From Spirochaetia bacterium (GTDB lineage: Bacteria > Spirochaetota > Spirochaetia > CAKZLE01): 64,000 bases of DNA. Positions 1-64,000 of the stretch are shown here, piece by piece (positions within the stretch are counted from its first letter, which is position 1; each line of letters begins with the position of its first letter). Under the pieces are notes generated by a model. The model was given only the letters and a program-made list of their open reading frames with translations, was not told the origin of the DNA and did no database searches. A program made the translations under genes and the position numbers. The stretch is taken from contig JAIPFY010000007.1 in NCBI GenBank assembly GCA_021736385.1, positions 1-64,000 of the forward strand, read 5' to 3'.

Positions 1-91
1 GGGATCGGGTGCGTCTTGCAGTGGCGAGACGGTCTGCTGAACCATATTCCAGATTACCAGATGAAACGTTATACGACGTGTCGAGGGATCC

Positions 92-1507
92 ATGAAAAGA
101 CGAGGACTGCCTGTTGCTGTCATACTGATGTGTCTGCAGATGAGCATGCTCACAGCGCTGTCCATGCCATGGACGGCACAGTCGAAATATCTGTTCACCG
201 GGGCGACCTATGAGCCCTCTTCTGCTCAGGTATCGCCCTATCTCGATATATACACAGGGGATGCGCCGTATATCATCCATGCCGGCTCAGGGGAGCTGTC
301 TGTGCTGCTCGGATTGCCGCTTCACCGTCCGACGCCGTTCTTCTTCAGTTTCGGCACGGAGAATCAGATCTCGTTCATGGATGTCTATTCCCGCAGGCCC
401 CTCTTCCAGTCCGGGTCGATCGGCTTCTCCTGGGATCTGCTCGGAGACCTGTCGATTGACAAATATATCATGCTCAGCTCACGGTTCGACCAGATCAGCA
501 GTGCCGTACGATTCTATGCCGACAGCCTGACTCTCGAGCATGCTCTGCATGTCTCGACACCACGGGCGGATCTGTTCACCAGCCTGCGCTACGGTCTTGA
601 AGAGCAGAGTATCCTTGCGTGGTCAGCCGGTCTCGATCTGAGACTGAGAGATTCCCTGGCCCTTCGTCTGATGCTCTCCCAGAAGATGGAGCTCACGATA
701 GCTTTCGGGCTCTCGCACTACGATCCCCCGGCAGATATCGCCCTCGAATATGCATGGGACTACGTCGGCGCCCATCGCGGATCGATGGTCAGGTACCCGG
801 AGAACACTATCCCAGCCTTCGAGTATGCGATGGGACGAGAGGATATCTCGTTCATCGAGACCGACATGAACATGACTTCTGACGGCGGGTATGTCGCGGT
901 GCATGATCTGAGTTTCCTGCGGTATATCGGCCGGCTCGATGCGATCAGTGAGCTGACACTGGAGCAGATCAGGTCCTTCGACATGGGAAGCTTCTTCTCC
1001 CGAGAGTATCGAGATCTCAGAGCCCTCGATCTGCAGGAGACTGCAGAGGTCCTCAAGCCGTTTGCCGGGCAGGGCTTCGTCATGCTTGAAGCCAAGCTCA
1101 TCGGCGAGGGCCCTGAAGCGATGGACCGGTTCCTTGATGCGGTTCGCAGTGCCTATGCAGATAGTGCGAAGGTCAGTTATATGACCCTCTACTATGAGAA
1201 TGCCCGGCTGCTGCCCGAACATCTGCACGATGATGAGAGCTGGGGGCTGTGTCTGCTCAATGCCCCCTCTCTGCCGCCGTTCGCGCTCTATTCGGGCTTC
1301 ATCTATCCTCTGTTCACCTATGAGATCACCGATATCGTAGAGCGCTATGAACCGGATTACATCATGCTCACTACCGATTTCATCGAATACTACGATCAGG
1401 CGAAGGAACTTGCAGCAGATCTGGGGATCGACATCATGTTCTGGGACTTCAAGGATACCATCTTCGCCCTGTCTGCTGACGGGGGACCCGGGCCGTCGTT
1501 CCTCTGA
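92..1507 (+). CDS. Glycerophosphodiester phosphodiesterase domain protein with N-terminal signal peptide and ~215-aa beta-rich domain
   Basis: C-terminal half has the GDPD pattern AHRGSMVRYPENTIPAFEYAMGREDISFIETDMNMTSDGGYVAVHD; N-terminus MKRRGLPVAVILMCLQMSMLTALS resembles a signal peptide. Confidence 0.8.
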   Translation: MKRRGLPVAVILMCLQMSMLTALSMPWTAQSKYLFTGATYEPSSAQVSPYLDIYTGDAPYIIHAGSGELSVLLGLPLHRPTPFFFSFGTENQISFMDVYSRRPLFQSGSIGFSWDLLGDLSIDKYIMLSSRFDQISSAVRFYADSLTLEHALHVSTPRADLFTSLRYGLEEQSILAWSAGLDLRLRDSLALRLMLSQKMELTIAFGLSHYDPPADIALEYAWDYVGAHRGSMVRYPENTIPAFEYAMGREDISFIETDMNMTSDGGYVAVHDLSFLRYIGRLDAISELTLEQIRSFDMGSFFSREYRDLRALDLQETAEVLKPFAGQGFVMLEAKLIGEGPEAMDRFLDAVRSAYADSAKVSYMTLYYENARLLPEHLHDDESWGLCLLNAPSLPPFALYSGFIYPLFTYEITDIVERYEPDYIMLTTDFIEYYDQAKELAADLGIDIMFWDFKDTIFALSADGGPGPSFL

Positions 1508-1641
1508 GAAGGGAGCGCAATGCTACAGGGCGTGCGGCTGTCTTCAGCCTGCCGGTAGTGAGAATCGCTGATCTTTGCCTTGATTCTCACCGCGATTTCT
1601 TGCATATTCTATGCATATTCTGTTCTAGCGGAGGTCTGTAC

Positions 1642-2346
1642 ATGGACATGACACGAGAAGCGATGCTCAGCCGCCCGATGGTTCGCGAGCGAAACATCCT
1701 GCGTAACGTATATCTCTGGATGACCGGAGGGCTCACTCTCACCGGGATCCTTGCATATCTGACTGCATCATCACCTCAGGTGCTGAATCTGATCTTTGGA
1801 ACTCCCGGGGTACTGCTGGTGCTGATTCTGGCTGAATTCGCGCTGGTGATCTATATCTCGGCACGCATGGACAAGATCAGTGCCCAGTCTGCGGTCTTTG
1901 CCTTCATCGCCTATGCGGGGATCAATGGGATCGTGCTCTCGAGTATCTTCCTTGCCTATTCATCGCTGGTGATCTCCAGAGCCTTCTTCACCACAGCAGC
2001 TGCCTTTGCCGGTATGAGCCTCTACGGGATGACGACGAAACGATCGCTTGCCGGTATGGGGCAGTATCTGTTCATGGCCCTGTGGGGGGTCCTGATCGCC
2101 AGTGTGATCAATATGTTCATCGGCAGCAGCTCGGTCTACTATCTGATCTCCTATGCGGCTGTCCTGGTGTTCCTCGGGCTCACGGCCTGGGACACGCAGG
2201 TGATCAGAGGCTGGAACGATGCCTACGGCAGTACGATGGATGAACAGACCTATGTGAAGCTCTCGATCCTCGGGGCTCTGAGACTCTATCTGGATTTCAT
2301 CAACATCTTTCTCTATCTGCTTCGCATCTTCGGGCGAAGGAACTGA
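1642..2346 (+). CDS. Bax inhibitor-1/YccA family membrane protein
   Basis: Seven-TM-like hydrophobic pattern, ending LTAWDTQVIRGWNDAY...LSILGALRLYLDFINIFLYLLRIFGRRN; start trimmed to ATG 1642 behind a GGAGG-like RBS. Confidence 0.85.
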   Translation: MDMTREAMLSRPMVRERNILRNVYLWMTGGLTLTGILAYLTASSPQVLNLIFGTPGVLLVLILAEFALVIYISARMDKISAQSAVFAFIAYAGINGIVLSSIFLAYSSLVISRAFFTTAAAFAGMSLYGMTTKRSLAGMGQYLFMALWGVLIASVINMFIGSSSVYYLISYAAVLVFLGLTAWDTQVIRGWNDAYGSTMDEQTYVKLSILGALRLYLDFINIFLYLLRIFGRRN

Positions 2347-2384
2347 CACATCGACCAGTGTATTCTGTATTCAAGGAGTAGTGT

Positions 2385-2960
2385 GTGCATACTGAGTTAT
2401 CACCGCTGAAGCGGTTTCTGTATCTCTTTGGTATCTTCTTTCGCATAGGGGCGTTCACCATCGGTGGCGGCTATGCGATGCTTCCGATCATCGAGAAGGA
2501 GTTCGTGAGCAACAAGAGATGGGTCTCTGAAGAGGAGATGGTAGACATCATCGCGATCGTACAGTCCCTTCCCGGGGTCATAGCCTTCAATACCTCCATG
2601 TTCATCGGCTTCAAGATCGCCGGGTTCGCCGGAGCGGTCATAGCGGCTCTGGGTATGCTGCTGCCGTCGCTGATCATCATCTCGCTGTTCTCCCTGGTGT
2701 ATGTATCGGTTCAGGACAATGCCTATGTGCAGGCTGCGTTCATGGGCATTCGTGCGGGAGTGACGGCTCTGATCGGAATCGCCGGCTTCAAACTCGGCAG
2801 AAGGGTCCTTGTCTCTGCGCTGGATGCGGTGATCGCTGCGGTGAGTTTTGCAGCAGTATGGTATTTCAGTTTCTCTGCAGCCTATACCATCCTCATTGCA
2901 GCCATCCTGGGTCTGCTGATGTACGGCATCGTGAAAGTGAGGGCGTATGGTATTGATTAA
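2385..2960 (+). CDS. Half-size ChrA chromate transporter family protein (first of pair)
   Basis: FRIGAFTIGGGYAMLPIIEKEFV...LPGVIAFNTSMFIGFKIAGFAGAVIAALGMLLPSLIII; GTG start. Confidence 0.85.
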   Translation: MHTELSPLKRFLYLFGIFFRIGAFTIGGGYAMLPIIEKEFVSNKRWVSEEEMVDIIAIVQSLPGVIAFNTSMFIGFKIAGFAGAVIAALGMLLPSLIIISLFSLVYVSVQDNAYVQAAFMGIRAGVTALIGIAGFKLGRRVLVSALDAVIAAVSFAAVWYFSFSAAYTILIAAILGLLMYGIVKVRAYGID

Positions 2961-3516
2961 CCTGCTTCTGACTTTTGCCAAGATCGGCATCCTGGGTTTC
3001 GGCGGAGGGTATGCGATGATACCGCTGATCCAGTATGAGATAGCTCAGTACGGCTGGCTGACGTCAGCTGAATTCGCAGATATCGTCGCTGTGTCACAGA
3101 TGACCCCGGGCCCTGTCGGGGTCAACGCCGCCACCTTCATCGGCATACGAGCTGCCGGTCTTCCCGGCGCCCTTGCTGCGACCATCGGTCTGCTGCTTCC
3201 TTCACTGTTCATCGTGAGTATCGCAGCCCATATGGTACAGAAGTTCAAGGAGAATGCGATCCTTTCGGCGATCCTCTCGGGGATCAGACCTGCTGCCATC
3301 GGGCTGATCGGTTCAGCCGTGATGTTCTTCGCTACCATGTCTGTCTTCTCCGGTGATATCAGGGAGGGGGAGTTCGGGATCAGTCTGCAGGGGCTGGGGA
3401 TCTTTCTGATCGTTCTGGTGCTGAACAAGCGGTTCAAGCTCCATCCGATCTACTGTGTCATCCTCTCTGCTGCGCTTGGGATCCTGCTCTTTGTCTATCT
3501 GCCGCTATGGATATGA
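2947..3516 (+). CDS. Half-size ChrA chromate transporter family protein (second of pair)
   Basis: FAKIGILGFGGGYAMIPLIQYEI...QMTPGPVGVNAATFIGIRAAGLPGALAATIGLLLPS; overlaps preceding gene. Confidence 0.85.
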   Translation: MVLINLLLTFAKIGILGFGGGYAMIPLIQYEIAQYGWLTSAEFADIVAVSQMTPGPVGVNAATFIGIRAAGLPGALAATIGLLLPSLFIVSIAAHMVQKFKENAILSAILSGIRPAAIGLIGSAVMFFATMSVFSGDIREGEFGISLQGLGIFLIVLVLNKRFKLHPIYCVILSAALGILLFVYLPLWI

Positions 3517-4212
3517 GACGAGATGATCAGCAAGGGCGCGCTTGAGTGATGCGAAGTCGAGGTGATCGGCCTCTATCAGGGTCGTTCGTTTTCCGACATC
3601 CTCCGGGTAGTGGGCATCTGAGCTTCTGATCACGGTGTTCCCCCAGGTCTCGATCGGACAGGGGAGCCTGACGGACTCCACTGCCGAATAGGGGAGGTCG
3701 GGAAGGAACCCCAGCTGGGATGAGACACTGAAGGCCGGTCTGTCGATATGGGCGGGGATGGCAAGGCCGTCTCTGCTGAGGACCTCTTCGATCAGCAGTT
3801 CGAAGGAGATCTCAGCGCTGCTGAGCAGGTTCTTCTCCACACAGCCGAGTATCAACTCATCGGAGTCCACATAGACCTGATCTCCGAAGATCTCCGGGAC
3901 GTTGGGGATATCCGGGAGCAGGAATTCGATGTAGGTACCGAAGTGCAGAGCCGTCTCCAGCGCTTCGAACAGACATACCACGTGGATCTCCTCCACGGTA
4001 GTCACTTCCAGACCGAATACCGGCACGATGTGCACAGCTTCGCAGCAGTGTGCGAAAGCCGGGAGATTCCGGGCGGTATTATGATCGGTCAGGGCGAGCA
4101 TCTCGATCCCCCGGCTCTGTGCCGCGACTGCCAGGGCAGACGGAGAGAGCTCCAGGCTGCCGCAGGGACTGAGACAGGAATGGTTGTGCAGATCGATCTT
4201 GAATCTGGTCAT
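3505..4212 (-). CDS. PHP domain phosphoesterase
   Basis: KIDLHNHSCLSPCGSLELSP...ALTDHNTARNLPAF...SSDAHYPEDVGKR, PHP metal-binding motifs. Confidence 0.85.
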   Translation of the reverse strand: MTRFKIDLHNHSCLSPCGSLELSPSALAVAAQSRGIEMLALTDHNTARNLPAFAHCCEAVHIVPVFGLEVTTVEEIHVVCLFEALETALHFGTYIEFLLPDIPNVPEIFGDQVYVDSDELILGCVEKNLLSSAEISFELLIEEVLSRDGLAIPAHIDRPAFSVSSQLGFLPDLPYSAVESVRLPCPIETWGNTVIRSSDAHYPEDVGKRTTLIEADHLDFASLKRALADHLVSYP

Positions 4213-4548
4213 TCACCGGCCTCCCAGCAGCCCTCCGATCTTGCATGATGCGGTGAATTGGTCATCGGTTGTCGAGAAAATGGCCACACCCTCTTTGATC
4301 GCCGCCTCCTGCATGTCATCGGGCGCAGATCGCTTGTTGCAGAGGATGATCGCCTGGATACCGACCAGAGATGCCACCGCTACGGTGTTCTTGTGGCCCT
4401 GGATGGTGATCAGCACCGAATCATCGGGGGCATTGCCCATCACATCACTGAGGAGGTCTGATGTGTAGGCTGCCGTGAATCCCGCCTGATCATTGGGCAT
4501 GACCAGTGCCTTGTACCCGAGCTGTGTCTTGATATCGTTCAATCTCAT
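4213..4548 (-). CDS. DRTGG domain protein
   Basis: TSDLLSDVMGNAPDDSVLITIQGHKNTVAVASLVGIQAIILCNKRSAPDDMQEAAIKEGVAIFST. Confidence 0.7.
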   Translation of the reverse strand: MRLNDIKTQLGYKALVMPNDQAGFTAAYTSDLLSDVMGNAPDDSVLITIQGHKNTVAVASLVGIQAIILCNKRSAPDDMQEAAIKEGVAIFSTTDDQFTASCKIGGLLGGR

Positions 4549-4553
4549 CTTCG

Positions 4554-5513
4554 TTACCCCTTACTGTCTGTTGTGATCTTCTTGAACAGGATCTTGGAGA
4601 ATACTTCGGTCCCTTCGCTCATCGATGATGCGATGGAGAACTCATCTGATACCCTGCGCACGTTCGGCAGGCCCATGCCCGCACCGAAGCCCAGGGATCT
4701 GATCCATTCGTTCGCTGTGGAGAACCCTTCAGTCAGGGCATCATCCACACTCGGGATGCCCGGACCGGTATCTTTTGCGGTGATGGTGATCGCATCATCT
4801 TCGAAGACTGCCGTGATGACTCCCCCATCGGCATGCACGACCAGATTGATCTCCAGCTCATAGGAGGCGATGGCAGCCCTCCTGATCTCACGCGGGTCCC
4901 GTTTGTCCTGTTTCAGTCGTTTCTTGATCTCTGTGGAGGCCAGTCCCGCATTCTCAAAATCATGTTTATAGACGGTGAAGGTCCTGATCTGTACATCACC
5001 GCTCTCCCCTGTGCGAGCATAGGTGCTCTCTCGTTCGATCTGGTCGATCTCCCTGTTGATCTCTACCAGCAGTCTGGTGGAGATGTCCCGGGAGGTGACC
5101 ATGCCGACGAGTTCCTTATGCTTGTTGAGCACCGGGAATCGGTGGAAGGGGTAGCGGTCGAAGTAGTTGATGGCAAAGGAGACCGGCATATCCTCCTCGA
5201 GGACGATGAGCTTCGAGGACATGTACTGTTCGGCCCGTTCTTCGATATAGCCCCGGTCCAGAGCCTGTATGATGTCATCCATGCTCACGATGCCCAGAAG
5301 CCGCTTACCTTCGGAGATGGGGACGCCGGTGATAGACTTATGTCTCATGAGTCCCTGGATCTCTCTGAGTGTCGCATCACGCCCTGCTGTGATCAGGGCA
5401 CTGCACATCACGTCCTTGACTTTGAGACGATAGATCAGTTCCAGGATGACCGTCGGTGAATTGTAGGTATTGATCGGTATAGTCTGCATACCTTGATTAT
5501 ACATAATATTCAT
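4554..5513 (-). CDS. CBS-pair protein with C-terminal HATPase (anti-sigma-factor-type kinase) domain
   Basis: Two CBS repeats (VKDVMCSALITAGRDATLREIQGLMRHKSITGVPI..., ...HRFPVLNKHKELVGMVTSRDI) followed by ATPase motif ITITAKDTGPGIPSVDDALTEGFST...GFGAGMGLPNVRRVSDEF. Confidence 0.8.
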   Translation of the reverse strand: MNIMYNQGMQTIPINTYNSPTVILELIYRLKVKDVMCSALITAGRDATLREIQGLMRHKSITGVPISEGKRLLGIVSMDDIIQALDRGYIEERAEQYMSSKLIVLEEDMPVSFAINYFDRYPFHRFPVLNKHKELVGMVTSRDISTRLLVEINREIDQIERESTYARTGESGDVQIRTFTVYKHDFENAGLASTEIKKRLKQDKRDPREIRRAAIASYELEINLVVHADGGVITAVFEDDAITITAKDTGPGIPSVDDALTEGFSTANEWIRSLGFGAGMGLPNVRRVSDEFSIASSMSEGTEVFSKILFKKITTDSKG

Positions 5514-5635
5514 CCCATGTTAAGATGTAACAGATATCAGCGAACATATTTTTGTGTACCGTACAGCAGTTCTCCTGCAGGTCCCTGCTGTGATATACTG
5601 GGTAGATGATCCAGAGTGATGATAAGGAGTGAACG

Positions 5636-6757
5636 ATGAGAGATATACGTGATAAGAGACTGGCAGATCTGCTGGTGAACTATGCCATAGAGCTGAAGCA
5701 GGGCGAAAGTTGTCTGATCAACGCCGTTGACGTGCCCGAAGAGTTCGTAGAGCAGTTGATCGAAGCGGTATATGCCGCCGGGGGGTACCCGCTGGTGAAC
5801 CTGAGCTCAGAGCGGCTCCAGCGTGCCCTGATCGAAGGGAGCAGCAGCGGGAGTCTTGATCTGTGGGCTGACTGTGATGCCTATCGGATGAATCGGATGG
5901 ATACGTTCATCGGAGTCCGCGGACCGATGAACACCCGGGAGACGGCCGATCTTGCTTCTCATCAGGTCTCTGATTTCATGCTGTACTACAACAAGAAGGT
6001 CCATATGGACATCAGGGTCCCGGATACCCGCTGGGTGGTCCTGCGGTATCCCACGCTGATGATGGCCTACAATGCAGGCATGTCTACCCGGGAGTTCGAG
6101 AACTACTTCTATCGGGTCACCACCGAAGTCGACTACCAGCGCATGTCCCGATCGATGGACAAGGCCAAGAGCTTTCTTGATCAGGCAGATCAGGTGAGGA
6201 TCATCGGACCGGGGACCGATCTGAGGTTCTCCATCAGGGGGATGGGTTCGATCCCCTGTGACGGGCATGTGAACATCCCCGACGGGGAGATCTACAGCTG
6301 TCCGCTGAAAGAGAGTGTCAATGGCACGATCACCTACAACACCCCCTCGACCTATCAGGGGTTCACCTTTCGTGATGTCAGTCTCACCTTCGTCGATGGC
6401 AGGATCGTAGAGGCTCAGGCAAATGACACCGACCGGATCAACTCAGTCCTCGATACCGACGCGGGATCACGGTATGTCGGTGAGTTCGCGCTCGGCTGCA
6501 ATCCGGTGATCACCTTCCCGATGGATAACACGCTCTTTGACGAGAAGATCATGGGATCGTTCCATTTCACTCCGGGTAATGCCTATGATGATTGTGATAA
6601 CGGCAACAGGAGTGCGGTACACTGGGATCTGGTAGCGATACAGACTCCTGAATACGGCGGAGGTGAGATCTGGATCGATGGGGTACTGATCAGGAAAGAC
6701 GGCCTGTTCGTCCATGAGGCGTTCACCGATCTGAATCCCGAGCAGCTGCTTGTCTGA
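5636..6757 (+). CDS. M29-family (thermophilic) aminopeptidase
   Basis: NYAIELKQGESCLINA...GTDLRFSIRG...NIPDGEIYSCPLKESVNGTITYNTPS...GEFALGCNP. Confidence 0.85.
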   Translation: MRDIRDKRLADLLVNYAIELKQGESCLINAVDVPEEFVEQLIEAVYAAGGYPLVNLSSERLQRALIEGSSSGSLDLWADCDAYRMNRMDTFIGVRGPMNTRETADLASHQVSDFMLYYNKKVHMDIRVPDTRWVVLRYPTLMMAYNAGMSTREFENYFYRVTTEVDYQRMSRSMDKAKSFLDQADQVRIIGPGTDLRFSIRGMGSIPCDGHVNIPDGEIYSCPLKESVNGTITYNTPSTYQGFTFRDVSLTFVDGRIVEAQANDTDRINSVLDTDAGSRYVGEFALGCNPVITFPMDNTLFDEKIMGSFHFTPGNAYDDCDNGNRSAVHWDLVAIQTPEYGGGEIWIDGVLIRKDGLFVHEAFTDLNPEQLLV

Positions 6758-7217
6758 CCGGCAGCGTAGGGGGTGGAGAATTCAGGCAGCAGTCCTGCTC
6801 CCGGTGCTGCTGCTCTCCTGCACCAGTTCTCTGAGGTATGATCAGCTCTCACTCCGTGAGCAGGTCTCCCTGCAGATCGGCAGTGAGGTGTTCACCCTGG
6901 ACGTGGCTGCCACGCAGAGCAGCAGAACTGCCGGACTGTCTCACAGAGATTCTCTTGGACCTGATGAGGGGATGCTCTTCATCTTCGAAGGTACTCAGGA
7001 GGTTCGTTTCTGGATGAAGGGGACCTCGATACCGTTGGAGATCCTCTGGCTCGATCGCAGCGGCAGGGTCATCGGATATGATACGATGATCCCGTACTCA
7101 CTCGAACCGGTAGCTTCCCCGAACGCGGTCAGGGCTGCCATCGAGCTGAGTCAGGGTGCCATGGCTCGTGCCGGTGCCGGTCCCGGGACCCGCATCAAGC
7201 TGATCTGCGACCCCTAG
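6750..7217 (+). CDS. DUF192 family protein, probable lipoprotein/secreted
   Basis: RTAGLSHRDSLGPDEGMLFIFEGTQEVRFWMKGTSIPLEILWLD; N-terminal LLPVLLLSC lipobox-like. Confidence 0.8.
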   Translation: MSDRQRRGWRIQAAVLLPVLLLSCTSSLRYDQLSLREQVSLQIGSEVFTLDVAATQSSRTAGLSHRDSLGPDEGMLFIFEGTQEVRFWMKGTSIPLEILWLDRSGRVIGYDTMIPYSLEPVASPNAVRAAIELSQGAMARAGAGPGTRIKLICDP

Positions 7218-8074
7218 TGCTCGTTGGGGAATACGACGGTCCGGTTCCCTGAGATGATCACCCGCTGTTCGAGATGAGCCTGCACCGCTCGTGAGAGGAC
7301 CATGCGCTCCACATCCTTCCCGACCTTCTTCAGGCCTGCAGGTGAGAGTTCGTGATTGACCCGTACCACATCCTGTTCGATGATCGGGCCCTGATCAAGA
7401 TCCTCGGTCGCGAAGTGAGCAGTAGCCCCGATCATCTTCACACCACGCTGGTACGCCCGCAGATAGGGGTTGGCACCCTGGAATGCAGGGAGGAACGCAT
7501 GATGGATGTTGATGATCCGTCCCTGATAGGCATTGATGAAATCGGGAGTGAGGATCTGCATGTATCGGGCGAGAACGACAAGATCGATATGGTGTCTGCG
7601 CAGCAGATCGATGACCTGCTGCTCCTGCAGCTGCTTCTGCTTCGGATCCACCGGGAGACAGAAGAAGGGGATCTTGAACTGGTGTGCCACATATTCAAGA
7701 TCAGGGTGGTTGCTGATGATCAGCGGGATCTCACAGTGGATGTCTCCCTCTTTGTGCCTGGTGATCAGGTCATAGAGGCAGTGGGAGGTCTTCGATACCA
7801 TCAGAGCCACTCTCCGGGTGGTGTCAGAGAAGTCGCAGGACCAAATGAGTCCCCGCTCTGCTGCAAAGACGGCGAAGTCCTCACGCAGGTCGGTACGTGA
7901 GCTTGAGAGGTCGCTCAAATCGAGCTCAAGACGCATGTAGTACTTCTTTGCGCGCAAGTCGGTGTGCTGCTGACAGTGGAGGATGTTGAAGCCCTTGCGG
8001 TAGAAGTATCCGGTGATCTGAGCGAGCAGGCCCTTCTGATCGTCGGACTGGATGAGGAAGATGATCTTATTCAT
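7214..8074 (-). CDS. purU: Formyltetrahydrofolate deformylase
   Basis: ACT domain plus formyltransferase motif QGRIINIHHAFLPAFQGANPYLRAYQRGVKMIGATAHFATEDLDQGPIIEQDV. Confidence 0.92.
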   Translation of the reverse strand: MNKIIFLIQSDDQKGLLAQITGYFYRKGFNILHCQQHTDLRAKKYYMRLELDLSDLSSSRTDLREDFAVFAAERGLIWSCDFSDTTRRVALMVSKTSHCLYDLITRHKEGDIHCEIPLIISNHPDLEYVAHQFKIPFFCLPVDPKQKQLQEQQVIDLLRRHHIDLVVLARYMQILTPDFINAYQGRIINIHHAFLPAFQGANPYLRAYQRGVKMIGATAHFATEDLDQGPIIEQDVVRVNHELSPAGLKKVGKDVERMVLSRAVQAHLEQRVIISGNRTVVFPNEH

Positions 8075-8312
8075 GGTTCTCTGTCTCTCTCTGGTCGAAT
8101 GGGGTGAATACGGCTTCCTCGTCCTCAGGTGATGAGGTGAGGATCTGGACTCTCGTCTCGATCGACTGCAGCTGCTCTTCGAGCTCGCGGGTCAGGGTGA
8201 TCCCCTCTTCGAACAGGCTCACAGCCTCTTCCAGCGGGACTCCTGCACTGCGGATCTGAGTGCTTATCTTCTCAAGGCGTTCGAGCTTGTCTTCAAAACG
8301 TTCCATGATCAT
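8067..8312 (-). CDS. xseB: Exodeoxyribonuclease VII small subunit
   Basis: FEDKLERLEKISTQIRSAGVPLEEAVSLFEEGITL; overlaps the xseA 3' end. Confidence 0.9.
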   Translation of the reverse strand: MIMERFEDKLERLEKISTQIRSAGVPLEEAVSLFEEGITLTRELEEQLQSIETRVQILTSSPEDEEAVFTPFDQRETENHE

Positions 8313-9508
8313 GCTCCTGTGATTGTCGATGTGAATGAACCATCATGCACGATGGTGGTAGTCTTCATGCCTGCTGCAGCCTGAGCCGCAGAGGTGATCA
8401 CCCGTCCGCTCTGCTCATCGATGACCAGAGCATACCCGCGTTCGAGCAGTGCCTTCGGGGAGCTGGAGATCACCTGGCCGCTCACCAGTTCGAACCGGTG
8501 TCGCTGCCTCAGCAGCATCCGCTCGGTCGAAGAGGTGATCTGATCGTGAAGGTCATTGATGCGCAGATGCCTGTCTGCAGTGATCCGGCTCATGGACTCC
8601 TGCAGCGCGTCGGCACAGAGGGTGCTCAGCCGCAGTCTCTGATGTGATATCCTGCTGTCCATCTGTTCTCTGAGGGTGTCGGCATAGTGGCGAATCGTCT
8701 GTGCCAGGGCCTGCTGTTCGGATGTGACCAGTTCTGCAGCGGCAGAGGGGGTGGGGGCCCGCAGATCGGCGACAAGATCGCTCAATGCCCAGTCGGTCTC
8801 ATGGCCCACTGCAGAGATGACGGGGATGGTGGTCCGTGCGATCGCCCGTACCAGTCGCTCATCGGAGAACGGCAGCAGGTCTTCGACCGAACCGCCGCCC
8901 CGTCCGATGATGATCACATCCGCGAGGTGCAGCCGGTCAGCCAGTTCGATCATCTGTGCCAGGGCTTCTGCAGCTGTCTGTCCCTGAACCGGTGCCGGCA
9001 GGATACTGATCTGTGCAGAGGCGTTCCTTCGTCTGAGGACGTGCAGGATATCGCGAAGGGCTGCGCCGGTGGGAGAGGTGATCACCGCGATGTGCCCGGG
9101 GACTCTCGGGATGGGTCTCTTGCGATCCTGATCGAACAGACCTTCAGCCCTCAGGGCCTGCTTACGCTGTTCGAGCTGTTCGAGGATGTCTCCTGTGCCC
9201 ACCTGCGTCATGGTATCGCAGACGATCTGATAGGTCCCTCTCTGGGCATAGACCGAGAGGGAGCCGGTGACACGGACCTTCTGACCGTCGGCAGGTCTGA
9301 ACGGTACCTGGTAGAGACGATTCTTGAACATGGCGGCAGAGAGGGCAGACCGGTCATCCTTGAGGGTGAAATACCAGTGTCCGGTGCTCGAAGGTCGGAA
9401 GTTGGAGATCTCTCCCTCTACGGTGATGCGCCCGAAGGCCCTTTCCAGGACCTCCTTCACGATCTGGGTGATATCTGTTACGGAAAATACCGGGTTACCG
9501 AAGTCCAT
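8309..9508 (-). CDS. xseA: Exodeoxyribonuclease VII large subunit
   Basis: VEGEISNFRPSSTGHWYFTLKDDRSALSAAMF...VITSPTGAALRDILHVLRRR...IGRGGGSVEDLLPFSDERLVRAI...SAVGHETDWALSDLVADLRAPTPSAAAEL. Confidence 0.95.
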   Translation of the reverse strand: MDFGNPVFSVTDITQIVKEVLERAFGRITVEGEISNFRPSSTGHWYFTLKDDRSALSAAMFKNRLYQVPFRPADGQKVRVTGSLSVYAQRGTYQIVCDTMTQVGTGDILEQLEQRKQALRAEGLFDQDRKRPIPRVPGHIAVITSPTGAALRDILHVLRRRNASAQISILPAPVQGQTAAEALAQMIELADRLHLADVIIIGRGGGSVEDLLPFSDERLVRAIARTTIPVISAVGHETDWALSDLVADLRAPTPSAAAELVTSEQQALAQTIRHYADTLREQMDSRISHQRLRLSTLCADALQESMSRITADRHLRINDLHDQITSSTERMLLRQRHRFELVSGQVISSSPKALLERGYALVIDEQSGRVITSAAQAAAGMKTTTIVHDGSFTSTITGA

Positions 9509-9532
9509 TGGTCCTCTCTCTTCTCATATGAT

Positions 9533-9563
9533 AAAAAAAGCTGTCTCTATATGAAAGACAGCT
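9533..9563 (-). terminator. Rho-independent terminator of the ferredoxin gene
   Basis: Minus strand AGCTGTCT-N9-AGACAGCT followed by TTTTTTT. Confidence 0.8.
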
Positions 9564-9587
9564 GAAAGCCAAGTTTGAAACCTGTGG

Positions 9588-9755
9588 TTAATCTTGAACG
9601 ATCGCTTCGGTCGGGCAGACTGCTGCACAAGCTCCGCAATCGATGCAGAGTTCAGGATCGATCACATAGATGTCGCCTTCTGAAATAGCATCGACGGGAC
9701 ATTCTGAAATGCAGCTTCCACATGCAACACAAGCATCAGTAATTTTGTAAGCCAT
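9588..9755 (-). CDS. 2[4Fe-4S] ferredoxin, 55 aa (below ORF-track cutoff)
   Basis: Manual translation: MAYKITDACVACGSCISECPVDAISEGDIYVIDPELCIDCGACAAVCPTEAIVQD; two CxxCxxCxxxCP motifs. Confidence 0.93.
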   Translation of the reverse strand: MAYKITDACVACGSCISECPVDAISEGDIYVIDPELCIDCGACAAVCPTEAIVQD

Positions 9756-9914
9756 CGTATGGCCTCCTTAAAGCATAAGATTATGAGGAGACTATATACC
9801 CCGAAGTGGTTGTACGTCAAGGAATTTGGGGTATGTTGGGATGAATTTTACCGGTCGAGCCCGGTTTCAGCTTCGTCAGTTGACAGGGCCATGCATGGCA
9901 GATACTATACATGT

Positions 9915-10667
9915 ATGAGCAGACTGGTAGAGCTTGGTGAACATATGATCGGTTCCTCGTACCTGACGGTCTTTACCGGGGCCGGGGTCTCGACCCTCTC
10001 GGGTCTTCCTGACTTCAGGGGGGCGGGCGGTCTCTACAGCTCACCTGAGTCACAGAGGATCTTCGATTATGAGGTGTTCCTGCAGCAGCCGGAGTATTTC
10101 TACACACAGGTGCGTGAGCTGCTCTACAGCGAGCAGGATATCCGGCCCTCGATCGTGCATACGGTACTTGCCGAACTCGAAGATATGGGGATCGTACGAA
10201 GTATCATCACCCAGAACATCGATATGCTGCACGAGCGGGCAGGTTCACGGCACGTCTGCGCGATCCATGGTTCAGCTCTGCAGCATCACTGTATCAGCTG
10301 CGGGGCTCAGCAGACCATCGATGAGGTCCGTCCTGCAGTCCTGCGCGGCCAGGTGCCCACCTGTCGGCGGTGCTCAGGAGTCATGAAACCCGATATCACC
10401 TTCTTTGGAGAGGCGCTGCCTGTAGAAGCGTTCGAAGCTGCCATCAGGGAGAGCTCTCGAAGTGACTGTATGCTGATCCTGGGTTCTTCTCTGCTGGTGC
10501 AGCCTGCTGCATCCCTGCCGCTTGAGACGCTTCGACGAGGTGGGGAGATCATCATCGTCAACAGAGGTCCCACGCCGCTTGATGATCTGGCGACCCTTCG
10601 CTTCGAAGATCTCCGGGAGGTCTTCTCCCACCTGCAGGGAGTGCTGTGTGTCAGACCTTCTCGATGA
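9915..10667 (+). CDS. Sir2-family NAD-dependent deacylase
   Basis: FTGAGVSTLSGLPDFRGAGGLY...ITQNIDMLHERAGSRHVCAIHGSALQHHCISCG...CRRCSGVMKPDITFFGEALP...ILGSSLLVQPAASLP. Confidence 0.9.
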   Translation: MSRLVELGEHMIGSSYLTVFTGAGVSTLSGLPDFRGAGGLYSSPESQRIFDYEVFLQQPEYFYTQVRELLYSEQDIRPSIVHTVLAELEDMGIVRSIITQNIDMLHERAGSRHVCAIHGSALQHHCISCGAQQTIDEVRPAVLRGQVPTCRRCSGVMKPDITFFGEALPVEAFEAAIRESSRSDCMLILGSSLLVQPAASLPLETLRRGGEIIIVNRGPTPLDDLATLRFEDLREVFSHLQGVLCVRPSR

Positions 10668-12393
10668 TTCCCGGATCGGTCGCCTTGATCACGGACTCTA
10701 CCTGTAGTCGCTTGATCTTCTGCGTGGTGGTCATCTCCATGGCCTGCTCGATGACTCTCATCCGATGGATCCTCTTGTAGGGCAGGAGTTCTCTGTTATG
10801 TCCTGCTACCACGCCCTTGAGCTCTTCTACAACCTTCTGACTGTTATAGACCCCTTCACTGCCGAAGTACTCCCCGTTGGGGAAGATGACCGCCTCGATA
10901 CCCTCGGCTTGAGTCTCCCGGTTGGAGATGTAGCCCCGGATGAGGATCTGTTCGATCTGCGGGTCGAGTTGGAAGTGATCTTCAATCTCTTCGGGAAAGA
11001 CATTCTTCCCGCCCTCTGTGACGATCAGGGATTTGATCCTCCCGGTGAGGTAGAGGTAGTTCTCATCATCGAGATACCCCACATCCCCGGTCCTCAGATA
11101 CCCGTCGGCTGTGAAGAGTTCAGCGGTGGCTGCTTCGTTCCGGTAGTAGCCGCTGGTGATGTTCGGTCCCTTTACGACGATCTCCCCGTAGGAGTTCTCA
11201 TCGGTATCGATGATCTTCATGTCGACCAGAGGGAAGACTTTACCCACTGAGTCGATCTTGAACCGTGCACTGGGATTGAGTGTGAGGATGGGTGAGGTCT
11301 CTGTCAATCCGTAGCCCTGAACGAAATCAAGTCCCAGCTGGTTATAGCGTTTGAAGGTCTCAGGGGCAAGGGGACCGCCCCCGCAGATCAGGATCCTCAG
11401 GTTCTCCAGATTCGCCTTCTTCAGCAGGGAAGCGAAGATCTTCTTTCCCGGGTTCCTGCCGGTAGTCTGTTTGATCAAGCCGCTGATGCGCATCATCAGC
11501 CCCACATACAGATGGACGATCAGGCCTTTTGCTCTCACCTGTTTCATCATGCCCTGCAGGATCTTATTATAGAGAAGCGGGATCCCCATGAGGATGGTGA
11601 TCTCTCCCTTGCGCAGATCCTTCATGATCTGGGGGACTGCCAGACGGGTGGCGAAGATGATCTGGCTGCCGAACTGGATACCCTCGAGGAACACGGCAGT
11701 CATGCAGTAACTGTGGTGCAGCGGCAGCAGCGCATACCAGATATCTTTCTGAGAAGCATCGAGGAACATCTTGTGGCAGGCCTGATAGACATCAGACATG
11801 AGGTTCCTATGGGTGAGCATGACTCCCTTCTCGTTCCCGGTGGTCCCGGAGGTGAAGAGGATCGCGGCGAGATCATGCTCTGTGCGTACGGGCTTGGTGC
11901 AGCTCGGTGCAGCGAGATCGAGGATGAACTGCGGCAACCCGGGAGCGAGGGAGATGCGGGTACTGATCGGTGAGCTCTCTGAGACTGCCAGGTCATCGAA
12001 CTTCTCCCTGTCAACGAAGAGGACCGAGGCCTCACTGGCAGAGATGAGCCGTTCGATCGATGCATTGTCCAGCTGGTAGTCGATCGGGACGACCACTGCC
12101 CCCGCTTCGATGATGGCAAAGTAGGCGATACCCCAGTAGGGTGAGTTCTTCCCGGTGAGCGCTATGCGGTCTCCGGGGTTGACCCCGGAAGTGATCAGAT
12201 AGTCTGCAGTCCGTTCGACATGGCCTACGACCTCCGTATAGGTCATGGTGATCTCTGATGGGCTGAATGCGGTAAAGCAGGCAGCATCTGGATACTTGTG
12301 GGCAGACAGATGCAGCTGCTCGCTGATAGTCGGCCATTCTCCTGCAATCCAGGGCCCCCGGTAGTGTTCAAGTTCATCCCATGAGTTCTGCAT
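10651..12393 (-). CDS. AMP-dependent long-chain acyl-CoA synthetase/ligase
   Basis: ILFTSGTTGNEKGVMLTHRNL...FVQGYGLTETSPILTLN...YLRTGDVGYLDDENYLYLTGRIKSLIVTEGGKNVFPEEIE; start trimmed to MQNSWDEL. Confidence 0.9.
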   Translation of the reverse strand: MQNSWDELEHYRGPWIAGEWPTISEQLHLSAHKYPDAACFTAFSPSEITMTYTEVVGHVERTADYLITSGVNPGDRIALTGKNSPYWGIAYFAIIEAGAVVVPIDYQLDNASIERLISASEASVLFVDREKFDDLAVSESSPISTRISLAPGLPQFILDLAAPSCTKPVRTEHDLAAILFTSGTTGNEKGVMLTHRNLMSDVYQACHKMFLDASQKDIWYALLPLHHSYCMTAVFLEGIQFGSQIIFATRLAVPQIMKDLRKGEITILMGIPLLYNKILQGMMKQVRAKGLIVHLYVGLMMRISGLIKQTTGRNPGKKIFASLLKKANLENLRILICGGGPLAPETFKRYNQLGLDFVQGYGLTETSPILTLNPSARFKIDSVGKVFPLVDMKIIDTDENSYGEIVVKGPNITSGYYRNEAATAELFTADGYLRTGDVGYLDDENYLYLTGRIKSLIVTEGGKNVFPEEIEDHFQLDPQIEQILIRGYISNRETQAEGIEAVIFPNGEYFGSEGVYNSQKVVEELKGVVAGHNRELLPYKRIHRMRVIEQAMEMTTTQKIKRLQVESVIKATDPGIIEKV

Positions 12394-12606
12394 CGTCGTA
12401 CCTCTGTTCGTACTGTTGGAACCAGTCGTTATAGTATATGATATGACTTGTATGATAACAACCTTACGAAAGAATGTCAAAATAAAGAATCACTCAGTAG
12501 ACTTCAGTACAAAGCTTTGTTTTGTGAGTTACTATAAAAACATTATGTTACTATATAGACAAAAAGTTATTTTTTAAGTATCATAGTCGAAACAGTAGGA
12601 GATACT

Positions 12607-13365
12607 ATGTACATTGCAATCAATGGATTCGGAAGGATGGGACGGCTTATTCACACGGCTGCAGAGCACGGAGGTCTTACCGTGACTGCGGTCATCGACC
12701 CTGTATCAGATGATCCGCGGGTGAGTGCACGGGAGATCACCCGTGAAACGCTCAACGGAGCCGAGGTCGTGATCGATTTCTCGCTGCCTGCTGCCGCGCT
12801 CGATACCATGAGAGCCTGCGCTGCCTGCGGCGTATCGATCGTCGTGGGCACCACCGGCTGGTATGATCAGATGGATCAGGCCCGCAGCATCATAGAGGAC
12901 GCTCAGGTGGGCTGCATCTGGTCAGGGAATTTCTCGCTCGGGGTGAACCTGCTCTTCGCGCTGGTGCGACAGGCTGCCGGGATCATGACACAGTTTCCCG
13001 AGTATGACTGCATGGTGCACGAGTATCATCATCGGAACAAGGCCGACAGCCCTTCGGGAACCGCATCGATGATCGGTTCCCTGCTGATCGATGGACTCGA
13101 TCATAAGGATCGCATGGTCACCGAAGCCCTCGATCATCCGATCGGATCAGATGAACTGCACGTCTCCTCGACCCGCGGCGGCTCTATACCGGGGACCCAT
13201 ACGATCACCTTCGATTCTGATGTCGATACGATAGAGATCACCCACAGAGCAAGAAACCGCGAGGGGTTCGCCCTCGGGGCGGTGAAGGCTGCCGGGTGGA
13301 TCGGGAAAAGAAGGGGATTCTTCACGATAGATGACATGATGGCAGATATGCTGGGAGGCAGATAG
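12607..13365 (+). CDS. dapB: 4-hydroxy-tetrahydrodipicolinate reductase
   Basis: INGFGRMGRLIHTAAE...SGNFSLGVNLLFALV...EYHHRNKADSPSGTA...STRGGSIPGTHTITFDS. Confidence 0.95.
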   Translation: MYIAINGFGRMGRLIHTAAEHGGLTVTAVIDPVSDDPRVSAREITRETLNGAEVVIDFSLPAAALDTMRACAACGVSIVVGTTGWYDQMDQARSIIEDAQVGCIWSGNFSLGVNLLFALVRQAAGIMTQFPEYDCMVHEYHHRNKADSPSGTASMIGSLLIDGLDHKDRMVTEALDHPIGSDELHVSSTRGGSIPGTHTITFDSDVDTIEITHRARNREGFALGAVKAAGWIGKRRGFFTIDDMMADMLGGR

Positions 13366-14262
13366 ATGAACGACAGATTATTACGCGGAGTGCATACGGC
13401 ACTGATCACCCCATTCACTCAGGAAGGCTATGTGGATCAGGCAGCTTTGAAACGACTGATCGATTTTCAGATAGAGAACGGGATCGACGGACTGGTCCCC
13501 TGCGGGACCACCGGGGAGAGCCCTACGCTCTCTCACGAGGAGCATGATCGAGTGATCAAGCTGACGGTGGATTATGCAGACGGCAGAGTACCGGTGATCG
13601 CAGGGACCGGGAGTAACTCTACCGCAGAGGCTGTGCGCCTGTCTCAGCATGCTGAGGCATCCGGAGTCGATGCGGTGCTGCTGGTGAATCCCTATTATAA
13701 CAAACCGACACAGAAAGGGCTCTACCTGCACTTCAAGGCGATCGCTGATGCGATGACGATCCCCTGTATCCTCTACAACATCAAAGGCAGGACCGGGGTC
13801 AATATCGATACTGACATCGTCGTGAAGCTGATGACCGAGTGTCCGAACATCATCGCAGTGAAAGAGGCCTCCGGCGATATCGAACAGATGAAGAATGTCA
13901 TCGCACACCGCCATGAAGGATTCACAGTCCTCTCAGGAGATGATACGATGGCAATCGATCTGATCGAAGCAGGCGGTGACGGGGTGATCTCCGTTGCCTC
14001 GAACATCATCCCGGGCAGGATGGTGGAGATGGTGCATACTGCACTCGCAGGTGACATCGCGGCAGCACGAAGGATGGAAGACACCCTGATGCCGCTGTTC
14101 GAAGCCTGTTTCCTCGAGACCAATCCCATTCCCATCAAGACTGCCATGGCGCATCTGGGATGGTGTGAGGAGATCTTCAGATTGCCGATCTGCAGCCTCT
14201 CATCGGAAGAGCATCGAAACACGATCTACAGCGTGCTGAAGAACCTTTCGATCACCAGATGA
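13366..14262 (+). CDS. dapA: 4-hydroxy-tetrahydrodipicolinate synthase
   Basis: GVHTALITPFTQEGYVD...GLVPCGTTGESPTLSHEEH...VLLVNPYYNKPTQKGLYLHFKAIADAMTIPCILYNIKGRTGVNI...AVKEASGDIEQM. Confidence 0.96.
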   Translation: MNDRLLRGVHTALITPFTQEGYVDQAALKRLIDFQIENGIDGLVPCGTTGESPTLSHEEHDRVIKLTVDYADGRVPVIAGTGSNSTAEAVRLSQHAEASGVDAVLLVNPYYNKPTQKGLYLHFKAIADAMTIPCILYNIKGRTGVNIDTDIVVKLMTECPNIIAVKEASGDIEQMKNVIAHRHEGFTVLSGDDTMAIDLIEAGGDGVISVASNIIPGRMVEMVHTALAGDIAAARRMEDTLMPLFEACFLETNPIPIKTAMAHLGWCEEIFRLPICSLSSEEHRNTIYSVLKNLSITR

Positions 14263-14308
14263 GTCTGCGGACCTAGTACCGATCAATATTTATGCAGGAG
14301 ATATATGC

Positions 14309-15541
14309 ATGGCGAGAATAAACGAACATTACAGCAAACTGGCAGCAGGATACCTGTTTCCGGAGATCGGACGCAGAGTGCGGCAGTTCCAGCAGGAGCA
14401 TCCGCAGGCACAGATCAAGAAGCTGGGCATCGGGAACACGACCGAAGCTCTGACTCCTTCGATCCTTGCAGGGCTGCACAAGAGCATCGACCGACTCGGC
14501 GATGTCAGCACCTACAGCGGATACGGTGATGAACAGGGTGATCATGCACTGAGAGAGGCTCTGAAGGCGTTCTACCAGGATACACGGTCGATCACGATCG
14601 ATGCAGATGAGTTCTTCATCAGTGATGGTGCCAAACCCGATTCCGGGAACATCCAGTCGATCTTCAGTTCCGATGCCGTGATCGCTATCCAGGATCCGGC
14701 GTACCCGGTCTATGTGGATTCCAATGTCATAGCCGGCAGGACCTCAGGGTTCGATCAGGCATCAGGGGAGTACCGTGATTTCATCTATATGCCCTGCAAT
14801 GAGGAGAACGGCTTCATCCCTGAAGTCCCTCAGGGACATGCTGATCTGATCTATCTGTGCAGTCCCAATAATCCCACAGGTGCGGTCGCCTCGAAAGAAC
14901 AGCTCAAAGCCTTTGTCGATTATGCCCGGGAACACCGATCAGTGATCATCTTCGATGCCGCCTATGCGGAGTATATCAGCGATCCGTCTTTGCCGAAGAG
15001 CATCTACGAGATCGAAGGTGCCAGAGAGTGTGCCATCGAGATCAACAGCTTCTCCAAGTTCGCCGGATTCACCGGCGTACGCCTCGGGTGGAGCATCGTC
15101 CCCAGGGAACTGACCGTCGAAGGTGCAGCTCCAGGGGAAGTACACCGACTCTGGTTCAGAAGACAGTGCACCTTCTTCAACGGGGCTTCGAACATCGTCC
15201 AGTCAGGCGGGATCGCAGCACTCTCACAGGATGGCCTGAAGGAGTGCTATGAGCTGATCGGATACTATATGGAGAATGCCCGTATCATCAGGTCAGCAGC
15301 GGTAGCACTGGGACTGACCGTCTATGGCGGCGATAATGCCCCGTATCTGTGGGTCAAAGCACCCGAAGGGATCTCCTCCTGGGAGTTCTTCGACCGTCTG
15401 CTCGAACAGGCCCACGTGGTAGGGACTCCGGGAGTGGGGTTCGGACCGGCAGGAGAGGGGTATCTCAGACTCAGTGCCTTCGGACACAGGGAAGATATTA
15501 CAGCTGCAGTGAAGAGCATACAAGATCATCTGAGCCTGTGA
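14309..15541 (+). CDS. dapL: LL-diaminopimelate aminotransferase
   Basis: INEHYSKLAAGYLFPEIGRRV...LGIGNTTEALTPSI...YSGYGDEQGDHALREAL...FISDGAKPDSGNIQSIF...YLCSPNNPTGAV...INSFSKFAGFTGVRLGWSIVP. Confidence 0.95.
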   Translation: MARINEHYSKLAAGYLFPEIGRRVRQFQQEHPQAQIKKLGIGNTTEALTPSILAGLHKSIDRLGDVSTYSGYGDEQGDHALREALKAFYQDTRSITIDADEFFISDGAKPDSGNIQSIFSSDAVIAIQDPAYPVYVDSNVIAGRTSGFDQASGEYRDFIYMPCNEENGFIPEVPQGHADLIYLCSPNNPTGAVASKEQLKAFVDYAREHRSVIIFDAAYAEYISDPSLPKSIYEIEGARECAIEINSFSKFAGFTGVRLGWSIVPRELTVEGAAPGEVHRLWFRRQCTFFNGASNIVQSGGIAALSQDGLKECYELIGYYMENARIIRSAAVALGLTVYGGDNAPYLWVKAPEGISSWEFFDRLLEQAHVVGTPGVGFGPAGEGYLRLSAFGHREDITAAVKSIQDHLSL

Positions 15542-15564
15542 GAGACCGGGCTGAAGGAGCACCT

Positions 15565-16824
15565 ATGAACGTGAAAGACGTTCCGTTTACCAAAGAGACT
15601 ATCGAGAGGACGGTCGGGGAGTTCCCGACCCCCTTCCATATATATGACGAGGCTGCGATCAGGGCGAAGGCACGTACGTTCACAGAGGCGTTTGCGTGGG
15701 CCCCGGGATTCATGAACTATTTTGCCGTGAAGGCCTGTCCCAACCCGGCGATCATGTCGATCCTTCGAGAAGAGGGGTTCGGTGCAGACTGCAGCTCGCT
15801 TCCCGAGCTGCTGCTCAGCGAACAGGTGGGGCTCACCGGTGAACAGATCATGTTCACCTCCAATGACACCCCGGCAGAGGAGTTCGCCCAGGCGTACAGA
15901 CTCGGGGCTGTGATCAACCTTGATGACATCACCCATATCAAGACCATGGAAGAGAGCTGCGGCATCCCGGAGTTGATCTGTTTCCGCTATAATCCCGGCG
16001 ATGCACGGACCGGGAATGCCATCATCGGACATCCTGCAGAAGCAAAATACGGGCTGACCGGTGATCAGATCGTCTCTGCCTATAAGATCATGAAGGACAA
16101 GGGTGTCAAACGCTTCGGTCTGCATACGATGGTCGCCTCCAACGAGCTCAACGGAGCCTATTTCGTCGAGACCGCCAGGATGCTCTTCGAGCTGAGTATC
16201 CGGATCAAGGAAGAGGCCGGGGTGAGACTGGAGTTCATCAACATGGGCGGCGGGATCGGGATACCGTACCGACCTGAAGAGACTGCAGTCGATCTGCAGC
16301 AGGTATCAGAGGGGATGAAGGAGCTGTATGAACAGATGATCGTACCGGCAGGTCTTGATCCCCTGCGTATCGTGTTCGAATGCGGACGTATGATCACCGG
16401 TCCCTACGGATACCTGGTATCGCAGGTACGACATGTCACCCAGAAGTACAAGCAGTATGCCGGCCTTGATTCCTGTATGACTGACCTGATGCGTCCTGCA
16501 CTCTATGGAGCCTACCACCACATCACGGTACTGGGCAAAGAGTCCCTGCCGTGTACACAGTCCTATGATGTCACCGGTTCGCTGTGTGAGAACAATGATA
16601 AGTTCGCCATCGACCGATCACTGCCGGAGATCGAAGAGGGAGACTATGTGGTCATCCATGACGCGGGGGCCCACGGGTATGCCATGGGTTTCAACTATAA
16701 TGGGAAACTTCGCTCGGCAGAGCTGCTGCTCGCTGAAGATGGCAGTGTGAAGCTGATCAGACGGGCTGAGACCATCGAGGACCTGTTTGCCACGCTCGAT
16801 TTCTCACCCAGAAGCATATCGTAA
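15565..16824 (+). CDS. lysA: Diaminopimelate decarboxylase
   Basis: TPFHIYDEAAIRAKARTF...NYFAVKACPNPAIMSILREEGFGADCSSLPEL...EFINMGGGIGIPYRPEE...FECGRMITGPYGYLVSQV; start trimmed to ATG 15565. Confidence 0.9.
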   Translation: MNVKDVPFTKETIERTVGEFPTPFHIYDEAAIRAKARTFTEAFAWAPGFMNYFAVKACPNPAIMSILREEGFGADCSSLPELLLSEQVGLTGEQIMFTSNDTPAEEFAQAYRLGAVINLDDITHIKTMEESCGIPELICFRYNPGDARTGNAIIGHPAEAKYGLTGDQIVSAYKIMKDKGVKRFGLHTMVASNELNGAYFVETARMLFELSIRIKEEAGVRLEFINMGGGIGIPYRPEETAVDLQQVSEGMKELYEQMIVPAGLDPLRIVFECGRMITGPYGYLVSQVRHVTQKYKQYAGLDSCMTDLMRPALYGAYHHITVLGKESLPCTQSYDVTGSLCENNDKFAIDRSLPEIEEGDYVVIHDAGAHGYAMGFNYNGKLRSAELLLAEDGSVKLIRRAETIEDLFATLDFSPRSIS

Positions 16825-16857
16825 CGAATTGGCATCGATAGAAGGAGCAGCTACACG

Positions 16858-17313
16858 ATGATAGACCATACCGCCGCAGGCACGAGCTATTTGGAAGGAG
16901 CAGTCTGTTATTATACACAGAGGATCTATTTCAGTGACACTGATGCAGGCGGTATCGTCTATCACAGCAGATACCTTGATATCACCGAACACGCACGTAC
17001 GGAGATGCTGCGTCTGCTGGGGATCGAGCAGGGAGCGGCCATGAGGGATCATCGAGTGGGGTATGTGGTGAAGTCGATCTCCATCGACTACGAACGCCCC
17101 GGACTGCTCGATGATCTGCTGACGGTGAGGACCGTGGTCACACGCTGTGACCGCTTCTCTCTGGTGCTCGATCAGCGCATCATGCGCGGTCAGCAGCAGC
17201 TTGCCAGACAGCAGACCAAGGTAGGACATGTGGATATCGGGTCAGGCAAACCGGTGCTCATCCCCGGTCAGACCCGAGAGCTGTTCGGACAGCTCACCGG
17301 CGGTACTGACTAG
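16858..17313 (+). CDS. YbgC-like hotdog acyl-CoA thioesterase
   Basis: TQRIYFSDTDAGGIVYHSRYLDITEHARTEMLRLLGI. Confidence 0.85.
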   Translation: MIDHTAAGTSYLEGAVCYYTQRIYFSDTDAGGIVYHSRYLDITEHARTEMLRLLGIEQGAAMRDHRVGYVVKSISIDYERPGLLDDLLTVRTVVTRCDRFSLVLDQRIMRGQQQLARQQTKVGHVDIGSGKPVLIPGQTRELFGQLTGGTD

Positions 17314-18353
17314 AAACACCTGCCGTGGGTACTTTTCAGACACGGCCCATCACATCGGTAACAGATCTCATGTTCCAGCGGGGATCCCTGCACATAGTCT
17401 GAGATGTTCGAGAGGGTCGTCTGTGCGATATTGTCCAGCGCCTCTGCGGTCAAAAATCCCTGATGAGAGGTGACCAGCACGTTGTTGAACGAGAGCAGGC
17501 GCGCCAGCTGATCATCATGCACATACGACAGTGAATAATCATGAAAGAAGAATTCGCTCTCCTCTTCATAGACATCCAGCCCGGCAGCGCCGATCTTCCG
17601 GCTCTTGAGTCCTCGAACCAGTGCTGTGGTATCGATCAGCTGCCCTCTGCTGGTATTGATCACCATCACCTGATCCTTCATCATAGCCACCGCCTCCTCA
17701 TCGATCAGGTGGTGTGTCTGTTCGGTCAGCGGACAGTGCAGTGAGATGATATCGGATCGCCGGTAGAGCTCGGGCAGCTCGACGAAACTGATATGAGGGT
17801 CGCTCTTGAGTTCCTCCGGCTCATGCCGGTCATGGACGAGCACCTCGGTACCGAAGCCCCGCATGATCGAGATCATGATCCTGCCGATCCTCCCGGCCCC
17901 GATGATCCCGACGGTCTTCCCGTGCAGGTCGAACCCTGTCAGTCCGGTGATACTGAAATTGCTCTCTCTGGTCCTGTTATAGGCTTTATGCGTCTTACGG
18001 TTGAGCGTCATGATCAGCGCTGCAGCATGCTCTGCGACCGCATAGGGAGAGTAGGCAGGTACCCGTACGACATGGATCCTGTGGTGATAGACAGCCTTCA
18101 GGTCAATGTTGTTATAGCCTGCGGATCTCAGGGCGATCAGATGCACCCCGTGTTCGGCGAGTGATCGTGCGACCGCTTCATCAACACGGTCATTGACGAA
18201 CAGGCATACCGCATCGGCACCATGTGCCAGGGCTGTGTTCGCCGGTGATATACGATCTCCGACATAGACGATCTTGAACCGGTCATCATCAGCATGTCGA
18301 TCGAATGATGCTGTATCATAAGGTTGTGCGTCGTAGCACACTATGGTTATCAT
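17310..18353 (-). CDS. D-lactate dehydrogenase-like 2-hydroxyacid dehydrogenase with Cys-rich C-terminal tail
   Basis: ALRSAGYNNIDLKAVYHHRIHVVRVPAYSPYAVAEHAAALIMTLNRKTHKAYNRTRESNF...GKTVGIIGAGRIGRI...INTSRGQLIDTTAL...VTSHQGFLTAEAL; tail ICYRCDGPCLKSTHGRCF. Confidence 0.9.
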   Translation of the reverse strand: MITIVCYDAQPYDTASFDRHADDDRFKIVYVGDRISPANTALAHGADAVCLFVNDRVDEAVARSLAEHGVHLIALRSAGYNNIDLKAVYHHRIHVVRVPAYSPYAVAEHAAALIMTLNRKTHKAYNRTRESNFSITGLTGFDLHGKTVGIIGAGRIGRIMISIMRGFGTEVLVHDRHEPEELKSDPHISFVELPELYRRSDIISLHCPLTEQTHHLIDEEAVAMMKDQVMVINTSRGQLIDTTALVRGLKSRKIGAAGLDVYEEESEFFFHDYSLSYVHDDQLARLLSFNNVLVTSHQGFLTAEALDNIAQTTLSNISDYVQGSPLEHEICYRCDGPCLKSTHGRCF

Positions 18354-18572
18354 ATGAATCTCCTTACAGGTGATGGACTGAAGATACTCACAGGAGGACT
18401 CCAACGCATAGAGCTCAGCTGGATATATATCCTCTGGTTCATCAGACGTGAGGGCTCAGCCTGATCGGGGTACTCTCCCGGCTCAGAAGTTTCTTGAAGT
18501 ATCGCAGAAGATTGGGTATCATCTATAGGATAGTGGAATTCGGTATATCAGCTATGAGCAGGGGGGAATGAG

Positions 18573-19553
18573 ATGGTGTTGGACGATGATGTGAGCTGTG
18601 AACAGATCCGGAAGAGAGTGCGTGAGCTGGATGTGCTGACCGAAGAGCTGCTCTCTGAGCAGCGCGAGAAGAGTTCCCTGGAGAGTTCGTGGTCGGGGAA
18701 TCTCGGACACTGGTACTGGAACGTCCAGACGAATACGGTGGTCTTCGATCCGCTGAAGATCCGTGCCCTCGGGTATGAACGCTCGGAGGTTCCTGATGAG
18801 ATCCCGTATCAGTTCTTCACCGATCTGCTGCACCCCCAGGACTATGAACCGATCATGGAGCAGATGCGCTCTCACCTGCGCGGGGACCTGCCGGCCTATG
18901 AGGTGGAGTACCGTATCAAGGCGAAGGACGGGAGCTGGAAGTGGTTCTTCGACCGGGGTATGATCGTCAGACGTACCGAAGAGGGAGCCCCGCTGCTGCT
19001 TTCGGGTATCGTATATGACATCACTGCTGCCAAAGAACGGGAGATGGAACTCGAGCGGCAGAATCACAACCTGCAGATAGAGGCATGGACAGATCCCCTT
19101 ACGGGGATCGCCAACCGCCGGGCGGCTCTCAGAGATCTCGAGCGTGTGATGGAGCTCTCAGCTCTGAACAAGCAGCCGCTGTACCTCTGTATGTTCGATA
19201 TCGACCATTTCAAGCAGGTCAATGATACGCAGGGGCATGTGTACGGGGATCAGGTACTCAAGATCATCGCAGGACTGCTGAGGGATGCTGTCCGAGGTCA
19301 CGATATCGCAGGGCGGTATGGCGGGGAGGAGTTCATCGCAGCCTTCTATGGTGCAGATGAGCATCAGGCCCAGGCTATCGCAGAACGGGTCAGGAGGCAG
19401 GTGCAGGAGTATCAGTTCGACCGGGGAGTACAGGTGACCATCAGCGGCGGGCTCCAGCGGTATGGGTATCAGAGTATGACCGAGCTGATCTCAGATGCTG
19501 ACAGGAAGCTCTATGAGGCAAAGGCTGCCGGCAGGAATCGTATCGTCTCCTGA
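18573..19553 (+). CDS. PAS-GGDEF diguanylate cyclase
   Basis: PAS/PAC region then DPLTGIANRRAALRDLE...DIDHFKQVNDTQGHVYGDQVL...RGHDIAGRYGGEEFIAAF. Confidence 0.9.
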   Translation: MVLDDDVSCEQIRKRVRELDVLTEELLSEQREKSSLESSWSGNLGHWYWNVQTNTVVFDPLKIRALGYERSEVPDEIPYQFFTDLLHPQDYEPIMEQMRSHLRGDLPAYEVEYRIKAKDGSWKWFFDRGMIVRRTEEGAPLLLSGIVYDITAAKEREMELERQNHNLQIEAWTDPLTGIANRRAALRDLERVMELSALNKQPLYLCMFDIDHFKQVNDTQGHVYGDQVLKIIAGLLRDAVRGHDIAGRYGGEEFIAAFYGADEHQAQAIAERVRRQVQEYQFDRGVQVTISGGLQRYGYQSMTELISDADRKLYEAKAAGRNRIVS

Positions 19554-19580
19554 AACAGCTCACGAGGTGGACACCATAAG

Positions 19581-19605
19581 GAGACCGCCCCAACGGAGCG
19601 GTCTC
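19581..19605. terminator. Inverted repeat between convergent genes, possible bidirectional terminator
   Basis: GAGACCGC-N9-GCGGTCTC between the GGDEF gene stop and glnN stop. Confidence 0.55.
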
Positions 19606-19649
19606 ACAAAGCATATAAATGCGCAGTGTGTATATGTCCAGACTCTAGA

Positions 19650-21773
19650 CTAGAGTCTGAAAAGCATGTCTTCATATGACGGGAAGGGCCAGTAGGCCTT
19701 GTCCGTCATCTTCTCGAGCATATCACCATGGGTCCTCAGTGCTGCCATGGCTGGTATCACGGTGTTACGGTACGCTTTCGCCTGCTTGAGCGTGTCATCT
19801 TCGATCGCCAGCGCTGCTGCCATCTCATCTTCCAGTGTGTCTGCAGCGGTCAGGGTGCTGTTCACGTGAATCGATAGCTTCTCAGCAAGTGCTTTCTGGG
19901 CAGCAGGATCCAATCCCAGAGCAGTCTGTGATTTCACAGAATCAAGTACTTCCTGCAGATATCTGGTGGATGCCGGTACGATCATGCGTTTTGCCATCTC
20001 TGCCATGATCCCTGCTTCGATGTTGATCTGTTTGCTGTAGGTCTCCAGATAGATCTCTTCTCGTGACTCGATCTCAGCCTTAGAGAAGACTCCGTGTTTC
20101 TCAAAGATTTTCACGTACTCGGGGTCGGTCATCTTCGCAAGGGCCGACACGGTACTCGTGAGGTTGGGAAGGCCTCGGGAGAGGGCTTCTGCCACCCATT
20201 CCTGTGCATAGCCGTTACCGTTGAACACGATCCTCCGGTGTCTGCTGTAGAACTCCTTGATGATCGCTGCCGTCTCTTTCATGACATTCTCAGATCGTTC
20301 AAGCCTATCCGCTACCTCAGAGAGGATCTCAGCGACTACGGTGTTGATCATGGTGTTCGGGCCGGCAAGTGACTGCAGGGAGCCGACCATCCTGAACTCG
20401 AACTTGTTACCGGTGAAGGCGAACGGGGAGGTCCTGTTCCGGTCGGTGGTGTCCATGGGGAATCGCGGTATGGTCGTCACTCCGACTTCAACGAGTTTTC
20501 CGTCACGTTTCTTCAGTTCACGCTCATCAGCGATACAGTCAAGGATCTCAGTGAGCTGATCCCCGAGAAACATGGAGATGATCGCAGGAGGTGCCTCGTT
20601 CGCACCCAGTCGGTGGTCGTTCCCGGCATTCGCTGCTGAGAGTCTGAGCAGCGGTGCATACATATCGACTGCCTTGATCACCGAGGTGAGAAAGAGCAGG
20701 AACTGTGCATTATCTTCAGGGCTGTCGCCGGGCTGCAGCAGGTTGTGTCCATCATCGGTCCCGATCGACCAGTTGTTATGCTTTCCTGAGCCGTTGACCC
20801 CTGCAAAGGGTTTCTCATGCAGCAGGGCGACCAGACCATGCCGATTCGCCACATTCTTGATGGTCTCCATCAGCAGCTGATTGGTATCGGTCGATCGGTT
20901 GGCTGTATCATAGATCGTAGCGATCTCGAACTGGTTGGGGGCTACCTCATTGTGCTGGGTCTTTGCAGAGATGCCGAGTCTCCACAGGTCGTAGTTCAGT
21001 TCTTTCATGAAGACTGCGACCCGTTCTTTGATCGCGCCGAAGTAGTGGTCATCCATCTCCTGACCTTTCGCACTCATCGTGCCGAAGACCGTTCTTCCGG
21101 TCAGACGAAGGTCAGGTCTCTGATCATAGAACTCTTCATCGACCAGGAAGTACTCCTGTTCCGGTCCCACGTTGGTGATGATGCGGCTCGTCGTGGTATT
21201 CCCGATGGCTTTGAGTACCCTGAGGGCTTGTCGGTTGATCGCTTCCATCGATCTGAGCAGAGGGACCTTCTTATCCAGAGCCTCCCCGGTGTAGGAGATG
21301 AAGGCAGTGGGGATCGTCAGGGTCTTCACTCCCAGATTCTCTTTGATCACTGCTGGACTGGTGGTGTCCCATGCGGTATAGCCGCGTGCTTCGAAGGTAG
21401 CTCTCAGGCCTCCGTTCGGAAAGGATGAGGCATCCGGCTCTCCCTGGATCAGTTCTTTGCCGGAGAACTCGAGCAGCACGGTCCCGTCATAACAGGGATT
21501 GATGAACGAGTCATGCTTCTCTGCCGTCAGTCCTGTGAGCGGCTGGAACCAGTGGGTATAATGGGTCGCTCCCTTCTCGAGTGCCCAGTCCTTCATCGCA
21601 TTCGCGACGACTTCTGCTACCTCCGGTGAGAGACTTCTCTCCCCGTTCTGGACGGATTTGAGTTCCTTATAGACCTTGGCCGGCAGCCGTTCCTGCATGA
21701 TCACATCGCTGAAACAGTTCTCTCCATATACTTCAGTCAATGATTTTTTTGTGAAATCTATACACTCTGACAT
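19650..21773 (-). CDS. glnN: Type III (GlnN) glutamine synthetase
   Basis: [21 protein letters not shown]...[14 protein letters not shown]...[27 protein letters not shown]...[20 protein letters not shown]...[22 protein letters not shown]. Confidence 0.96.
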
Positions 21774-21811
21774 CTCGATCTCCCTGTCTGTTGGTTGTTT
21801 GATGATTATAT

Positions 21812-21827
21812 AGCAATATGCGTGCCA
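21812..21827 (-). promoter_or_regulatory. Sigma54 (-24/-12) promoter of glnN
   Basis: Minus strand TGGCACG-CATA-TTGCT, matches TGGCACG-N4-TTGCW with GG-N10-GC spacing. Confidence 0.85.
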
Positions 21828-21903
21828 AATAATATAACTTCTTATTAGATATAAAGTAGCATATGATCAGCAGCTCTTTGCTGCTGTTTTGCAGGTTTGA
21901 TAA

Positions 21904-21918
21904 CCTACAAAAATGTAG
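21904..21918. promoter_or_regulatory. Candidate enhancer/operator, CTACA-N4-TGTAG palindrome (distal glnN site 1)
   Basis: cCTACAAAAATGTAG; recurs in intergenic DNA of the nitrogen block. Confidence 0.6.
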
Positions 21919-21935
21919 TCAAATAGGATCGATAG

Positions 21936-21950
21936 CTACATTTTTGTAGG
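21936..21950. promoter_or_regulatory. Candidate enhancer/operator, CTACA-N4-TGTAG palindrome (distal glnN site 2)
   Basis: CTACATTTTTGTAGg, centre 31 bp from the previous copy. Confidence 0.6.
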
Positions 21951-21978
21951 AATCTATTCTAGTGTCCGGGTACCTCAT

Positions 21979-22320
21979 CTAGCCTATGGCTTTGGCTCCC
22001 GTGTCTTTGTTGCGTATTCTGATACATTCTTCGATCGGTACGATGAAGATCTTCCCGTCCCCTATGCTGTTCGTACCCGCTCCGTTGATGATCGCTTCGG
22101 TGGTAGAGCTCACGAAGGAGTCGTTCACAGCGATCTCGATACGAAGTTTCTTCAGCAGGTTCACTTCGATATCGACTCCACGGTAGGTCTCGGTATACCC
22201 CATCTGCTGTCCGCATCCGAGGGCGTTGGTGATGGAGATCTTGTAGATCTCGCGTTTGTATAGCTCCTGTTTCACTGAATTCAGTTTATCGGGCTGTATA
22301 TAGGCAATGATCAGTTTCAT
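21979..22320 (-). CDS. PII signal-transduction protein (GlnB/GlnK family)
   Basis: [65 protein letters not shown]...[26 protein letters not shown]. Confidence 0.9.
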
Positions 22321-22335
22321 AGTGGTAATCCTCCA

Positions 22336-23655
22336 TTACATCGTGGTGAAGATCTGAAATCCGCTGTATGATTCGGTCCCGTGTTCACTCAGGTCCAAGC
22401 CGACGAGTTCTTCTTTCTCTGATACCCGCAGTCCATGGGCTTTGTTGATGATGAAGAACAGCAGTCCTGCAGACAGAGCGACCCAGATGAACACCGACAG
22501 GGCTCCCAGAGCCTGTATCCCCAGCTGTGTGAACCCGCCTCCGTAGAAGAGGCCTCTGACATCATCAGTGGCGCCGAACAGTCCGACTGCCAGCGTTCCC
22601 CAGAGTCCGCAGACCCCGTGGACTGAGATGGCTCCGACCGGATCGTCGATATGCAGCACCTTGTCGATGAACTCTACCGAATAGACGACGATGATCCCTG
22701 CGATCAATCCTATGAGCACAGCTCCGAAGGGGGTGACCACTGCTGTCGGCGCGGTGATCCCGACCAGTCCTGCAAGTGCACCGTTGAGGGACATACTGAC
22801 ATCCGGTTTACCGAAGTGGATCCAGGAGATCAGCATGGCTGCGATCGCTCCCGCAGAGGCTCCGAGGGTCGTCGTGACCGCGACGGTCGCCATGGTCATG
22901 TCAGTCCCGCTGAGCGTGGACCCGGCATTGAATCCGTACCAGCCGAACCAGAGGATGAACACCCCAAGGCTTGCCAGGGGCAGGTTGTGTCCCAGGATGG
23001 CTTTTGATGTGGTCTTCCCGTTGACTTTGACGAACTTACCGATCCTCGGTCCGAGGAAGAGAGCTCCCATGAGTGCTGCCCATCCACCGACTGAGTGCAC
23101 GACCGTCGATCCTGCGAAGTCGTGGAAGCCCATCTCTGCAAGCCATCCGCCGCCCCAGATCCAGTGTCCTGAGATCGGATAGATGATTCCGGAGATGAAC
23201 ACGCTGTAGATGAGGTAGGCGGAGAACTTCGTCCGTTCTGCCATGGCTCCTGATACGATGGTCGCTGCGGTCGCAGCAAAGACGACCTGGAACATCCAGT
23301 CCCTGAAGAGGGTAGCATCGGCTCCTTTGATGAAGAACTGTGAGAATCCGAAGAACCCGTTGGAACTGCCGTACATCAGTGCCCAGCCTAACGCCCAATA
23401 GATCAGAGCTCCTGCACAGAAGTCCATGAGATTCTTCATGATGATGTTCCCTGCATTCTTTGCCCGGGTAAGTCCCATCTCGACCATGGCGAATCCAGCC
23501 TGCATGAAGAATACCAGAGCTGCTGCCAGCAGCAGCCAGATCATGTCAAGTGCTTCCTGGTGAAGCGCGACCGTCTCAGCCAGTTCGTCTGCGAACAGCG
23601 TACCGCAGCTGATCATCAGCAGCACTGAAACAAGTAGTGCGATTTTGTACCTCAT
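22336..23655 (-). CDS. amtB: Ammonium transporter
   Basis: FFMQAGFAMVEMGLTRAKNAGNIIMKNLMDFCAGALIYWALG...VVHSVGGWAALMGALFLGPRIGKF...HNLPLASLGVFILWFGWYGFNAGST. Confidence 0.96.
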   Translation of the reverse strand: MRYKIALLVSVLLMISCGTLFADELAETVALHQEALDMIWLLLAAALVFFMQAGFAMVEMGLTRAKNAGNIIMKNLMDFCAGALIYWALGWALMYGSSNGFFGFSQFFIKGADATLFRDWMFQVVFAATAATIVSGAMAERTKFSAYLIYSVFISGIIYPISGHWIWGGGWLAEMGFHDFAGSTVVHSVGGWAALMGALFLGPRIGKFVKVNGKTTSKAILGHNLPLASLGVFILWFGWYGFNAGSTLSGTDMTMATVAVTTTLGASAGAIAAMLISWIHFGKPDVSMSLNGALAGLVGITAPTAVVTPFGAVLIGLIAGIIVVYSVEFIDKVLHIDDPVGAISVHGVCGLWGTLAVGLFGATDDVRGLFYGGGFTQLGIQALGALSVFIWVALSAGLLFFIINKAHGLRVSEKEELVGLDLSEHGTESYSGFQIFTTM

Positions 23656-23694
23656 ATACCTCTCCTGTGTGTTATGTGTGTTGCAGATCTCTTA

Positions 23695-23710
23695 AGCAGG
23701 AAGCATGCCA
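23695..23710 (-). promoter_or_regulatory. Sigma54 (-24/-12) promoter of amtB-PII
   Basis: Minus strand TGGCATG-CTTC-CTGCT with GG-N10-GC spacing, upstream of the amtB start. Confidence 0.75.
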
Positions 23711-23815
23711 ATCTGACAAAACTGTATGGAGAGATCTTGTAAAAGATATTGAGGAAAAGAGATATGTGTCAGTCTTTCTGGGGGTGGGTCAGTCGAGCAG
23801 CAGAAGTAATATAAC

Positions 23816-23845
23816 CATATACCTACGAAAACGTAGGTATATGGT
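23816..23845. promoter_or_regulatory. Extended palindrome containing CTACG-N4-CGTAG, candidate enhancer site for amtB
   Basis: CCATATACCTACG-AAAA-CGTAGGTATATGG, 13-bp arms, about 110 bp upstream of the amtB sigma54 promoter; may also act as a transcript hairpin 3' of the regulator. Confidence 0.6.
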
Positions 23846-23868
23846 TGTTATGATACATGTATGTAGGA

Positions 23869-25404
23869 TTACTGTGGTTTGTACCGGTCTGAATCGAGTC
23901 CGTACTTCTCGATGCGCAGACCCATGATGCGTTCGGTGATCCCGAGATTACGTGCGGCTTTGGCCCGGTTCCCCCGTGCATGTTTGAGAGCATCCGCGAT
24001 GAGCTCCCGTTCAAGCTCTTCTACCGCATGACGGAGGGTGGATGCGAACTGCGTATTGGAGGATTCTGCCGACTGCAGGCTGGGAGGGAGGCTGTAGGCG
24101 TGGATCACGTCATCCTTGCTCAGCAGTACCCCGCGTTCTATGCAGTTCTCCAGTTCACGGACATTACCGGGCCAGTGATACATCATCAGCAGATCGATGG
24201 CTGAACTGGTGATCCGCTTGACCTTGCGGTGGTTCTTGCGGTTGTATTTATCGATGAAGTGATCGCACAGGAGCATGATATCTGATTTGCGGTCTCTCAG
24301 CGGCGGTATATGGATGGGGAAGACATTCAGCCGGTAGTAGAGATCTTCCCTGAAGGTCCCGTTCTCGATCTCCTGTTCGAGATTCCGGTTGGTAGCGGCG
24401 ATGATACGGACGTTGATGGAGATGGTCTTAACCCCGCCGACGCGTTCGAACTCCTGTTCCTGGATGGCTCTGAGCAGTTTTACCTGCATCTGGGCAGAGA
24501 GCTCTCCGATCTCATCAAGAAAGAGCGTACCGGTGTCTGCGAGCTCGAAACGGCCCTTCCTCTGGACATGGGCACCGGTGAACGCCCCCTTCTCATGGCC
24601 GAAGAGTTCGCTCTCGATGATGCTCTCAGGAAGCGCGGCGCAGTTCACCTTGACAAAGGGCCGGCCGGCTCTGAGGCTGCTATAGTGGATCTCATGCGCT
24701 ACGAGCTCCTTTCCGGTGCCGCTCTCTCCCCTGATGAGTACGGTGGCATCACTGGCACTCACCTGTGAGATCAGATCATAGACTTCCTGAATGGATTGAG
24801 CCTTCCCGATGAAGTTGGCCGGCTGGTAGCGTTCCTTCAATTCCTGCTTGAGCCGGTCATTCTCGGCGATCAGGCGCTCTTTCTCCTCTCTGAGCTCCTG
24901 TCGTATCTGTACCGCTCGGGCGATCATCGAGGCGATGACCGAGAGCAGCTGGAAATACTGTTCGAGTTCATCGTCTGTGAACTTCGCACAGGAGATGTTC
25001 AGGGTCCCGATGGTCTCGTTACCGCTCTTGATCGGGACACAGATGAACGAGACACGGGTATTGGCCTGGATATGGCGGGTCTCAGCTCCGGTCTTGTTGA
25101 TGTAGACATCACTTTGAGAGATATCGGGGATGATCACCGGCTGCCCGGTCTTCACCACCTGTCCGGTTATTCCCTCTCCGATCCGGTAGCGTCCTTTCTT
25201 CTTCTGGATCTCAGTCAGACCGTAGGCAGATTCGATGAGGATCTCACCGGTCTCACGGTTCACCAGGGTGATCGCTCCGCGTATGACCGGAGTATGTTCT
25301 GAGAGTGAGTGGAGGATAGGACTGAGGATCTTCTTCAGGTCTTCAGTCTCATCAAGGATCTTACTGATCTCAAAGAGGACCAGGAGTTCTGTTGGTTCTT
25401 TCAT
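23869..25404 (-). CDS. NifA-like sigma54-dependent activator (GAF-AAA+-Fis HTH)
   Basis: GAF region, then [19 protein letters not shown]...[38 protein letters not shown] (intact GAFTGA), C-terminal Fis-like [32 protein letters not shown]. Confidence 0.94.
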
Positions 25405-25412
25405 GTGTGTAT

Positions 25413-25428
25413 CCTACAAAAATGTAGG
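25413..25428. promoter_or_regulatory. CTACA-N4-TGTAG palindrome upstream of the NifA-like gene
   Basis: CCTACAAAAATGTAGG, 8 bp upstream of the ATG; its arm includes the AGGA Shine-Dalgarno-like sequence on the minus strand. Confidence 0.6.
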
Positions 25429-25435
25429 GATGTGT

Positions 25436-25945
25436 TCAAGAGGGAGTTTCTGCTTCGATCTGTTCGAAGATACCCTTCTTTCTGTTCTTTCTGACACGGT
25501 CCCACGGCAGGGTCCTGCCGTTCATGCTGATATAGACGCCGTGTGCAAGGGACTGGACACTGCTTACCGCGGTACCGAGGTTGAAGAAGGCGTCGGAATC
25601 AGCGACCGTATAGGGGACCATCGCGCCGGTGAGGATGATCGTCTTATCGAGATCGGCTTTCCCGAGTACGCGGGCGGTGATCTCCATGGTGTCGGTCCCA
25701 TGGATGATGATGATCTGACTGCACTCGGATGCCCTGCAGGCTGCGAGGATCTCAGCCCGGTCTGCATCATCCATCAGCAGGCTGTCTTTGAGGGCCATAT
25801 GCTTGATGCTGTAGCTGATGGTGCACCGAACGACCTGCATGATCCGGGAGAGGTGGGAACTCCTGAAGGTCAGCTCTCCGGTGATCTCATCATACTGCTT
25901 GTCAAAGGTCCCACCTGTAGCGATGATCAGAATCTGTTCGTCCAT
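25436..25945 (-). CDS. Short asparaginase-domain protein (N-terminal domain only)
   Basis: ILIIATGGTFDKQYDEITGEL...IIIIHGTDTMEITARVL...IILTGAMVPYTVADSDAFFNLGTAV; ~169 aa versus ~330 aa for canonical enzymes. Confidence 0.85.
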   Translation of the reverse strand: MDEQILIIATGGTFDKQYDEITGELTFRSSHLSRIMQVVRCTISYSIKHMALKDSLLMDDADRAEILAACRASECSQIIIIHGTDTMEITARVLGKADLDKTIILTGAMVPYTVADSDAFFNLGTAVSSVQSLAHGVYISMNGRTLPWDRVRKNRKKGIFEQIEAETPS

Positions 25946-26131
25946 GCTGCCCTCCTGCCGACCTGCCGGTGTGTATGTTTGCAACCATTATAGGGGGGAA
26001 AGTGGTCTGGAAGTCAACAGCCTGTTCTTCACCTGATCATACAGTTGATAGATATTGACCGATTGCCTGTTTTTTTTGTCTCCTGTTCATGATACCATGG
26101 TTCCCTGAGATCTATGATAAGGGAGCTAGTC

Positions 26132-27142
26132 ATGCCTGGATACAGAACCTGTGTTTTTCTGCTGGTGTTCATGTGCGCATTCTGGTATGCAGCAGCTGAC
26201 GGGTCAGTGCAGATCATCTCATCGGATGATCGCATCGCATGGACGGTCTCCATCGATCATGAGGAGCTGGTATTCGAACAGGGGATGGTGGTCTATCTCC
26301 CTGACGGCCTCCATCGTCTCACTGCGTTCGCTCCTGGTTTTCGCATGATCGATGAACCGCTGCGAATCACCGATGGTGCACGGGAACAGATCCTGCTGCA
26401 TGCAGCGGCTCCTGAGATCGTCGCTTCCGGAGCGATGATCGAACTCACGGCTGATCCCCGTACCGGGACGCTGATCCTGGTAGGGACTGCAGGAGGTGAA
26501 GCCTTCACCCTCGATGAGCAGATCGGCAGGGCTCCCTCATCGCTGCAGGTAGGGGCCGGTACCCACCAGGTCACCTCCGGTGTCTATGCCTGGGAGGTGA
26601 CCGTCCCCGCAGGGAAGGTCGTGTTCGTACGATTCGATGCAGAGGCCGGGACCGTGCAGGAGTTTACCGTAGATCAGCAGCAGTACCGGGAGCTCTATGA
26701 ATACAGCCCATCCTATGATAGGATGTTCTCTTTCGGATATCGCAGGTATGCACTACGGCGCTTCTGGGATCTGCGAAACACTTCGATCGTGCTGGGGGTG
26801 TTTGCCCTGTTCATGCTGGGTATCATCGTGCGGTTCTCCCTTCGGGGCAGGATAGCCATAGCCAGGATGAGAAAGCGGCAGCTGTTCAGAAGGTTCGAAC
26901 GACTCTCCAAGGCTGATCCGAAGGGGCGAAGGCCGGTGACAGAGAGTGCACTGGTCGCTCAGGTGAAGTATCTGAAGAAGTTGCGGGTCCTTCTGCAGAA
27001 GCAGATCGCAGAGCATAGAAGACGGTATGAGGTGCTCAAGGGCAGAAGTGATGCGAAGGGTATGAGAAAACGGAAGAGACAGGCCAGAAGGGTCCGCAGG
27101 CTTGTACGTATCGAGAAGAAGCTCTTCTATGAGCTCTCATGA
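26132..27142 (+). CDS. Hypothetical secreted/membrane protein, possible PEGA-like repeats, one TM segment and very basic C-terminus
   Basis: Signal-like N-terminus, beta-rich region, TM TSIVLGVFALFMLGIIVRFSL, basic tail ending RKRKRQARRVRRLVRIEKKLFYELS. Confidence 0.6.
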   Translation: MPGYRTCVFLLVFMCAFWYAAADGSVQIISSDDRIAWTVSIDHEELVFEQGMVVYLPDGLHRLTAFAPGFRMIDEPLRITDGAREQILLHAAAPEIVASGAMIELTADPRTGTLILVGTAGGEAFTLDEQIGRAPSSLQVGAGTHQVTSGVYAWEVTVPAGKVVFVRFDAEAGTVQEFTVDQQQYRELYEYSPSYDRMFSFGYRRYALRRFWDLRNTSIVLGVFALFMLGIIVRFSLRGRIAIARMRKRQLFRRFERLSKADPKGRRPVTESALVAQVKYLKKLRVLLQKQIAEHRRRYEVLKGRSDAKGMRKRKRQARRVRRLVRIEKKLFYELS

Positions 27143-27164
27143 GCGATGAAAAACAGGAGATCAT

Positions 27165-27569
27165 ATGCGCAAAGTAGTACTGGTACTGCTGGTGCTGCTG
27201 GGAGCAGCGGCACTGATCTATGCATGCTGGGGGAGACCGTATCTGAACTCGATGCAGGAAGACCTGGAAGCTCTGAGTGAGCTGCCGGTGGATGTCCTGG
27301 AGTTGTCTGACAGTGAAGATGGGATCTATCAGGGAAGTTTTGCAGCAGGGCCGATAGCCGTAGTGCTGCAGGTGCGCATAGCTGGCCATCGGATCGATGA
27401 GATCACCATCGTGAAGCACGAACAGGGCAGGGGGAAGGCTGCAGAGGAGATCACCGAACAGATCATCTCTCAACAGTCCCTGCAGGTCGATACGATCTCC
27501 GGTGCAACCTATAGCTCTCAGGTGATCGTCCAGGCGGTACAGGATGCACTGCATCAGGCAGCACGATGA
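27165..27569 (+). CDS. FMN-binding domain protein
   Basis: Signal/TM N-terminus; GIYQGSFAAGPIAVVLQVRIAGHRIDEITIVKHEQGRGKAAEEI...VDTISGATYSSQVIVQAVQDAL (SGATYSS flavinylation-type motif). Confidence 0.85.
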   Translation: MRKVVLVLLVLLGAAALIYACWGRPYLNSMQEDLEALSELPVDVLELSDSEDGIYQGSFAAGPIAVVLQVRIAGHRIDEITIVKHEQGRGKAAEEITEQIISQQSLQVDTISGATYSSQVIVQAVQDALHQAAR

Positions 27570-27603
27570 ATGGAAAGAAAAAAGATATGAGAGGGAACCA
27601 TAT

Positions 27604-28056
27604 ATGAACGAAAGGACTTCACTGCAGCAGTGCTGCCGGACGTACTATAGAGATCGTGACATGAACTGTGCAGAGGCAGTGATCCTCGGAGCTGATCAAT
27701 GGTACGAGCTGCATCTTGACCCACAGAGTCTCCGTACTGCCGCTGGCTTCGGTGGCGGGCTTTCCATCGGCAGTGTCTGCGGCGCCCTTAGCGGGGCAGT
27801 CATGGCGCTCGGTGCGTTGTTCGTGCGCGAGAAGGCGCATGAGGAAGAGACGATCAAGACGGTGACAGCGGCTTATCTGGAAGAGGCCCAAAGGCGCTTC
27901 GGCTCTCTGATGTGTATCGACCTGAAAGCGTCGATGCACACAGAGGAAGATGGCTGTCTGGCGGTAGTCCTTGCGGCAGCCGGACTGCTCGAGGAGATCG
28001 TACAGAAGTATGATCATCTGAGGATCATCAGGGAGCATGTGCCGGCGAGCGAATGA
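27604..28056 (+). CDS. C_GCAxxG_C_C family redox-type protein
   Basis: RDMNCAEAVILGADQWY...AAGFGGGLSIGSVCGALSGAVMALGALF. Confidence 0.75.
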   Translation: MNERTSLQQCCRTYYRDRDMNCAEAVILGADQWYELHLDPQSLRTAAGFGGGLSIGSVCGALSGAVMALGALFVREKAHEEETIKTVTAAYLEEAQRRFGSLMCIDLKASMHTEEDGCLAVVLAAAGLLEEIVQKYDHLRIIREHVPASE

Positions 28057-28799
28057 ACAGAAACATACAGTGTGATGCGATGATCCTGAAAAGTATGCGG
28101 TCCGGTGAGCTCCATCGGCGGCTCACCCTGATCTCACCGCAGCTCGGACTCTTTGATGCGACGGCCTACGGGGCGCGCAAAGGGAGTGCGAAACTCGCAG
28201 GTCTGGTCGAACCCTTCGTCCACGGGCGGGTCTATGCCTATTACAACCCTGTGAAACAGCAGTATTCCCTGCAGGACATCAAGGTCGAACAGTTCCGTGA
28301 ATCGCTTCGTGACGATCTTGTGGACCTCTACAGCGCATCGTTCTTTGCTGAGCTGATCCTCAAATCCTTCGGCAGCGGTGGTGATCATGAAGCAGTATAT
28401 GCCCTGATGCTTGAACTCCTTGATGAGATCGAGCAGAAGAGGGATCATCACCACCTCATCATCCAGGGGTGCTGGCGATTCCTCCATCTCTTCGGTCTGG
28501 CTCCCGACCTGCTCACCTGTGCTGCCTGCGGCAGACCGCTCGGCCAGGCAATCGGCAGCCTGCATCACGGTGAACACGGTCTGTGGTGTGAGTCCTGTCT
28601 CCCGTTCGCTCCAGCAGGGGCTGCGCTGGATGTGGCAAGCCGCAGATACCTGAGCTATACTGCAGAGCTTCCGCTGCAGAAGGCACTTCGGGTGTCTCTG
28701 GCAGCAGAGGCCGCACGCATGCTCAAGAATGCCCTGCTGCACTATATGGACAGCATCACCGACGGGCGGCTCAAGACCATCAAGAGTGGCATCCTGTGA
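28053..28799 (+). CDS. recO: DNA repair protein RecO
   Basis: CDAMILKSMRSGELHRRLTLISPQLGLFDATAYGARKGSAKLAGLVEPF...CAACGRPLG...GLWCESC. Confidence 0.88.
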   Translation: MNRNIQCDAMILKSMRSGELHRRLTLISPQLGLFDATAYGARKGSAKLAGLVEPFVHGRVYAYYNPVKQQYSLQDIKVEQFRESLRDDLVDLYSASFFAELILKSFGSGGDHEAVYALMLELLDEIEQKRDHHHLIIQGCWRFLHLFGLAPDLLTCAACGRPLGQAIGSLHHGEHGLWCESCLPFAPAGAALDVASRRYLSYTAELPLQKALRVSLAAEAARMLKNALLHYMDSITDGRLKTIKSGIL

Positions 28800-29323
28800 G
28801 GCTGTTCATCGGTATCCCGGTCAGACCGGAGACAGCAGCTCGCCTGCGCAAGGCTATGAACGCATGCCCTGATCGTGATATGATACGCCTGACAGGGACG
28901 GATCGGTATCATGTGACCCTGCTGTTCCTCGGAGAGCGGGATCCTTCGCAGATCCCGGTCATCACCCGGGCCATGGATGCTGCCAGCCTCGGATCCCTGC
29001 CTGAAGCGCTCATCTGCGAAGGTATCAGGATCTTCTCTCGTCGCACCATCGTGACACCGGTGACCGCAGGCAGAGAACAGCTTACGGAGTTGGCACAGGA
29101 TCTGGCAGGCCGGCTGCAGATACCGATACCCTCAGACGATACGATCTGGCATCTGAGTCTTGCGCGAATACCGAAAGGGGTACGGACAGACCTCCGGCTG
29201 ATCAGGGAGACCATGGATCTGAAGATCCGTGCCCAGATCGAACTGGATACCATCGTACTGTATCGATCTCACATAGGACATACCAGCGTTCGATACGAAG
29301 CGCTGCATACGATAAGGTTGTAG
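28796..29323 (+). CDS. thpR: RNA 2',3'-cyclic phosphodiesterase (2H family)
   Basis: LFIGIPVRPETAARLR...YHVTLLFLG...WHLSLARI, two HxT/Sx motifs. Confidence 0.88.
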   Translation: MRLFIGIPVRPETAARLRKAMNACPDRDMIRLTGTDRYHVTLLFLGERDPSQIPVITRAMDAASLGSLPEALICEGIRIFSRRTIVTPVTAGREQLTELAQDLAGRLQIPIPSDDTIWHLSLARIPKGVRTDLRLIRETMDLKIRAQIELDTIVLYRSHIGHTSVRYEALHTIRL

Positions 29324-29325
29324 AC

Positions 29326-31461
29326 ATGAAATGGGAAAAACCGGCTATAGATCCAGCACGAGTCAAGAAGATGCATGAACGGTATCATATCGATCTGATC
29401 ACCGCATCGATCCTTGAACGAAGAGGAGTCAGTCACACTGATATTCGCTTCTATCTCGAAGATGATGTCTCCTTTCTGCACAATCCGTTTCTGTTCGAAG
29501 ATATGGAGAGTGCAGTCGATCGTATCCTTGATGCGGTCAACGAGGGAGAGAAGGTGCGTATCTTCGGTGACAGGGATGTTGACGGGATGACCTCGACGGT
29601 GCTGCTCAAAGAGTCGCTCGATGAACTGGGTCTGGATGTCGACTGGAGGCTCCCGCTTGAGGATGAGCCCTACGGTCTGACGATGGCCGGGGTGGACCAT
29701 ATGGTAGAGGACGGGCGCACCCTGCTGATAACCGTCGACTGCGGGATCTCCAACACGAAGGAGATCTCCTATGCGGCAGGACACGGGATAGATGCGATCG
29801 TCATCGATCATCATATACCCGGAGATGAACTGCCGGCTGCAGTGGCGATCATCAATCCCAAGGTGGAGGGCAGCGGGTATCCGTTCCGGGATCTTGCAGG
29901 CTGCGGGGTGGTCGCAAAATGCATCTGGGCTCTCAATTTCAGCAAGACCGATCTCTACAAGCAGGAACTGGTGCTCCTGCATGCACGGCCGGGGAACCAG
30001 ACGGTGATCATTGATGCGGTGAAACTGGAGAATCTTGTCGAGATCGATCGTATCACCGAGAACATCGTCCCGGGAGTGCTGCCGGCCAGTCAGTCCCGCC
30101 TCTTTGATTTTCTGATCGGAAAACAGATCCTTGTCTATGATGAGGGCCTTGAGAAGCGCATGCTCCAGCAGGCATTCGGTGCACGGGTGGAGATCAATCT
30201 GATCGATCTGGCACCCGGGGTCATACAGCAGTTCCCTTCGATGAAGGGAAAGAGTCTCGTCCGTCTGCAGCAGTTGAGTAAGGCGAACCGGTACGGGACG
30301 GGAACGATCCAGGAGATCGATACGCTGGTGAGTCTGTTCAGCACCTATGTGATCAAGAGCCATCCGTCGCTCTCGTCCGAGTATGAGAAGAATCTCGATC
30401 TGGTTGCTATCGGCACCGTGGCTGACCTGATGCCGATGCATGGGGAGAACAGGATCCTGGTGAAGAAGGGGCTGCAGGTACTCTCCCGCGGTGACAGACA
30501 CTCGCTGCTCATGTTCCTTTCCATGCTCAATCTTGATGGTAAGCGTATCTCGACGACGAACATCGGCTGGCAGATCTCACCTGTGTTCAATGCATCCGGG
30601 AGGCTGGGAGTTCCCGATAAGACGGTCGATCTGCTGTTGAGCAAGGATCGAACCGAACAGGAACAGCTGTCGGTCGAACTGATCGGACTGAACAAGAGAC
30701 GAAAGAAGCTCGGTGATGATTCATGGAACAAGATCCTTCCCAAGGCACGGACCAGTTATGATGCACACGATCACAAGATCGTCATCGTCTATGACAAGTC
30801 GGTCAACAGGGGGATCACCGGTATCATGGCCTCACGACTGCTCAGTCAGTTCAAAGCCCCTGCCATGGTGATCGCTCAGATCGAAGACCATCTGGTGGGC
30901 AGCATGAGAAGCAGTAAGGCGATGAATGTGAAATCGTTCCTCTCCACCTTCGATGATATCCTCATCGATCATGGAGGTCATCAGTGTGCCGGCGGGTTCA
31001 GTCTCTATGAGAAGGACCTGGATGAGTTCCTGATCCGGGTCGATGAGCTCGCAGGGGATCTGGTGATCAAGAAGAGTGAGGACATCCTGACCATCGATGC
31101 GGAACTGCCGGAACAGTTCATGACCCCGGAGCTCATCACGCTCGTCGAGCGTCTTGAGCCCTACGGTGCTGAACACAATCCGCTGCAGTTCATGATGCGT
31201 GGAGCTGTGATCGAAGAGATCAGCCTGCTCGGTGCAGGGGAACAGAAACACGTGAAGATGCTCATCGCCTATGGGGCCTACAAATGGCCGGCGATCTTCT
31301 GGCGGGCAGGGGACCGGGCCGGTCAGGAATTCTCCAGGGGCGATCGCATCGATCTGGTCTTCAGATTCGGGAGAAACTACTATAAGAACATGGAGTCACT
31401 GCAATTGACTGTACTCGATATCGCTCAAGATGCTGATGACATGTTGACAAACATACGATAA
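29326..31461 (+). CDS. recJ: Single-stranded-DNA-specific exonuclease RecJ
   Basis: [17 protein letters not shown]...[24 protein letters not shown]...[15 protein letters not shown]...NASGRLG...[11 protein letters not shown]. Confidence 0.9.
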
Positions 31462-31505
31462 TACGTGATAGTACTACCGTAGTATTTCCCATGATGGGAA
31501 AGGGG

Positions 31506-31724
31506 GTGATTACTATAGCTTTCGTAAAAGTCGACGAAAACGAACCTCTGGAGAAATCTCTGAAACGATTCAAGAGAATGGTTGAGAAAGAAGGGATTAT
31601 CAGAGAGTGGAAGAAGCGAGAATATTTCGAAAAGCCTTCCACCATCAATAACCGGAAGAAAAAAGCTCTTCAGCGAAAACAGATGAAGAAGTTGAGAAAA
31701 CTCAAAGCAATGAAGAGCTACTAG
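31506..31724 (+). CDS. rpsU: Ribosomal protein bS21
   Basis: [63 protein letters not shown] start proposed. Confidence 0.92.
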
Positions 31725-31784
31725 GTTATATATATATAACGTATTGGTGTCATTTGCCGTAATCGATCGGTATCCGGTCACAAG

Positions 31785-31824
31785 GGAGGGAAAGTCATAT
31801 CTCATGATTTTCTCTCCTTTTTTT
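31785..31824 (+). terminator. Rho-independent terminator after rpsU
   Basis: 14-bp stem GGAGGGAAAGTCAT/ATGATTTTCTCTCC (two G-U), 5-nt loop, followed by TTTTTTT. Confidence 0.9.
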
Positions 31825-31880
31825 AACCCCCGAGAAGAATACGTAGTCATTATGAATACAGTAATTTTATCACGAAATAT

Positions 31881-31909
31881 TTGACATTTACTCAGTTACT
31901 AAGTACAAT
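31881..31909 (+). promoter_or_regulatory. Sigma70-type promoter of the ser/gcv block
   Basis: TTGACA-N17-TACAAT upstream of the serA-like gene. Confidence 0.8.
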
Positions 31910-31944
31910 AAGATAGATTTTAACAGTTTAGAGGAGCGTAACCT

Positions 31945-32832
31945 ATGCTTATCCTGATTTCAGACGCTTTTGATGCGTCATTGCCCGAAAAATTGACTCA
32001 ATTTGGTGAAGTCACTACTGATACTTCACGTCTTGCAGAAGCTCATGTTGTACTGATCAGAAGTAAGACAACATGTACCAAAGAGTATATCGATGCTGCA
32101 AAGAACCTGAAGCTAATCATCAGAGGCGGAGTGGGGATCGACAATATCGATAAGGATTATGCACAGAGCAAAGGTATCCTGGTGCATAACACACCGAAGG
32201 CCTCATCGATCGCAGTAGCTGAACTGGCGTTCGCTCTGATGATCTCAGTCCCGAACCACATCGTAGAAGCACATAACGGTATGGTCGAGGGCTCCTGGTT
32301 GAAGAAGAGCATCAAGAGGACTGAGCTGTACGGTAAGACGCTCTGCCTCGGTGGTATCGGGAACATCGCTTCCAAAGTAGCAGAACGGGCTGCAGCCTTC
32401 GGGATGAAGGTCGTTGCGTATGATAAATACGTATCACAGAGCCCAGTGGCAGAGATGAAACCTTCTCTCAAAGAAGCTGCCAAAGATGCAGACTACATCT
32501 CCCTGCATCTGCCTCTGACTGATGAGACCCGTGGGATCTTTGGTCAGGAGATCATCGATGCCTGTGTGAAGAGACCTGTAGTGATCAATACCGGTCGAGG
32601 ACCCTGTGTGGATGCCCAGGCTATGACCGCTGCATTGGAATCCGGACAGATCAGCTGGTATGCCACTGATGTATGGCCTTCTGACCCACCATCAGAAGAC
32701 TACCCGATCCTGAAAGCACCACATGTGACCATGACCCCTCATATCGGGGCAAGCAGTAAAGAGAATCTGCTGAGAATAGGCGATGAAGCATACAGCATCA
32801 TCAAAGCAGCTGTTGACGGAGGAAAGCTATGA
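31945..32832 (+). CDS. serA: D-3-phosphoglycerate dehydrogenase-type 2-hydroxyacid dehydrogenase
   Basis: LIIRGGVGIDNIDKDYAQSKGILVHNTPKASSIAVAELAFALM...GKTLCLGGIGNIASKVAERAAAFGMKV...VINTGRGPCVDAQAM...TPHIGASSKEN; lacks a C-terminal ACT domain. Confidence 0.85.
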   Translation: MLILISDAFDASLPEKLTQFGEVTTDTSRLAEAHVVLIRSKTTCTKEYIDAAKNLKLIIRGGVGIDNIDKDYAQSKGILVHNTPKASSIAVAELAFALMISVPNHIVEAHNGMVEGSWLKKSIKRTELYGKTLCLGGIGNIASKVAERAAAFGMKVVAYDKYVSQSPVAEMKPSLKEAAKDADYISLHLPLTDETRGIFGQEIIDACVKRPVVINTGRGPCVDAQAMTAALESGQISWYATDVWPSDPPSEDYPILKAPHVTMTPHIGASSKENLLRIGDEAYSIIKAAVDGGKL

Positions 32833-33917
32833 GTGAACGAAAACTGAATTTCTTTGCAGGGCCATCAGTACTTCCTGAGGAAGTCCTTGCAGAGCTGAAA
32901 GACCAGATCGGTGAGTACCAAGATAACGGGTTCTCCATGATCGAAGCAAGCCACAGAGGACCGGCATTCGATACGATGTATCACGAGTGCCTGGATCTGT
33001 TCAGGGAACTGCTCGGGATACCAGAGAACTACTCGGTGTTCTTCCTCGGCGGCGGGGCTACTCTGCAGTTCTCCATGATCCCGATGAACTTCCTCGGGGC
33101 AGGGCAGACTGCCGATTACCTGAAGACCGGGACCTGGTCCAACGGGGCATGCAACGATGCTCAGAAACTCGGGAACGTGAAGGTCCTCTTCGATGGGAAG
33201 GATTCGAACTACTCGACCCTGCCTGCTCCGGAGAGTGTAACACCTGATGCGGATGCAGCATACCTGTACCTCTGTTCGAATGAGACCATCGGAGGGATCG
33301 AATGGCAGGGCTGGCCGGAAACGGGCAACGTCCCCCTGATCGCCGATATGTCGAGTGACATCCTCAGCCGACCGGTTCCGGTCGAGAAGTTCGCCATGAT
33401 CTACGGCGGGGTACAGAAGAACCTCGGACCTGCAGGGGCTACCTTTGTGATCCTCCGTGATGACATGCTCGAGAGATCACCTGCGAATCTGACCTCCTAC
33501 CTGAATTACAATACCCATGCAAAGAAAGATGGTCTGTTCAACACCCCTCCGGTCTTCTCGATCTGGGCAGTCAAGCTGGTACTCGAATGGGTCAAGGCTC
33601 ATGGCGGTGCTCAGGGTATGGCAGAACGGGCTACTCGTAAGGCGAACCTGCTCTACAATGCGATCGACAGTCTCGATTCCGTCTTCTACTCACCCGTAGA
33701 TGCACGATACCGATCGAAGATGAACGTCGTGTTCAGACTCAGGGATGAAGAGCTCGAGAAACAGTTCCTCAAAGAGACCGCAGCCATGGGCATGCTCGGA
33801 CTGAAAGGACACAGAAGTGTTGGTGGATGCCGTGCATCGATCTACAACTCACTTCCTGAAGAATCTGTGGCAGTGCTTGCTGACTACATGAAAGAATTTG
33901 CACGAAAGAATGGATAA
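32829..33917 (+). CDS. serC: Phosphoserine aminotransferase
   Basis: LNFFAGPSVLPEEVLAELKDQIGEYQDNGFSMIEASHRGPAFD...FLGGGATLQFSMIPMNFL...IYGGVQKNLGPAGATFVILRDDM. Confidence 0.96.
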   Translation: MSERKLNFFAGPSVLPEEVLAELKDQIGEYQDNGFSMIEASHRGPAFDTMYHECLDLFRELLGIPENYSVFFLGGGATLQFSMIPMNFLGAGQTADYLKTGTWSNGACNDAQKLGNVKVLFDGKDSNYSTLPAPESVTPDADAAYLYLCSNETIGGIEWQGWPETGNVPLIADMSSDILSRPVPVEKFAMIYGGVQKNLGPAGATFVILRDDMLERSPANLTSYLNYNTHAKKDGLFNTPPVFSIWAVKLVLEWVKAHGGAQGMAERATRKANLLYNAIDSLDSVFYSPVDARYRSKMNVVFRLRDEELEKQFLKETAAMGMLGLKGHRSVGGCRASIYNSLPEESVAVLADYMKEFARKNG

Positions 33918-33921
33918 ACCA

Positions 33922-34371
33922 ATGAAGATCGACGATACGAACAAAGCAATTATCAAACAGCTTCGAGATGGACGCAAATCGTATAGCGCAATAGCTGATG
34001 AACTCTCTATCACTGAGAATACGGTACGCGCCCGGGTCAATAAGCTCATGGATGAGAAAGTGCTTGAAATAACCGGGTTAGTCGATCCATCATCACTGCC
34101 GAATCATAAGATCGTCATCATGGGCATCAAACTGAAGACTCTGGATCTGGGCAGGAAGGCCAAGGAATTCACCCAGCTTCGCGGGGTAGTCTTCGCAACG
34201 GTCGTCACCGGACGCTATGATCTGATCGTACAGGTGCTCATCAATGAGAACGACGGGTATTCTCTACTGGACTTCTTCAATCGGGAGCTGGTAAAGGTCT
34301 CTGAGATCCAGGATGTCGAGACGTTCGTCGTCTATGAGTCCTTTGACCTGAGAGTCCCCTATATTCTCTGA
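33922..34371 (+). CDS. Lrp/AsnC family transcriptional regulator
   Basis: IDDTNKAIIKQLRDGRKSYSAIADELSITENTVRARVNKLMDEKVLEITGLVDPSSL...VVTGRYDLIVQVLINE. Confidence 0.92.
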   Translation: MKIDDTNKAIIKQLRDGRKSYSAIADELSITENTVRARVNKLMDEKVLEITGLVDPSSLPNHKIVIMGIKLKTLDLGRKAKEFTQLRGVVFATVVTGRYDLIVQVLINENDGYSLLDFFNRELVKVSEIQDVETFVVYESFDLRVPYIL

Positions 34372-34397
34372 TGCGATTCTGACTTGCAGGTATATCT

Positions 34398-34425
34398 GAC
34401 GACAGCCTGTAACCGGGCTGTCGTC
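34398..34425 (+). terminator. Hairpin between the lrp-like gene and gcvT (terminator or attenuator)
   Basis: GACGACAGCC-N8-GGCTGTCGTC, weak U tract after. Confidence 0.5.
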
Positions 34426-34456
34426 TTCACGGAATAAAGATACAAGGGGTTTGGGT

Positions 34457-35581
34457 ATGAAGAAGACACCTTTGCACGCAGTATACAGTTCGTATCCCGG
34501 AGTCAAGCTCATTGATTTCGGTGGATGGGAACTCCCTGTCAATTTTGAGGCGGGGATACTGGCGGAGCATAAGCAGGTACGGGAACAGGTGGGACTGTTC
34601 GACGTATCACACATGGGGGAGTTCCTTGTCGATGGACCGGGCAGCGATGAGTTCGTTGACTACCTGGTGACCGGGAACGTCGCAGCCATGCAGAACGGAC
34701 AGGTGCTCTATGCACTGATGTGCTATCCCTCCGGAGGGGTGGTAGACGATCTGATCATCTACAAGAAGGCTGCTGATGCCTATCTGCTCGTGGTGAACGC
34801 CGCGAACATCGAGAAGGATTTTGCCTGGGTCACCAGGGAGAATCCCCGCAGTGCTGCAGGGGATCAGAACCTGCCGCGTATCATCGATGCCTCACAGGAT
34901 TTCGTGCAGATCGCTCTGCAGGGTCCCCTGGCTGAAGATGTGCTGGCGACACTCTGGACAGGCTGCAGTGAACTGGGATTCTTTCACTTCGAAGAATCGG
35001 TATCTCTCGGCGGTATTACCGCACTCATCTCACGTACCGGCTATACCGGTGAAGACGGCTTCGAGCTCTATCTTCCGGCGGAAGACGGACCGGCGCTCTG
35101 GAATCTGCTGATGGAAGCAGGAGAACCCTTCGGTATCCTGCCCTGCGGGCTCGGTGCGCGTGATACGTTGAGACTCGAATCAAAGCTTCCGCTCTACGGC
35201 CATGAACTCACCTCAGAGATCACACCTCTGGAAGCGAACCTGTCAGTCTTCGTGCATCTTGATGCTGGAGATTTTTGTGGAAAAGATGCGCTGGTGAAGC
35301 AGAAGGAAGAGGGGATACCCCGCTCATTACGTGGTATCATAATGGAAGACAAAGGTATCCCGAGAAATGGGTACGAGGTCTACAGCGGGGATGACTGTAT
35401 CGGGTTCGTCACCAGCGGAGCGGTGTCACCGAAACTGGATGCATTCATCGGATTAGTGCTGATCAGGCGCGGCTGCGGTCTGAAGATCGGAGATCGTGTG
35501 GATATCGAAATCCGCGGCAAGCGGAAACGAGCGAGACTGGTGAAAACACCATTCTACAAGAATACCGGGAGGAAACGATGA
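34457..35581 (+). CDS. gcvT: Glycine cleavage system T protein (aminomethyltransferase)
   Basis: KKTPLHAVYSSYPGVKLIDFGGWELPVNFEAGILAEHKQVREQVGLFDVSHMGEF...SRTGYTGEDGFELYLP...CGLGARDTLRLESKLPLYGHEL. Confidence 0.96.
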   Translation: MKKTPLHAVYSSYPGVKLIDFGGWELPVNFEAGILAEHKQVREQVGLFDVSHMGEFLVDGPGSDEFVDYLVTGNVAAMQNGQVLYALMCYPSGGVVDDLIIYKKAADAYLLVVNAANIEKDFAWVTRENPRSAAGDQNLPRIIDASQDFVQIALQGPLAEDVLATLWTGCSELGFFHFEESVSLGGITALISRTGYTGEDGFELYLPAEDGPALWNLLMEAGEPFGILPCGLGARDTLRLESKLPLYGHELTSEITPLEANLSVFVHLDAGDFCGKDALVKQKEEGIPRSLRGIIMEDKGIPRNGYEVYSGDDCIGFVTSGAVSPKLDAFIGLVLIRRGCGLKIGDRVDIEIRGKRKRARLVKTPFYKNTGRKR

Positions 35582-35961
35582 GCGAAGTAAGAAAAGGACT
35601 GTGGTATACCACCGATCATGAATGGATTCGACTTGAGGGGACAAAGGCCTATGTTGGTATCACCGATTATGCTCAGGCACAGCTTGGTGAAGTGGTATAC
35701 GTAGAGCTTCCTGAGATCGATGATGAGTTCGAGAAGGATGACGAGATCTCCAGTATCGAGTCGGTCAAGGCTGCCTCTGCCATCATCAATCCCCTGACCG
35801 GGACGGTGAAGGAAGTCAATGAGGATCTTGAAGATACGCCTGAGCATATCAATTCCGATCCGTTCGAGTACTTCATCTATGCCATAGAGCTCTCTGATGA
35901 ATCAGAGTGTGACGATCTGCTTGATGCTGATGCATACAGTGCATACCTCGAAACACTATAA
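35578..35961 (+). CDS. gcvH: Glycine cleavage system H protein
   Basis: LWYTTDHEWIRLEGTKAYVGITDYAQAQLGEVVYVELPEIDDEFEKDDEISSIESVKAASAIINPLTGTV (lipoyl-Lys ESVKAAS). Confidence 0.97.
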   Translation: MSEVRKGLWYTTDHEWIRLEGTKAYVGITDYAQAQLGEVVYVELPEIDDEFEKDDEISSIESVKAASAIINPLTGTVKEVNEDLEDTPEHINSDPFEYFIYAIELSDESECDDLLDADAYSAYLETL

Positions 35962-35985
35962 CGAGGAAAGGAATACGTAGCTGCC

Positions 35986-37335
35986 ATGATGAATCCGTAT
36001 AGTGTCCCCACGAGTGAAGAGAAGTCTGTGATGCTCAAGGCTATCGGCCTTTCGAGCATCAGAGAACTCTTCAGTGATATTCCATCGCATCTCTATCTTG
36101 AGAGCTGTACTGATATCCCTCAGGGTGTCTCCGAGTACGAAGCTCTGCGGCACCTTGAATCTCTTGCTGAGATGAATACCCTCGGGGTATCGTATCTGGG
36201 CTGTGGTTCCTATGACCATATCATCCCCTCTGCGGTCTCCCATCTGTCCTCTCTCCCGTCGTTTCTCACTGCCTATACTCCCTATCAGCCTGAAGTGTCA
36301 CAAGGCACGCTGCAGGCGATCTTCGAGTATCAGACGATGATCTGTGAGATCACCGGGATGGATGTCTCCAATGCCTCTCTCTATGACGGACATACCGCCG
36401 CATCTGAAGCTGTGGTCATGGCCCGCAACGCCAAGAGGAAGGGGAACATCCTGCTCGTATCAGAGACGATACATCCGAACACTCTCAGTGTCATCAAGAC
36501 ACATATGTCCCATTCTGATCTGCAGATCCAAACTATCGCAGCGAATGACGGCGTAGTCAAACTTGCTGATCTGGAAGCGATGTTGAGTCCTGAGGTCATC
36601 GGGGTCCTGGTGCAGAGTCCGAACATCTACGGCTGCGTGGAAGATTATTCCGGGTTTGCCGATCGTATCCATGCACATAAGGCCATGTTCATCATATCCA
36701 GTGATCCGATGGCCCTCGGTGTGATCCCTTCTCAGGGTGACTGGGGTGCAGATATCGCCATCGGTGACATCCAGCCCTTCGGTATCCCGACCTGTTTCGG
36801 CGGGCCTTCTGCAGGCTATATCGCCGTACACGAGAAGTTATTGAGAAAACTTCCTGGTAGGATCGTAGGTGAATCTACAGACAGCAGCGGCAGACGTGCT
36901 TTCGTACTGACGCTCCAGGCTCGTGAACAGCATATAAAACGTGAACGGGCGACCTCGAACATCTGTTCGAATCAGGCTCAGGTCGCGTTGACCGCTTCGA
37001 TGTATCTATCACTGACCGGGTGGAACGGCGTCAGAGAGGCTGCGGTCCAGTCGCTGACGAAGGCCCATTTCCTCTATGAAGCTTTGCAGTCTGTCAGTTC
37101 GATCGAACCTGCGTTCTCCTCACCGTTCATCGGTGAGTTCACCATCGATCTTGGATCGGCTGAACAGGCCGGTGCTTTCCTCTCAGGGATGCGGGAACAC
37201 GGGATCTTTGCCGGAGTGCATCTTGGCGAGCTCGATGCCTCCATGGCCGGGCTGATCGCAGTCTCTGTGACTGAGAAACGCACGAAAGCCGAACTTGAAC
37301 AGTATGTCCACTCGGCACAGGAGGTGCTCTCATGA
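35986..37335 (+). CDS. gcvPA: Glycine dehydrogenase (decarboxylating) subunit 1
   Basis: SYLGCGSYDHIIPSAVSHLSSLPSFLTAYTPYQPEVSQGTLQAIFEYQTMICEITGMDVSNASLYDG. Confidence 0.96.
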   Translation: MMNPYSVPTSEEKSVMLKAIGLSSIRELFSDIPSHLYLESCTDIPQGVSEYEALRHLESLAEMNTLGVSYLGCGSYDHIIPSAVSHLSSLPSFLTAYTPYQPEVSQGTLQAIFEYQTMICEITGMDVSNASLYDGHTAASEAVVMARNAKRKGNILLVSETIHPNTLSVIKTHMSHSDLQIQTIAANDGVVKLADLEAMLSPEVIGVLVQSPNIYGCVEDYSGFADRIHAHKAMFIISSDPMALGVIPSQGDWGADIAIGDIQPFGIPTCFGGPSAGYIAVHEKLLRKLPGRIVGESTDSSGRRAFVLTLQAREQHIKRERATSNICSNQAQVALTASMYLSLTGWNGVREAAVQSLTKAHFLYEALQSVSSIEPAFSSPFIGEFTIDLGSAEQAGAFLSGMREHGIFAGVHLGELDASMAGLIAVSVTEKRTKAELEQYVHSAQEVLS

Positions 37336-38801
37336 CGTATACCAGCCTGATCTATGAGAAGAGCTGCCCCGGGCGCCAGGGCTATCGATTCCCCGCCCTG
37401 GATGTACCCGCGATCAAACTGTCTGAGGTGCTTCCGCAGAGTCTCATCAGAAGCAGTGTCCCGAATCTGCCCGAGGTCTCCGAGGTCGATGTCGTACGGC
37501 ATTATACCAATCTGAGTCAGAAATGCTTCTCTGTCGATACCGGCAGTTATCCTCTCGGTTCCTGTACTATGAAGTACAACCCCAAAGTGAACGAGGATGC
37601 TGCGGCTCTCAAGGGTTTCTCGCAGCTGCATCCCCTCCAGCCACAACAGAGCATCCAGGGGATACTTCGTCTGCAGTATGAATTACTTGAGAGGCTCTCA
37701 GCCCTGACAGGGATGAAGTGGGGGACTCTCCAGCCCTTTGCCGGTGCTCATGGGGAGTATACCGGGATGAAGCTGTTCAAAGCCTACTTCGACAAGCTCG
37801 GTGATACCCGGCGTAAGCGTATCCTGATCCCCACCTCGTCCCATGGGACCAATCCGGCTTCAGCTCATATGTCGGGCTTCGAGGTGATCGAGGTCGCTGC
37901 CAACGAGAGAGGCCTGGTCTCCCTGAAGGATCTGGAGCAGTATCTTGATGATGAACTTGCAGGTATCATGCTGACGAACCCCAACACGCTCGGGCTCTTC
38001 GAAGATGATATCCTGACGATCGCAGGCAGTGTCCATCGTGCCGGAGGCCTGCTCTACTACGATGGGGCCAACTTCAATGCGATCATGGGTAAGACCCGAC
38101 CTGGAGATATGGGATTCGATGTCATTCACCTGAATCTCCATAAGACCTTCGCTACTCCGCATGGCGGGGGAGGTCCCGGTGCCGGTCCGGTCCTGGTCTC
38201 GCAGCGCATGCTGCCGTTCCTTCCGACTCCCGACATCACCTTCAGTGACGGGGTGTATCAGCTCACCACTGATCGTCCTGATTCGATAGGGCGTATCTCA
38301 GGCTTCTACGGGAACATCGGGGTGCTCATCCGTGCCTACACCTATATCCTGGTCATGGGAGCAGACGGACTGCAGGAGGCTTCTGAGCATGCGGTGCTCT
38401 TTGCCAACTACGTCAAAGAGGGGCTCAAAAAGGCTTATCTGCTGCCGTACGATCAGATCTGCAAGCATGAGTTCGTGATCTCGGCACAGGAGATCAAAGA
38501 GACCTACGGAGTCTCTGCCATGGATATCGCCAAAGGGTTGATCGATGAGGGGATCCATCCCCCCACGATGTACTTCCCGCTGATCGTGCCTGAAGCACTG
38601 ATGATCGAACCGACTGAGACTGAATCGAAGGCCGATCTTGATCGGTTCATCGATGCGATGCTCCTGCTGAAACAGAAGGTCATCGATGATCCCGATGCGC
38701 TGCATGCTGCTCCGGTGACCACACCGATCGGACGTGTCGATGAGGTGCAGGCTGCACGGAAGCCGGTCGTCCGCTGGAGACCTGATACCGTTTCTTCATA
38801 G
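37332..38801 (+). CDS. gcvPB: Glycine dehydrogenase (decarboxylating) subunit 2
   Basis: SVDTGSYPLGSCTMKYNPKVNEDAAALKGFSQLHPLQP...SSHGTNPASAHMSGFEV...LNLHKTFATPHGGGGPGAGPV. Confidence 0.97.
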   Translation: MTYTSLIYEKSCPGRQGYRFPALDVPAIKLSEVLPQSLIRSSVPNLPEVSEVDVVRHYTNLSQKCFSVDTGSYPLGSCTMKYNPKVNEDAAALKGFSQLHPLQPQQSIQGILRLQYELLERLSALTGMKWGTLQPFAGAHGEYTGMKLFKAYFDKLGDTRRKRILIPTSSHGTNPASAHMSGFEVIEVAANERGLVSLKDLEQYLDDELAGIMLTNPNTLGLFEDDILTIAGSVHRAGGLLYYDGANFNAIMGKTRPGDMGFDVIHLNLHKTFATPHGGGGPGAGPVLVSQRMLPFLPTPDITFSDGVYQLTTDRPDSIGRISGFYGNIGVLIRAYTYILVMGADGLQEASEHAVLFANYVKEGLKKAYLLPYDQICKHEFVISAQEIKETYGVSAMDIAKGLIDEGIHPPTMYFPLIVPEALMIEPTETESKADLDRFIDAMLLLKQKVIDDPDALHAAPVTTPIGRVDEVQAARKPVVRWRPDTVSS

Positions 38802-38809
38802 CACAGCAT

Positions 38810-38840
38810 ACAGCGGCAGGTACAAGTTACCTGCCGCTGT
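38810..38840 (+). terminator. Perfect hairpin after gcvPB
   Basis: ACAGCGGCAGGTA-N5-TACCTGCCGCTGT. Confidence 0.75.
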
Positions 38841-38919
38841 TCTCAGATATGGAATACCACTTGTCTATCACGGCAAACCCTTGTACAATAGCATGAGAAG
38901 TATAGCTCTGGAGGGTGTG

Positions 38920-39903
38920 ATGGCTGATATCAAAACTGACTACCTGGGATTATCTCTTGCGAATCCCATTATCATAACAAGTTCTCGACTTACGGCAACA
39001 CTAGATGGTGTCAAGAGATGTGAGGATGCCGGTGCGGGTGCGGTCGTGCTCAAATCGATCTTCGAAGAGCAGATCGACTTTGACTCTGCGAAGATGCTCG
39101 AAGGGGCGGATGCCTCCTATCATGCAGATGCCTATGATTTCTTCGCGAATACCAGCAAAGACTACTATATCGATCGATACCTCGAACTCGTGGAGCAGGC
39201 GAAAGCCAGCCTCTCGATCCCGGTGATCGCCAGTGTGAACTGTATCCACTCCGGTTCCTGGATCGATTATGCACACAGGTTTCAGGAAGTGAACGCTGAT
39301 GCTCTGGAGATGAATGTCTATATCATCCCATCCGATGCATCCAAGACCCCTGAACACATCGAACAGGAGTATGACCGGCTCGTGAAAGAGGTCCGATCGA
39401 AGATATCCATCCCGCTTGCCCTGAAGATCGGACAGCAGTTCACAGCTCTCGCGAACAGACTGAGACGATTCGAGATGCTGGGAGTCGATGCCCTGGTGCT
39501 GTTCAACCGCTTCTATCGAACTGATATAGATATCAACAAGGAACTGATGGTCCCCGGAAAGGTATTGAGTGTCCCGGAAGAGTCAGCGATCCCGCTGCAG
39601 TGGACTGCTCTGTCATCTGGCGAACTCGATCTTGATATCTGTGCCAATTCCGGAATATTCACCGGCGAGGATATGATCAAACAGCTGCTGGCAGGAGCCG
39701 CCTGCGTTGGTATCTGTTCTGCGGTCATGAAACATGGCCATGGAGTGATCAACACGATGAACAAGGACCTGGAGCAGTGGATGGACCGTAAAGGCTATCA
39801 GAGTATCGCTGATTTCAAAGGCAAACTATGTCAGGAGAATCTTGAGCATCCGGATCTCTGGGAGCGTTCCCAGTATGTGAAAGCCGTATGCGGTATAGAG
39901 TAG
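38920..39903 (+). CDS. Dihydroorotate dehydrogenase-like protein
   Basis: IKTDYLGLSLANPIIITSSRLTATLDGVKRCEDAGAGAVVLKSIFEEQI...ALKIGQQFTALANRLRRFEMLGVDALVLFNRFYRTDIDI. Confidence 0.85.
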   Translation: MADIKTDYLGLSLANPIIITSSRLTATLDGVKRCEDAGAGAVVLKSIFEEQIDFDSAKMLEGADASYHADAYDFFANTSKDYYIDRYLELVEQAKASLSIPVIASVNCIHSGSWIDYAHRFQEVNADALEMNVYIIPSDASKTPEHIEQEYDRLVKEVRSKISIPLALKIGQQFTALANRLRRFEMLGVDALVLFNRFYRTDIDINKELMVPGKVLSVPEESAIPLQWTALSSGELDLDICANSGIFTGEDMIKQLLAGAACVGICSAVMKHGHGVINTMNKDLEQWMDRKGYQSIADFKGKLCQENLEHPDLWERSQYVKAVCGIE

Positions 39904-39913
39904 AGAGGGTCTG

Positions 39914-41053
39914 ATGATCAGTGATGAGTTTAAGGATATCACACCGTACTCAGGTGATGAGCTCTACGAGGCGATCGAGCGGCTGAAGAGCAACAAGAGT
40001 TTCATCAAGAGTGCGAGTGAGATGGTGTTCACCGACCACTTCAATCTGGTATCCACAGTGAAGAAGCACGCCCTGCAGCGAAAACTCTTCGATGCTCTCG
40101 ATCAGGTGCATACGGTCGATGAGTTCCAGGCGAACGTGACTTCGAAGATCCTGATCAAGCAGGTCCTGAAGAACTCTACCGATGGGTTCACCTATGAGGG
40201 CCTTGAACATCTGAAGAAGGGCAATGCCTATTTCTTCTTCAGCAATCACCGTGATATCGTGCTGGACTGCGCCCTGCTCAATGAAGTGCTCGGTAATGAA
40301 GGATACGGCTATACGGAGATCGCCATAGGGGATAACCTCCTGCTCAATCAGCTCTCCAAGGATCTGTTCAAGCTCAACGGCGGGGTGACGGTCAAACGCA
40401 GTCTTCCGATGCGTGAGAAGTTCCATGAATCGAAAAAACTCTCCTCCTACTTCTATGAGACGATCGCACACCGGAAGAAGTCGATGTGGGTCGCCCAGAA
40501 GAGCGGCAGAGCGAAAGACGGGATCGATGTCACCAGTCCCGCGATCATCAAGATGCTCTATATGTCGCAGAAGAGTTCGGGGATGAGTTTCCATCAGCTG
40601 CTGGAAGATTGTACCATCGTACCGGTCGCTGTCTCCTATCAGTATGACCCCTGTGACATCAACAAGGGTCGGGAGACCCTCTCTCACTATCTGAAAGGCT
40701 TCTATAACAAGAAGAAATACGAGGATATGATCAATGTACTTCGCGGGATCCGCAAGCAGAAGGGCCATGTGCATCTGTACGTGGGAGAGCCGCTTGACCC
40801 GGGTCTTACCGATCATCTTGCCGTGGCCCGTGAGATCGACCGACAGATCCATCTCGGCTACAAGCTGTGGGACACGAACTACATCGCCTATGACCAGGTC
40901 ACCGGCGGGAATCGGTTCTCTGCTCATTATGATGAATCAGCTCGTGAGAAGTTCAATGATCGGTACCGAGGCCTTACCCCGGAACTGAGATCCTTCATCA
41001 TGGACTCCTATGCCAACCCGGTGAAGATGTATCTCAAGGAACTTGAGCACTGA
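39914..41053 (+). CDS. PlsB/PlsC-type glycerol-phosphate acyltransferase family protein
   Basis: AYFFFSNHRDIVLDCALLNEVLG (HX4D motif), ...FHQLLEDCTIVPVAVSYQYDPCDINKGRE...HVHLYVGEPL. Confidence 0.75.
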   Translation: MISDEFKDITPYSGDELYEAIERLKSNKSFIKSASEMVFTDHFNLVSTVKKHALQRKLFDALDQVHTVDEFQANVTSKILIKQVLKNSTDGFTYEGLEHLKKGNAYFFFSNHRDIVLDCALLNEVLGNEGYGYTEIAIGDNLLLNQLSKDLFKLNGGVTVKRSLPMREKFHESKKLSSYFYETIAHRKKSMWVAQKSGRAKDGIDVTSPAIIKMLYMSQKSSGMSFHQLLEDCTIVPVAVSYQYDPCDINKGRETLSHYLKGFYNKKKYEDMINVLRGIRKQKGHVHLYVGEPLDPGLTDHLAVAREIDRQIHLGYKLWDTNYIAYDQVTGGNRFSAHYDESAREKFNDRYRGLTPELRSFIMDSYANPVKMYLKELEH

Positions 41054-41757
41054 TGAAGGAGTGCTTCTCGACGCTGCTGATCCTTGCAGCGTGTATGACC
41101 TTGCTGATCTCCTGTACCGAAGAGACCCCGCAGATCCATGAGATACAGACACAGCTTGTCAATCATACTGATCAGGAGTCCGGTGAGATCACCCGCTTCC
41201 TGGAACTCGCCGTGCATAGTGCAGGTGATGATGAACAGCATCAGATAGAACGCATCACCGTCACCGCTCCTGAGGATACGTTCCTTGCCTGGGAGATCAA
41301 TCAGGACCTGATGCATGCACAGCTGATCGATGGTGAGTTATGGATCAGTACCGGCCGTCTGCTTGCCCCTGCTGCCTTTGGACGAGCAATTCAGTTTCCC
41401 CGGGGATCCTATACCCTGACCCTCCTGATGCGTAACGGTCTAGCTGCCGAGCAGCAGTTCATGATCAATGACCCCCTGGTGCTCACCCCTGCGGTATCGA
41501 TACTGTTCCCCCGCTATGACCGTGCCGAAGATCGCATCCTGGCATCCTCTGGAGCATCTGTACGCATACGCGGCTTCGATGCTGCCATGAACCCCGTCGG
41601 GGAGACCGAGGTGCGCACCGACTTGAGACTGGCTGAGCAGATCGATCGTATCAGCGATGAGATGAAGGCTGAGTTGGTATTCTTCGAACTTGCATGGTTT
41701 GACCCGGTACTCAAGCAGCAGTTCAGAACCGGAGCCTATACACTGCCTGAAGACTAG
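41053..41757 (+). CDS. Hypothetical lipoprotein
   Basis: ILAACMTLLISCTEETPQ, lipobox-like LLISC. Confidence 0.55.
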   Translation: MKECFSTLLILAACMTLLISCTEETPQIHEIQTQLVNHTDQESGEITRFLELAVHSAGDDEQHQIERITVTAPEDTFLAWEINQDLMHAQLIDGELWISTGRLLAPAAFGRAIQFPRGSYTLTLLMRNGLAAEQQFMINDPLVLTPAVSILFPRYDRAEDRILASSGASVRIRGFDAAMNPVGETEVRTDLRLAEQIDRISDEMKAELVFFELAWFDPVLKQQFRTGAYTLPED

Positions 41758-43520
41758 ATGATCCTCTGTACCGCTTTGAAGAGCTCTTCCCTCGTGATGA
41801 TGGTCCAGATCGGTCTACCGTGAGGACAGCGGGGTACCTCGAGGGCAAAAGCTCTCTCTATGAGTTCCGCCGCAGTCAGTTCATCAAGTACATCTCCCTC
41901 TTTGACAGCCGCCCTGCAGGATATGGAAGCGAACAGACCTCTGGTGATCTCCTCTGCACTGCCGAGATGCTGCTGTATGAACGAGACGATCTCACTTTCG
42001 ATACTCTTCGCATAATAGGGCAGCGCCATGATCTCCCAGGTGAGCTCCTGCTGGGGGTCTTTTCTCAGGACCACTGCCGATGCAGCATACTCATCTGCAT
42101 GCAGGGTAAGATAGCGGTCAGTCGCTTCAGAGACACTGAAGGAGAGCGGTACGAGCAGTTGCTGCTTTGCTGGATGGGTAGACAGTTCGTGATAGATGAT
42201 CTTCTCATGAGCTGCATGCTGGTCGATGAGGTAGAGCTCCTGATCCCGTTCAACGAGCAGAAAGACCCCGAACAGCTGCCCCAGATAGGAGAAGTCCCTG
42301 ACTGGCACATCCTGCTTCGATTCCCGTGCCGGTGTCGGTCCGGGAGAGAATATGGCTTGAGCATCCTTGATCCACTGATCAGAGACCGGTTCCCGGTGCG
42401 ATGGGGCAGGTTGGCTTGAGGATGGACGGTAGGCAGTCCTCACAGCCGGCGAGCGACTCTTCTGTGATTCGGAGGAGAAGGTGAACGCCTGCTGTCGGGT
42501 ATAGGAATCTCTGAGTTCGCTCCTGCTCTCCTGATAGAGATGCTGTTTGATCGTCTGTACCAGCTGATGATGCACCTCCTGTGCGATCCTCAGTTTGATC
42601 TCCCGCTTTGCCGGATGGATGTTCACATCGACGAGTTCAGGGTCCACGGTGATGAAGGCGAAACAGTAGGGGAAACAGCCGCCGGGCAGATGATCGGCAT
42701 AGCCATACCCGATCGCCTGCATCAGTGCGTAGTCATCGATTCGTCGGTCATTGACGAAGATCTTGATATAGGAGCGGTCGTTGCGATAGAGTGAGGTGGT
42801 ACTGCAGATCAGATCGAGAGAGAAGGAACCGCACTGCTGATGGACTGATGAGAAGAACACTGGATCGAACTTCTTCGGAAAGGCATCTATGACCCGTTGG
42901 AGCGCATCTGCCTTGCGCAGGAAGAGTTTCAAGGTTCCCGAGGAGAAGAATCTGAACTCGATCTGCGGGAAGGCCAGTGCCTTATCGATGAAGACACGTT
43001 TACAGGCTGCAGCTTCAGCCTGAGGGCTTTTGAGGAAGTTCTTTCTGCCGGGTATGGAATAGAAGAGATCCCTGACCTCGATCGTCGTCCCTTTTGCGTA
43101 CCCGCCGGGCACAGGATCCTCGATGAGCCCCTCGGTGACGGTAAGAGTATTGGTGTGTTCGCGGTCAGGAGAACTCATGATGGTCATCTTCGAGCAGGCA
43201 GCCATGCTTGCAAGTGCTTCACCGCGAAAGCCCAGCGTCCTGATCGCATAGAGATCACTGACCTCTGAGATCTTCGAGGTCGCATGCGACCTGCAGCAGA
43301 GTGCCAGGTCCTCACGATCCATGCCGCTTCCGTCATCGATCACCTTGATCGATGAGATCCCGCCATCTTCTATATAGACATCGATGCGGGTGGATCCCGC
43401 ATCGATGGCATTGTCGAGCAGTTCACGAACGATCGCCTGCGGGCGGTCTATGACCTCTCCCGCTGCGATCCTCTGTGCTATGATCGGATCAAGCTGCCTG
43501 ATCCTTGGGCCATGTGACAT
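41754..43520 (-). CDS. mutL: DNA mismatch repair protein MutL
   Basis: IRQLDPIIAQRIAAGEVIDRPQAIVRELLDNAIDAGSTRIDVYIEDGGISSIKVIDDGSGM...TLGFRGEALASMAACSKM. Confidence 0.97.
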   Translation of the reverse strand: MSHGPRIRQLDPIIAQRIAAGEVIDRPQAIVRELLDNAIDAGSTRIDVYIEDGGISSIKVIDDGSGMDREDLALCCRSHATSKISEVSDLYAIRTLGFRGEALASMAACSKMTIMSSPDREHTNTLTVTEGLIEDPVPGGYAKGTTIEVRDLFYSIPGRKNFLKSPQAEAAACKRVFIDKALAFPQIEFRFFSSGTLKLFLRKADALQRVIDAFPKKFDPVFFSSVHQQCGSFSLDLICSTTSLYRNDRSYIKIFVNDRRIDDYALMQAIGYGYADHLPGGCFPYCFAFITVDPELVDVNIHPAKREIKLRIAQEVHHQLVQTIKQHLYQESRSELRDSYTRQQAFTFSSESQKSRSPAVRTAYRPSSSQPAPSHREPVSDQWIKDAQAIFSPGPTPARESKQDVPVRDFSYLGQLFGVFLLVERDQELYLIDQHAAHEKIIYHELSTHPAKQQLLVPLSFSVSEATDRYLTLHADEYAASAVVLRKDPQQELTWEIMALPYYAKSIESEIVSFIQQHLGSAEEITRGLFASISCRAAVKEGDVLDELTAAELIERAFALEVPRCPHGRPIWTIITREELFKAVQRII

Positions 43521-43531
43521 CCGTACTCCTG

Positions 43532-46500
43532 TTACAATAGCTGCACTCTGGTGCCGAAGGAATATGACGGAACTACCGTACCGGTAACATTATCATTGCC
43601 GGCAGTATAGGGATCTATCAATCTGCCGTTCGCATATTCGGCGATCGAGGAGAATCGACCATACACTTCAAGTAATCCGAAGGTATAGGAGATATCGGCA
43701 AAGAGCTGTACTGACTCATCGAAGAGTGTGAAATCCGTGATACCCGGTCGTATGTTGTACGACAACCCTCGCATGACGATCCCTGCAGAACCTGCGAGCG
43801 GCGTACCCTGGTAGGATACGTTGATCCCGATCAGATCGGGACTCGAGGCAGCACTGGTGGTATCGAAGTCGATAGTGAAGGAATCATCGAAGTCCAGTTC
43901 GAGGAAGGCCGAGAACGCAAACAGATCCCTGTGGTAATCGAGGGAAGCTGCGAAGGTCCAGCTGATCAAACCCTTGTCAGTCAGGTAATCAGTATCATCA
44001 TAGAGATCATATATAGCTGCACGTCTCCATGCATAGTCAGCTCCGAAGAGATTGCCGGTAAGATTGCCGGTGCTCCGTGCGAGTGATGCCCTGATATCCA
44101 TGGTAGGATAGGCAGCTTCGATCCCTGCGGTGACCAGCGTGTTATAGAAACTCGTATCATTCATGAACCCATCAGTATGGAAGGTATCATCCACGATCGT
44201 CATCACATTGAGCTCACCGAAGGCTGCAATACGGGAATCTTCACCGGTATGCAGAGGCAGGGTCAGATCGAACCCAGGGATCAGCAGCATCTGTGTAGCA
44301 GAGGTACCGGACCCGGGAGCTTTGAAGGTGAGATCGATCAGGGCAGAGACTCCCAGTTCGAACGCATAGCCATTGGGCGTCGGGGTGATCCCGATCCCTG
44401 CAGCCATGAGCTGCGGGTTGGATAGGTCATTGATCATCAGTTCGGTATCAAGCAGCGCCGTATCAAGTTCTGAGTAGAAGCCGGTGCGGTTGATGAACGG
44501 AGCATCGATGGAGGTGTTCAGATGAGAGATCAGGCTGCCGTGAGAGAAGGTGATATCGTCACTGTCTGATACACGAAGGTAGAAGGTATCTCCAGGTTCG
44601 TTGATGCGTGCATGATCGATCAGAGAGAGGATATCGATGACCGTCTCACGGACACTATGGAAGTCTGAACTCCCGAAGTTCTCATAGAAGTCATAGGGAG
44701 TGTTCCCTGCCTCATAGAGCCAGGAGGCTGTATCCAGAGGGTTCCCGTTAGTATCGATACCGACTTTGAGTCCTGCATCGAAGGACTCGGTCTGGATCGA
44801 TGGATAGAGGTACAGCGATGTATAGGGTGAGGCATATACGGATGAGTCGATCGACTCCTTGATCCCGAGTTCACCTGTGAGACTGAACCAGGAGGGACTC
44901 TCATCCTGAGAAACTGCCGGCTGTGTTTCGACACGATCCTCAGGATCCGTGTAGCGAAGATCTTCGAGATCTCCCAGTCTGATGGTAGTCTCCAGAGAGA
45001 GTACCGGTGTGACACTGGAAGCATCAGCTGTATAGCGGCCGTCACTGTCAGGATCACTGTACTGAGCGATCTGTGCATATGCAGCAGTGAAGGAGAGATC
45101 CTCAGTAGTGAGGGTCAAGCCGCCGAAGAGCCTGGTATCGGGGGTGAACAGCGAGAAGGAGTCATCGATCAGGCTGGAGATCAGCCCGTCGCTGGAGAAC
45201 CCGCCATACAGGCTGAACGACTCATTACCGCCTGAGAGCCTGAAGGAGAGACGATCAGAATCGAACTGGGGATCATAGGTCGCAGCATCTATCGGCAGGT
45301 AGTAGGAGATACGGGTATGCAGCTGATCAAGGTCATAGGCTGCAGTCCCTTTGAGACCGAATTCCAGAGCATCGGCTGCTGAAGCATAGCCATCGTCATA
45401 GAGCCCCTCAAGAAGGGTATCACGTCTCCACTGGTAGTCATCCCCGAACATATCAAGGGAGAGATTACCCTTGTCATAGACACCGAGAATCTGGTAGGAG
45501 AGTCCTCCGGACTTGCCTGAAAGACCTGCACTGACCAGGATGTTCTCTAATCCGGTTGTCTCATCATACGATGCAAGGTAGTCGAAGGTGTTGTCTTCAT
45601 AGACCATGAGGGCAGCGGCATCAGCGATGACAGAGAACGAATGGTTCTCGGTAGCAATCACCGGCAGGGTAAGGTCCAGAGCGGGGGTGATCACCATCTC
45701 TGTTGGCAGATAGTCGATATCGGCAAGTGCAGAGATACCGAGGGTGAACGGATAGCTTCGGGCGAACGGACGCAGAGCGAAACGGGCGCCGTAGATGCGT
45801 GCATAGGTGATATCATCTATGAGCAGTTCATGATCATAGAACGGTGTAGTGACACTCTGGTAGAGACCTGCCCGGTGAATATAGGGAGCATCGATGGCAG
45901 TGAGCAGTTCACTCATGAGCACCCCGTGTCCGAAAGAGAGCGGGGTGGAGTCATCGATCCTCAGATAGAACCCGCTATCGGGTGCCCCGATGAGGACATG
46001 GTCGATCAGGGAGAGTGAATCGGAGACGATGTCAAGGATCCCTTCGAATCCCGCAGCCCCGCCGCCGAAATTCCACAGCAGGTTATCGCGCTCCCGATAC
46101 CAGTTCTCTATGGCAAGGGGGTTATCGTTGAAAGCTACGCTCAAGCGCAAGCCGAGATCGACCGGACCGAACATGAACCGCGGATAGAGGGTGGTCACTG
46201 CATAGGGAACAGATGAACTCCCTTTGAGCTCATGCATGAGACCGAAGCCCAGAGCCAGTTCCGCGGTGAGACCGGAGTCGCTGTCGTTCGCATCACCTGC
46301 GGTCTCAGCCGTGTCTTCGGCGACCAGCAGTTCGATCTCACGTGCGAGCGGGACCTCTTCTGTGACTTCCTCAGGTGCTGGTTCTTCAACAGGTTCTTCC
46401 TTAGCGATGATGATCTCAGGCTCTTCGGTCGGCTGATCGATCTCAGGTTCTGTCACCGGTTCAGCCTCGGGTTCGGGTTCGGGTTCGGGTTCCACTGCCT

Positions 46501-47185
46501 CTGCGACAGTCTGGGGTTCTGGTTCTGGTTCTACTGGTTCTACCGCTGCCGTGACTGCCAGCTGTACGCGCTCATAGTGCTGTATGGGCAGTTCCGTGGT
46601 AAGTCGTTCGATCTGCTGAGCCTCGGCGCTGCCGAGTACAGATTCCGATGCACCGGTGGCGAGCTGTCCTTCAGCAGGGATCTCGAACGATTGATCTGAA
46701 GCAGCAACTCGGGCCTCAGCGAGTCCTTTGACACTGGTGAATCGCTGTTCTGTACCTGCTTCCAGAATGTAGTCACCTTCTGTGAACGTATAGGACGACT
46801 GTGCAGTCGAAAGCGTGATGCGGGTGTCGGCATCTGATAATGCTCTGATACTGCCTCGTACGACATAGATGCGTATCTCATCGGCAGACAGTGAGTCGAT
46901 CGCGATGATGGACTGCGGCCCGATACGCATCGCCCCGAGAGAGAGCGTCAACTCTACCGAACGATCGAGTGTCTGGATGATCCAGCCCTGATGGACGGCA
47001 TTCACGGTACTCGCGTCTTCGACCAGGAATCCCTTCTCATTGAAGATCTTGGCATTCGAGCCTTCAAGGTAGGGGGTGAACGAAAGTCCTGACACCTCCT
47101 GAGCACCTATATTCCCTGTCTGAACAAGCAGAAGTATCGACAGCATGATCCACAGAATCCGGTATCTTTTGTTCATCATAATCAC
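43532..47185 (-). CDS. FecR-domain protein with acidic/proline linker and duplicated beta-rich (outer-membrane-type) module
   Basis: Signal peptide; FecR-like SLSADEIRIYVVRGSIRALSDADTRITLSTAQSSYTFTEGDYILEAGTEQRFTSVKG; EPEPEP linker; two similar C-terminal modules. Confidence 0.7.
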   Translation of the reverse strand: MIMMNKRYRILWIMLSILLLVQTGNIGAQEVSGLSFTPYLEGSNAKIFNEKGFLVEDASTVNAVHQGWIIQTLDRSVELTLSLGAMRIGPQSIIAIDSLSADEIRIYVVRGSIRALSDADTRITLSTAQSSYTFTEGDYILEAGTEQRFTSVKGLAEARVAASDQSFEIPAEGQLATGASESVLGSAEAQQIERLTTELPIQHYERVQLAVTAAVEPVEPEPEPQTVAEAVEPEPEPEPEAEPVTEPEIDQPTEEPEIIIAKEEPVEEPAPEEVTEEVPLAREIELLVAEDTAETAGDANDSDSGLTAELALGFGLMHELKGSSSVPYAVTTLYPRFMFGPVDLGLRLSVAFNDNPLAIENWYRERDNLLWNFGGGAAGFEGILDIVSDSLSLIDHVLIGAPDSGFYLRIDDSTPLSFGHGVLMSELLTAIDAPYIHRAGLYQSVTTPFYDHELLIDDITYARIYGARFALRPFARSYPFTLGISALADIDYLPTEMVITPALDLTLPVIATENHSFSVIADAAALMVYEDNTFDYLASYDETTGLENILVSAGLSGKSGGLSYQILGVYDKGNLSLDMFGDDYQWRRDTLLEGLYDDGYASAADALEFGLKGTAAYDLDQLHTRISYYLPIDAATYDPQFDSDRLSFRLSGGNESFSLYGGFSSDGLISSLIDDSFSLFTPDTRLFGGLTLTTEDLSFTAAYAQIAQYSDPDSDGRYTADASSVTPVLSLETTIRLGDLEDLRYTDPEDRVETQPAVSQDESPSWFSLTGELGIKESIDSSVYASPYTSLYLYPSIQTESFDAGLKVGIDTNGNPLDTASWLYEAGNTPYDFYENFGSSDFHSVRETVIDILSLIDHARINEPGDTFYLRVSDSDDITFSHGSLISHLNTSIDAPFINRTGFYSELDTALLDTELMINDLSNPQLMAAGIGITPTPNGYAFELGVSALIDLTFKAPGSGTSATQMLLIPGFDLTLPLHTGEDSRIAAFGELNVMTIVDDTFHTDGFMNDTSFYNTLVTAGIEAAYPTMDIRASLARSTGNLTGNLFGADYAWRRAAIYDLYDDTDYLTDKGLISWTFAASLDYHRDLFAFSAFLELDFDDSFTIDFDTTSAASSPDLIGINVSYQGTPLAGSAGIVMRGLSYNIRPGITDFTLFDESVQLFADISYTFGLLEVYGRFSSIAEYANGRLIDPYTAGNDNVTGTVVPSYSFGTRVQLL

Positions 47186-47317
47186 ATCTCACTTTTTAGG
47201 GTACTGTACAGTAAGGTCCTTTCTGCATGGGCTGCGAAAGAACCTTACTGATATGGCAATACTATGCAATTATACACCAAAATATGGTAAACCACAATGC
47301 AGTGCTTACCCTCTCTT

Positions 47318-48718
47318 TTAGAAAGGCAGTGCGATGTCACCCGCAAGTGAGAATCCGGATGTCGACATGTCTCCATTCTCATCGAATGCGATGGTATAGC
47401 CGAAGGATGTCTCGATGATACTGTATTTCACAGTCACATTGGCATTGATCACTGAATCCTGCATCGGGTTCAATACCCCGTCGAGGAAGGTATCAAGTGA
47501 GCTGCCGTCGAGTTCGTTCCTGGTGTAGGTCGCATCAAAGTAGAAGAAGGGCAGCAGGTCCTCTCCGAGTTTCATATAGGCTTCCATGCTCGGAGTATCG
47601 ATGGTACCTGCGGTCGGGTCAAGGTCTCCCATGATGCTCACATCAAGGACGAGGTTCTCATCGAACAGGTCGAACCCGAGATTGGCGAACAGGTAGAGGT
47701 TATCGACTGCGATGCTGTTCTCATAGGGTTGATAGCGGTCGAGGTCATACTTCTTTGAGAAGTAGTCCGGCTGGTAGCCGCTCTCAGGGAACGTCACATC
47801 TGCCCGGTATCGGATGAAGCCCACGATATCACCCATCAGTCCGGTACGGTAGGCTTTGACCGGAGTCTCATCCTTCTGCTGGAAGGCAAGGTCGCCATAG
47901 AGGGTCAGACCGAATAGACCCATATCCAGGACCGGCATCATGATATCAGCGCCGTACATGAGGACCTGATCAGGGGCTGTCGCCGCAGCATCGGTGAAGT
48001 GACCGTAGGCATCAGGATCCAAGTCAGTCGCGTAGGAGGCTCCCACCTGGATATCGTGCAGCAGCGGGAAGGAGATGAAGGCAAGCGGTCGGGTATAGAC
48101 CCTGCCTGCCATCAGGTTGTAGGCTGACAGATCGCTGATGAAGGTCTCGAACCCTATATAGGGAAAGCCGAACAGCTCACCATCGATATCGAACTGGGCA
48201 CCCATGAGACGGATGTCAGGCTGAAGTGCCGTATTGGTATATCGGTTGACGAATATGCCCGTTCCGACTGTCACACTGTCGAGTTCTCCGAAGCGTGCAT
48301 ACAGCGGATCGCCTTTGAATCCGTAGCGTACATAGCGGATGAGCGGAAGATAGGTGGAGGCTACCGTCTGCGCCTTATCGATGAGATTCTCATCATCGGT
48401 GAAATCGGGGATCCAATCCTCTGCGATGAAGGTGAATCCTGCATCTCCGCCGAAGGAGAAACGGAACGAACCGATCAGTCCGATACCGAAGTTCCCGATC
48501 GATATATCGGGTTTGATATTCACCCCGATCGTGTTTGCTATCGGTTCTCCCTCATCATTGACGAGGTTATACTGGAATCCGATATTAAGATCGAAGTCAT
48601 TGGCTGCTGCCGTTGAGAGCGGCATGAGCAGCAGCATCACTGCCAGAGCTAATCCTATCTGTTTTTTCATAATGTTCTCCCCTGAAAAAAGTATACTGTA
48701 ATCGTAATCAAAAGACAA
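47318..48718 (-). CDS. Hypothetical beta-rich outer-membrane-type protein related to the downstream FecR-domain protein
   Basis: Signal peptide MKKQIGLALAVMLLLMPLSTAAA (likely start near 48670); alternating beta-barrel-like pattern. Confidence 0.6.
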   Translation of the reverse strand: MSFDYDYSILFSGENIMKKQIGLALAVMLLLMPLSTAAANDFDLNIGFQYNLVNDEGEPIANTIGVNIKPDISIGNFGIGLIGSFRFSFGGDAGFTFIAEDWIPDFTDDENLIDKAQTVASTYLPLIRYVRYGFKGDPLYARFGELDSVTVGTGIFVNRYTNTALQPDIRLMGAQFDIDGELFGFPYIGFETFISDLSAYNLMAGRVYTRPLAFISFPLLHDIQVGASYATDLDPDAYGHFTDAAATAPDQVLMYGADIMMPVLDMGLFGLTLYGDLAFQQKDETPVKAYRTGLMGDIVGFIRYRADVTFPESGYQPDYFSKKYDLDRYQPYENSIAVDNLYLFANLGFDLFDENLVLDVSIMGDLDPTAGTIDTPSMEAYMKLGEDLLPFFYFDATYTRNELDGSSLDTFLDGVLNPMQDSVINANVTVKYSIIETSFGYTIAFDENGDMSTSGFSLAGDIALPF

Positions 48719-48757
48719 ACCTTTCGGTATAAATGGCTTTCATATATACTAACAGCT

Positions 48758-49051
48758 ATGATAGTAAGTATGTTACAGGTCGTTATGCAATTGGAAGATA
48801 TTTCCAGTCTGAAGGACAAGCGAAGGATCGTCAGATCTCTCATCGATCGGATCAGGCATAAGTTCCCCGTATCAGCTGCCGAGGTCGATCTGCTTGATTC
48901 ACTCTCCTTTGCCCAGATCGGTGCAGCTCTGGTGTGCAATGATGCGCAGTACGGTAATCAGGTCCTGCAGAAGATCATTCGTTTCCTTGAGCAGTACTCT
49001 CATGCGACGCTGTATGCTGCAGAGGTCCACTCCGAGGAATTCGGCAGCTGA
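48758..49051 (+). CDS. DUF503 / YlxP-like protein
   Basis: MIVSMLQVVMQLEDISSLKDKRRIVRSLIDRIRHKFPVSAAEVDLLDSLSFAQIGAALVCND. Confidence 0.85.
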   Translation: MIVSMLQVVMQLEDISSLKDKRRIVRSLIDRIRHKFPVSAAEVDLLDSLSFAQIGAALVCNDAQYGNQVLQKIIRFLEQYSHATLYAAEVHSEEFGS

Positions 49052-49811
49052 GATCATGGGCATGATAGATATGCTCTCTGGTGAGCTTGTCTATGGAGCA
49101 GAGGTCTTTGATGATCGGCTTGATCCTAGACCTGATGTTCGTCTGATCATAGGGACATACCGGTTTTACCACCGGAAGGTCATAGACCTCGTCAAGACGG
49201 GCCGGGACGCGCTCACGGACCTCGATCATCGGTCTGATCACGTAGAGACTGCCCTTGAAGAACTCCTGGACCGGCTGCATGGTGGAGAAGTCGGCTCTGA
49301 AGCAGAGGTTGATCAGAGAGGTCTCAACCAGGTCATCAAGATGGTGCCCCAGGGCGATGATCCTGATCCCCCGCTGCTGTGCATGCTCGAAGAGTATCCT
49401 CCGTCGGTTCCGTGAGCAGTGATAGCAGTTGAAATCATCATGATAGGCCTCATGGAACATATGGGCATCTTGGGAGATGAAGGTGATATCGAGGGCTTCG
49501 AAGAACCGCTTGAGTTCCTGAACATGTTCCGGTGATACCGGGTACTCCCTCCAGTTGATATGCAGTGCTTCCAGGCGGTAGTCGATCGGCAGCCACTTCC
49601 TGCGAAGCGATAGCGCCAGAGCCAGAGCCAGAGAGTCTTTCCCCCCTGAGATCCCCAGCAGTACCGTATCCCCGTCTGCGATCATATCATAGCTGTTGAT
49701 CGCCTTACCGGTCTTCTTGATGAATCGGTGGACCCAGGGGGGGAAGGTCCCTGCGATCAGGTCAGAGTAGGGAAGTCTCAGCAGAGCTTCTGCAGGTGGT
49801 GTGTTCGTCAT
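48975..49811 (-). CDS. TtcA-type tRNA thiolation ATPase (PP-loop)
   Basis: DTVLLGISGGKDSLALALAL...FNCYHCSRNRRRILFEHAQQRGIRIIALGHHLDDLVETSLINL. Confidence 0.85.
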   Translation of the reverse strand: MTNTPPAEALLRLPYSDLIAGTFPPWVHRFIKKTGKAINSYDMIADGDTVLLGISGGKDSLALALALSLRRKWLPIDYRLEALHINWREYPVSPEHVQELKRFFEALDITFISQDAHMFHEAYHDDFNCYHCSRNRRRILFEHAQQRGIRIIALGHHLDDLVETSLINLCFRADFSTMQPVQEFFKGSLYVIRPMIEVRERVPARLDEVYDLPVVKPVCPYDQTNIRSRIKPIIKDLCSIDKLTREHIYHAHDLSCRIPRSGPLQHTASHESTAQGNE

Positions 49812-49831
49812 CGTGATCAGTTCCTTCTGTC

Positions 49832-51124
49832 TCAGGACAGCACAGAAAACAGTTCTTCTTCGGTAACGGTCAGGGAACCGGGAAGAAACACTCTCAGGGC
49901 TGTGAGGGTTCGGGTGAACCTGTCTATGACAGGCCGGGTGAAGATCGTATCTGCTTCAAGGAAGGGAAGTCCCTTCCGGGTCCCTGAGATGATCTGTGCA
50001 TCGGACTGCAGACAGATGGGCTCAGGGATGTCTATGATGACCTGCCAGGGCTCCAGTGATGCACCGGAGGTTCGGTTGAGATGCGTCCTGAGGCGCTCCT
50101 CTGCGCTGAAGCGCTGCCTCTGGTCGCGAAGCATCGGGATGAACGGCAGAGCCCTCTGATAGGGGACAGAGAGCGCCATCTGGTAGAGGCGGTTGTCAGA
50201 GACCTCCTTGATCACCGAGAACGGCCGGTAATCGGTGGATCCGAGTACCTGATGGAACCGGGCATCATCGAGACCGTAGAGGTGCTCGGGAGTGATGATG
50301 GTCTCCTGCAGACCCAGATAGAGGACTTTTCGGATCATGGCGGTGGCACTTCTGACATGTCTATGCCAGTAGATATTGCGGTACATCAGATACTTGGAGA
50401 ACAGCAGGTGTTCGATACTGCTGATCCCCTGTTCCTGCAGCCCGAGTACCCCATCTTCAGTCAGTGCGATCTTGGTCAGGATGAAATCCACGTCCTGCAG
50501 ACCATAGGGGACTCCGCAGAAGAAGGCATCACGGTTGAGGTAGTCAAGCTTGTCAGGATCAAGAGTCCCCGAGAGCAGGGTGCGATAGAGCCGAACCTCC
50601 TCAGAAGCGCCTGGCATCTGGTCATCGATGATCTGAGCGGTCATGAGGGAATCTGCTCCGATACGCTGATCTATCACCGCTGAGAGACCCCGGTCTTCGA
50701 TGATCAGCCGTGCCGCGAGTGATTCATGGCTCTTGAGCGGAAGATCCTTCAGTGAATGGGTATAGGGAAAGTGACCGAGATCATGCAGCAGGGCAGCGAC
50801 GAGAAAGGACCTTACACCGGTGAGTGAACAGCGTGAGGTGATGGCGTTCTGCTGATCCTTCATGAGCACCAGCAGCATCCTTCTGGCGATCGCATAGACC
50901 CCGATACTGTGGCTGAGCCTGGTGTGCACGGCTCCGGGATAGATCAGATGGGTCGGACCGAGCTGCCTGATCCGTGAGAGTTTCTGGAACTCGGGTTCTC
51001 GCCAGAAGTCCATGAAGGTCTCGGGGAACAGTACTGTTCCCCATACGGGGTCCCGGACCGGTTCGCTGCAGCCTGAGGTGAGGAACGTGAAGATGGCACT
51101 GGTTGAATCATTCATACCGGACAT
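49832..51124 (-). CDS. HD-domain phosphohydrolase
   Basis: IRQLGPTHLIYPGAVHTRLSHSIGVYAIARRML...AALLHDLGHFPYTHSLK. Confidence 0.85.
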   Translation of the reverse strand: MSGMNDSTSAIFTFLTSGCSEPVRDPVWGTVLFPETFMDFWREPEFQKLSRIRQLGPTHLIYPGAVHTRLSHSIGVYAIARRMLLVLMKDQQNAITSRCSLTGVRSFLVAALLHDLGHFPYTHSLKDLPLKSHESLAARLIIEDRGLSAVIDQRIGADSLMTAQIIDDQMPGASEEVRLYRTLLSGTLDPDKLDYLNRDAFFCGVPYGLQDVDFILTKIALTEDGVLGLQEQGISSIEHLLFSKYLMYRNIYWHRHVRSATAMIRKVLYLGLQETIITPEHLYGLDDARFHQVLGSTDYRPFSVIKEVSDNRLYQMALSVPYQRALPFIPMLRDQRQRFSAEERLRTHLNRTSGASLEPWQVIIDIPEPICLQSDAQIISGTRKGLPFLEADTIFTRPVIDRFTRTLTALRVFLPGSLTVTEEELFSVLS

Positions 51125-51295
51125 ACTATCTCAATGGTCTCTTTTCTGTCTAGAGTGGATAGACAGTCCACTGGAGGTTCGGTTCACGAGTGTCCTGCTG
51201 CGTCCCGCTGAGAGTTCGACTCGTATGAGTTCCCTCTCGAGCCGAACCATGATATGATGCGGATAGCTGTCGAGATTCGGGGAGGTTCGTAGAGA

Positions 51296-51754
51296 ATGAG
51301 AGGTAGAGGTACTGCTGCATGCGTGCTGCTTCTGTGTGCAGTGCTCGCTCCTGCTGCTTCACCACATGAGCTTCGCATGCTCACTATGGTCCGTATACCG
51401 CCGGTGGCACCGCTGGATACGGTACTCGGCAAAATGCCCTCAGCAGCTGCGATCCCTGCAGAGTATGCTCAGCTGCTTCAGCAGTTCTTTCTGGAGGAAC
51501 TCCCCACCGAGCAGAGAAGGGAGATGCTCGGTGATGCTTCGGCTCACATGATCGATGCGCTGTACGGAAGTACACTCTTTTCGGACCTCCCGGCTGAAGA
51601 ACTCCGTATCGGAGTGGTCACCGAGGCTGATACCCTGGGCGTCCCCATCCGGCTGATCTTCAGCCCTGAATCTGGACGTGCATCACTCTCCGGGACGGTC
51701 TATCTGCTCGAACAGGGTGATCAGTGGAAAATAGGTCATCTCGATCTGAAATAA
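51296..51754 (+). CDS. Hypothetical secreted protein
   Basis: Signal-like MRGRGTAACVLLLCAVLAPAASP; no recognised domain. Confidence 0.45.
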   Translation: MRGRGTAACVLLLCAVLAPAASPHELRMLTMVRIPPVAPLDTVLGKMPSAAAIPAEYAQLLQQFFLEELPTEQRREMLGDASAHMIDALYGSTLFSDLPAEELRIGVVTEADTLGVPIRLIFSPESGRASLSGTVYLLEQGDQWKIGHLDLK

Positions 51755-51768
51755 TCTGATCAATAATA

Positions 51769-51797
51769 TTGACACGAATCGCCTTCGTTGCTATAGT
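51769..51797 (+). promoter_or_regulatory. Sigma70-type promoter of tRNA-Met
   Basis: TTGACA-N17-TATAGT. Confidence 0.75.
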
Positions 51798-51870
51798 ACC
51801 AAAGTTCACTGACAGTGGGTACTGCCTGCTGAGTGAATACCTGAAGCAGGGGCAGTGATGCTCTCATCAT

Positions 51871-51943
51871 GGTGGCGTAGCTCAGTTGGTAGAGCAAACG
51901 GCTCATATCCGTTCGGTCAGGGGTTCAAATCCCTTCGCCACTA
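51871..51943 (+). tRNA. tRNA-Met(CAT), elongator type
   Basis: Full cloverleaf: acceptor GGTGGCG/CGCCACT, anticodon arm AACGG-CTCATAT-CCGTT, T arm AGGGG-TTCAAAT-CCCTT; CCA not encoded. Confidence 0.92.
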
Positions 51944-52043
51944 CTTTTTCTTCTCTCCTGGTACCCATAATCATACATAGTAGTATACACTGTTCTCAGC
52001 ACTGCAGCATGCTCACCGGGCATGCTGTCAAAAGGATAGTCTG

Positions 52044-53315
52044 ATGAGTACATTCGCGCGTGACAAGCAGTACATCAAATTCTCTTCCTATGGGTTTCTC
52101 AAGAATCTGAGGTTCTTTGATGCATATATCCTCCTGTTCTTTCGGGAGATGGGCATCTCCTACACCCTTATCGGGGTCCTGTTCTCCATTCGGGAGATCC
52201 TCACCAATCTCATGGAGATACCCTCCGGTCTCATAGCCGACACCTTCGGCAGAAGAAGGAGTATGGTCTTCTGCTTTGCCAGCTATATCGTCTCGTTCGC
52301 TTTGTTCTTCCTCTTTTCCGAGTACTGGGTCTATGTGATCGCCATGGTCTTTTTCGCCCTCGGAGAGGCGTTCCGTACCGGTACCCACAAGGCCATGATC
52401 CTTGAGCATCTCAGACTCAATCATCTGCTGCATCTGAAAGCTGATTACTACGGGCACACCCGGGGCTGGTCTCAGGCAGGCTCTGCTCTCTCTGCCTTCC
52501 TTGCAGCGATCATGGTCTTCTATTCCGGCGGCTACCGCATCATCTTCCTGTTCTCCATCATCCCCTATATCCTGGGACTCCTGCTCATGATCAGCTATCC
52601 GAAAGAGCTCGATTTTGCCGTTGTTGACGGGAAGATGCCTCCTGCAGGTCCGGGAGCCTGGAAGCAGCAGTTCGTCAGGAGTTTCTCCAGCCTCGGTCTG
52701 CTGATCAGGTCAAAGGAGATACGCAGGGGGATCCTGAATTTCAGTATGTTCGACGGCCTGTTCAAGGCGATCAAGGATTATCTTCAGCCGGTGATCGAAC
52801 AGCTGGCACTGATCCTGCCGTTCTTCCTGGCGTTCTCCGGCGAGGAGCGTGCTGCGCTGCTGATCGGGTTGGTCTATACCCTGCTGTTCCTGCTCACCTC
52901 GTTCGCTTCCAGCAGGGCAGGGGCGGTCCGACGCAGGGTGGCTGAGACCGAGAGAGGTCTGAACCTGCTGTTCCTCCTCGGTGCTCTCATGGTCATGCTC
53001 ACCGGATACTTCTATCTCTCAGGCTGGTCCTATCTGGCGGTTGTCACGTTCATCATCTATTATATGATACAGAATATACGACGGCCTCTGGCCCTCGATT
53101 ATATCAGTGATCGGATCGAAGGGTCTGTCATGGCCACCGGTCTTTCGGGTGAGTCGCAGATCAAGACCCTGATCACGGCAATCCTTGCTCCGCTGTTCGG
53201 TCTTGCGGTCGATACGAGCGGACTCGGGATGACGCTGATCATCTTCGGTGCCATGCTGGTCTTCTTCGCTGTGCTCCTGCGGCTGGTCGCTGTGCAGCAG
53301 GCTGAGTCTGCATGA
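52044..53315 (+). CDS. MFS transporter
   Basis: Twelve-TM-like; IREILTNLMEIPSGLIADTFGRRRSMVFCFASYIVSF (MFS loop 2-3 motif). Confidence 0.85.
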   Translation: MSTFARDKQYIKFSSYGFLKNLRFFDAYILLFFREMGISYTLIGVLFSIREILTNLMEIPSGLIADTFGRRRSMVFCFASYIVSFALFFLFSEYWVYVIAMVFFALGEAFRTGTHKAMILEHLRLNHLLHLKADYYGHTRGWSQAGSALSAFLAAIMVFYSGGYRIIFLFSIIPYILGLLLMISYPKELDFAVVDGKMPPAGPGAWKQQFVRSFSSLGLLIRSKEIRRGILNFSMFDGLFKAIKDYLQPVIEQLALILPFFLAFSGEERAALLIGLVYTLLFLLTSFASSRAGAVRRRVAETERGLNLLFLLGALMVMLTGYFYLSGWSYLAVVTFIIYYMIQNIRRPLALDYISDRIEGSVMATGLSGESQIKTLITAILAPLFGLAVDTSGLGMTLIIFGAMLVFFAVLLRLVAVQQAESA

Positions 53316-53977
53316 CGTTCCCGATGAGGATCGAACCGATCCAGTCTGTGGACACTGCAGAAGTACTCAAGATCACCTATCGAACCGGTCTGTTCGGAAA
53401 AGATATGGCCCGATCCGGCCTGGTCGATGATCTGCGACTGTTCGGCTATTACTACTGCTGGTATTACCTGAGATATGAACCTGAGCATTGCGTATGCGCC
53501 AGAGCTGGGGATACGATTCTGGGGTATGTCGTGGCAACCCCAGACACCTCCAGACAGCGGGCACGCTTCATCGAGACGATGATACCCAAGATCCTGAAAC
53601 GGTCGATCTATACCAATCATATGGGTCGTATCGAACAGGACCATCCAGGATGGATGCGCAGGAGTCTGCACGAGGTCATCGGTGGATTGACCACAGCACC
53701 TCCTGATTATATCGAGAGATATCCTGCACATCTTCACATCAATGTACTTCCGGAGTATCATGGGAAGGGGATCGGCAGAGCTCTCATGGAGCATCTGCTC
53801 GATCATATGCGCAGCTGCGGGGTCCCTGGTATCCATCTGCAGACCTCCAGTGCCAATCACAAGGCTCTTGCCTTCTATGAGCGCATGGGGTTCGAACTGC
53901 TGGGTTCCGAGCCGATCGATCACCCTCCTGTCGGATTCGAGGGGGTACAGGGGCTTGCTTTCGGTCTGAGACTCTAG
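53312..53977 (+). CDS. GNAT family N-acetyltransferase
   Basis: LHINVLPEYHGKGIGRALMEHLLDHMRSCGVPGIHLQTSSANHKALAFYERMGFELL. Confidence 0.9.
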   Translation: MTFPMRIEPIQSVDTAEVLKITYRTGLFGKDMARSGLVDDLRLFGYYYCWYYLRYEPEHCVCARAGDTILGYVVATPDTSRQRARFIETMIPKILKRSIYTNHMGRIEQDHPGWMRRSLHEVIGGLTTAPPDYIERYPAHLHINVLPEYHGKGIGRALMEHLLDHMRSCGVPGIHLQTSSANHKALAFYERMGFELLGSEPIDHPPVGFEGVQGLAFGLRL

Positions 53978-54068
53978 TACATTGATGGGCAGCAGAGTCA
54001 CAGGTGCGGCTCTGTTCATATACATCACCTCACGTGATGAATCCATGATCTTACAGGAGCAGTACACT

Positions 54069-54842
54069 ATGGTCGGATTCTATATAAAGAAAGCATTCTT
54101 TGACGGATGGGATAACCTTCTGGGTATCGTTCTGGTCAATGTCTCCTTCGTCGCACTGCTGGCCCTCGGGTATGCTGCGATGTCGCTGTTCCAGATACAT
54201 GCAGCACTGGGTATCATCGCTCTGGTACTGTGGTTCGTGCTGATGCACCTTGCCGCAGGGGCTGTATCCTACTACACAAAAGAATATGCATGGTACCGGC
54301 GACCGGGATTCGCGGAGTTCCGTGACTGTTTCAAGGAGGCCATACCGGCTTCTCTGGTCTTATCTGCGGTGAACCTGCTGCTGGTCCTCCTTACCGTGGT
54401 CATCATGCCGTTCTACCTCTCGCTCGGGTCGATCCTCGGTACCGTGATCTTCGCCGTACTCTTCTGGGTAGAGGTCATGGCCATGGGGTCTCTGATGTAC
54501 TTCCTCCCAGTCAGTGCGCAGCTCAGAGACCGGCCGCTCAAGGCCTTGAAGAAATCGTTCATCATCTTTCTCGATAATGCCGGTTTCTCCCTCTTCCTGC
54601 TCTTCTATACCCTTGTCAACATCATACTCTCTATCGTCACCGCCATGCTCATCCCCGGGATCACCGCGATCCTGCTCTCTCATCAAGATGCGGTGAAGCT
54701 GTTGATGTACAAGTATGACTATCTCGAAGAGCAGCCTGAGGGTGACCGCAAACACATACCCTGGACAGCTCTGCTCTTCGATGAACAGGAAAAAGTGGGG
54801 CAGCGATCACTCAAGGGAATGATCTTTCCCTGGAAGGACTGA
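54069..54842 (+). CDS. Multi-TM membrane protein of unknown function
   Basis: Hydrophobic segments; start uncertain (ATG 54069 chosen within longer ORF from 53982). Confidence 0.6.
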   Translation: MVGFYIKKAFFDGWDNLLGIVLVNVSFVALLALGYAAMSLFQIHAALGIIALVLWFVLMHLAAGAVSYYTKEYAWYRRPGFAEFRDCFKEAIPASLVLSAVNLLLVLLTVVIMPFYLSLGSILGTVIFAVLFWVEVMAMGSLMYFLPVSAQLRDRPLKALKKSFIIFLDNAGFSLFLLFYTLVNIILSIVTAMLIPGITAILLSHQDAVKLLMYKYDYLEEQPEGDRKHIPWTALLFDEQEKVGQRSLKGMIFPWKD

Positions 54843-55363
54843 TGACAGAGGTAGAGATCAAAGCACATGTGTATGATCTGAAGGCTCTTCGTGAACGGAT
54901 CCTGCAGCTCGAGGGGATCTGTGGACCGGAATACCGGCATAGAGAGGATTCCTACTACGGCGCAGGAGATGGCCCTGGGGTACTCTTTCGCATCAGGACA
55001 GAGCAGGATCGGTGTGAGATCACCCGGAAGCTCAAGAGCATGCGCGGCCTCGCTGAGGTGAATCGGGAGATAGAGTTCTCCGTCTCCGATCCACAGGCCT
55101 GCAGAGAGTTCTGTGAGTCTCTCGGGTATCAGGTGGTGATACGCAAAGAGAAACGCGGGGAGATCTTCAGACATGAAGAGGTGAGCATCGAGCTGTGGGA
55201 GGTCACAGGGCTTGGCAGCTTCATCGAACTTGAAGTGCTGCTTGAAGATCCCCGAGGTGCCGATGAGGCACTTGTCGTGATCCATGCTCTGCTGGAGCGG
55301 CTGCAGGTACCGGAGACCGCTGTCGAACCACGTATGTATATCGACATGCTGCGTTCACGATGA
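54842..55363 (+). CDS. CYTH-domain (CyaB-like) protein
   Basis: EVEIKAHVYDLKALRERI...REDSYYGAGDGPGVLFRIRTEQDRCEITRKLK...EVSIELWEVTGLGSFIELEVLLED. Confidence 0.85.
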   Translation: MTEVEIKAHVYDLKALRERILQLEGICGPEYRHREDSYYGAGDGPGVLFRIRTEQDRCEITRKLKSMRGLAEVNREIEFSVSDPQACREFCESLGYQVVIRKEKRGEIFRHEEVSIELWEVTGLGSFIELEVLLEDPRGADEALVVIHALLERLQVPETAVEPRMYIDMLRSR

Positions 55364-55365
55364 GA

Positions 55366-55398
55366 GAGCGCTCAGCCGGGAGATCCGACTGAGCGCTC
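55366..55398. terminator. Bidirectional hairpin between convergent genes
   Basis: GAGCGCTCAG-N13-CTGAGCGCTC. Confidence 0.65.
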
Positions 55399-55415
55399 GT
55401 TTCGGGTGATCTCTG

Positions 55416-56438
55416 CTAACGTTCGACTGAGAAGCTGTGGATGGTCACCTGACGATAGGTCTCTCCCGGTCTGAGTACCGGTGAATGAAACTCCTGATGA
55501 TTCATCGCATCGGGAAGTTCCCCCGCCTCCAGACAGAGGGCGGTATGTTCGTTACCGATCGAATAGTTATCGGTATAGAACTGCAGACCCGGGGCATTGG
55601 TCAGCACCTTCATCACGCGGCCGCTCGAAGGGTCCTTGAGTACGGCAGCTTCGAGTACTCCCTTATGATCTGCCAGAACAAAATTATGATCATAGCCCTG
55701 AGGATCGGCATCGATACGTGTGATATCGTCTCCGATAGGTTTTGGCTCTCTGAAATCGAACGGTGTTCCCGCTACCGGAACCAGACGGCCTGTCGGGACC
55801 TGATCACTGTCGACTTCGACGATATGCTCGGCATGGATCTGCATCAGCTGATCGAGCACACGCTCTGTGCGTGCCTTACCAGACAGGTTCCAGTAGGTAT
55901 GATTGGTCAGACTCACGCAGGTGGGTCTGTCAGTCACGGCCTCATAGACGAAGAACAGTTCGTTCTTCTCTGTCAGTGTGATCGTCAGAGCGACATCGAG
56001 CGTACCAGGGAACCCCTGGTCCCCATGCTCGCTCGTCAGGGTCAGCTTCACTGATGCCCGTTCCTCTTCCCTCATGGGGAATGCTTCCCAGATGCGGGTG
56101 TTAAAACCGCTGGGGCCGCCGTGCAGCTGGAACGTATCGTGTGTGGGGACGAGCTCGATGAGCTCCCCGTCGAGGGTGAAGCTGCTGCCGCCGATCCTGT
56201 TGGCATACCTGCCGATCGTCGCGCCGTGGTAGTTCGTCGGGACCTGGTAGTCTGAGAGGGAAGGGAAGTTCTTGGTCAGCTCTTCGATCCTCCCATCTCG
56301 GTCAGGTCCCTTGAAGGAGATCAGGTATGCACCATAGGTGATCACCTCCACCGAGTACCCTGAAGAGTTCTCCAGAGTGATCTTGTCTATCGCTTTGCCA
56401 TATGAGGTCGTGCCGTAGGGGTCTCTTGCTATCTTCAT
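55416..56438 (-). CDS. Aldose 1-epimerase (galactose mutarotase)
   Basis: NYHGATIGRYANRIGGSSFTLDGE...LHGGPSGFNTRIWEA...LTNHTYWNLSG...GVLEAAVLKDPSSGRVMKVLTNAPGLQFYTDNY. Confidence 0.92.
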   Translation of the reverse strand: MKIARDPYGTTSYGKAIDKITLENSSGYSVEVITYGAYLISFKGPDRDGRIEELTKNFPSLSDYQVPTNYHGATIGRYANRIGGSSFTLDGELIELVPTHDTFQLHGGPSGFNTRIWEAFPMREEERASVKLTLTSEHGDQGFPGTLDVALTITLTEKNELFFVYEAVTDRPTCVSLTNHTYWNLSGKARTERVLDQLMQIHAEHIVEVDSDQVPTGRLVPVAGTPFDFREPKPIGDDITRIDADPQGYDHNFVLADHKGVLEAAVLKDPSSGRVMKVLTNAPGLQFYTDNYSIGNEHTALCLEAGELPDAMNHQEFHSPVLRPGETYRQVTIHSFSVER

Positions 56439-56514
56439 GTGCACATAGTACGCCATTCTTATCTGTCGGTCAATCCATAGTGACACACTGGCTGATTTTT
56501 GGTAATCTACCGCT

Positions 56515-56793
56515 ATGGAATGGAAAGCAAGTCACATACTGGTGAAAGACAGGGCTCTTGCGGAGAGCCTGCTGAAGAAGATACAGAACGGGTCGTCCTT
56601 CGAATCGATCGCACGCTCCTACTCGGTCTGTCCGAGCAAGTCAAAGGGCGGGGATCTGGGCTGGTTCGGTTCCGGACAGATGGTCCCGGCCTTCGAACAG
56701 GCCGTGAAGCGGCTCTCCAGAGGACGGGTGAGCCCTCTGGTGAGGACCCAGTTCGGGTATCACATCATCAAACTCACAGGACGTCGAGACTGA
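56515..56793 (+). CDS. Parvulin-type peptidyl-prolyl cis-trans isomerase
   Basis: WKASHILVKDRALAESLLKKIQNGSSFESIARSYSVCPSKSKGGDLGWFGSGQMVPAFEQAVKRLSRGRVSPLVRTQFGYHIIKL. Confidence 0.93.
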   Translation: MEWKASHILVKDRALAESLLKKIQNGSSFESIARSYSVCPSKSKGGDLGWFGSGQMVPAFEQAVKRLSRGRVSPLVRTQFGYHIIKLTGRRD

Positions 56794-56827
56794 TCAGCAG
56801 CTCGGCAGTCTGCAGCACGCAGCATGC

Positions 56828-57619
56828 TCAGAGATTGGTATCGGGGATGATGTAAGGTCTTCTGGTGAAGGGGTCCTCGACCATCTGTGTGGTGATCCCG
56901 TAGACGGCCTTCAGCGTCTGTGGGGTGATCATCTCCTGAGGGGTACCGTGTCCGAATACCTTGCCGTCATGGAGCATGATCACATGGTCGCTGAAACTCA
57001 TCGCCGAGTTGAGGTCATGCAGGATGCAGATGACCGTGAGTCCCTCGTTGATGATCAGCTGTTTGAGCAGTTTCAGGATCCCCAGCTGATGGAGCGGGTC
57101 AAGGTAGGTCGTCGGTTCGTCCAGCGCGATGATTCGCGGTTCCTGGGCAAGGGCCCGGGCGATGATGACCCGCTGGTACTCCCCCCCGCTGATCTCTGTG
57201 ATCAGATGATCCTTCAGATGATCGATCGAAGTCAGTTTCATCACCCGTTCGATACTCCTCGCCTCATATCCCTCATGTTTCTGATCGTGCTCACGATGTG
57301 CATACCGTCCCAGACGGATCATGTCTTCGACGGTGAACTGGTAGGGATTACGCTCATTCTGCGGTACCATCCCGATCACATGCGCAAGATCCCTGCGATC
57401 GAGGCCGGTGATATCTCTTGATTCGAGGAAGACTGTACCTGCTCTGACTGGAAGGATCCGCAGGATCTGTTTGAGCAGGGTCGTCTTGCCCGAACCGTTG
57501 GGACCCAGGATCGTGGTGAACGCCTGCTTCTCGACCGCAGCTGCGATGTCTGTGAGAATAGGACGGTCATCGTAGGACCAGGAGAGCCCGTCGATCGTGA
57601 TCGCTTGATTGGGGTCCAC
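56828..57619 (-). CDS. btuD: ABC transporter ATP-binding protein (cobalamin/FecCD type)
   Basis: ILGPNGSGKTTLLKQILRI...ITEISGGEYQRVIIARALAQEPRIIALDEPTTYLDPLHQLGIL; under a cobalamin riboswitch. Confidence 0.88.
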   Translation of the reverse strand: MDPNQAITIDGLSWSYDDRPILTDIAAAVEKQAFTTILGPNGSGKTTLLKQILRILPVRAGTVFLESRDITGLDRRDLAHVIGMVPQNERNPYQFTVEDMIRLGRYAHREHDQKHEGYEARSIERVMKLTSIDHLKDHLITEISGGEYQRVIIARALAQEPRIIALDEPTTYLDPLHQLGILKLLKQLIINEGLTVICILHDLNSAMSFSDHVIMLHDGKVFGHGTPQEMITPQTLKAVYGITTQMVEDPFTRRPYIIPDTNL

Positions 57620-58656
57620 TAGAATATCTCCTTTTTCTGCCTTCTGAGCAGATAGATGAAGAACGGCGCTCCTGCCAGAGAGGTGATGATCCCAACCGGG
57701 ATCTCTGCATTCTCCAGCAGCCCCCGTGCCATGGTATCAGCAAGCAGGGTGAACAATCCGCCGCAGAGGATGGTGAACGGGAGGAGCCTCCGGTGCCCGG
57801 GGCCTACGATCATGCGCACCACATGCGGGGTGACCAGACCGACGAATCCGATGATGCCGCTGATTGCCACCGCACTGGCTGTGAGCAGGGTGGCGATGAT
57901 CAGCAGCAGGACCCGTGTCCTTTTGATCGATAACCCCATGGATCTGGCCGCTTCTTCCCCCAGAAGCAGCAGATCGAGCTCCCGGTGGAAGAGCGGGATG
58001 AGCAGGGTGCCGATGATCAGCAGCGGGCCGATGCCGGCAAGCTTCTCCCAGTTCGCAGAGGCGAAGCTGCCCATCGACCAGAATACGATATCTTCGAGCT
58101 GTTCACGATTGAAGTACATGAACAGGGACATGAGTGAGGAGAGCAGGAAGTTCATCGCCACCCCGGAGAGCAGCAGAGTCACTGAAGTCGACTTGAGTCC
58201 CCCGGAGAGCCCGTAGATCATGGATGAAGCTCCGATTGCCCCGATGAACGCGAAGATCGGGACACCCCAGGAGCCGGGGAGAAAGGCAAAGACGCCGATG
58301 TAGGCACCGAATGCCACGCCGCAGGCGGCTCCTGAGGAGACTCCCAGGATATAGGGTTCGGCCATGGGATTGCGAAAGAGTGATTGGAAGACCACCCCTG
58401 ACGTGGCAAGCGCCATACCCACCAGAAGAGCTGTCAGTACCCGAGGGATACGTATGTGCCTGATGATGTAGATATGGGCAGCACTCGTCTGAGCAGCTTC
58501 ACCGCCGTACAGTACGATGCGAGCAGTCTCGGCGACCGATATGTCAGCCGTGCCGAACGAGAGCGAGAGCAGCGCCAGGATCCCTGTGATCAGGATCCCC
58601 AGCAGTAGAAGCGGTGTGATATGCTGCATCGGTATCTGCAGTCGGGATGATCTCAT
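57619..58656 (-). CDS. btuC: ABC transporter permease (FecCD/BtuC family)
   Basis: HIRIPRVLTALLVGMALATSGVVFQSLFRNPMAEPYILGVSSGAACGVAFGAYIG...GIIGFVGLVTPHVVRMIVGPGHRRLLPF. Confidence 0.9.
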   Translation of the reverse strand: MRSSRLQIPMQHITPLLLLGILITGILALLSLSFGTADISVAETARIVLYGGEAAQTSAAHIYIIRHIRIPRVLTALLVGMALATSGVVFQSLFRNPMAEPYILGVSSGAACGVAFGAYIGVFAFLPGSWGVPIFAFIGAIGASSMIYGLSGGLKSTSVTLLLSGVAMNFLLSSLMSLFMYFNREQLEDIVFWSMGSFASANWEKLAGIGPLLIIGTLLIPLFHRELDLLLLGEEAARSMGLSIKRTRVLLLIIATLLTASAVAISGIIGFVGLVTPHVVRMIVGPGHRRLLPFTILCGGLFTLLADTMARGLLENAEIPVGIITSLAGAPFFIYLLRRQKKEIF

Positions 58657-58668
58657 AGGGTATTCCTG

Positions 58669-59580
58669 TCAGAAACGGTCAGGATGGAAGATCCTGGCCA
58701 TTTCCAGGACCCCTTCGGCATTGCGTACTCCCTGTCGATCGATACGGTTGTTGTCGATCGCATAGAGGTTCCCTTCACGGACCGCCCTGAGGTCACGATA
58801 CCCGGGAGTGGTCTCGAAAGCCTCCTTGATACCGAAATACTGTGAACAGAGGATGATATCGGGATCCTGCTCGATCAGCTGTTCGAGGCTGTAGGACCAG
58901 CCGGTCACATCTTCTGCGATATTCCGTCCACCTGCCAGTTCGATCGCCTCGTGGATGAAGGTGTCTCCGCCTGCGGTAAAATCTCCCCATTCACCGAATC
59001 CCACCACGTAGTAGATATCGGGTCTCGGCTGATCAGCCACACGCCCGGTGATATCCTCGATCGTCTGCCTCATCCCAGTCATGAGAACCTCGGCTTCAGC
59101 CTCGGCATCGATGAACTGAGCGGTATCAGCTATGGTCTTGTAGATCCCTGTGAAGGTGTTGTCAGAGTAGATCCCGACAGCGGTGATCCCGGCTTTCTCC
59201 ATACGTTCCAGGGCTTCGATCGAGGTATGGGTGGATCCGATGACCAGGTCGGGTTCAAGACTGATGACCGTCTCGATGTTGGGATCCCGGAGGGTCCCGA
59301 TCGAAGTCACCTCTGAGACCTCTGCGGGATAATCACAGAAATCGGTACGTCCGACGAGAGAATCGCCTCTGCCGAGGGCATAGATGATCTCCGTGATGTT
59401 CGGACCCAGAGAGATGATCCTCTCGGTGGCATCAGGGACCGTGACCGTTCGATCATAGGAATCGATGTAGATGCTGCCTGTACTCTCATCGATGGGTGTG
59501 ACCTCCGCTGCTCCCTGTGAGAACAGGGGAAGCATCAGAGAGAAGAGAACCGATACCAGTGCGACTCGTTTGAAATGCAT
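58669..59580 (-). CDS. btuF: ABC transporter substrate-binding protein (BtuF family)
   Basis: ERIISLGPNITEIIYALGRGDSLVGRTDFCDYPAEVSEVTSIGTLRDPNIETVISLEPDLVIG. Confidence 0.88.
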   Translation of the reverse strand: MHFKRVALVSVLFSLMLPLFSQGAAEVTPIDESTGSIYIDSYDRTVTVPDATERIISLGPNITEIIYALGRGDSLVGRTDFCDYPAEVSEVTSIGTLRDPNIETVISLEPDLVIGSTHTSIEALERMEKAGITAVGIYSDNTFTGIYKTIADTAQFIDAEAEAEVLMTGMRQTIEDITGRVADQPRPDIYYVVGFGEWGDFTAGGDTFIHEAIELAGGRNIAEDVTGWSYSLEQLIEQDPDIILCSQYFGIKEAFETTPGYRDLRAVREGNLYAIDNNRIDRQGVRNAEGVLEMARIFHPDRF

Positions 59581-59683
59581 ACATACTCTCCATGAATAGA
59601 GAGCATAAGCTGAGGGTGTGTCCTCGCTACTCATGCTCCGTGAGTTTCAGTCATCGATCTGATGACTGTGCGATCTCGTGAAA

Positions 59684-59870
59684 AGGCTGGTCTCCTGACT
59701 TGGATCTACGCCTGATACACCCTTCCCATATGCATCTGTCACATACAGTGGGCTGGCTGATTCGTAATCAGCCAATGTACTTCAGCTCTCCTACACAGTG
59801 GCGGGACCGTACGGGATTCACACCCGTTTCCCATTTGACGGCAATGCCGACCTTTCATTGATACACAAGA
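59684..59870 (-). promoter_or_regulatory. Cobalamin riboswitch upstream of btuFCD
   Basis: Minus strand contains GGGAAACGGGTGTGAATCCCGTACGGTCCCGCCACTGT...GGGAAGGG...AAGTCAGGAGACCAGCC, the conserved B12-element blocks. Confidence 0.93.
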
Positions 59871-59981
59871 CTAATTCATTGATCATGGGTTGTCAAGATA
59901 GCAGAACTGTAGGATAGTCTATCACAGCAGGATCTCTCATTCGTATACTGCTTCTCTTTCTTTCGGATCGATCACAGGAGT

Positions 59982-62711
59982 GTGGACATGTACAGATTAT
60001 GCAACCTGATCTTTGCAGGTATCGTCTCTGCGGCATTGTTCTCAGGAGCAGGCATGCTCCATGCCGCTGACTTGCAGGTGATCTCAGATCACGGGATCTC
60101 CGTGATCAGTGAACCCGGGGATGCTGATCAGGCGCAGCAGGTCCTCTCCGATCTCTCCCAGATCCTGCCTGCCTATCGGGACATGCTCTCGGTGAGTCAT
60201 CGGTTCTCCTGGCCTGTGGTCCTCTCCTCGGATTCATCTTCCCCCTCGGGGTTCGTATCGCTGCCGGTAGTCAGATCGGTATGGGAATCGGTTCCCTACA
60301 GCTCCCTCTCTTCAGGAGCCGACTGGTTCAGGACCCTTGCCCTGCATGAAGGCAGGCATATGGTGCAGTACGAAGCGCTCGATACCGGTCTTACCCGGTT
60401 TGCCGACGTGATCGGCGGCAGGCAGATGATGATGGCCATGACTCACTCCTTCATCCCCGGGTGGATCTATGAAGGGGATGCGACCATCGCAGAGACCCGG
60501 TTCTCCCGGGAGGGAAGGGGCAGGTCAGCTGCGTTCATCAGGAGCCTGCGGGCTCTGCTGATCGAGCATCCTCAGCTGAGTTACCGGGAGCTCAGTCAGG
60601 GCTCCTATGTGCATGGCTATCCTGACATGTATGCCTATGGGTATGTGATGATGGGGTATCTGCTCGAACGCTATGGGGATGAGGGTATAGCCGGGTTCTT
60701 CCGTACCCTCGGGGCATACCCGGTACCGTTCCTCTCTCCGACGATCGCGATCTCCTCACTCATGGGAAGTCTTACCACACCCAGTGCTCTGTTCGAACTG
60801 GTAAAAGCTGATCTGCTCATGCAGTGGGATCAGCAGATGCAGGGGCGGATCATCACTCCCAGAGTCCCGGTCGTCATCCCTGATGCCTATGGGGCGGTAC
60901 GGATCGAAGCGTATGCGGTTCACGACAGGACCATCACTGCCGTGACCCATGATCGATCGCAGGGACTTCTGTACCGTGAGTATGATCTGGAGGATGGGTC
61001 CACGGTATCGGAATCCAGGAGGGTCCCTGCTTCTGATGTGGTGATCGCCAAGGAGTATCTGCTGTGGATCGAACACCGTCCGAAGCGCTCGGACCCGGGA
61101 TCTACCATCGATGTGCTCGTGCGGGCTGACACCGAAGCATGGGGGATGGAGGATCTTGCATCGGGGGTGTACACCGGTTCTCCGATTCTCTCAGCTGATG
61201 GGAAGTTTGTGGCTGTCAGTACCTATGACCCGCAGATGGGGTCCTCTGTGCAGGTCTTTGATGTTCACACTGGGCTGCCTGGACCGATCATATATCCTGA
61301 GCACCGGGTGTTCATAGGCGATATGGTCTGGGACGAGGAGACCCTCATCGTCGTCGAAGAGCACTCGGAAGGGCGGTATCTCACACGGTATACACTGCAG
61401 GGGGATGCACAGAGGCTGTTCTTCGCAGGACACCATCAGATCACCGGACTTGCACGCTCCGGTTCTCTGATCTACTACGGCTCAGATGCCGATGGGATCG
61501 ATGAGATCTATCAGTACGACACGAGAAGCGGTGAACACGCTCAGGTGACCGTCTCCCGGTATGGACTCTGGGACCCTGTTGTGGTAGATGGACAGCTGTA
61601 TGCTGTAGAGCTCGATTCCTTCGATCGTGAGATCCTGGTCCGGGTCGATACCGATGCTCAGGTCCTTCCGGTACGGCGCAGCTATGATGCGCTGCAGGTC
61701 GACAGGTTCCTGGACCCTGACCGCTTCGAAGTTGCGGTAGAGCCCGCTGTTGGTGCAGAGGTCCTTCCCTACAGGCGTATCGATTGGGTCTTCACACCGT
61801 ACGCACGGGGGATCCTGCTGCCGGAGACCTTCAGCGAACTCACCCTCGGGTTCACATGTGCCGACCCGCTGCTCGAGCATGAGACGAGTGTCTCCATCGG
61901 CTATGATCTTGAAAAGAGAGAACCGGTATTCCATACCAGCTGGACCCGTACGGGAGATCTGCTGGTCTCAACCATCTCTCTGGATCTCACACCAGGAGAA
62001 GGGCAGCTTCCCTCCTATACTGCAGCGGCCGATCTGTTTCTCAACACGAGAGTGCGGCGTCACGGCAGAGCGCTGGACCATTCCCTCGGGGGCCGTGTTC
62101 AGGTATCAGATGCTTTGCTTCCAGACTATTTCGCCACCGCAGGGGTCTATGACCTGATCTCGTTCGGTCTTCAGGCAGCAGAGCGCTCTCTGGTCCCCTA
62201 TGAACCGGGGATCACCCATGAGATCTCCGCATTCACCGCTCTGGGCAGCGGCTATCCTGTTCAGATCAACGATCTGATCACCCTCTACACCGGTGCACTG
62301 CTGCGCGATGACGGGTTCATCTTCAGCAGCCGGGTCTCCTGGAGAAGTGCAGGTGCCATTTCCTGGCAGGCGATACAGGCACGGGGGTATGGACAAGCTG
62401 AACTGCCGGATGAACCGGGTGAATCTCTGATCGGTACGGTCTCTGCACGGTATCTCGTGCCGCTGGGGTATCCTGATCTGTCGGTGGCACGAACGTTCTT
62501 CATCAAGCGAATCAGAGCTGAGCTCTTCTTCGATCACACCTATTGGGATACCGGGTCCTTTTCATCAGCGGGGTTTGAACTGCTTGCCGATATGACCTTC
62601 GCACATCTGTTCGCTCTGGAACTCTCTAGCGGTATACGCGCCTCCTACCGTCTGGAGGATCAGCGTTTTGCGTGGGATCTCATCCTCTTCAGTATTCCGA
62701 TCCCGCTGTGA
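59982..62711 (+). CDS. Secreted putative metallopeptidase-like protein: HExxH domain, TolB-like propeller region, C-terminal beta-barrel-like region
   Basis: Signal peptide; LALHEGRHMVQYEAL...PGWIYEGDATIAE; repeated WD40/TolB-like strands; C-terminus ends in alternating strands with FSIPIPL. Confidence 0.65.
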   Translation: MDMYRLCNLIFAGIVSAALFSGAGMLHAADLQVISDHGISVISEPGDADQAQQVLSDLSQILPAYRDMLSVSHRFSWPVVLSSDSSSPSGFVSLPVVRSVWESVPYSSLSSGADWFRTLALHEGRHMVQYEALDTGLTRFADVIGGRQMMMAMTHSFIPGWIYEGDATIAETRFSREGRGRSAAFIRSLRALLIEHPQLSYRELSQGSYVHGYPDMYAYGYVMMGYLLERYGDEGIAGFFRTLGAYPVPFLSPTIAISSLMGSLTTPSALFELVKADLLMQWDQQMQGRIITPRVPVVIPDAYGAVRIEAYAVHDRTITAVTHDRSQGLLYREYDLEDGSTVSESRRVPASDVVIAKEYLLWIEHRPKRSDPGSTIDVLVRADTEAWGMEDLASGVYTGSPILSADGKFVAVSTYDPQMGSSVQVFDVHTGLPGPIIYPEHRVFIGDMVWDEETLIVVEEHSEGRYLTRYTLQGDAQRLFFAGHHQITGLARSGSLIYYGSDADGIDEIYQYDTRSGEHAQVTVSRYGLWDPVVVDGQLYAVELDSFDREILVRVDTDAQVLPVRRSYDALQVDRFLDPDRFEVAVEPAVGAEVLPYRRIDWVFTPYARGILLPETFSELTLGFTCADPLLEHETSVSIGYDLEKREPVFHTSWTRTGDLLVSTISLDLTPGEGQLPSYTAAADLFLNTRVRRHGRALDHSLGGRVQVSDALLPDYFATAGVYDLISFGLQAAERSLVPYEPGITHEISAFTALGSGYPVQINDLITLYTGALLRDDGFIFSSRVSWRSAGAISWQAIQARGYGQAELPDEPGESLIGTVSARYLVPLGYPDLSVARTFFIKRIRAELFFDHTYWDTGSFSSAGFELLADMTFAHLFALELSSGIRASYRLEDQRFAWDLILFSIPIPL

Positions 62712-62754
62712 GGTAATACTTGACGTGATGTTCCTGGTAGATTATCATCGGCGC

Positions 62755-63225
62755 ATGAAAGAACTGGTGATTTATACAGATGGCGGATGTTCGGGGAATC
62801 CCGGCCCCGGTGGATGGGCGTATGCCCTTGCACCGGAAGGTAGAGAAGATGCCGTGACCGGCTCAGGCCACGACCGGTACACTACCAACAACAAGATGGA
62901 ACTGACTGCAGTCATAGAGGCCTTGACCTATGCTGCATCTCTGGGTCAGGGGGCTGTGCTGCCTGTCCATATCCATACGGATTCTCAGTATGTGAAGAAC
63001 GGGATCACGACCTGGATCTTCGGCTGGATGAGAAACGGCTGGCAGACGAGTGCCAAGAAACCGGTGAAGAACCGGGAACTGTGGATCGAACTGAAACGAG
63101 TCTCCGATACCCTGCCGGTTCAGTGGCATTGGGTGAAGGGACATTCCGGGGTTGCTCTCAATGAACTGTGTGACGCACTGGTTCGTGAGCAGACACAGAT
63201 CGCACAGCAACTGGTGAAAATGTAA
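62755..63225 (+). CDS. rnhA: Ribonuclease HI
   Basis: LVIYTDGGCSGNPGPGGWAYAL...TNNKMELTAVIEAL...HTDSQYVKNGI...WHWVKGHSGVALNELCDAL. Confidence 0.96.
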   Translation: MKELVIYTDGGCSGNPGPGGWAYALAPEGREDAVTGSGHDRYTTNNKMELTAVIEALTYAASLGQGAVLPVHIHTDSQYVKNGITTWIFGWMRNGWQTSAKKPVKNRELWIELKRVSDTLPVQWHWVKGHSGVALNELCDALVREQTQIAQQLVKM

Positions 63226-63279
63226 CCTGTTGTAATGTAATAGCATAGGAAAATAACCAAGGTTTCATGCCCAATAGTG

Positions 63280-63308
63280 TTGACACTTTCAAGGCATCTT
63301 GCTATATT
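63280..63308 (+). promoter_or_regulatory. Sigma70-type promoter of the tRNA-Lys/tRNA-Glu unit
   Basis: TTGACA-N17-TATATT. Confidence 0.75.
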
Positions 63309-63322
63309 CCTATCGGTCGCTT

Positions 63323-63395
63323 GGGCCGCTAGCTCAGCTGGTAGAGCAACGCCCTTTTAAGGCGTGGGTCACAGGTTCGAACCCTGTGCGGCTCA
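63323..63395 (+). tRNA. tRNA-Lys(TTT)
   Basis: Acceptor GGGCCGC/GCGGCTC, anticodon arm ACGCC-CTTTTAA-GGCGT, T arm ACAGG-TTCGAAC-CCTGT. Confidence 0.95.
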
Positions 63396-63414
63396 TACCA
63401 AGCAATTGGTTAAT

Positions 63415-63486
<72 letters not shown>

Positions 63487-63534
63487 TGTTCATCTTGTTC
63501 CTTGAAAGAGGGACAAACCGTTTTACTTACAGAG

Positions 63535-63587
63535 GACCGGTGTTTACACGGTTTCCTGCGTATGCAGGAAGTGTGTAGATGCCGGTC
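63535..63587 (+). other. Long near-continuous stem-loop downstream of tRNA-Glu (terminator or structured RNA)
   Basis: GACCGG/CCGGTC, then ten further pairs including G-U, one G-G mismatch, then TTCCTGC-GTAT-GCAGGAA. Confidence 0.65.
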
Positions 63588-63611
63588 TTCTTATATCTGA
63601 AGGGGGAGACC

Positions 63612-63842
63612 ATGCCGGAACACGGAACAAAGAACACATCAAGAGTATCATACGCCGGAATCGGCCTGATCTTCGGTACCGCCATAGGATCAGGCCTGAG
63701 CCTGATCTTCTCCGGTACCCTCATCTGGGGCGGGATTGGGACAGCAGTCGGTCTCATTCTCGGGGCTGTGACCGACCTGTACATGAAGAACCGGGACCAG
63801 GGCAGTGGGCCGGGATCTGATACCATGCGCGAACATCGCTGA
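63612..63842 (+). CDS. Small glycine-rich membrane protein
   Basis: MPEHGTKNTSRVSYAGIGLIFGTAIGSGLSLIFSGTLIWGGIGTAVGLILGAVTDLYM; RBS AGGGGGAGA. Confidence 0.6.
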   Translation: MPEHGTKNTSRVSYAGIGLIFGTAIGSGLSLIFSGTLIWGGIGTAVGLILGAVTDLYMKNRDQGSGPGSDTMREHR

Positions 63843-63929
63843 GCTTTACTCATACATAATCACTTTCGACAAAAAGAGTTTACTCTGTAAAACTTGACAA
63901 ACCATATCTGCGGACGTACAGTTATTGTA

Positions 63930-64000
63930 GTGAAGAAGATGAAATGGTTCGTAGCAGTGTGGCTGTGTTCTCTGATTTTCGCATCTGGTGGTATCGCCAG
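63930..64000 (+). CDS. Start of a probable secreted protein, truncated by window end
   Basis: MKKMKWFVAVWLCSLIFASGGIA signal-peptide-like; preceded by TTGACA-N17-TACAGT. Confidence 0.45.
   Translation, partial: MKKMKWFVAVWLCSLIFASGGIA

Follow-up and report, generated by a model that had tools for sequence, protein, structure and literature searches.

The locus analysed here raises the question of which regulator acts on a block of nitrogen genes and through which DNA sites it does so. To our knowledge, nitrogen control has been little described in most Spirochaetia. The block lies in a window of 64,000 nucleotides (the whole stretch of DNA that was analysed) from a Spirochaetia assembly of 3.23 Mb, and its genes follow each other on the minus strand in the order asparaginase-like ORF, regulator, amtB, PII and glnN. 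The regulator, here termed REG1 (23869-25404), was assigned as a NifA-like sigma54 activator with a GAF-AAA+(GAFTGA)-Fis HTH architecture based on Pfam, the NCBIfam model nifA TIGR01817 and its closest solved chain, 9qq6. Downstream are the genes for the ammonium transporter AmtB (22336-23655; PF00909, E=2.5e-132; TIGR00836 over its cut-off), a GlnK-like PII signal protein (21979-22320; PF00543) and the type III glutamine synthetase GlnN (19650-21773; PF12437 GSIII_N, E=3.7e-76). A preliminary description had read the block in this way, and the Pfam domains (type III glutamine synthetase, P-II, ammonium transporter and GAF-sigma54_activat-HTH_8) bear this out. Directly upstream of REG1 on the same strand lies a short asparaginase-like ORF (25436-25984; PF00710), which was also found at loci L008, L121 and L125.

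The intergenic DNA of the block carries four exact copies of the palindrome CTACR-N4-YGTAG. Two of them, CTACAAAAATGTAG (21905-21918, promoter-proximal) and CTACATTTTTGTAG (21936-21949, promoter-distal), form a pair before glnN with a spacing of 31 bp. The third, CTACGAAAACGTAG, is a variant with G/C in place of A/T in the gap between REG1 and amtB, and the fourth is located 10 bp upstream of the start codon of REG1 (25414-25427), where it overlaps the likely Shine-Dalgarno sequence. All four had been listed as intergenic in the preliminary description, with the third placed one base off at 23824-23837 instead of 23823-23836. That list had also overlooked a degenerate copy with one mismatch, ATACATGTATGTAG at 23853-23866, which lies 30 bp from the variant site and completes the amtB pair. 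The layout therefore comprises two site pairs and one site before REG1. As had been noticed from the sequence alone, the exact motif has no further copy in the window; across the whole genome it occurs five times, four times in the block and once on contig C79. Concerning further regulon members in this genome, the looser pattern TACA-N4-TGTA has 30 copies, four of them in the 3.6 kb of the block. The 26 others are mostly situated within ORFs; the two that lie close to a good -24/-12 match were discounted, as the element (L294) or the site (L313) lies inside an ORF. The regulon in this genome may therefore be limited to the amtB-PII-glnN-REG1 block.

Both site pairs are found upstream of good sigma54 -24/-12 elements, and the two sigma54 promoters that had been proposed for glnN and amtB are thus upheld. 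The glnN element TGGCACGCATATTGC (21813-21827, minus strand) has the best score in the window, and the palindrome centres are located 84 and 115 bp upstream of it. For the amtB-PII element TGGCATGCTTCCTGC (23696-23710, minus strand), identified in the same type of scan, the corresponding distances are 119 and 149 bp. The element scan revealed no sigma54 element near the site at 25414. The proposed enhancer role would hence apply to the pairs before glnN and amtB but not to the site before REG1. As this site is also only 10 bp away from the start codon, it fits autoregulation rather than an enhancer function. The simplest, though unproved, reading of a palindrome that covers the likely Shine-Dalgarno sequence is steric autorepression or a roadblock.

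REG1 itself has the features of a sigma54 enhancer-binding protein, namely an AAA+ domain with GAFTGA loop, Walker motifs and an HTH; in its translation GESGTGKE and GAFTGA are intact. The genome encodes rpoN, and the targets possess -24/-12 promoters. REG1 scores 550.1 bits against the NifA model TIGR01817 (cut-off 528.85), matches PF00158 with 3e-74 as well as PF02954, and has NifA (9qq6) as its best solved relative. Its HTH_8 DNA-binding domain (23902-24024, minus strand; residues 461-501 according to Pfam) contains the recognition helix TERIMGLR, as opposed to TPRQ[VI]xY in NifA (GMTPRQIAYRI in the solved protein). The helix [ST]ER[IMKQV]MGLR is almost invariant within the REG1 clade. In a maximum-likelihood tree the amtB-linked spirochete REG1 proteins form a supported clade (99/89) apart from a nifH-adjoining paralog, REG2, while three proteobacterial NifA proteins form a separate, fully supported branch in this midpoint-rooted tree with few references. 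The earlier designation as NifA-like activator is consequently correct by family score, but it does not extend to nif activation here: nifH is absent from this genome (assembly 94% complete), and we therefore regard REG1 as an activator of nitrogen assimilation in this organism. Among the seven strong sigma54 activators of the genome it is the only one inside the amtB-PII-glnN block.

The arrangement recurs across the class. A search of 395 Spirochaetia genomes at a strict cut-off of E<=1e-140 identified REG1 in 152 of them, and 41 REG1 loci were used for footprinting. A site was found within 200 bp upstream of REG1 in 26 of the 41 loci; the REG1-amtB gap contains one in 23 of 27 cases and the PII-glnN gap in 11 of 14. 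Site densities in these three equivalent gaps amount to 3.5, 4.9 and 6.5 per kb. With 0.06 per kb over the other 434 kb, this corresponds to 60-100 times the background across Spirochaetia. The sites share the symmetric consensus wCCTACA-WWWW-TGTAGGw; since the search pattern dictated the TAC/GTA core, new information comes solely from the flanking bases, the fourth position and the centre. Moreover, of 24 close site pairs, 21 have a spacing of 29-31 bp, corresponding to three turns of DNA and thus to the same face of the helix. At least one site is located 28-260 bp upstream (median 129) of 65 sigma54 elements.

When all 395 genomes were scanned for two TACA-N4-TGTA copies at that spacing, 57 genomes contained such a pair, whereas the reversed pattern gave none. 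REG1 is present at E<=1e-140 in 52 of these 57 genomes (Fisher p=3e-19, uncorrected for shared ancestry), and the co-occurrence of sites and REG1 is partly due to shared ancestry. Four of the other five genomes (L187, L205, L215 and L216) have a REG1 that falls below the cut-off or is truncated at the end of a contig, bringing the total to 56 of 57; the only pair genome lacking it, G080, is an assembly of 80% completeness. Pairs away from the REG1 locus precede amtB-PII and glnN, the type I glutamine synthetase gene glnA (L195 and L204) and solute-transport genes (L193, L219 and L221). In one diazotroph (G023) a pair lies between a homocitrate-synthase-like and a modA-like gene, adjoining nifH. 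The strict pair is missing in about 100 REG1-bearing genomes, and some REG1 loci lack sites at the expected places (L122 before amtB and glnN, L138, L140 and L151). In other phyla with REG1-like proteins, some of them with the same helix, only one of 14 genomes had a pair, upstream of a ModE-like gene. Within the Spirochaetia, motif and spacing thus recur at equivalent promoters and track the REG1 gene. Two of the findings that the preliminary description had named as refuting its regulon, a motif frequent at unrelated places of the genome and a lack of conservation in relatives, are contradicted by the data.

Several other explanations of the palindromes were considered. They could be chance occurrences in AT-rich intergenic DNA, and indeed TACA-N4-TGTA is not over-represented in the genome, with 30 copies each for the pattern and its reversed control. 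Dinucleotide shuffling of the three intergenic gaps, however, gave a mean of 0.0008 exact sites and a maximum of one in 5000 shuffles compared with the four observed. Together with the class-wide conservation of the motif this rules out chance, to which we assign a next to negligible probability. It is also conceivable that the palindromes act as RNA hairpins, namely a terminator after REG1 and a hairpin at 25414 that hides the Shine-Dalgarno sequence. The variant site at 23823 is the core of a strong hairpin with a T-rich tail behind it (23813-23846; -23.1 kcal/mol and z -6.7 for a stem of 15 pairs), and the palindrome at 25414 folds as well (-8.1 kcal/mol), with its right arm over the likely Shine-Dalgarno sequence. 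Folding is, however, expected of any perfect palindrome, and RNA structure requires neither a spacing of 30-31 bp nor a position before the sigma54 promoters of many genes. In the relatives inspected, the equivalent sites showed no such extended hairpin arms, and therefore the common feature is the DNA palindrome. With the 23813-23846 stem unseen in relatives and a helical phasing of the pairs, we discarded RNA hairpins as a general explanation and consider them highly improbable; the hairpin at 23823 may nevertheless double as the REG1 terminator.

The sites might furthermore be operators of another regulator of nitrogen genes that has been inherited together with REG1. The assignment of REG1 as the binding protein is deduced from conservation, phasing and co-occurrence, and its own site has no sigma54 promoter nearby, as would be the case for an ordinary repressor. 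Against this, sigma54 elements with pairs in front of them call for an enhancer-binding protein, REG1 is encoded by the adjacent gene and is present in nearly every pair genome, and none of the other six strong activators lies in the block. A second regulator therefore appears very unlikely to us. REG1 very probably binds the palindrome, and we are confident that the palindromes are operators of the adjacent REG1 whose paired copies would drive amtB-PII and glnN from their sigma54 promoters.

The predicted system resembles several known ones. REG1 shares with NifA the GAF-AAA+-Fis architecture, the combination of upstream sites and a sigma54 promoter, the score above the TIGR01817 cut-off and the best solved match. 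It differs in its genome lacking nifH, its branching apart from proteobacterial NifA, its recognition helix and its palindrome, CCTACA-N4-TGTAGG in place of TGT-N10-ACA. The latter does not occur in the intergenic DNA of the block and is found eight times in the whole window compared with 11 expected. NtrC, also known as NR(I), activates glutamine synthetase and glnK-amtB genes via sigma54 from paired upstream sites. Nitrogen-assimilation targets, sigma54 and paired upstream sites would be common to both proteins, but REG1 has a GAF instead of a receiver domain and scores 355.7 against an ntrC cut-off of 558.6. In the promoter gaps no match to the NtrC site TGCACC-N5-GGTGCA was detected, allowing up to three mismatches. 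The distinct specificity that had been suggested from the motif alone is supported by this lack of NifA- and NtrC-type sites in the intergenic DNA and by the different recognition helix, as far as can be judged from sequence. The nearest functional parallel is in Leptospira, where the GAF-type activator EbpA was shown experimentally to act with RpoN on amtB and on growth under nitrogen limitation (review PMC12655853). Like REG1 it is a spirochete GAF-type activator, and amtB would be a target of both, but two GAF domains are described for it and it belongs to a different spirochete class. Nlh1 and Nlh2 of Aquifex aeolicus are NifA-like GAF activators as well, and the GAF domain of Nlh1 (4g3k) matches REG1 with an E of 3e-22, but they come from a different phylum. 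Sigma54 regulons have been reconstructed in Clostridiales and Desulfovibrio, and many of the activator sites described there are, like those of Klebsiella NifA, TGT/ACA repeats 10-12 bp apart (PMC6615313; PMC4641369). A 2025 survey names genes for nitrogen fixation among the sigma54 targets of Spirochaetia, with no operator motifs given in the available part of the article (PMC12316311). A text search of the accessible literature did not return the palindrome, which says little about novelty as motifs are usually presented in figures.

The REG2 paralog leads to a second palindrome. In diazotrophs that carry a REG protein and have enough upstream DNA, nifH is nearly always preceded by a sigma54 element at a distance of 52-166 bp. 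REG proteins are absent from the five Treponema-like genomes tested, all of family f24, and most nifH upstream regions of this family lack the sigma54 element. Upstream of the nifH sigma54 element, TTAC-N6-GTAA was found in nine of 24 regions (0.1 expected) and TTTAC-N6-GTAAA in six (0.0 expected), and several nifH regions have imperfect pairs 39-41 bp apart. The genomes concerned mostly carry REG2, whose helices read, for instance, LTNRMIGIR or ITYRQFGLR. G007 and G048, which possess one regulator each, instead have REG1-type sites at their nifH genes, and those of G048 form a 30-bp pair. The canonical NifA site TGT-N10-ACA was detected once among the spirochete nifH regions examined. Preliminarily, the nifH-adjoining REG2 in diazotrophs seems to go with the distinct palindrome TTTAC-N6-GTAAA; this stays a lead given the low counts and the presence of sites that match both patterns. 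A tentative reading, which we rate at somewhat below an even chance, is that two sister NifA-like activators have diverged in their codes. REG1 would use CCTACA-N4-TGTAGG at three turns for assimilation and REG2 TTTAC-N6-GTAAA at about four turns for nitrogenase, with REG1 taking over nif where REG2 is absent. Operator, helix and phasing would therefore have changed together after the duplication.

For REG1, we propose a mechanism in which its dimers would occupy the paired operators, which are 30-31 bp apart and precede the amtB-PII and glnN sigma54 promoters by roughly 60-250 bp. Under nitrogen shortage the REG1 ATPase ring would assemble and loop to the sigma54-RNA polymerase, which would open the promoter, whereas the single operator over the REG1 start region probably limits the expression of REG1 itself. 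The signal most likely enters through the GAF domain, by binding of 2-oxoglutarate, and/or through the co-expressed PII protein. Uridylylation of PII was considered; by inspection the Tyr51 position of the T-loop is retained, and no GlnD scored over the cut-off in this genome. Nitrogen status therefore probably reaches REG1 by direct sensing of 2-oxoglutarate and/or via unmodified PII, by analogy with the NifA family.

On the best reading, REG1 is a NifA-like sigma54 activator that serves general nitrogen assimilation, acts through an operator of its own and regulates its own gene. What would be new is such an activator with a predicted operator of its own across the Spirochaetia; the arrangement gives the impression of a nitrogen switch that is conserved throughout the class and has a separate DNA code. 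This defines a testable regulon consisting of activator, operator, promoters and targets, with the activator present in 152 of 395 sampled species, and would place a NifA-like protein at work outside nitrogen fixation. We suggest that an annotation as 'NifA' by TIGR01817 should not count as evidence for nitrogen fixation in spirochetes. The series of operators and recognition helices, including the nif paralog, may serve as a model for site choice by Fis-type domains, and the nitrogen regulons of uncultured spirochetes would become predictable from sequence alone.

Immediately past the stop codon of the gene for the NifA-like regulator, a 15-bp hairpin with a T-rich tail is located at window 23813-23846. 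One predicted operator of the regulator forms the centre of this hairpin, which may have a dual role as terminator and operator. On the other side, 31 bp upstream of the regulator gene and on the same strand, lies an ORF of 182 aa (window 25436-25984) that matches the asparaginase N-terminal domain only and is possibly an operon partner of the regulator. Similar asparaginase-like ORFs were also found in three other loci (L008, L121, L125). Moreover, in family f5 genomes methyl-accepting chemotaxis genes adjoin the regulator and are preceded by motif copies and a sigma54 element (L133, 3400-3514; L142, 3740-4006).

Outside the Spirochaetia, the look-alike sequences TTGCAAAAATGTGA, TTGCAAAAATGTCA and TACATAATTGTA precede the genes of regulator homologs in Lentisphaerota and Desulfobacteraceae (L016, L017, L021, L030), and they may represent an older relative of the operator. 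In 14 non-Spirochaetia genomes, the relaxed form TACA-N4-TGTA occurred as a pair only once, at about 2239 of L318 (Bacteroidota genome G402), upstream of a ModE-like gene and on a contig equal in length to the G402 contig that bears the NifA-like regulator.

At spirochete nifH promoters, sigma54 elements are present together with a variant palindrome, TTTAC-N6-GTAAA, which is paired at 39-41 bp in several cases (upstream regions L257, L259, L260, L261, L268, L271-L273). Most genomes with this variant also carry a second NifA-like paralog adjoining nifH, while single-regulator genomes have the TACA-N4-TGTA type in its place. Most Treponema-like nifH genes (family f24: L226, L228, L230, L232-L239, L241, L242, L253, L255) lack an upstream sigma54 element, and no NifA-like regulator was found in any of the five f24 genomes tested. 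Therefore, nif is probably controlled differently in these Treponema-like genomes.
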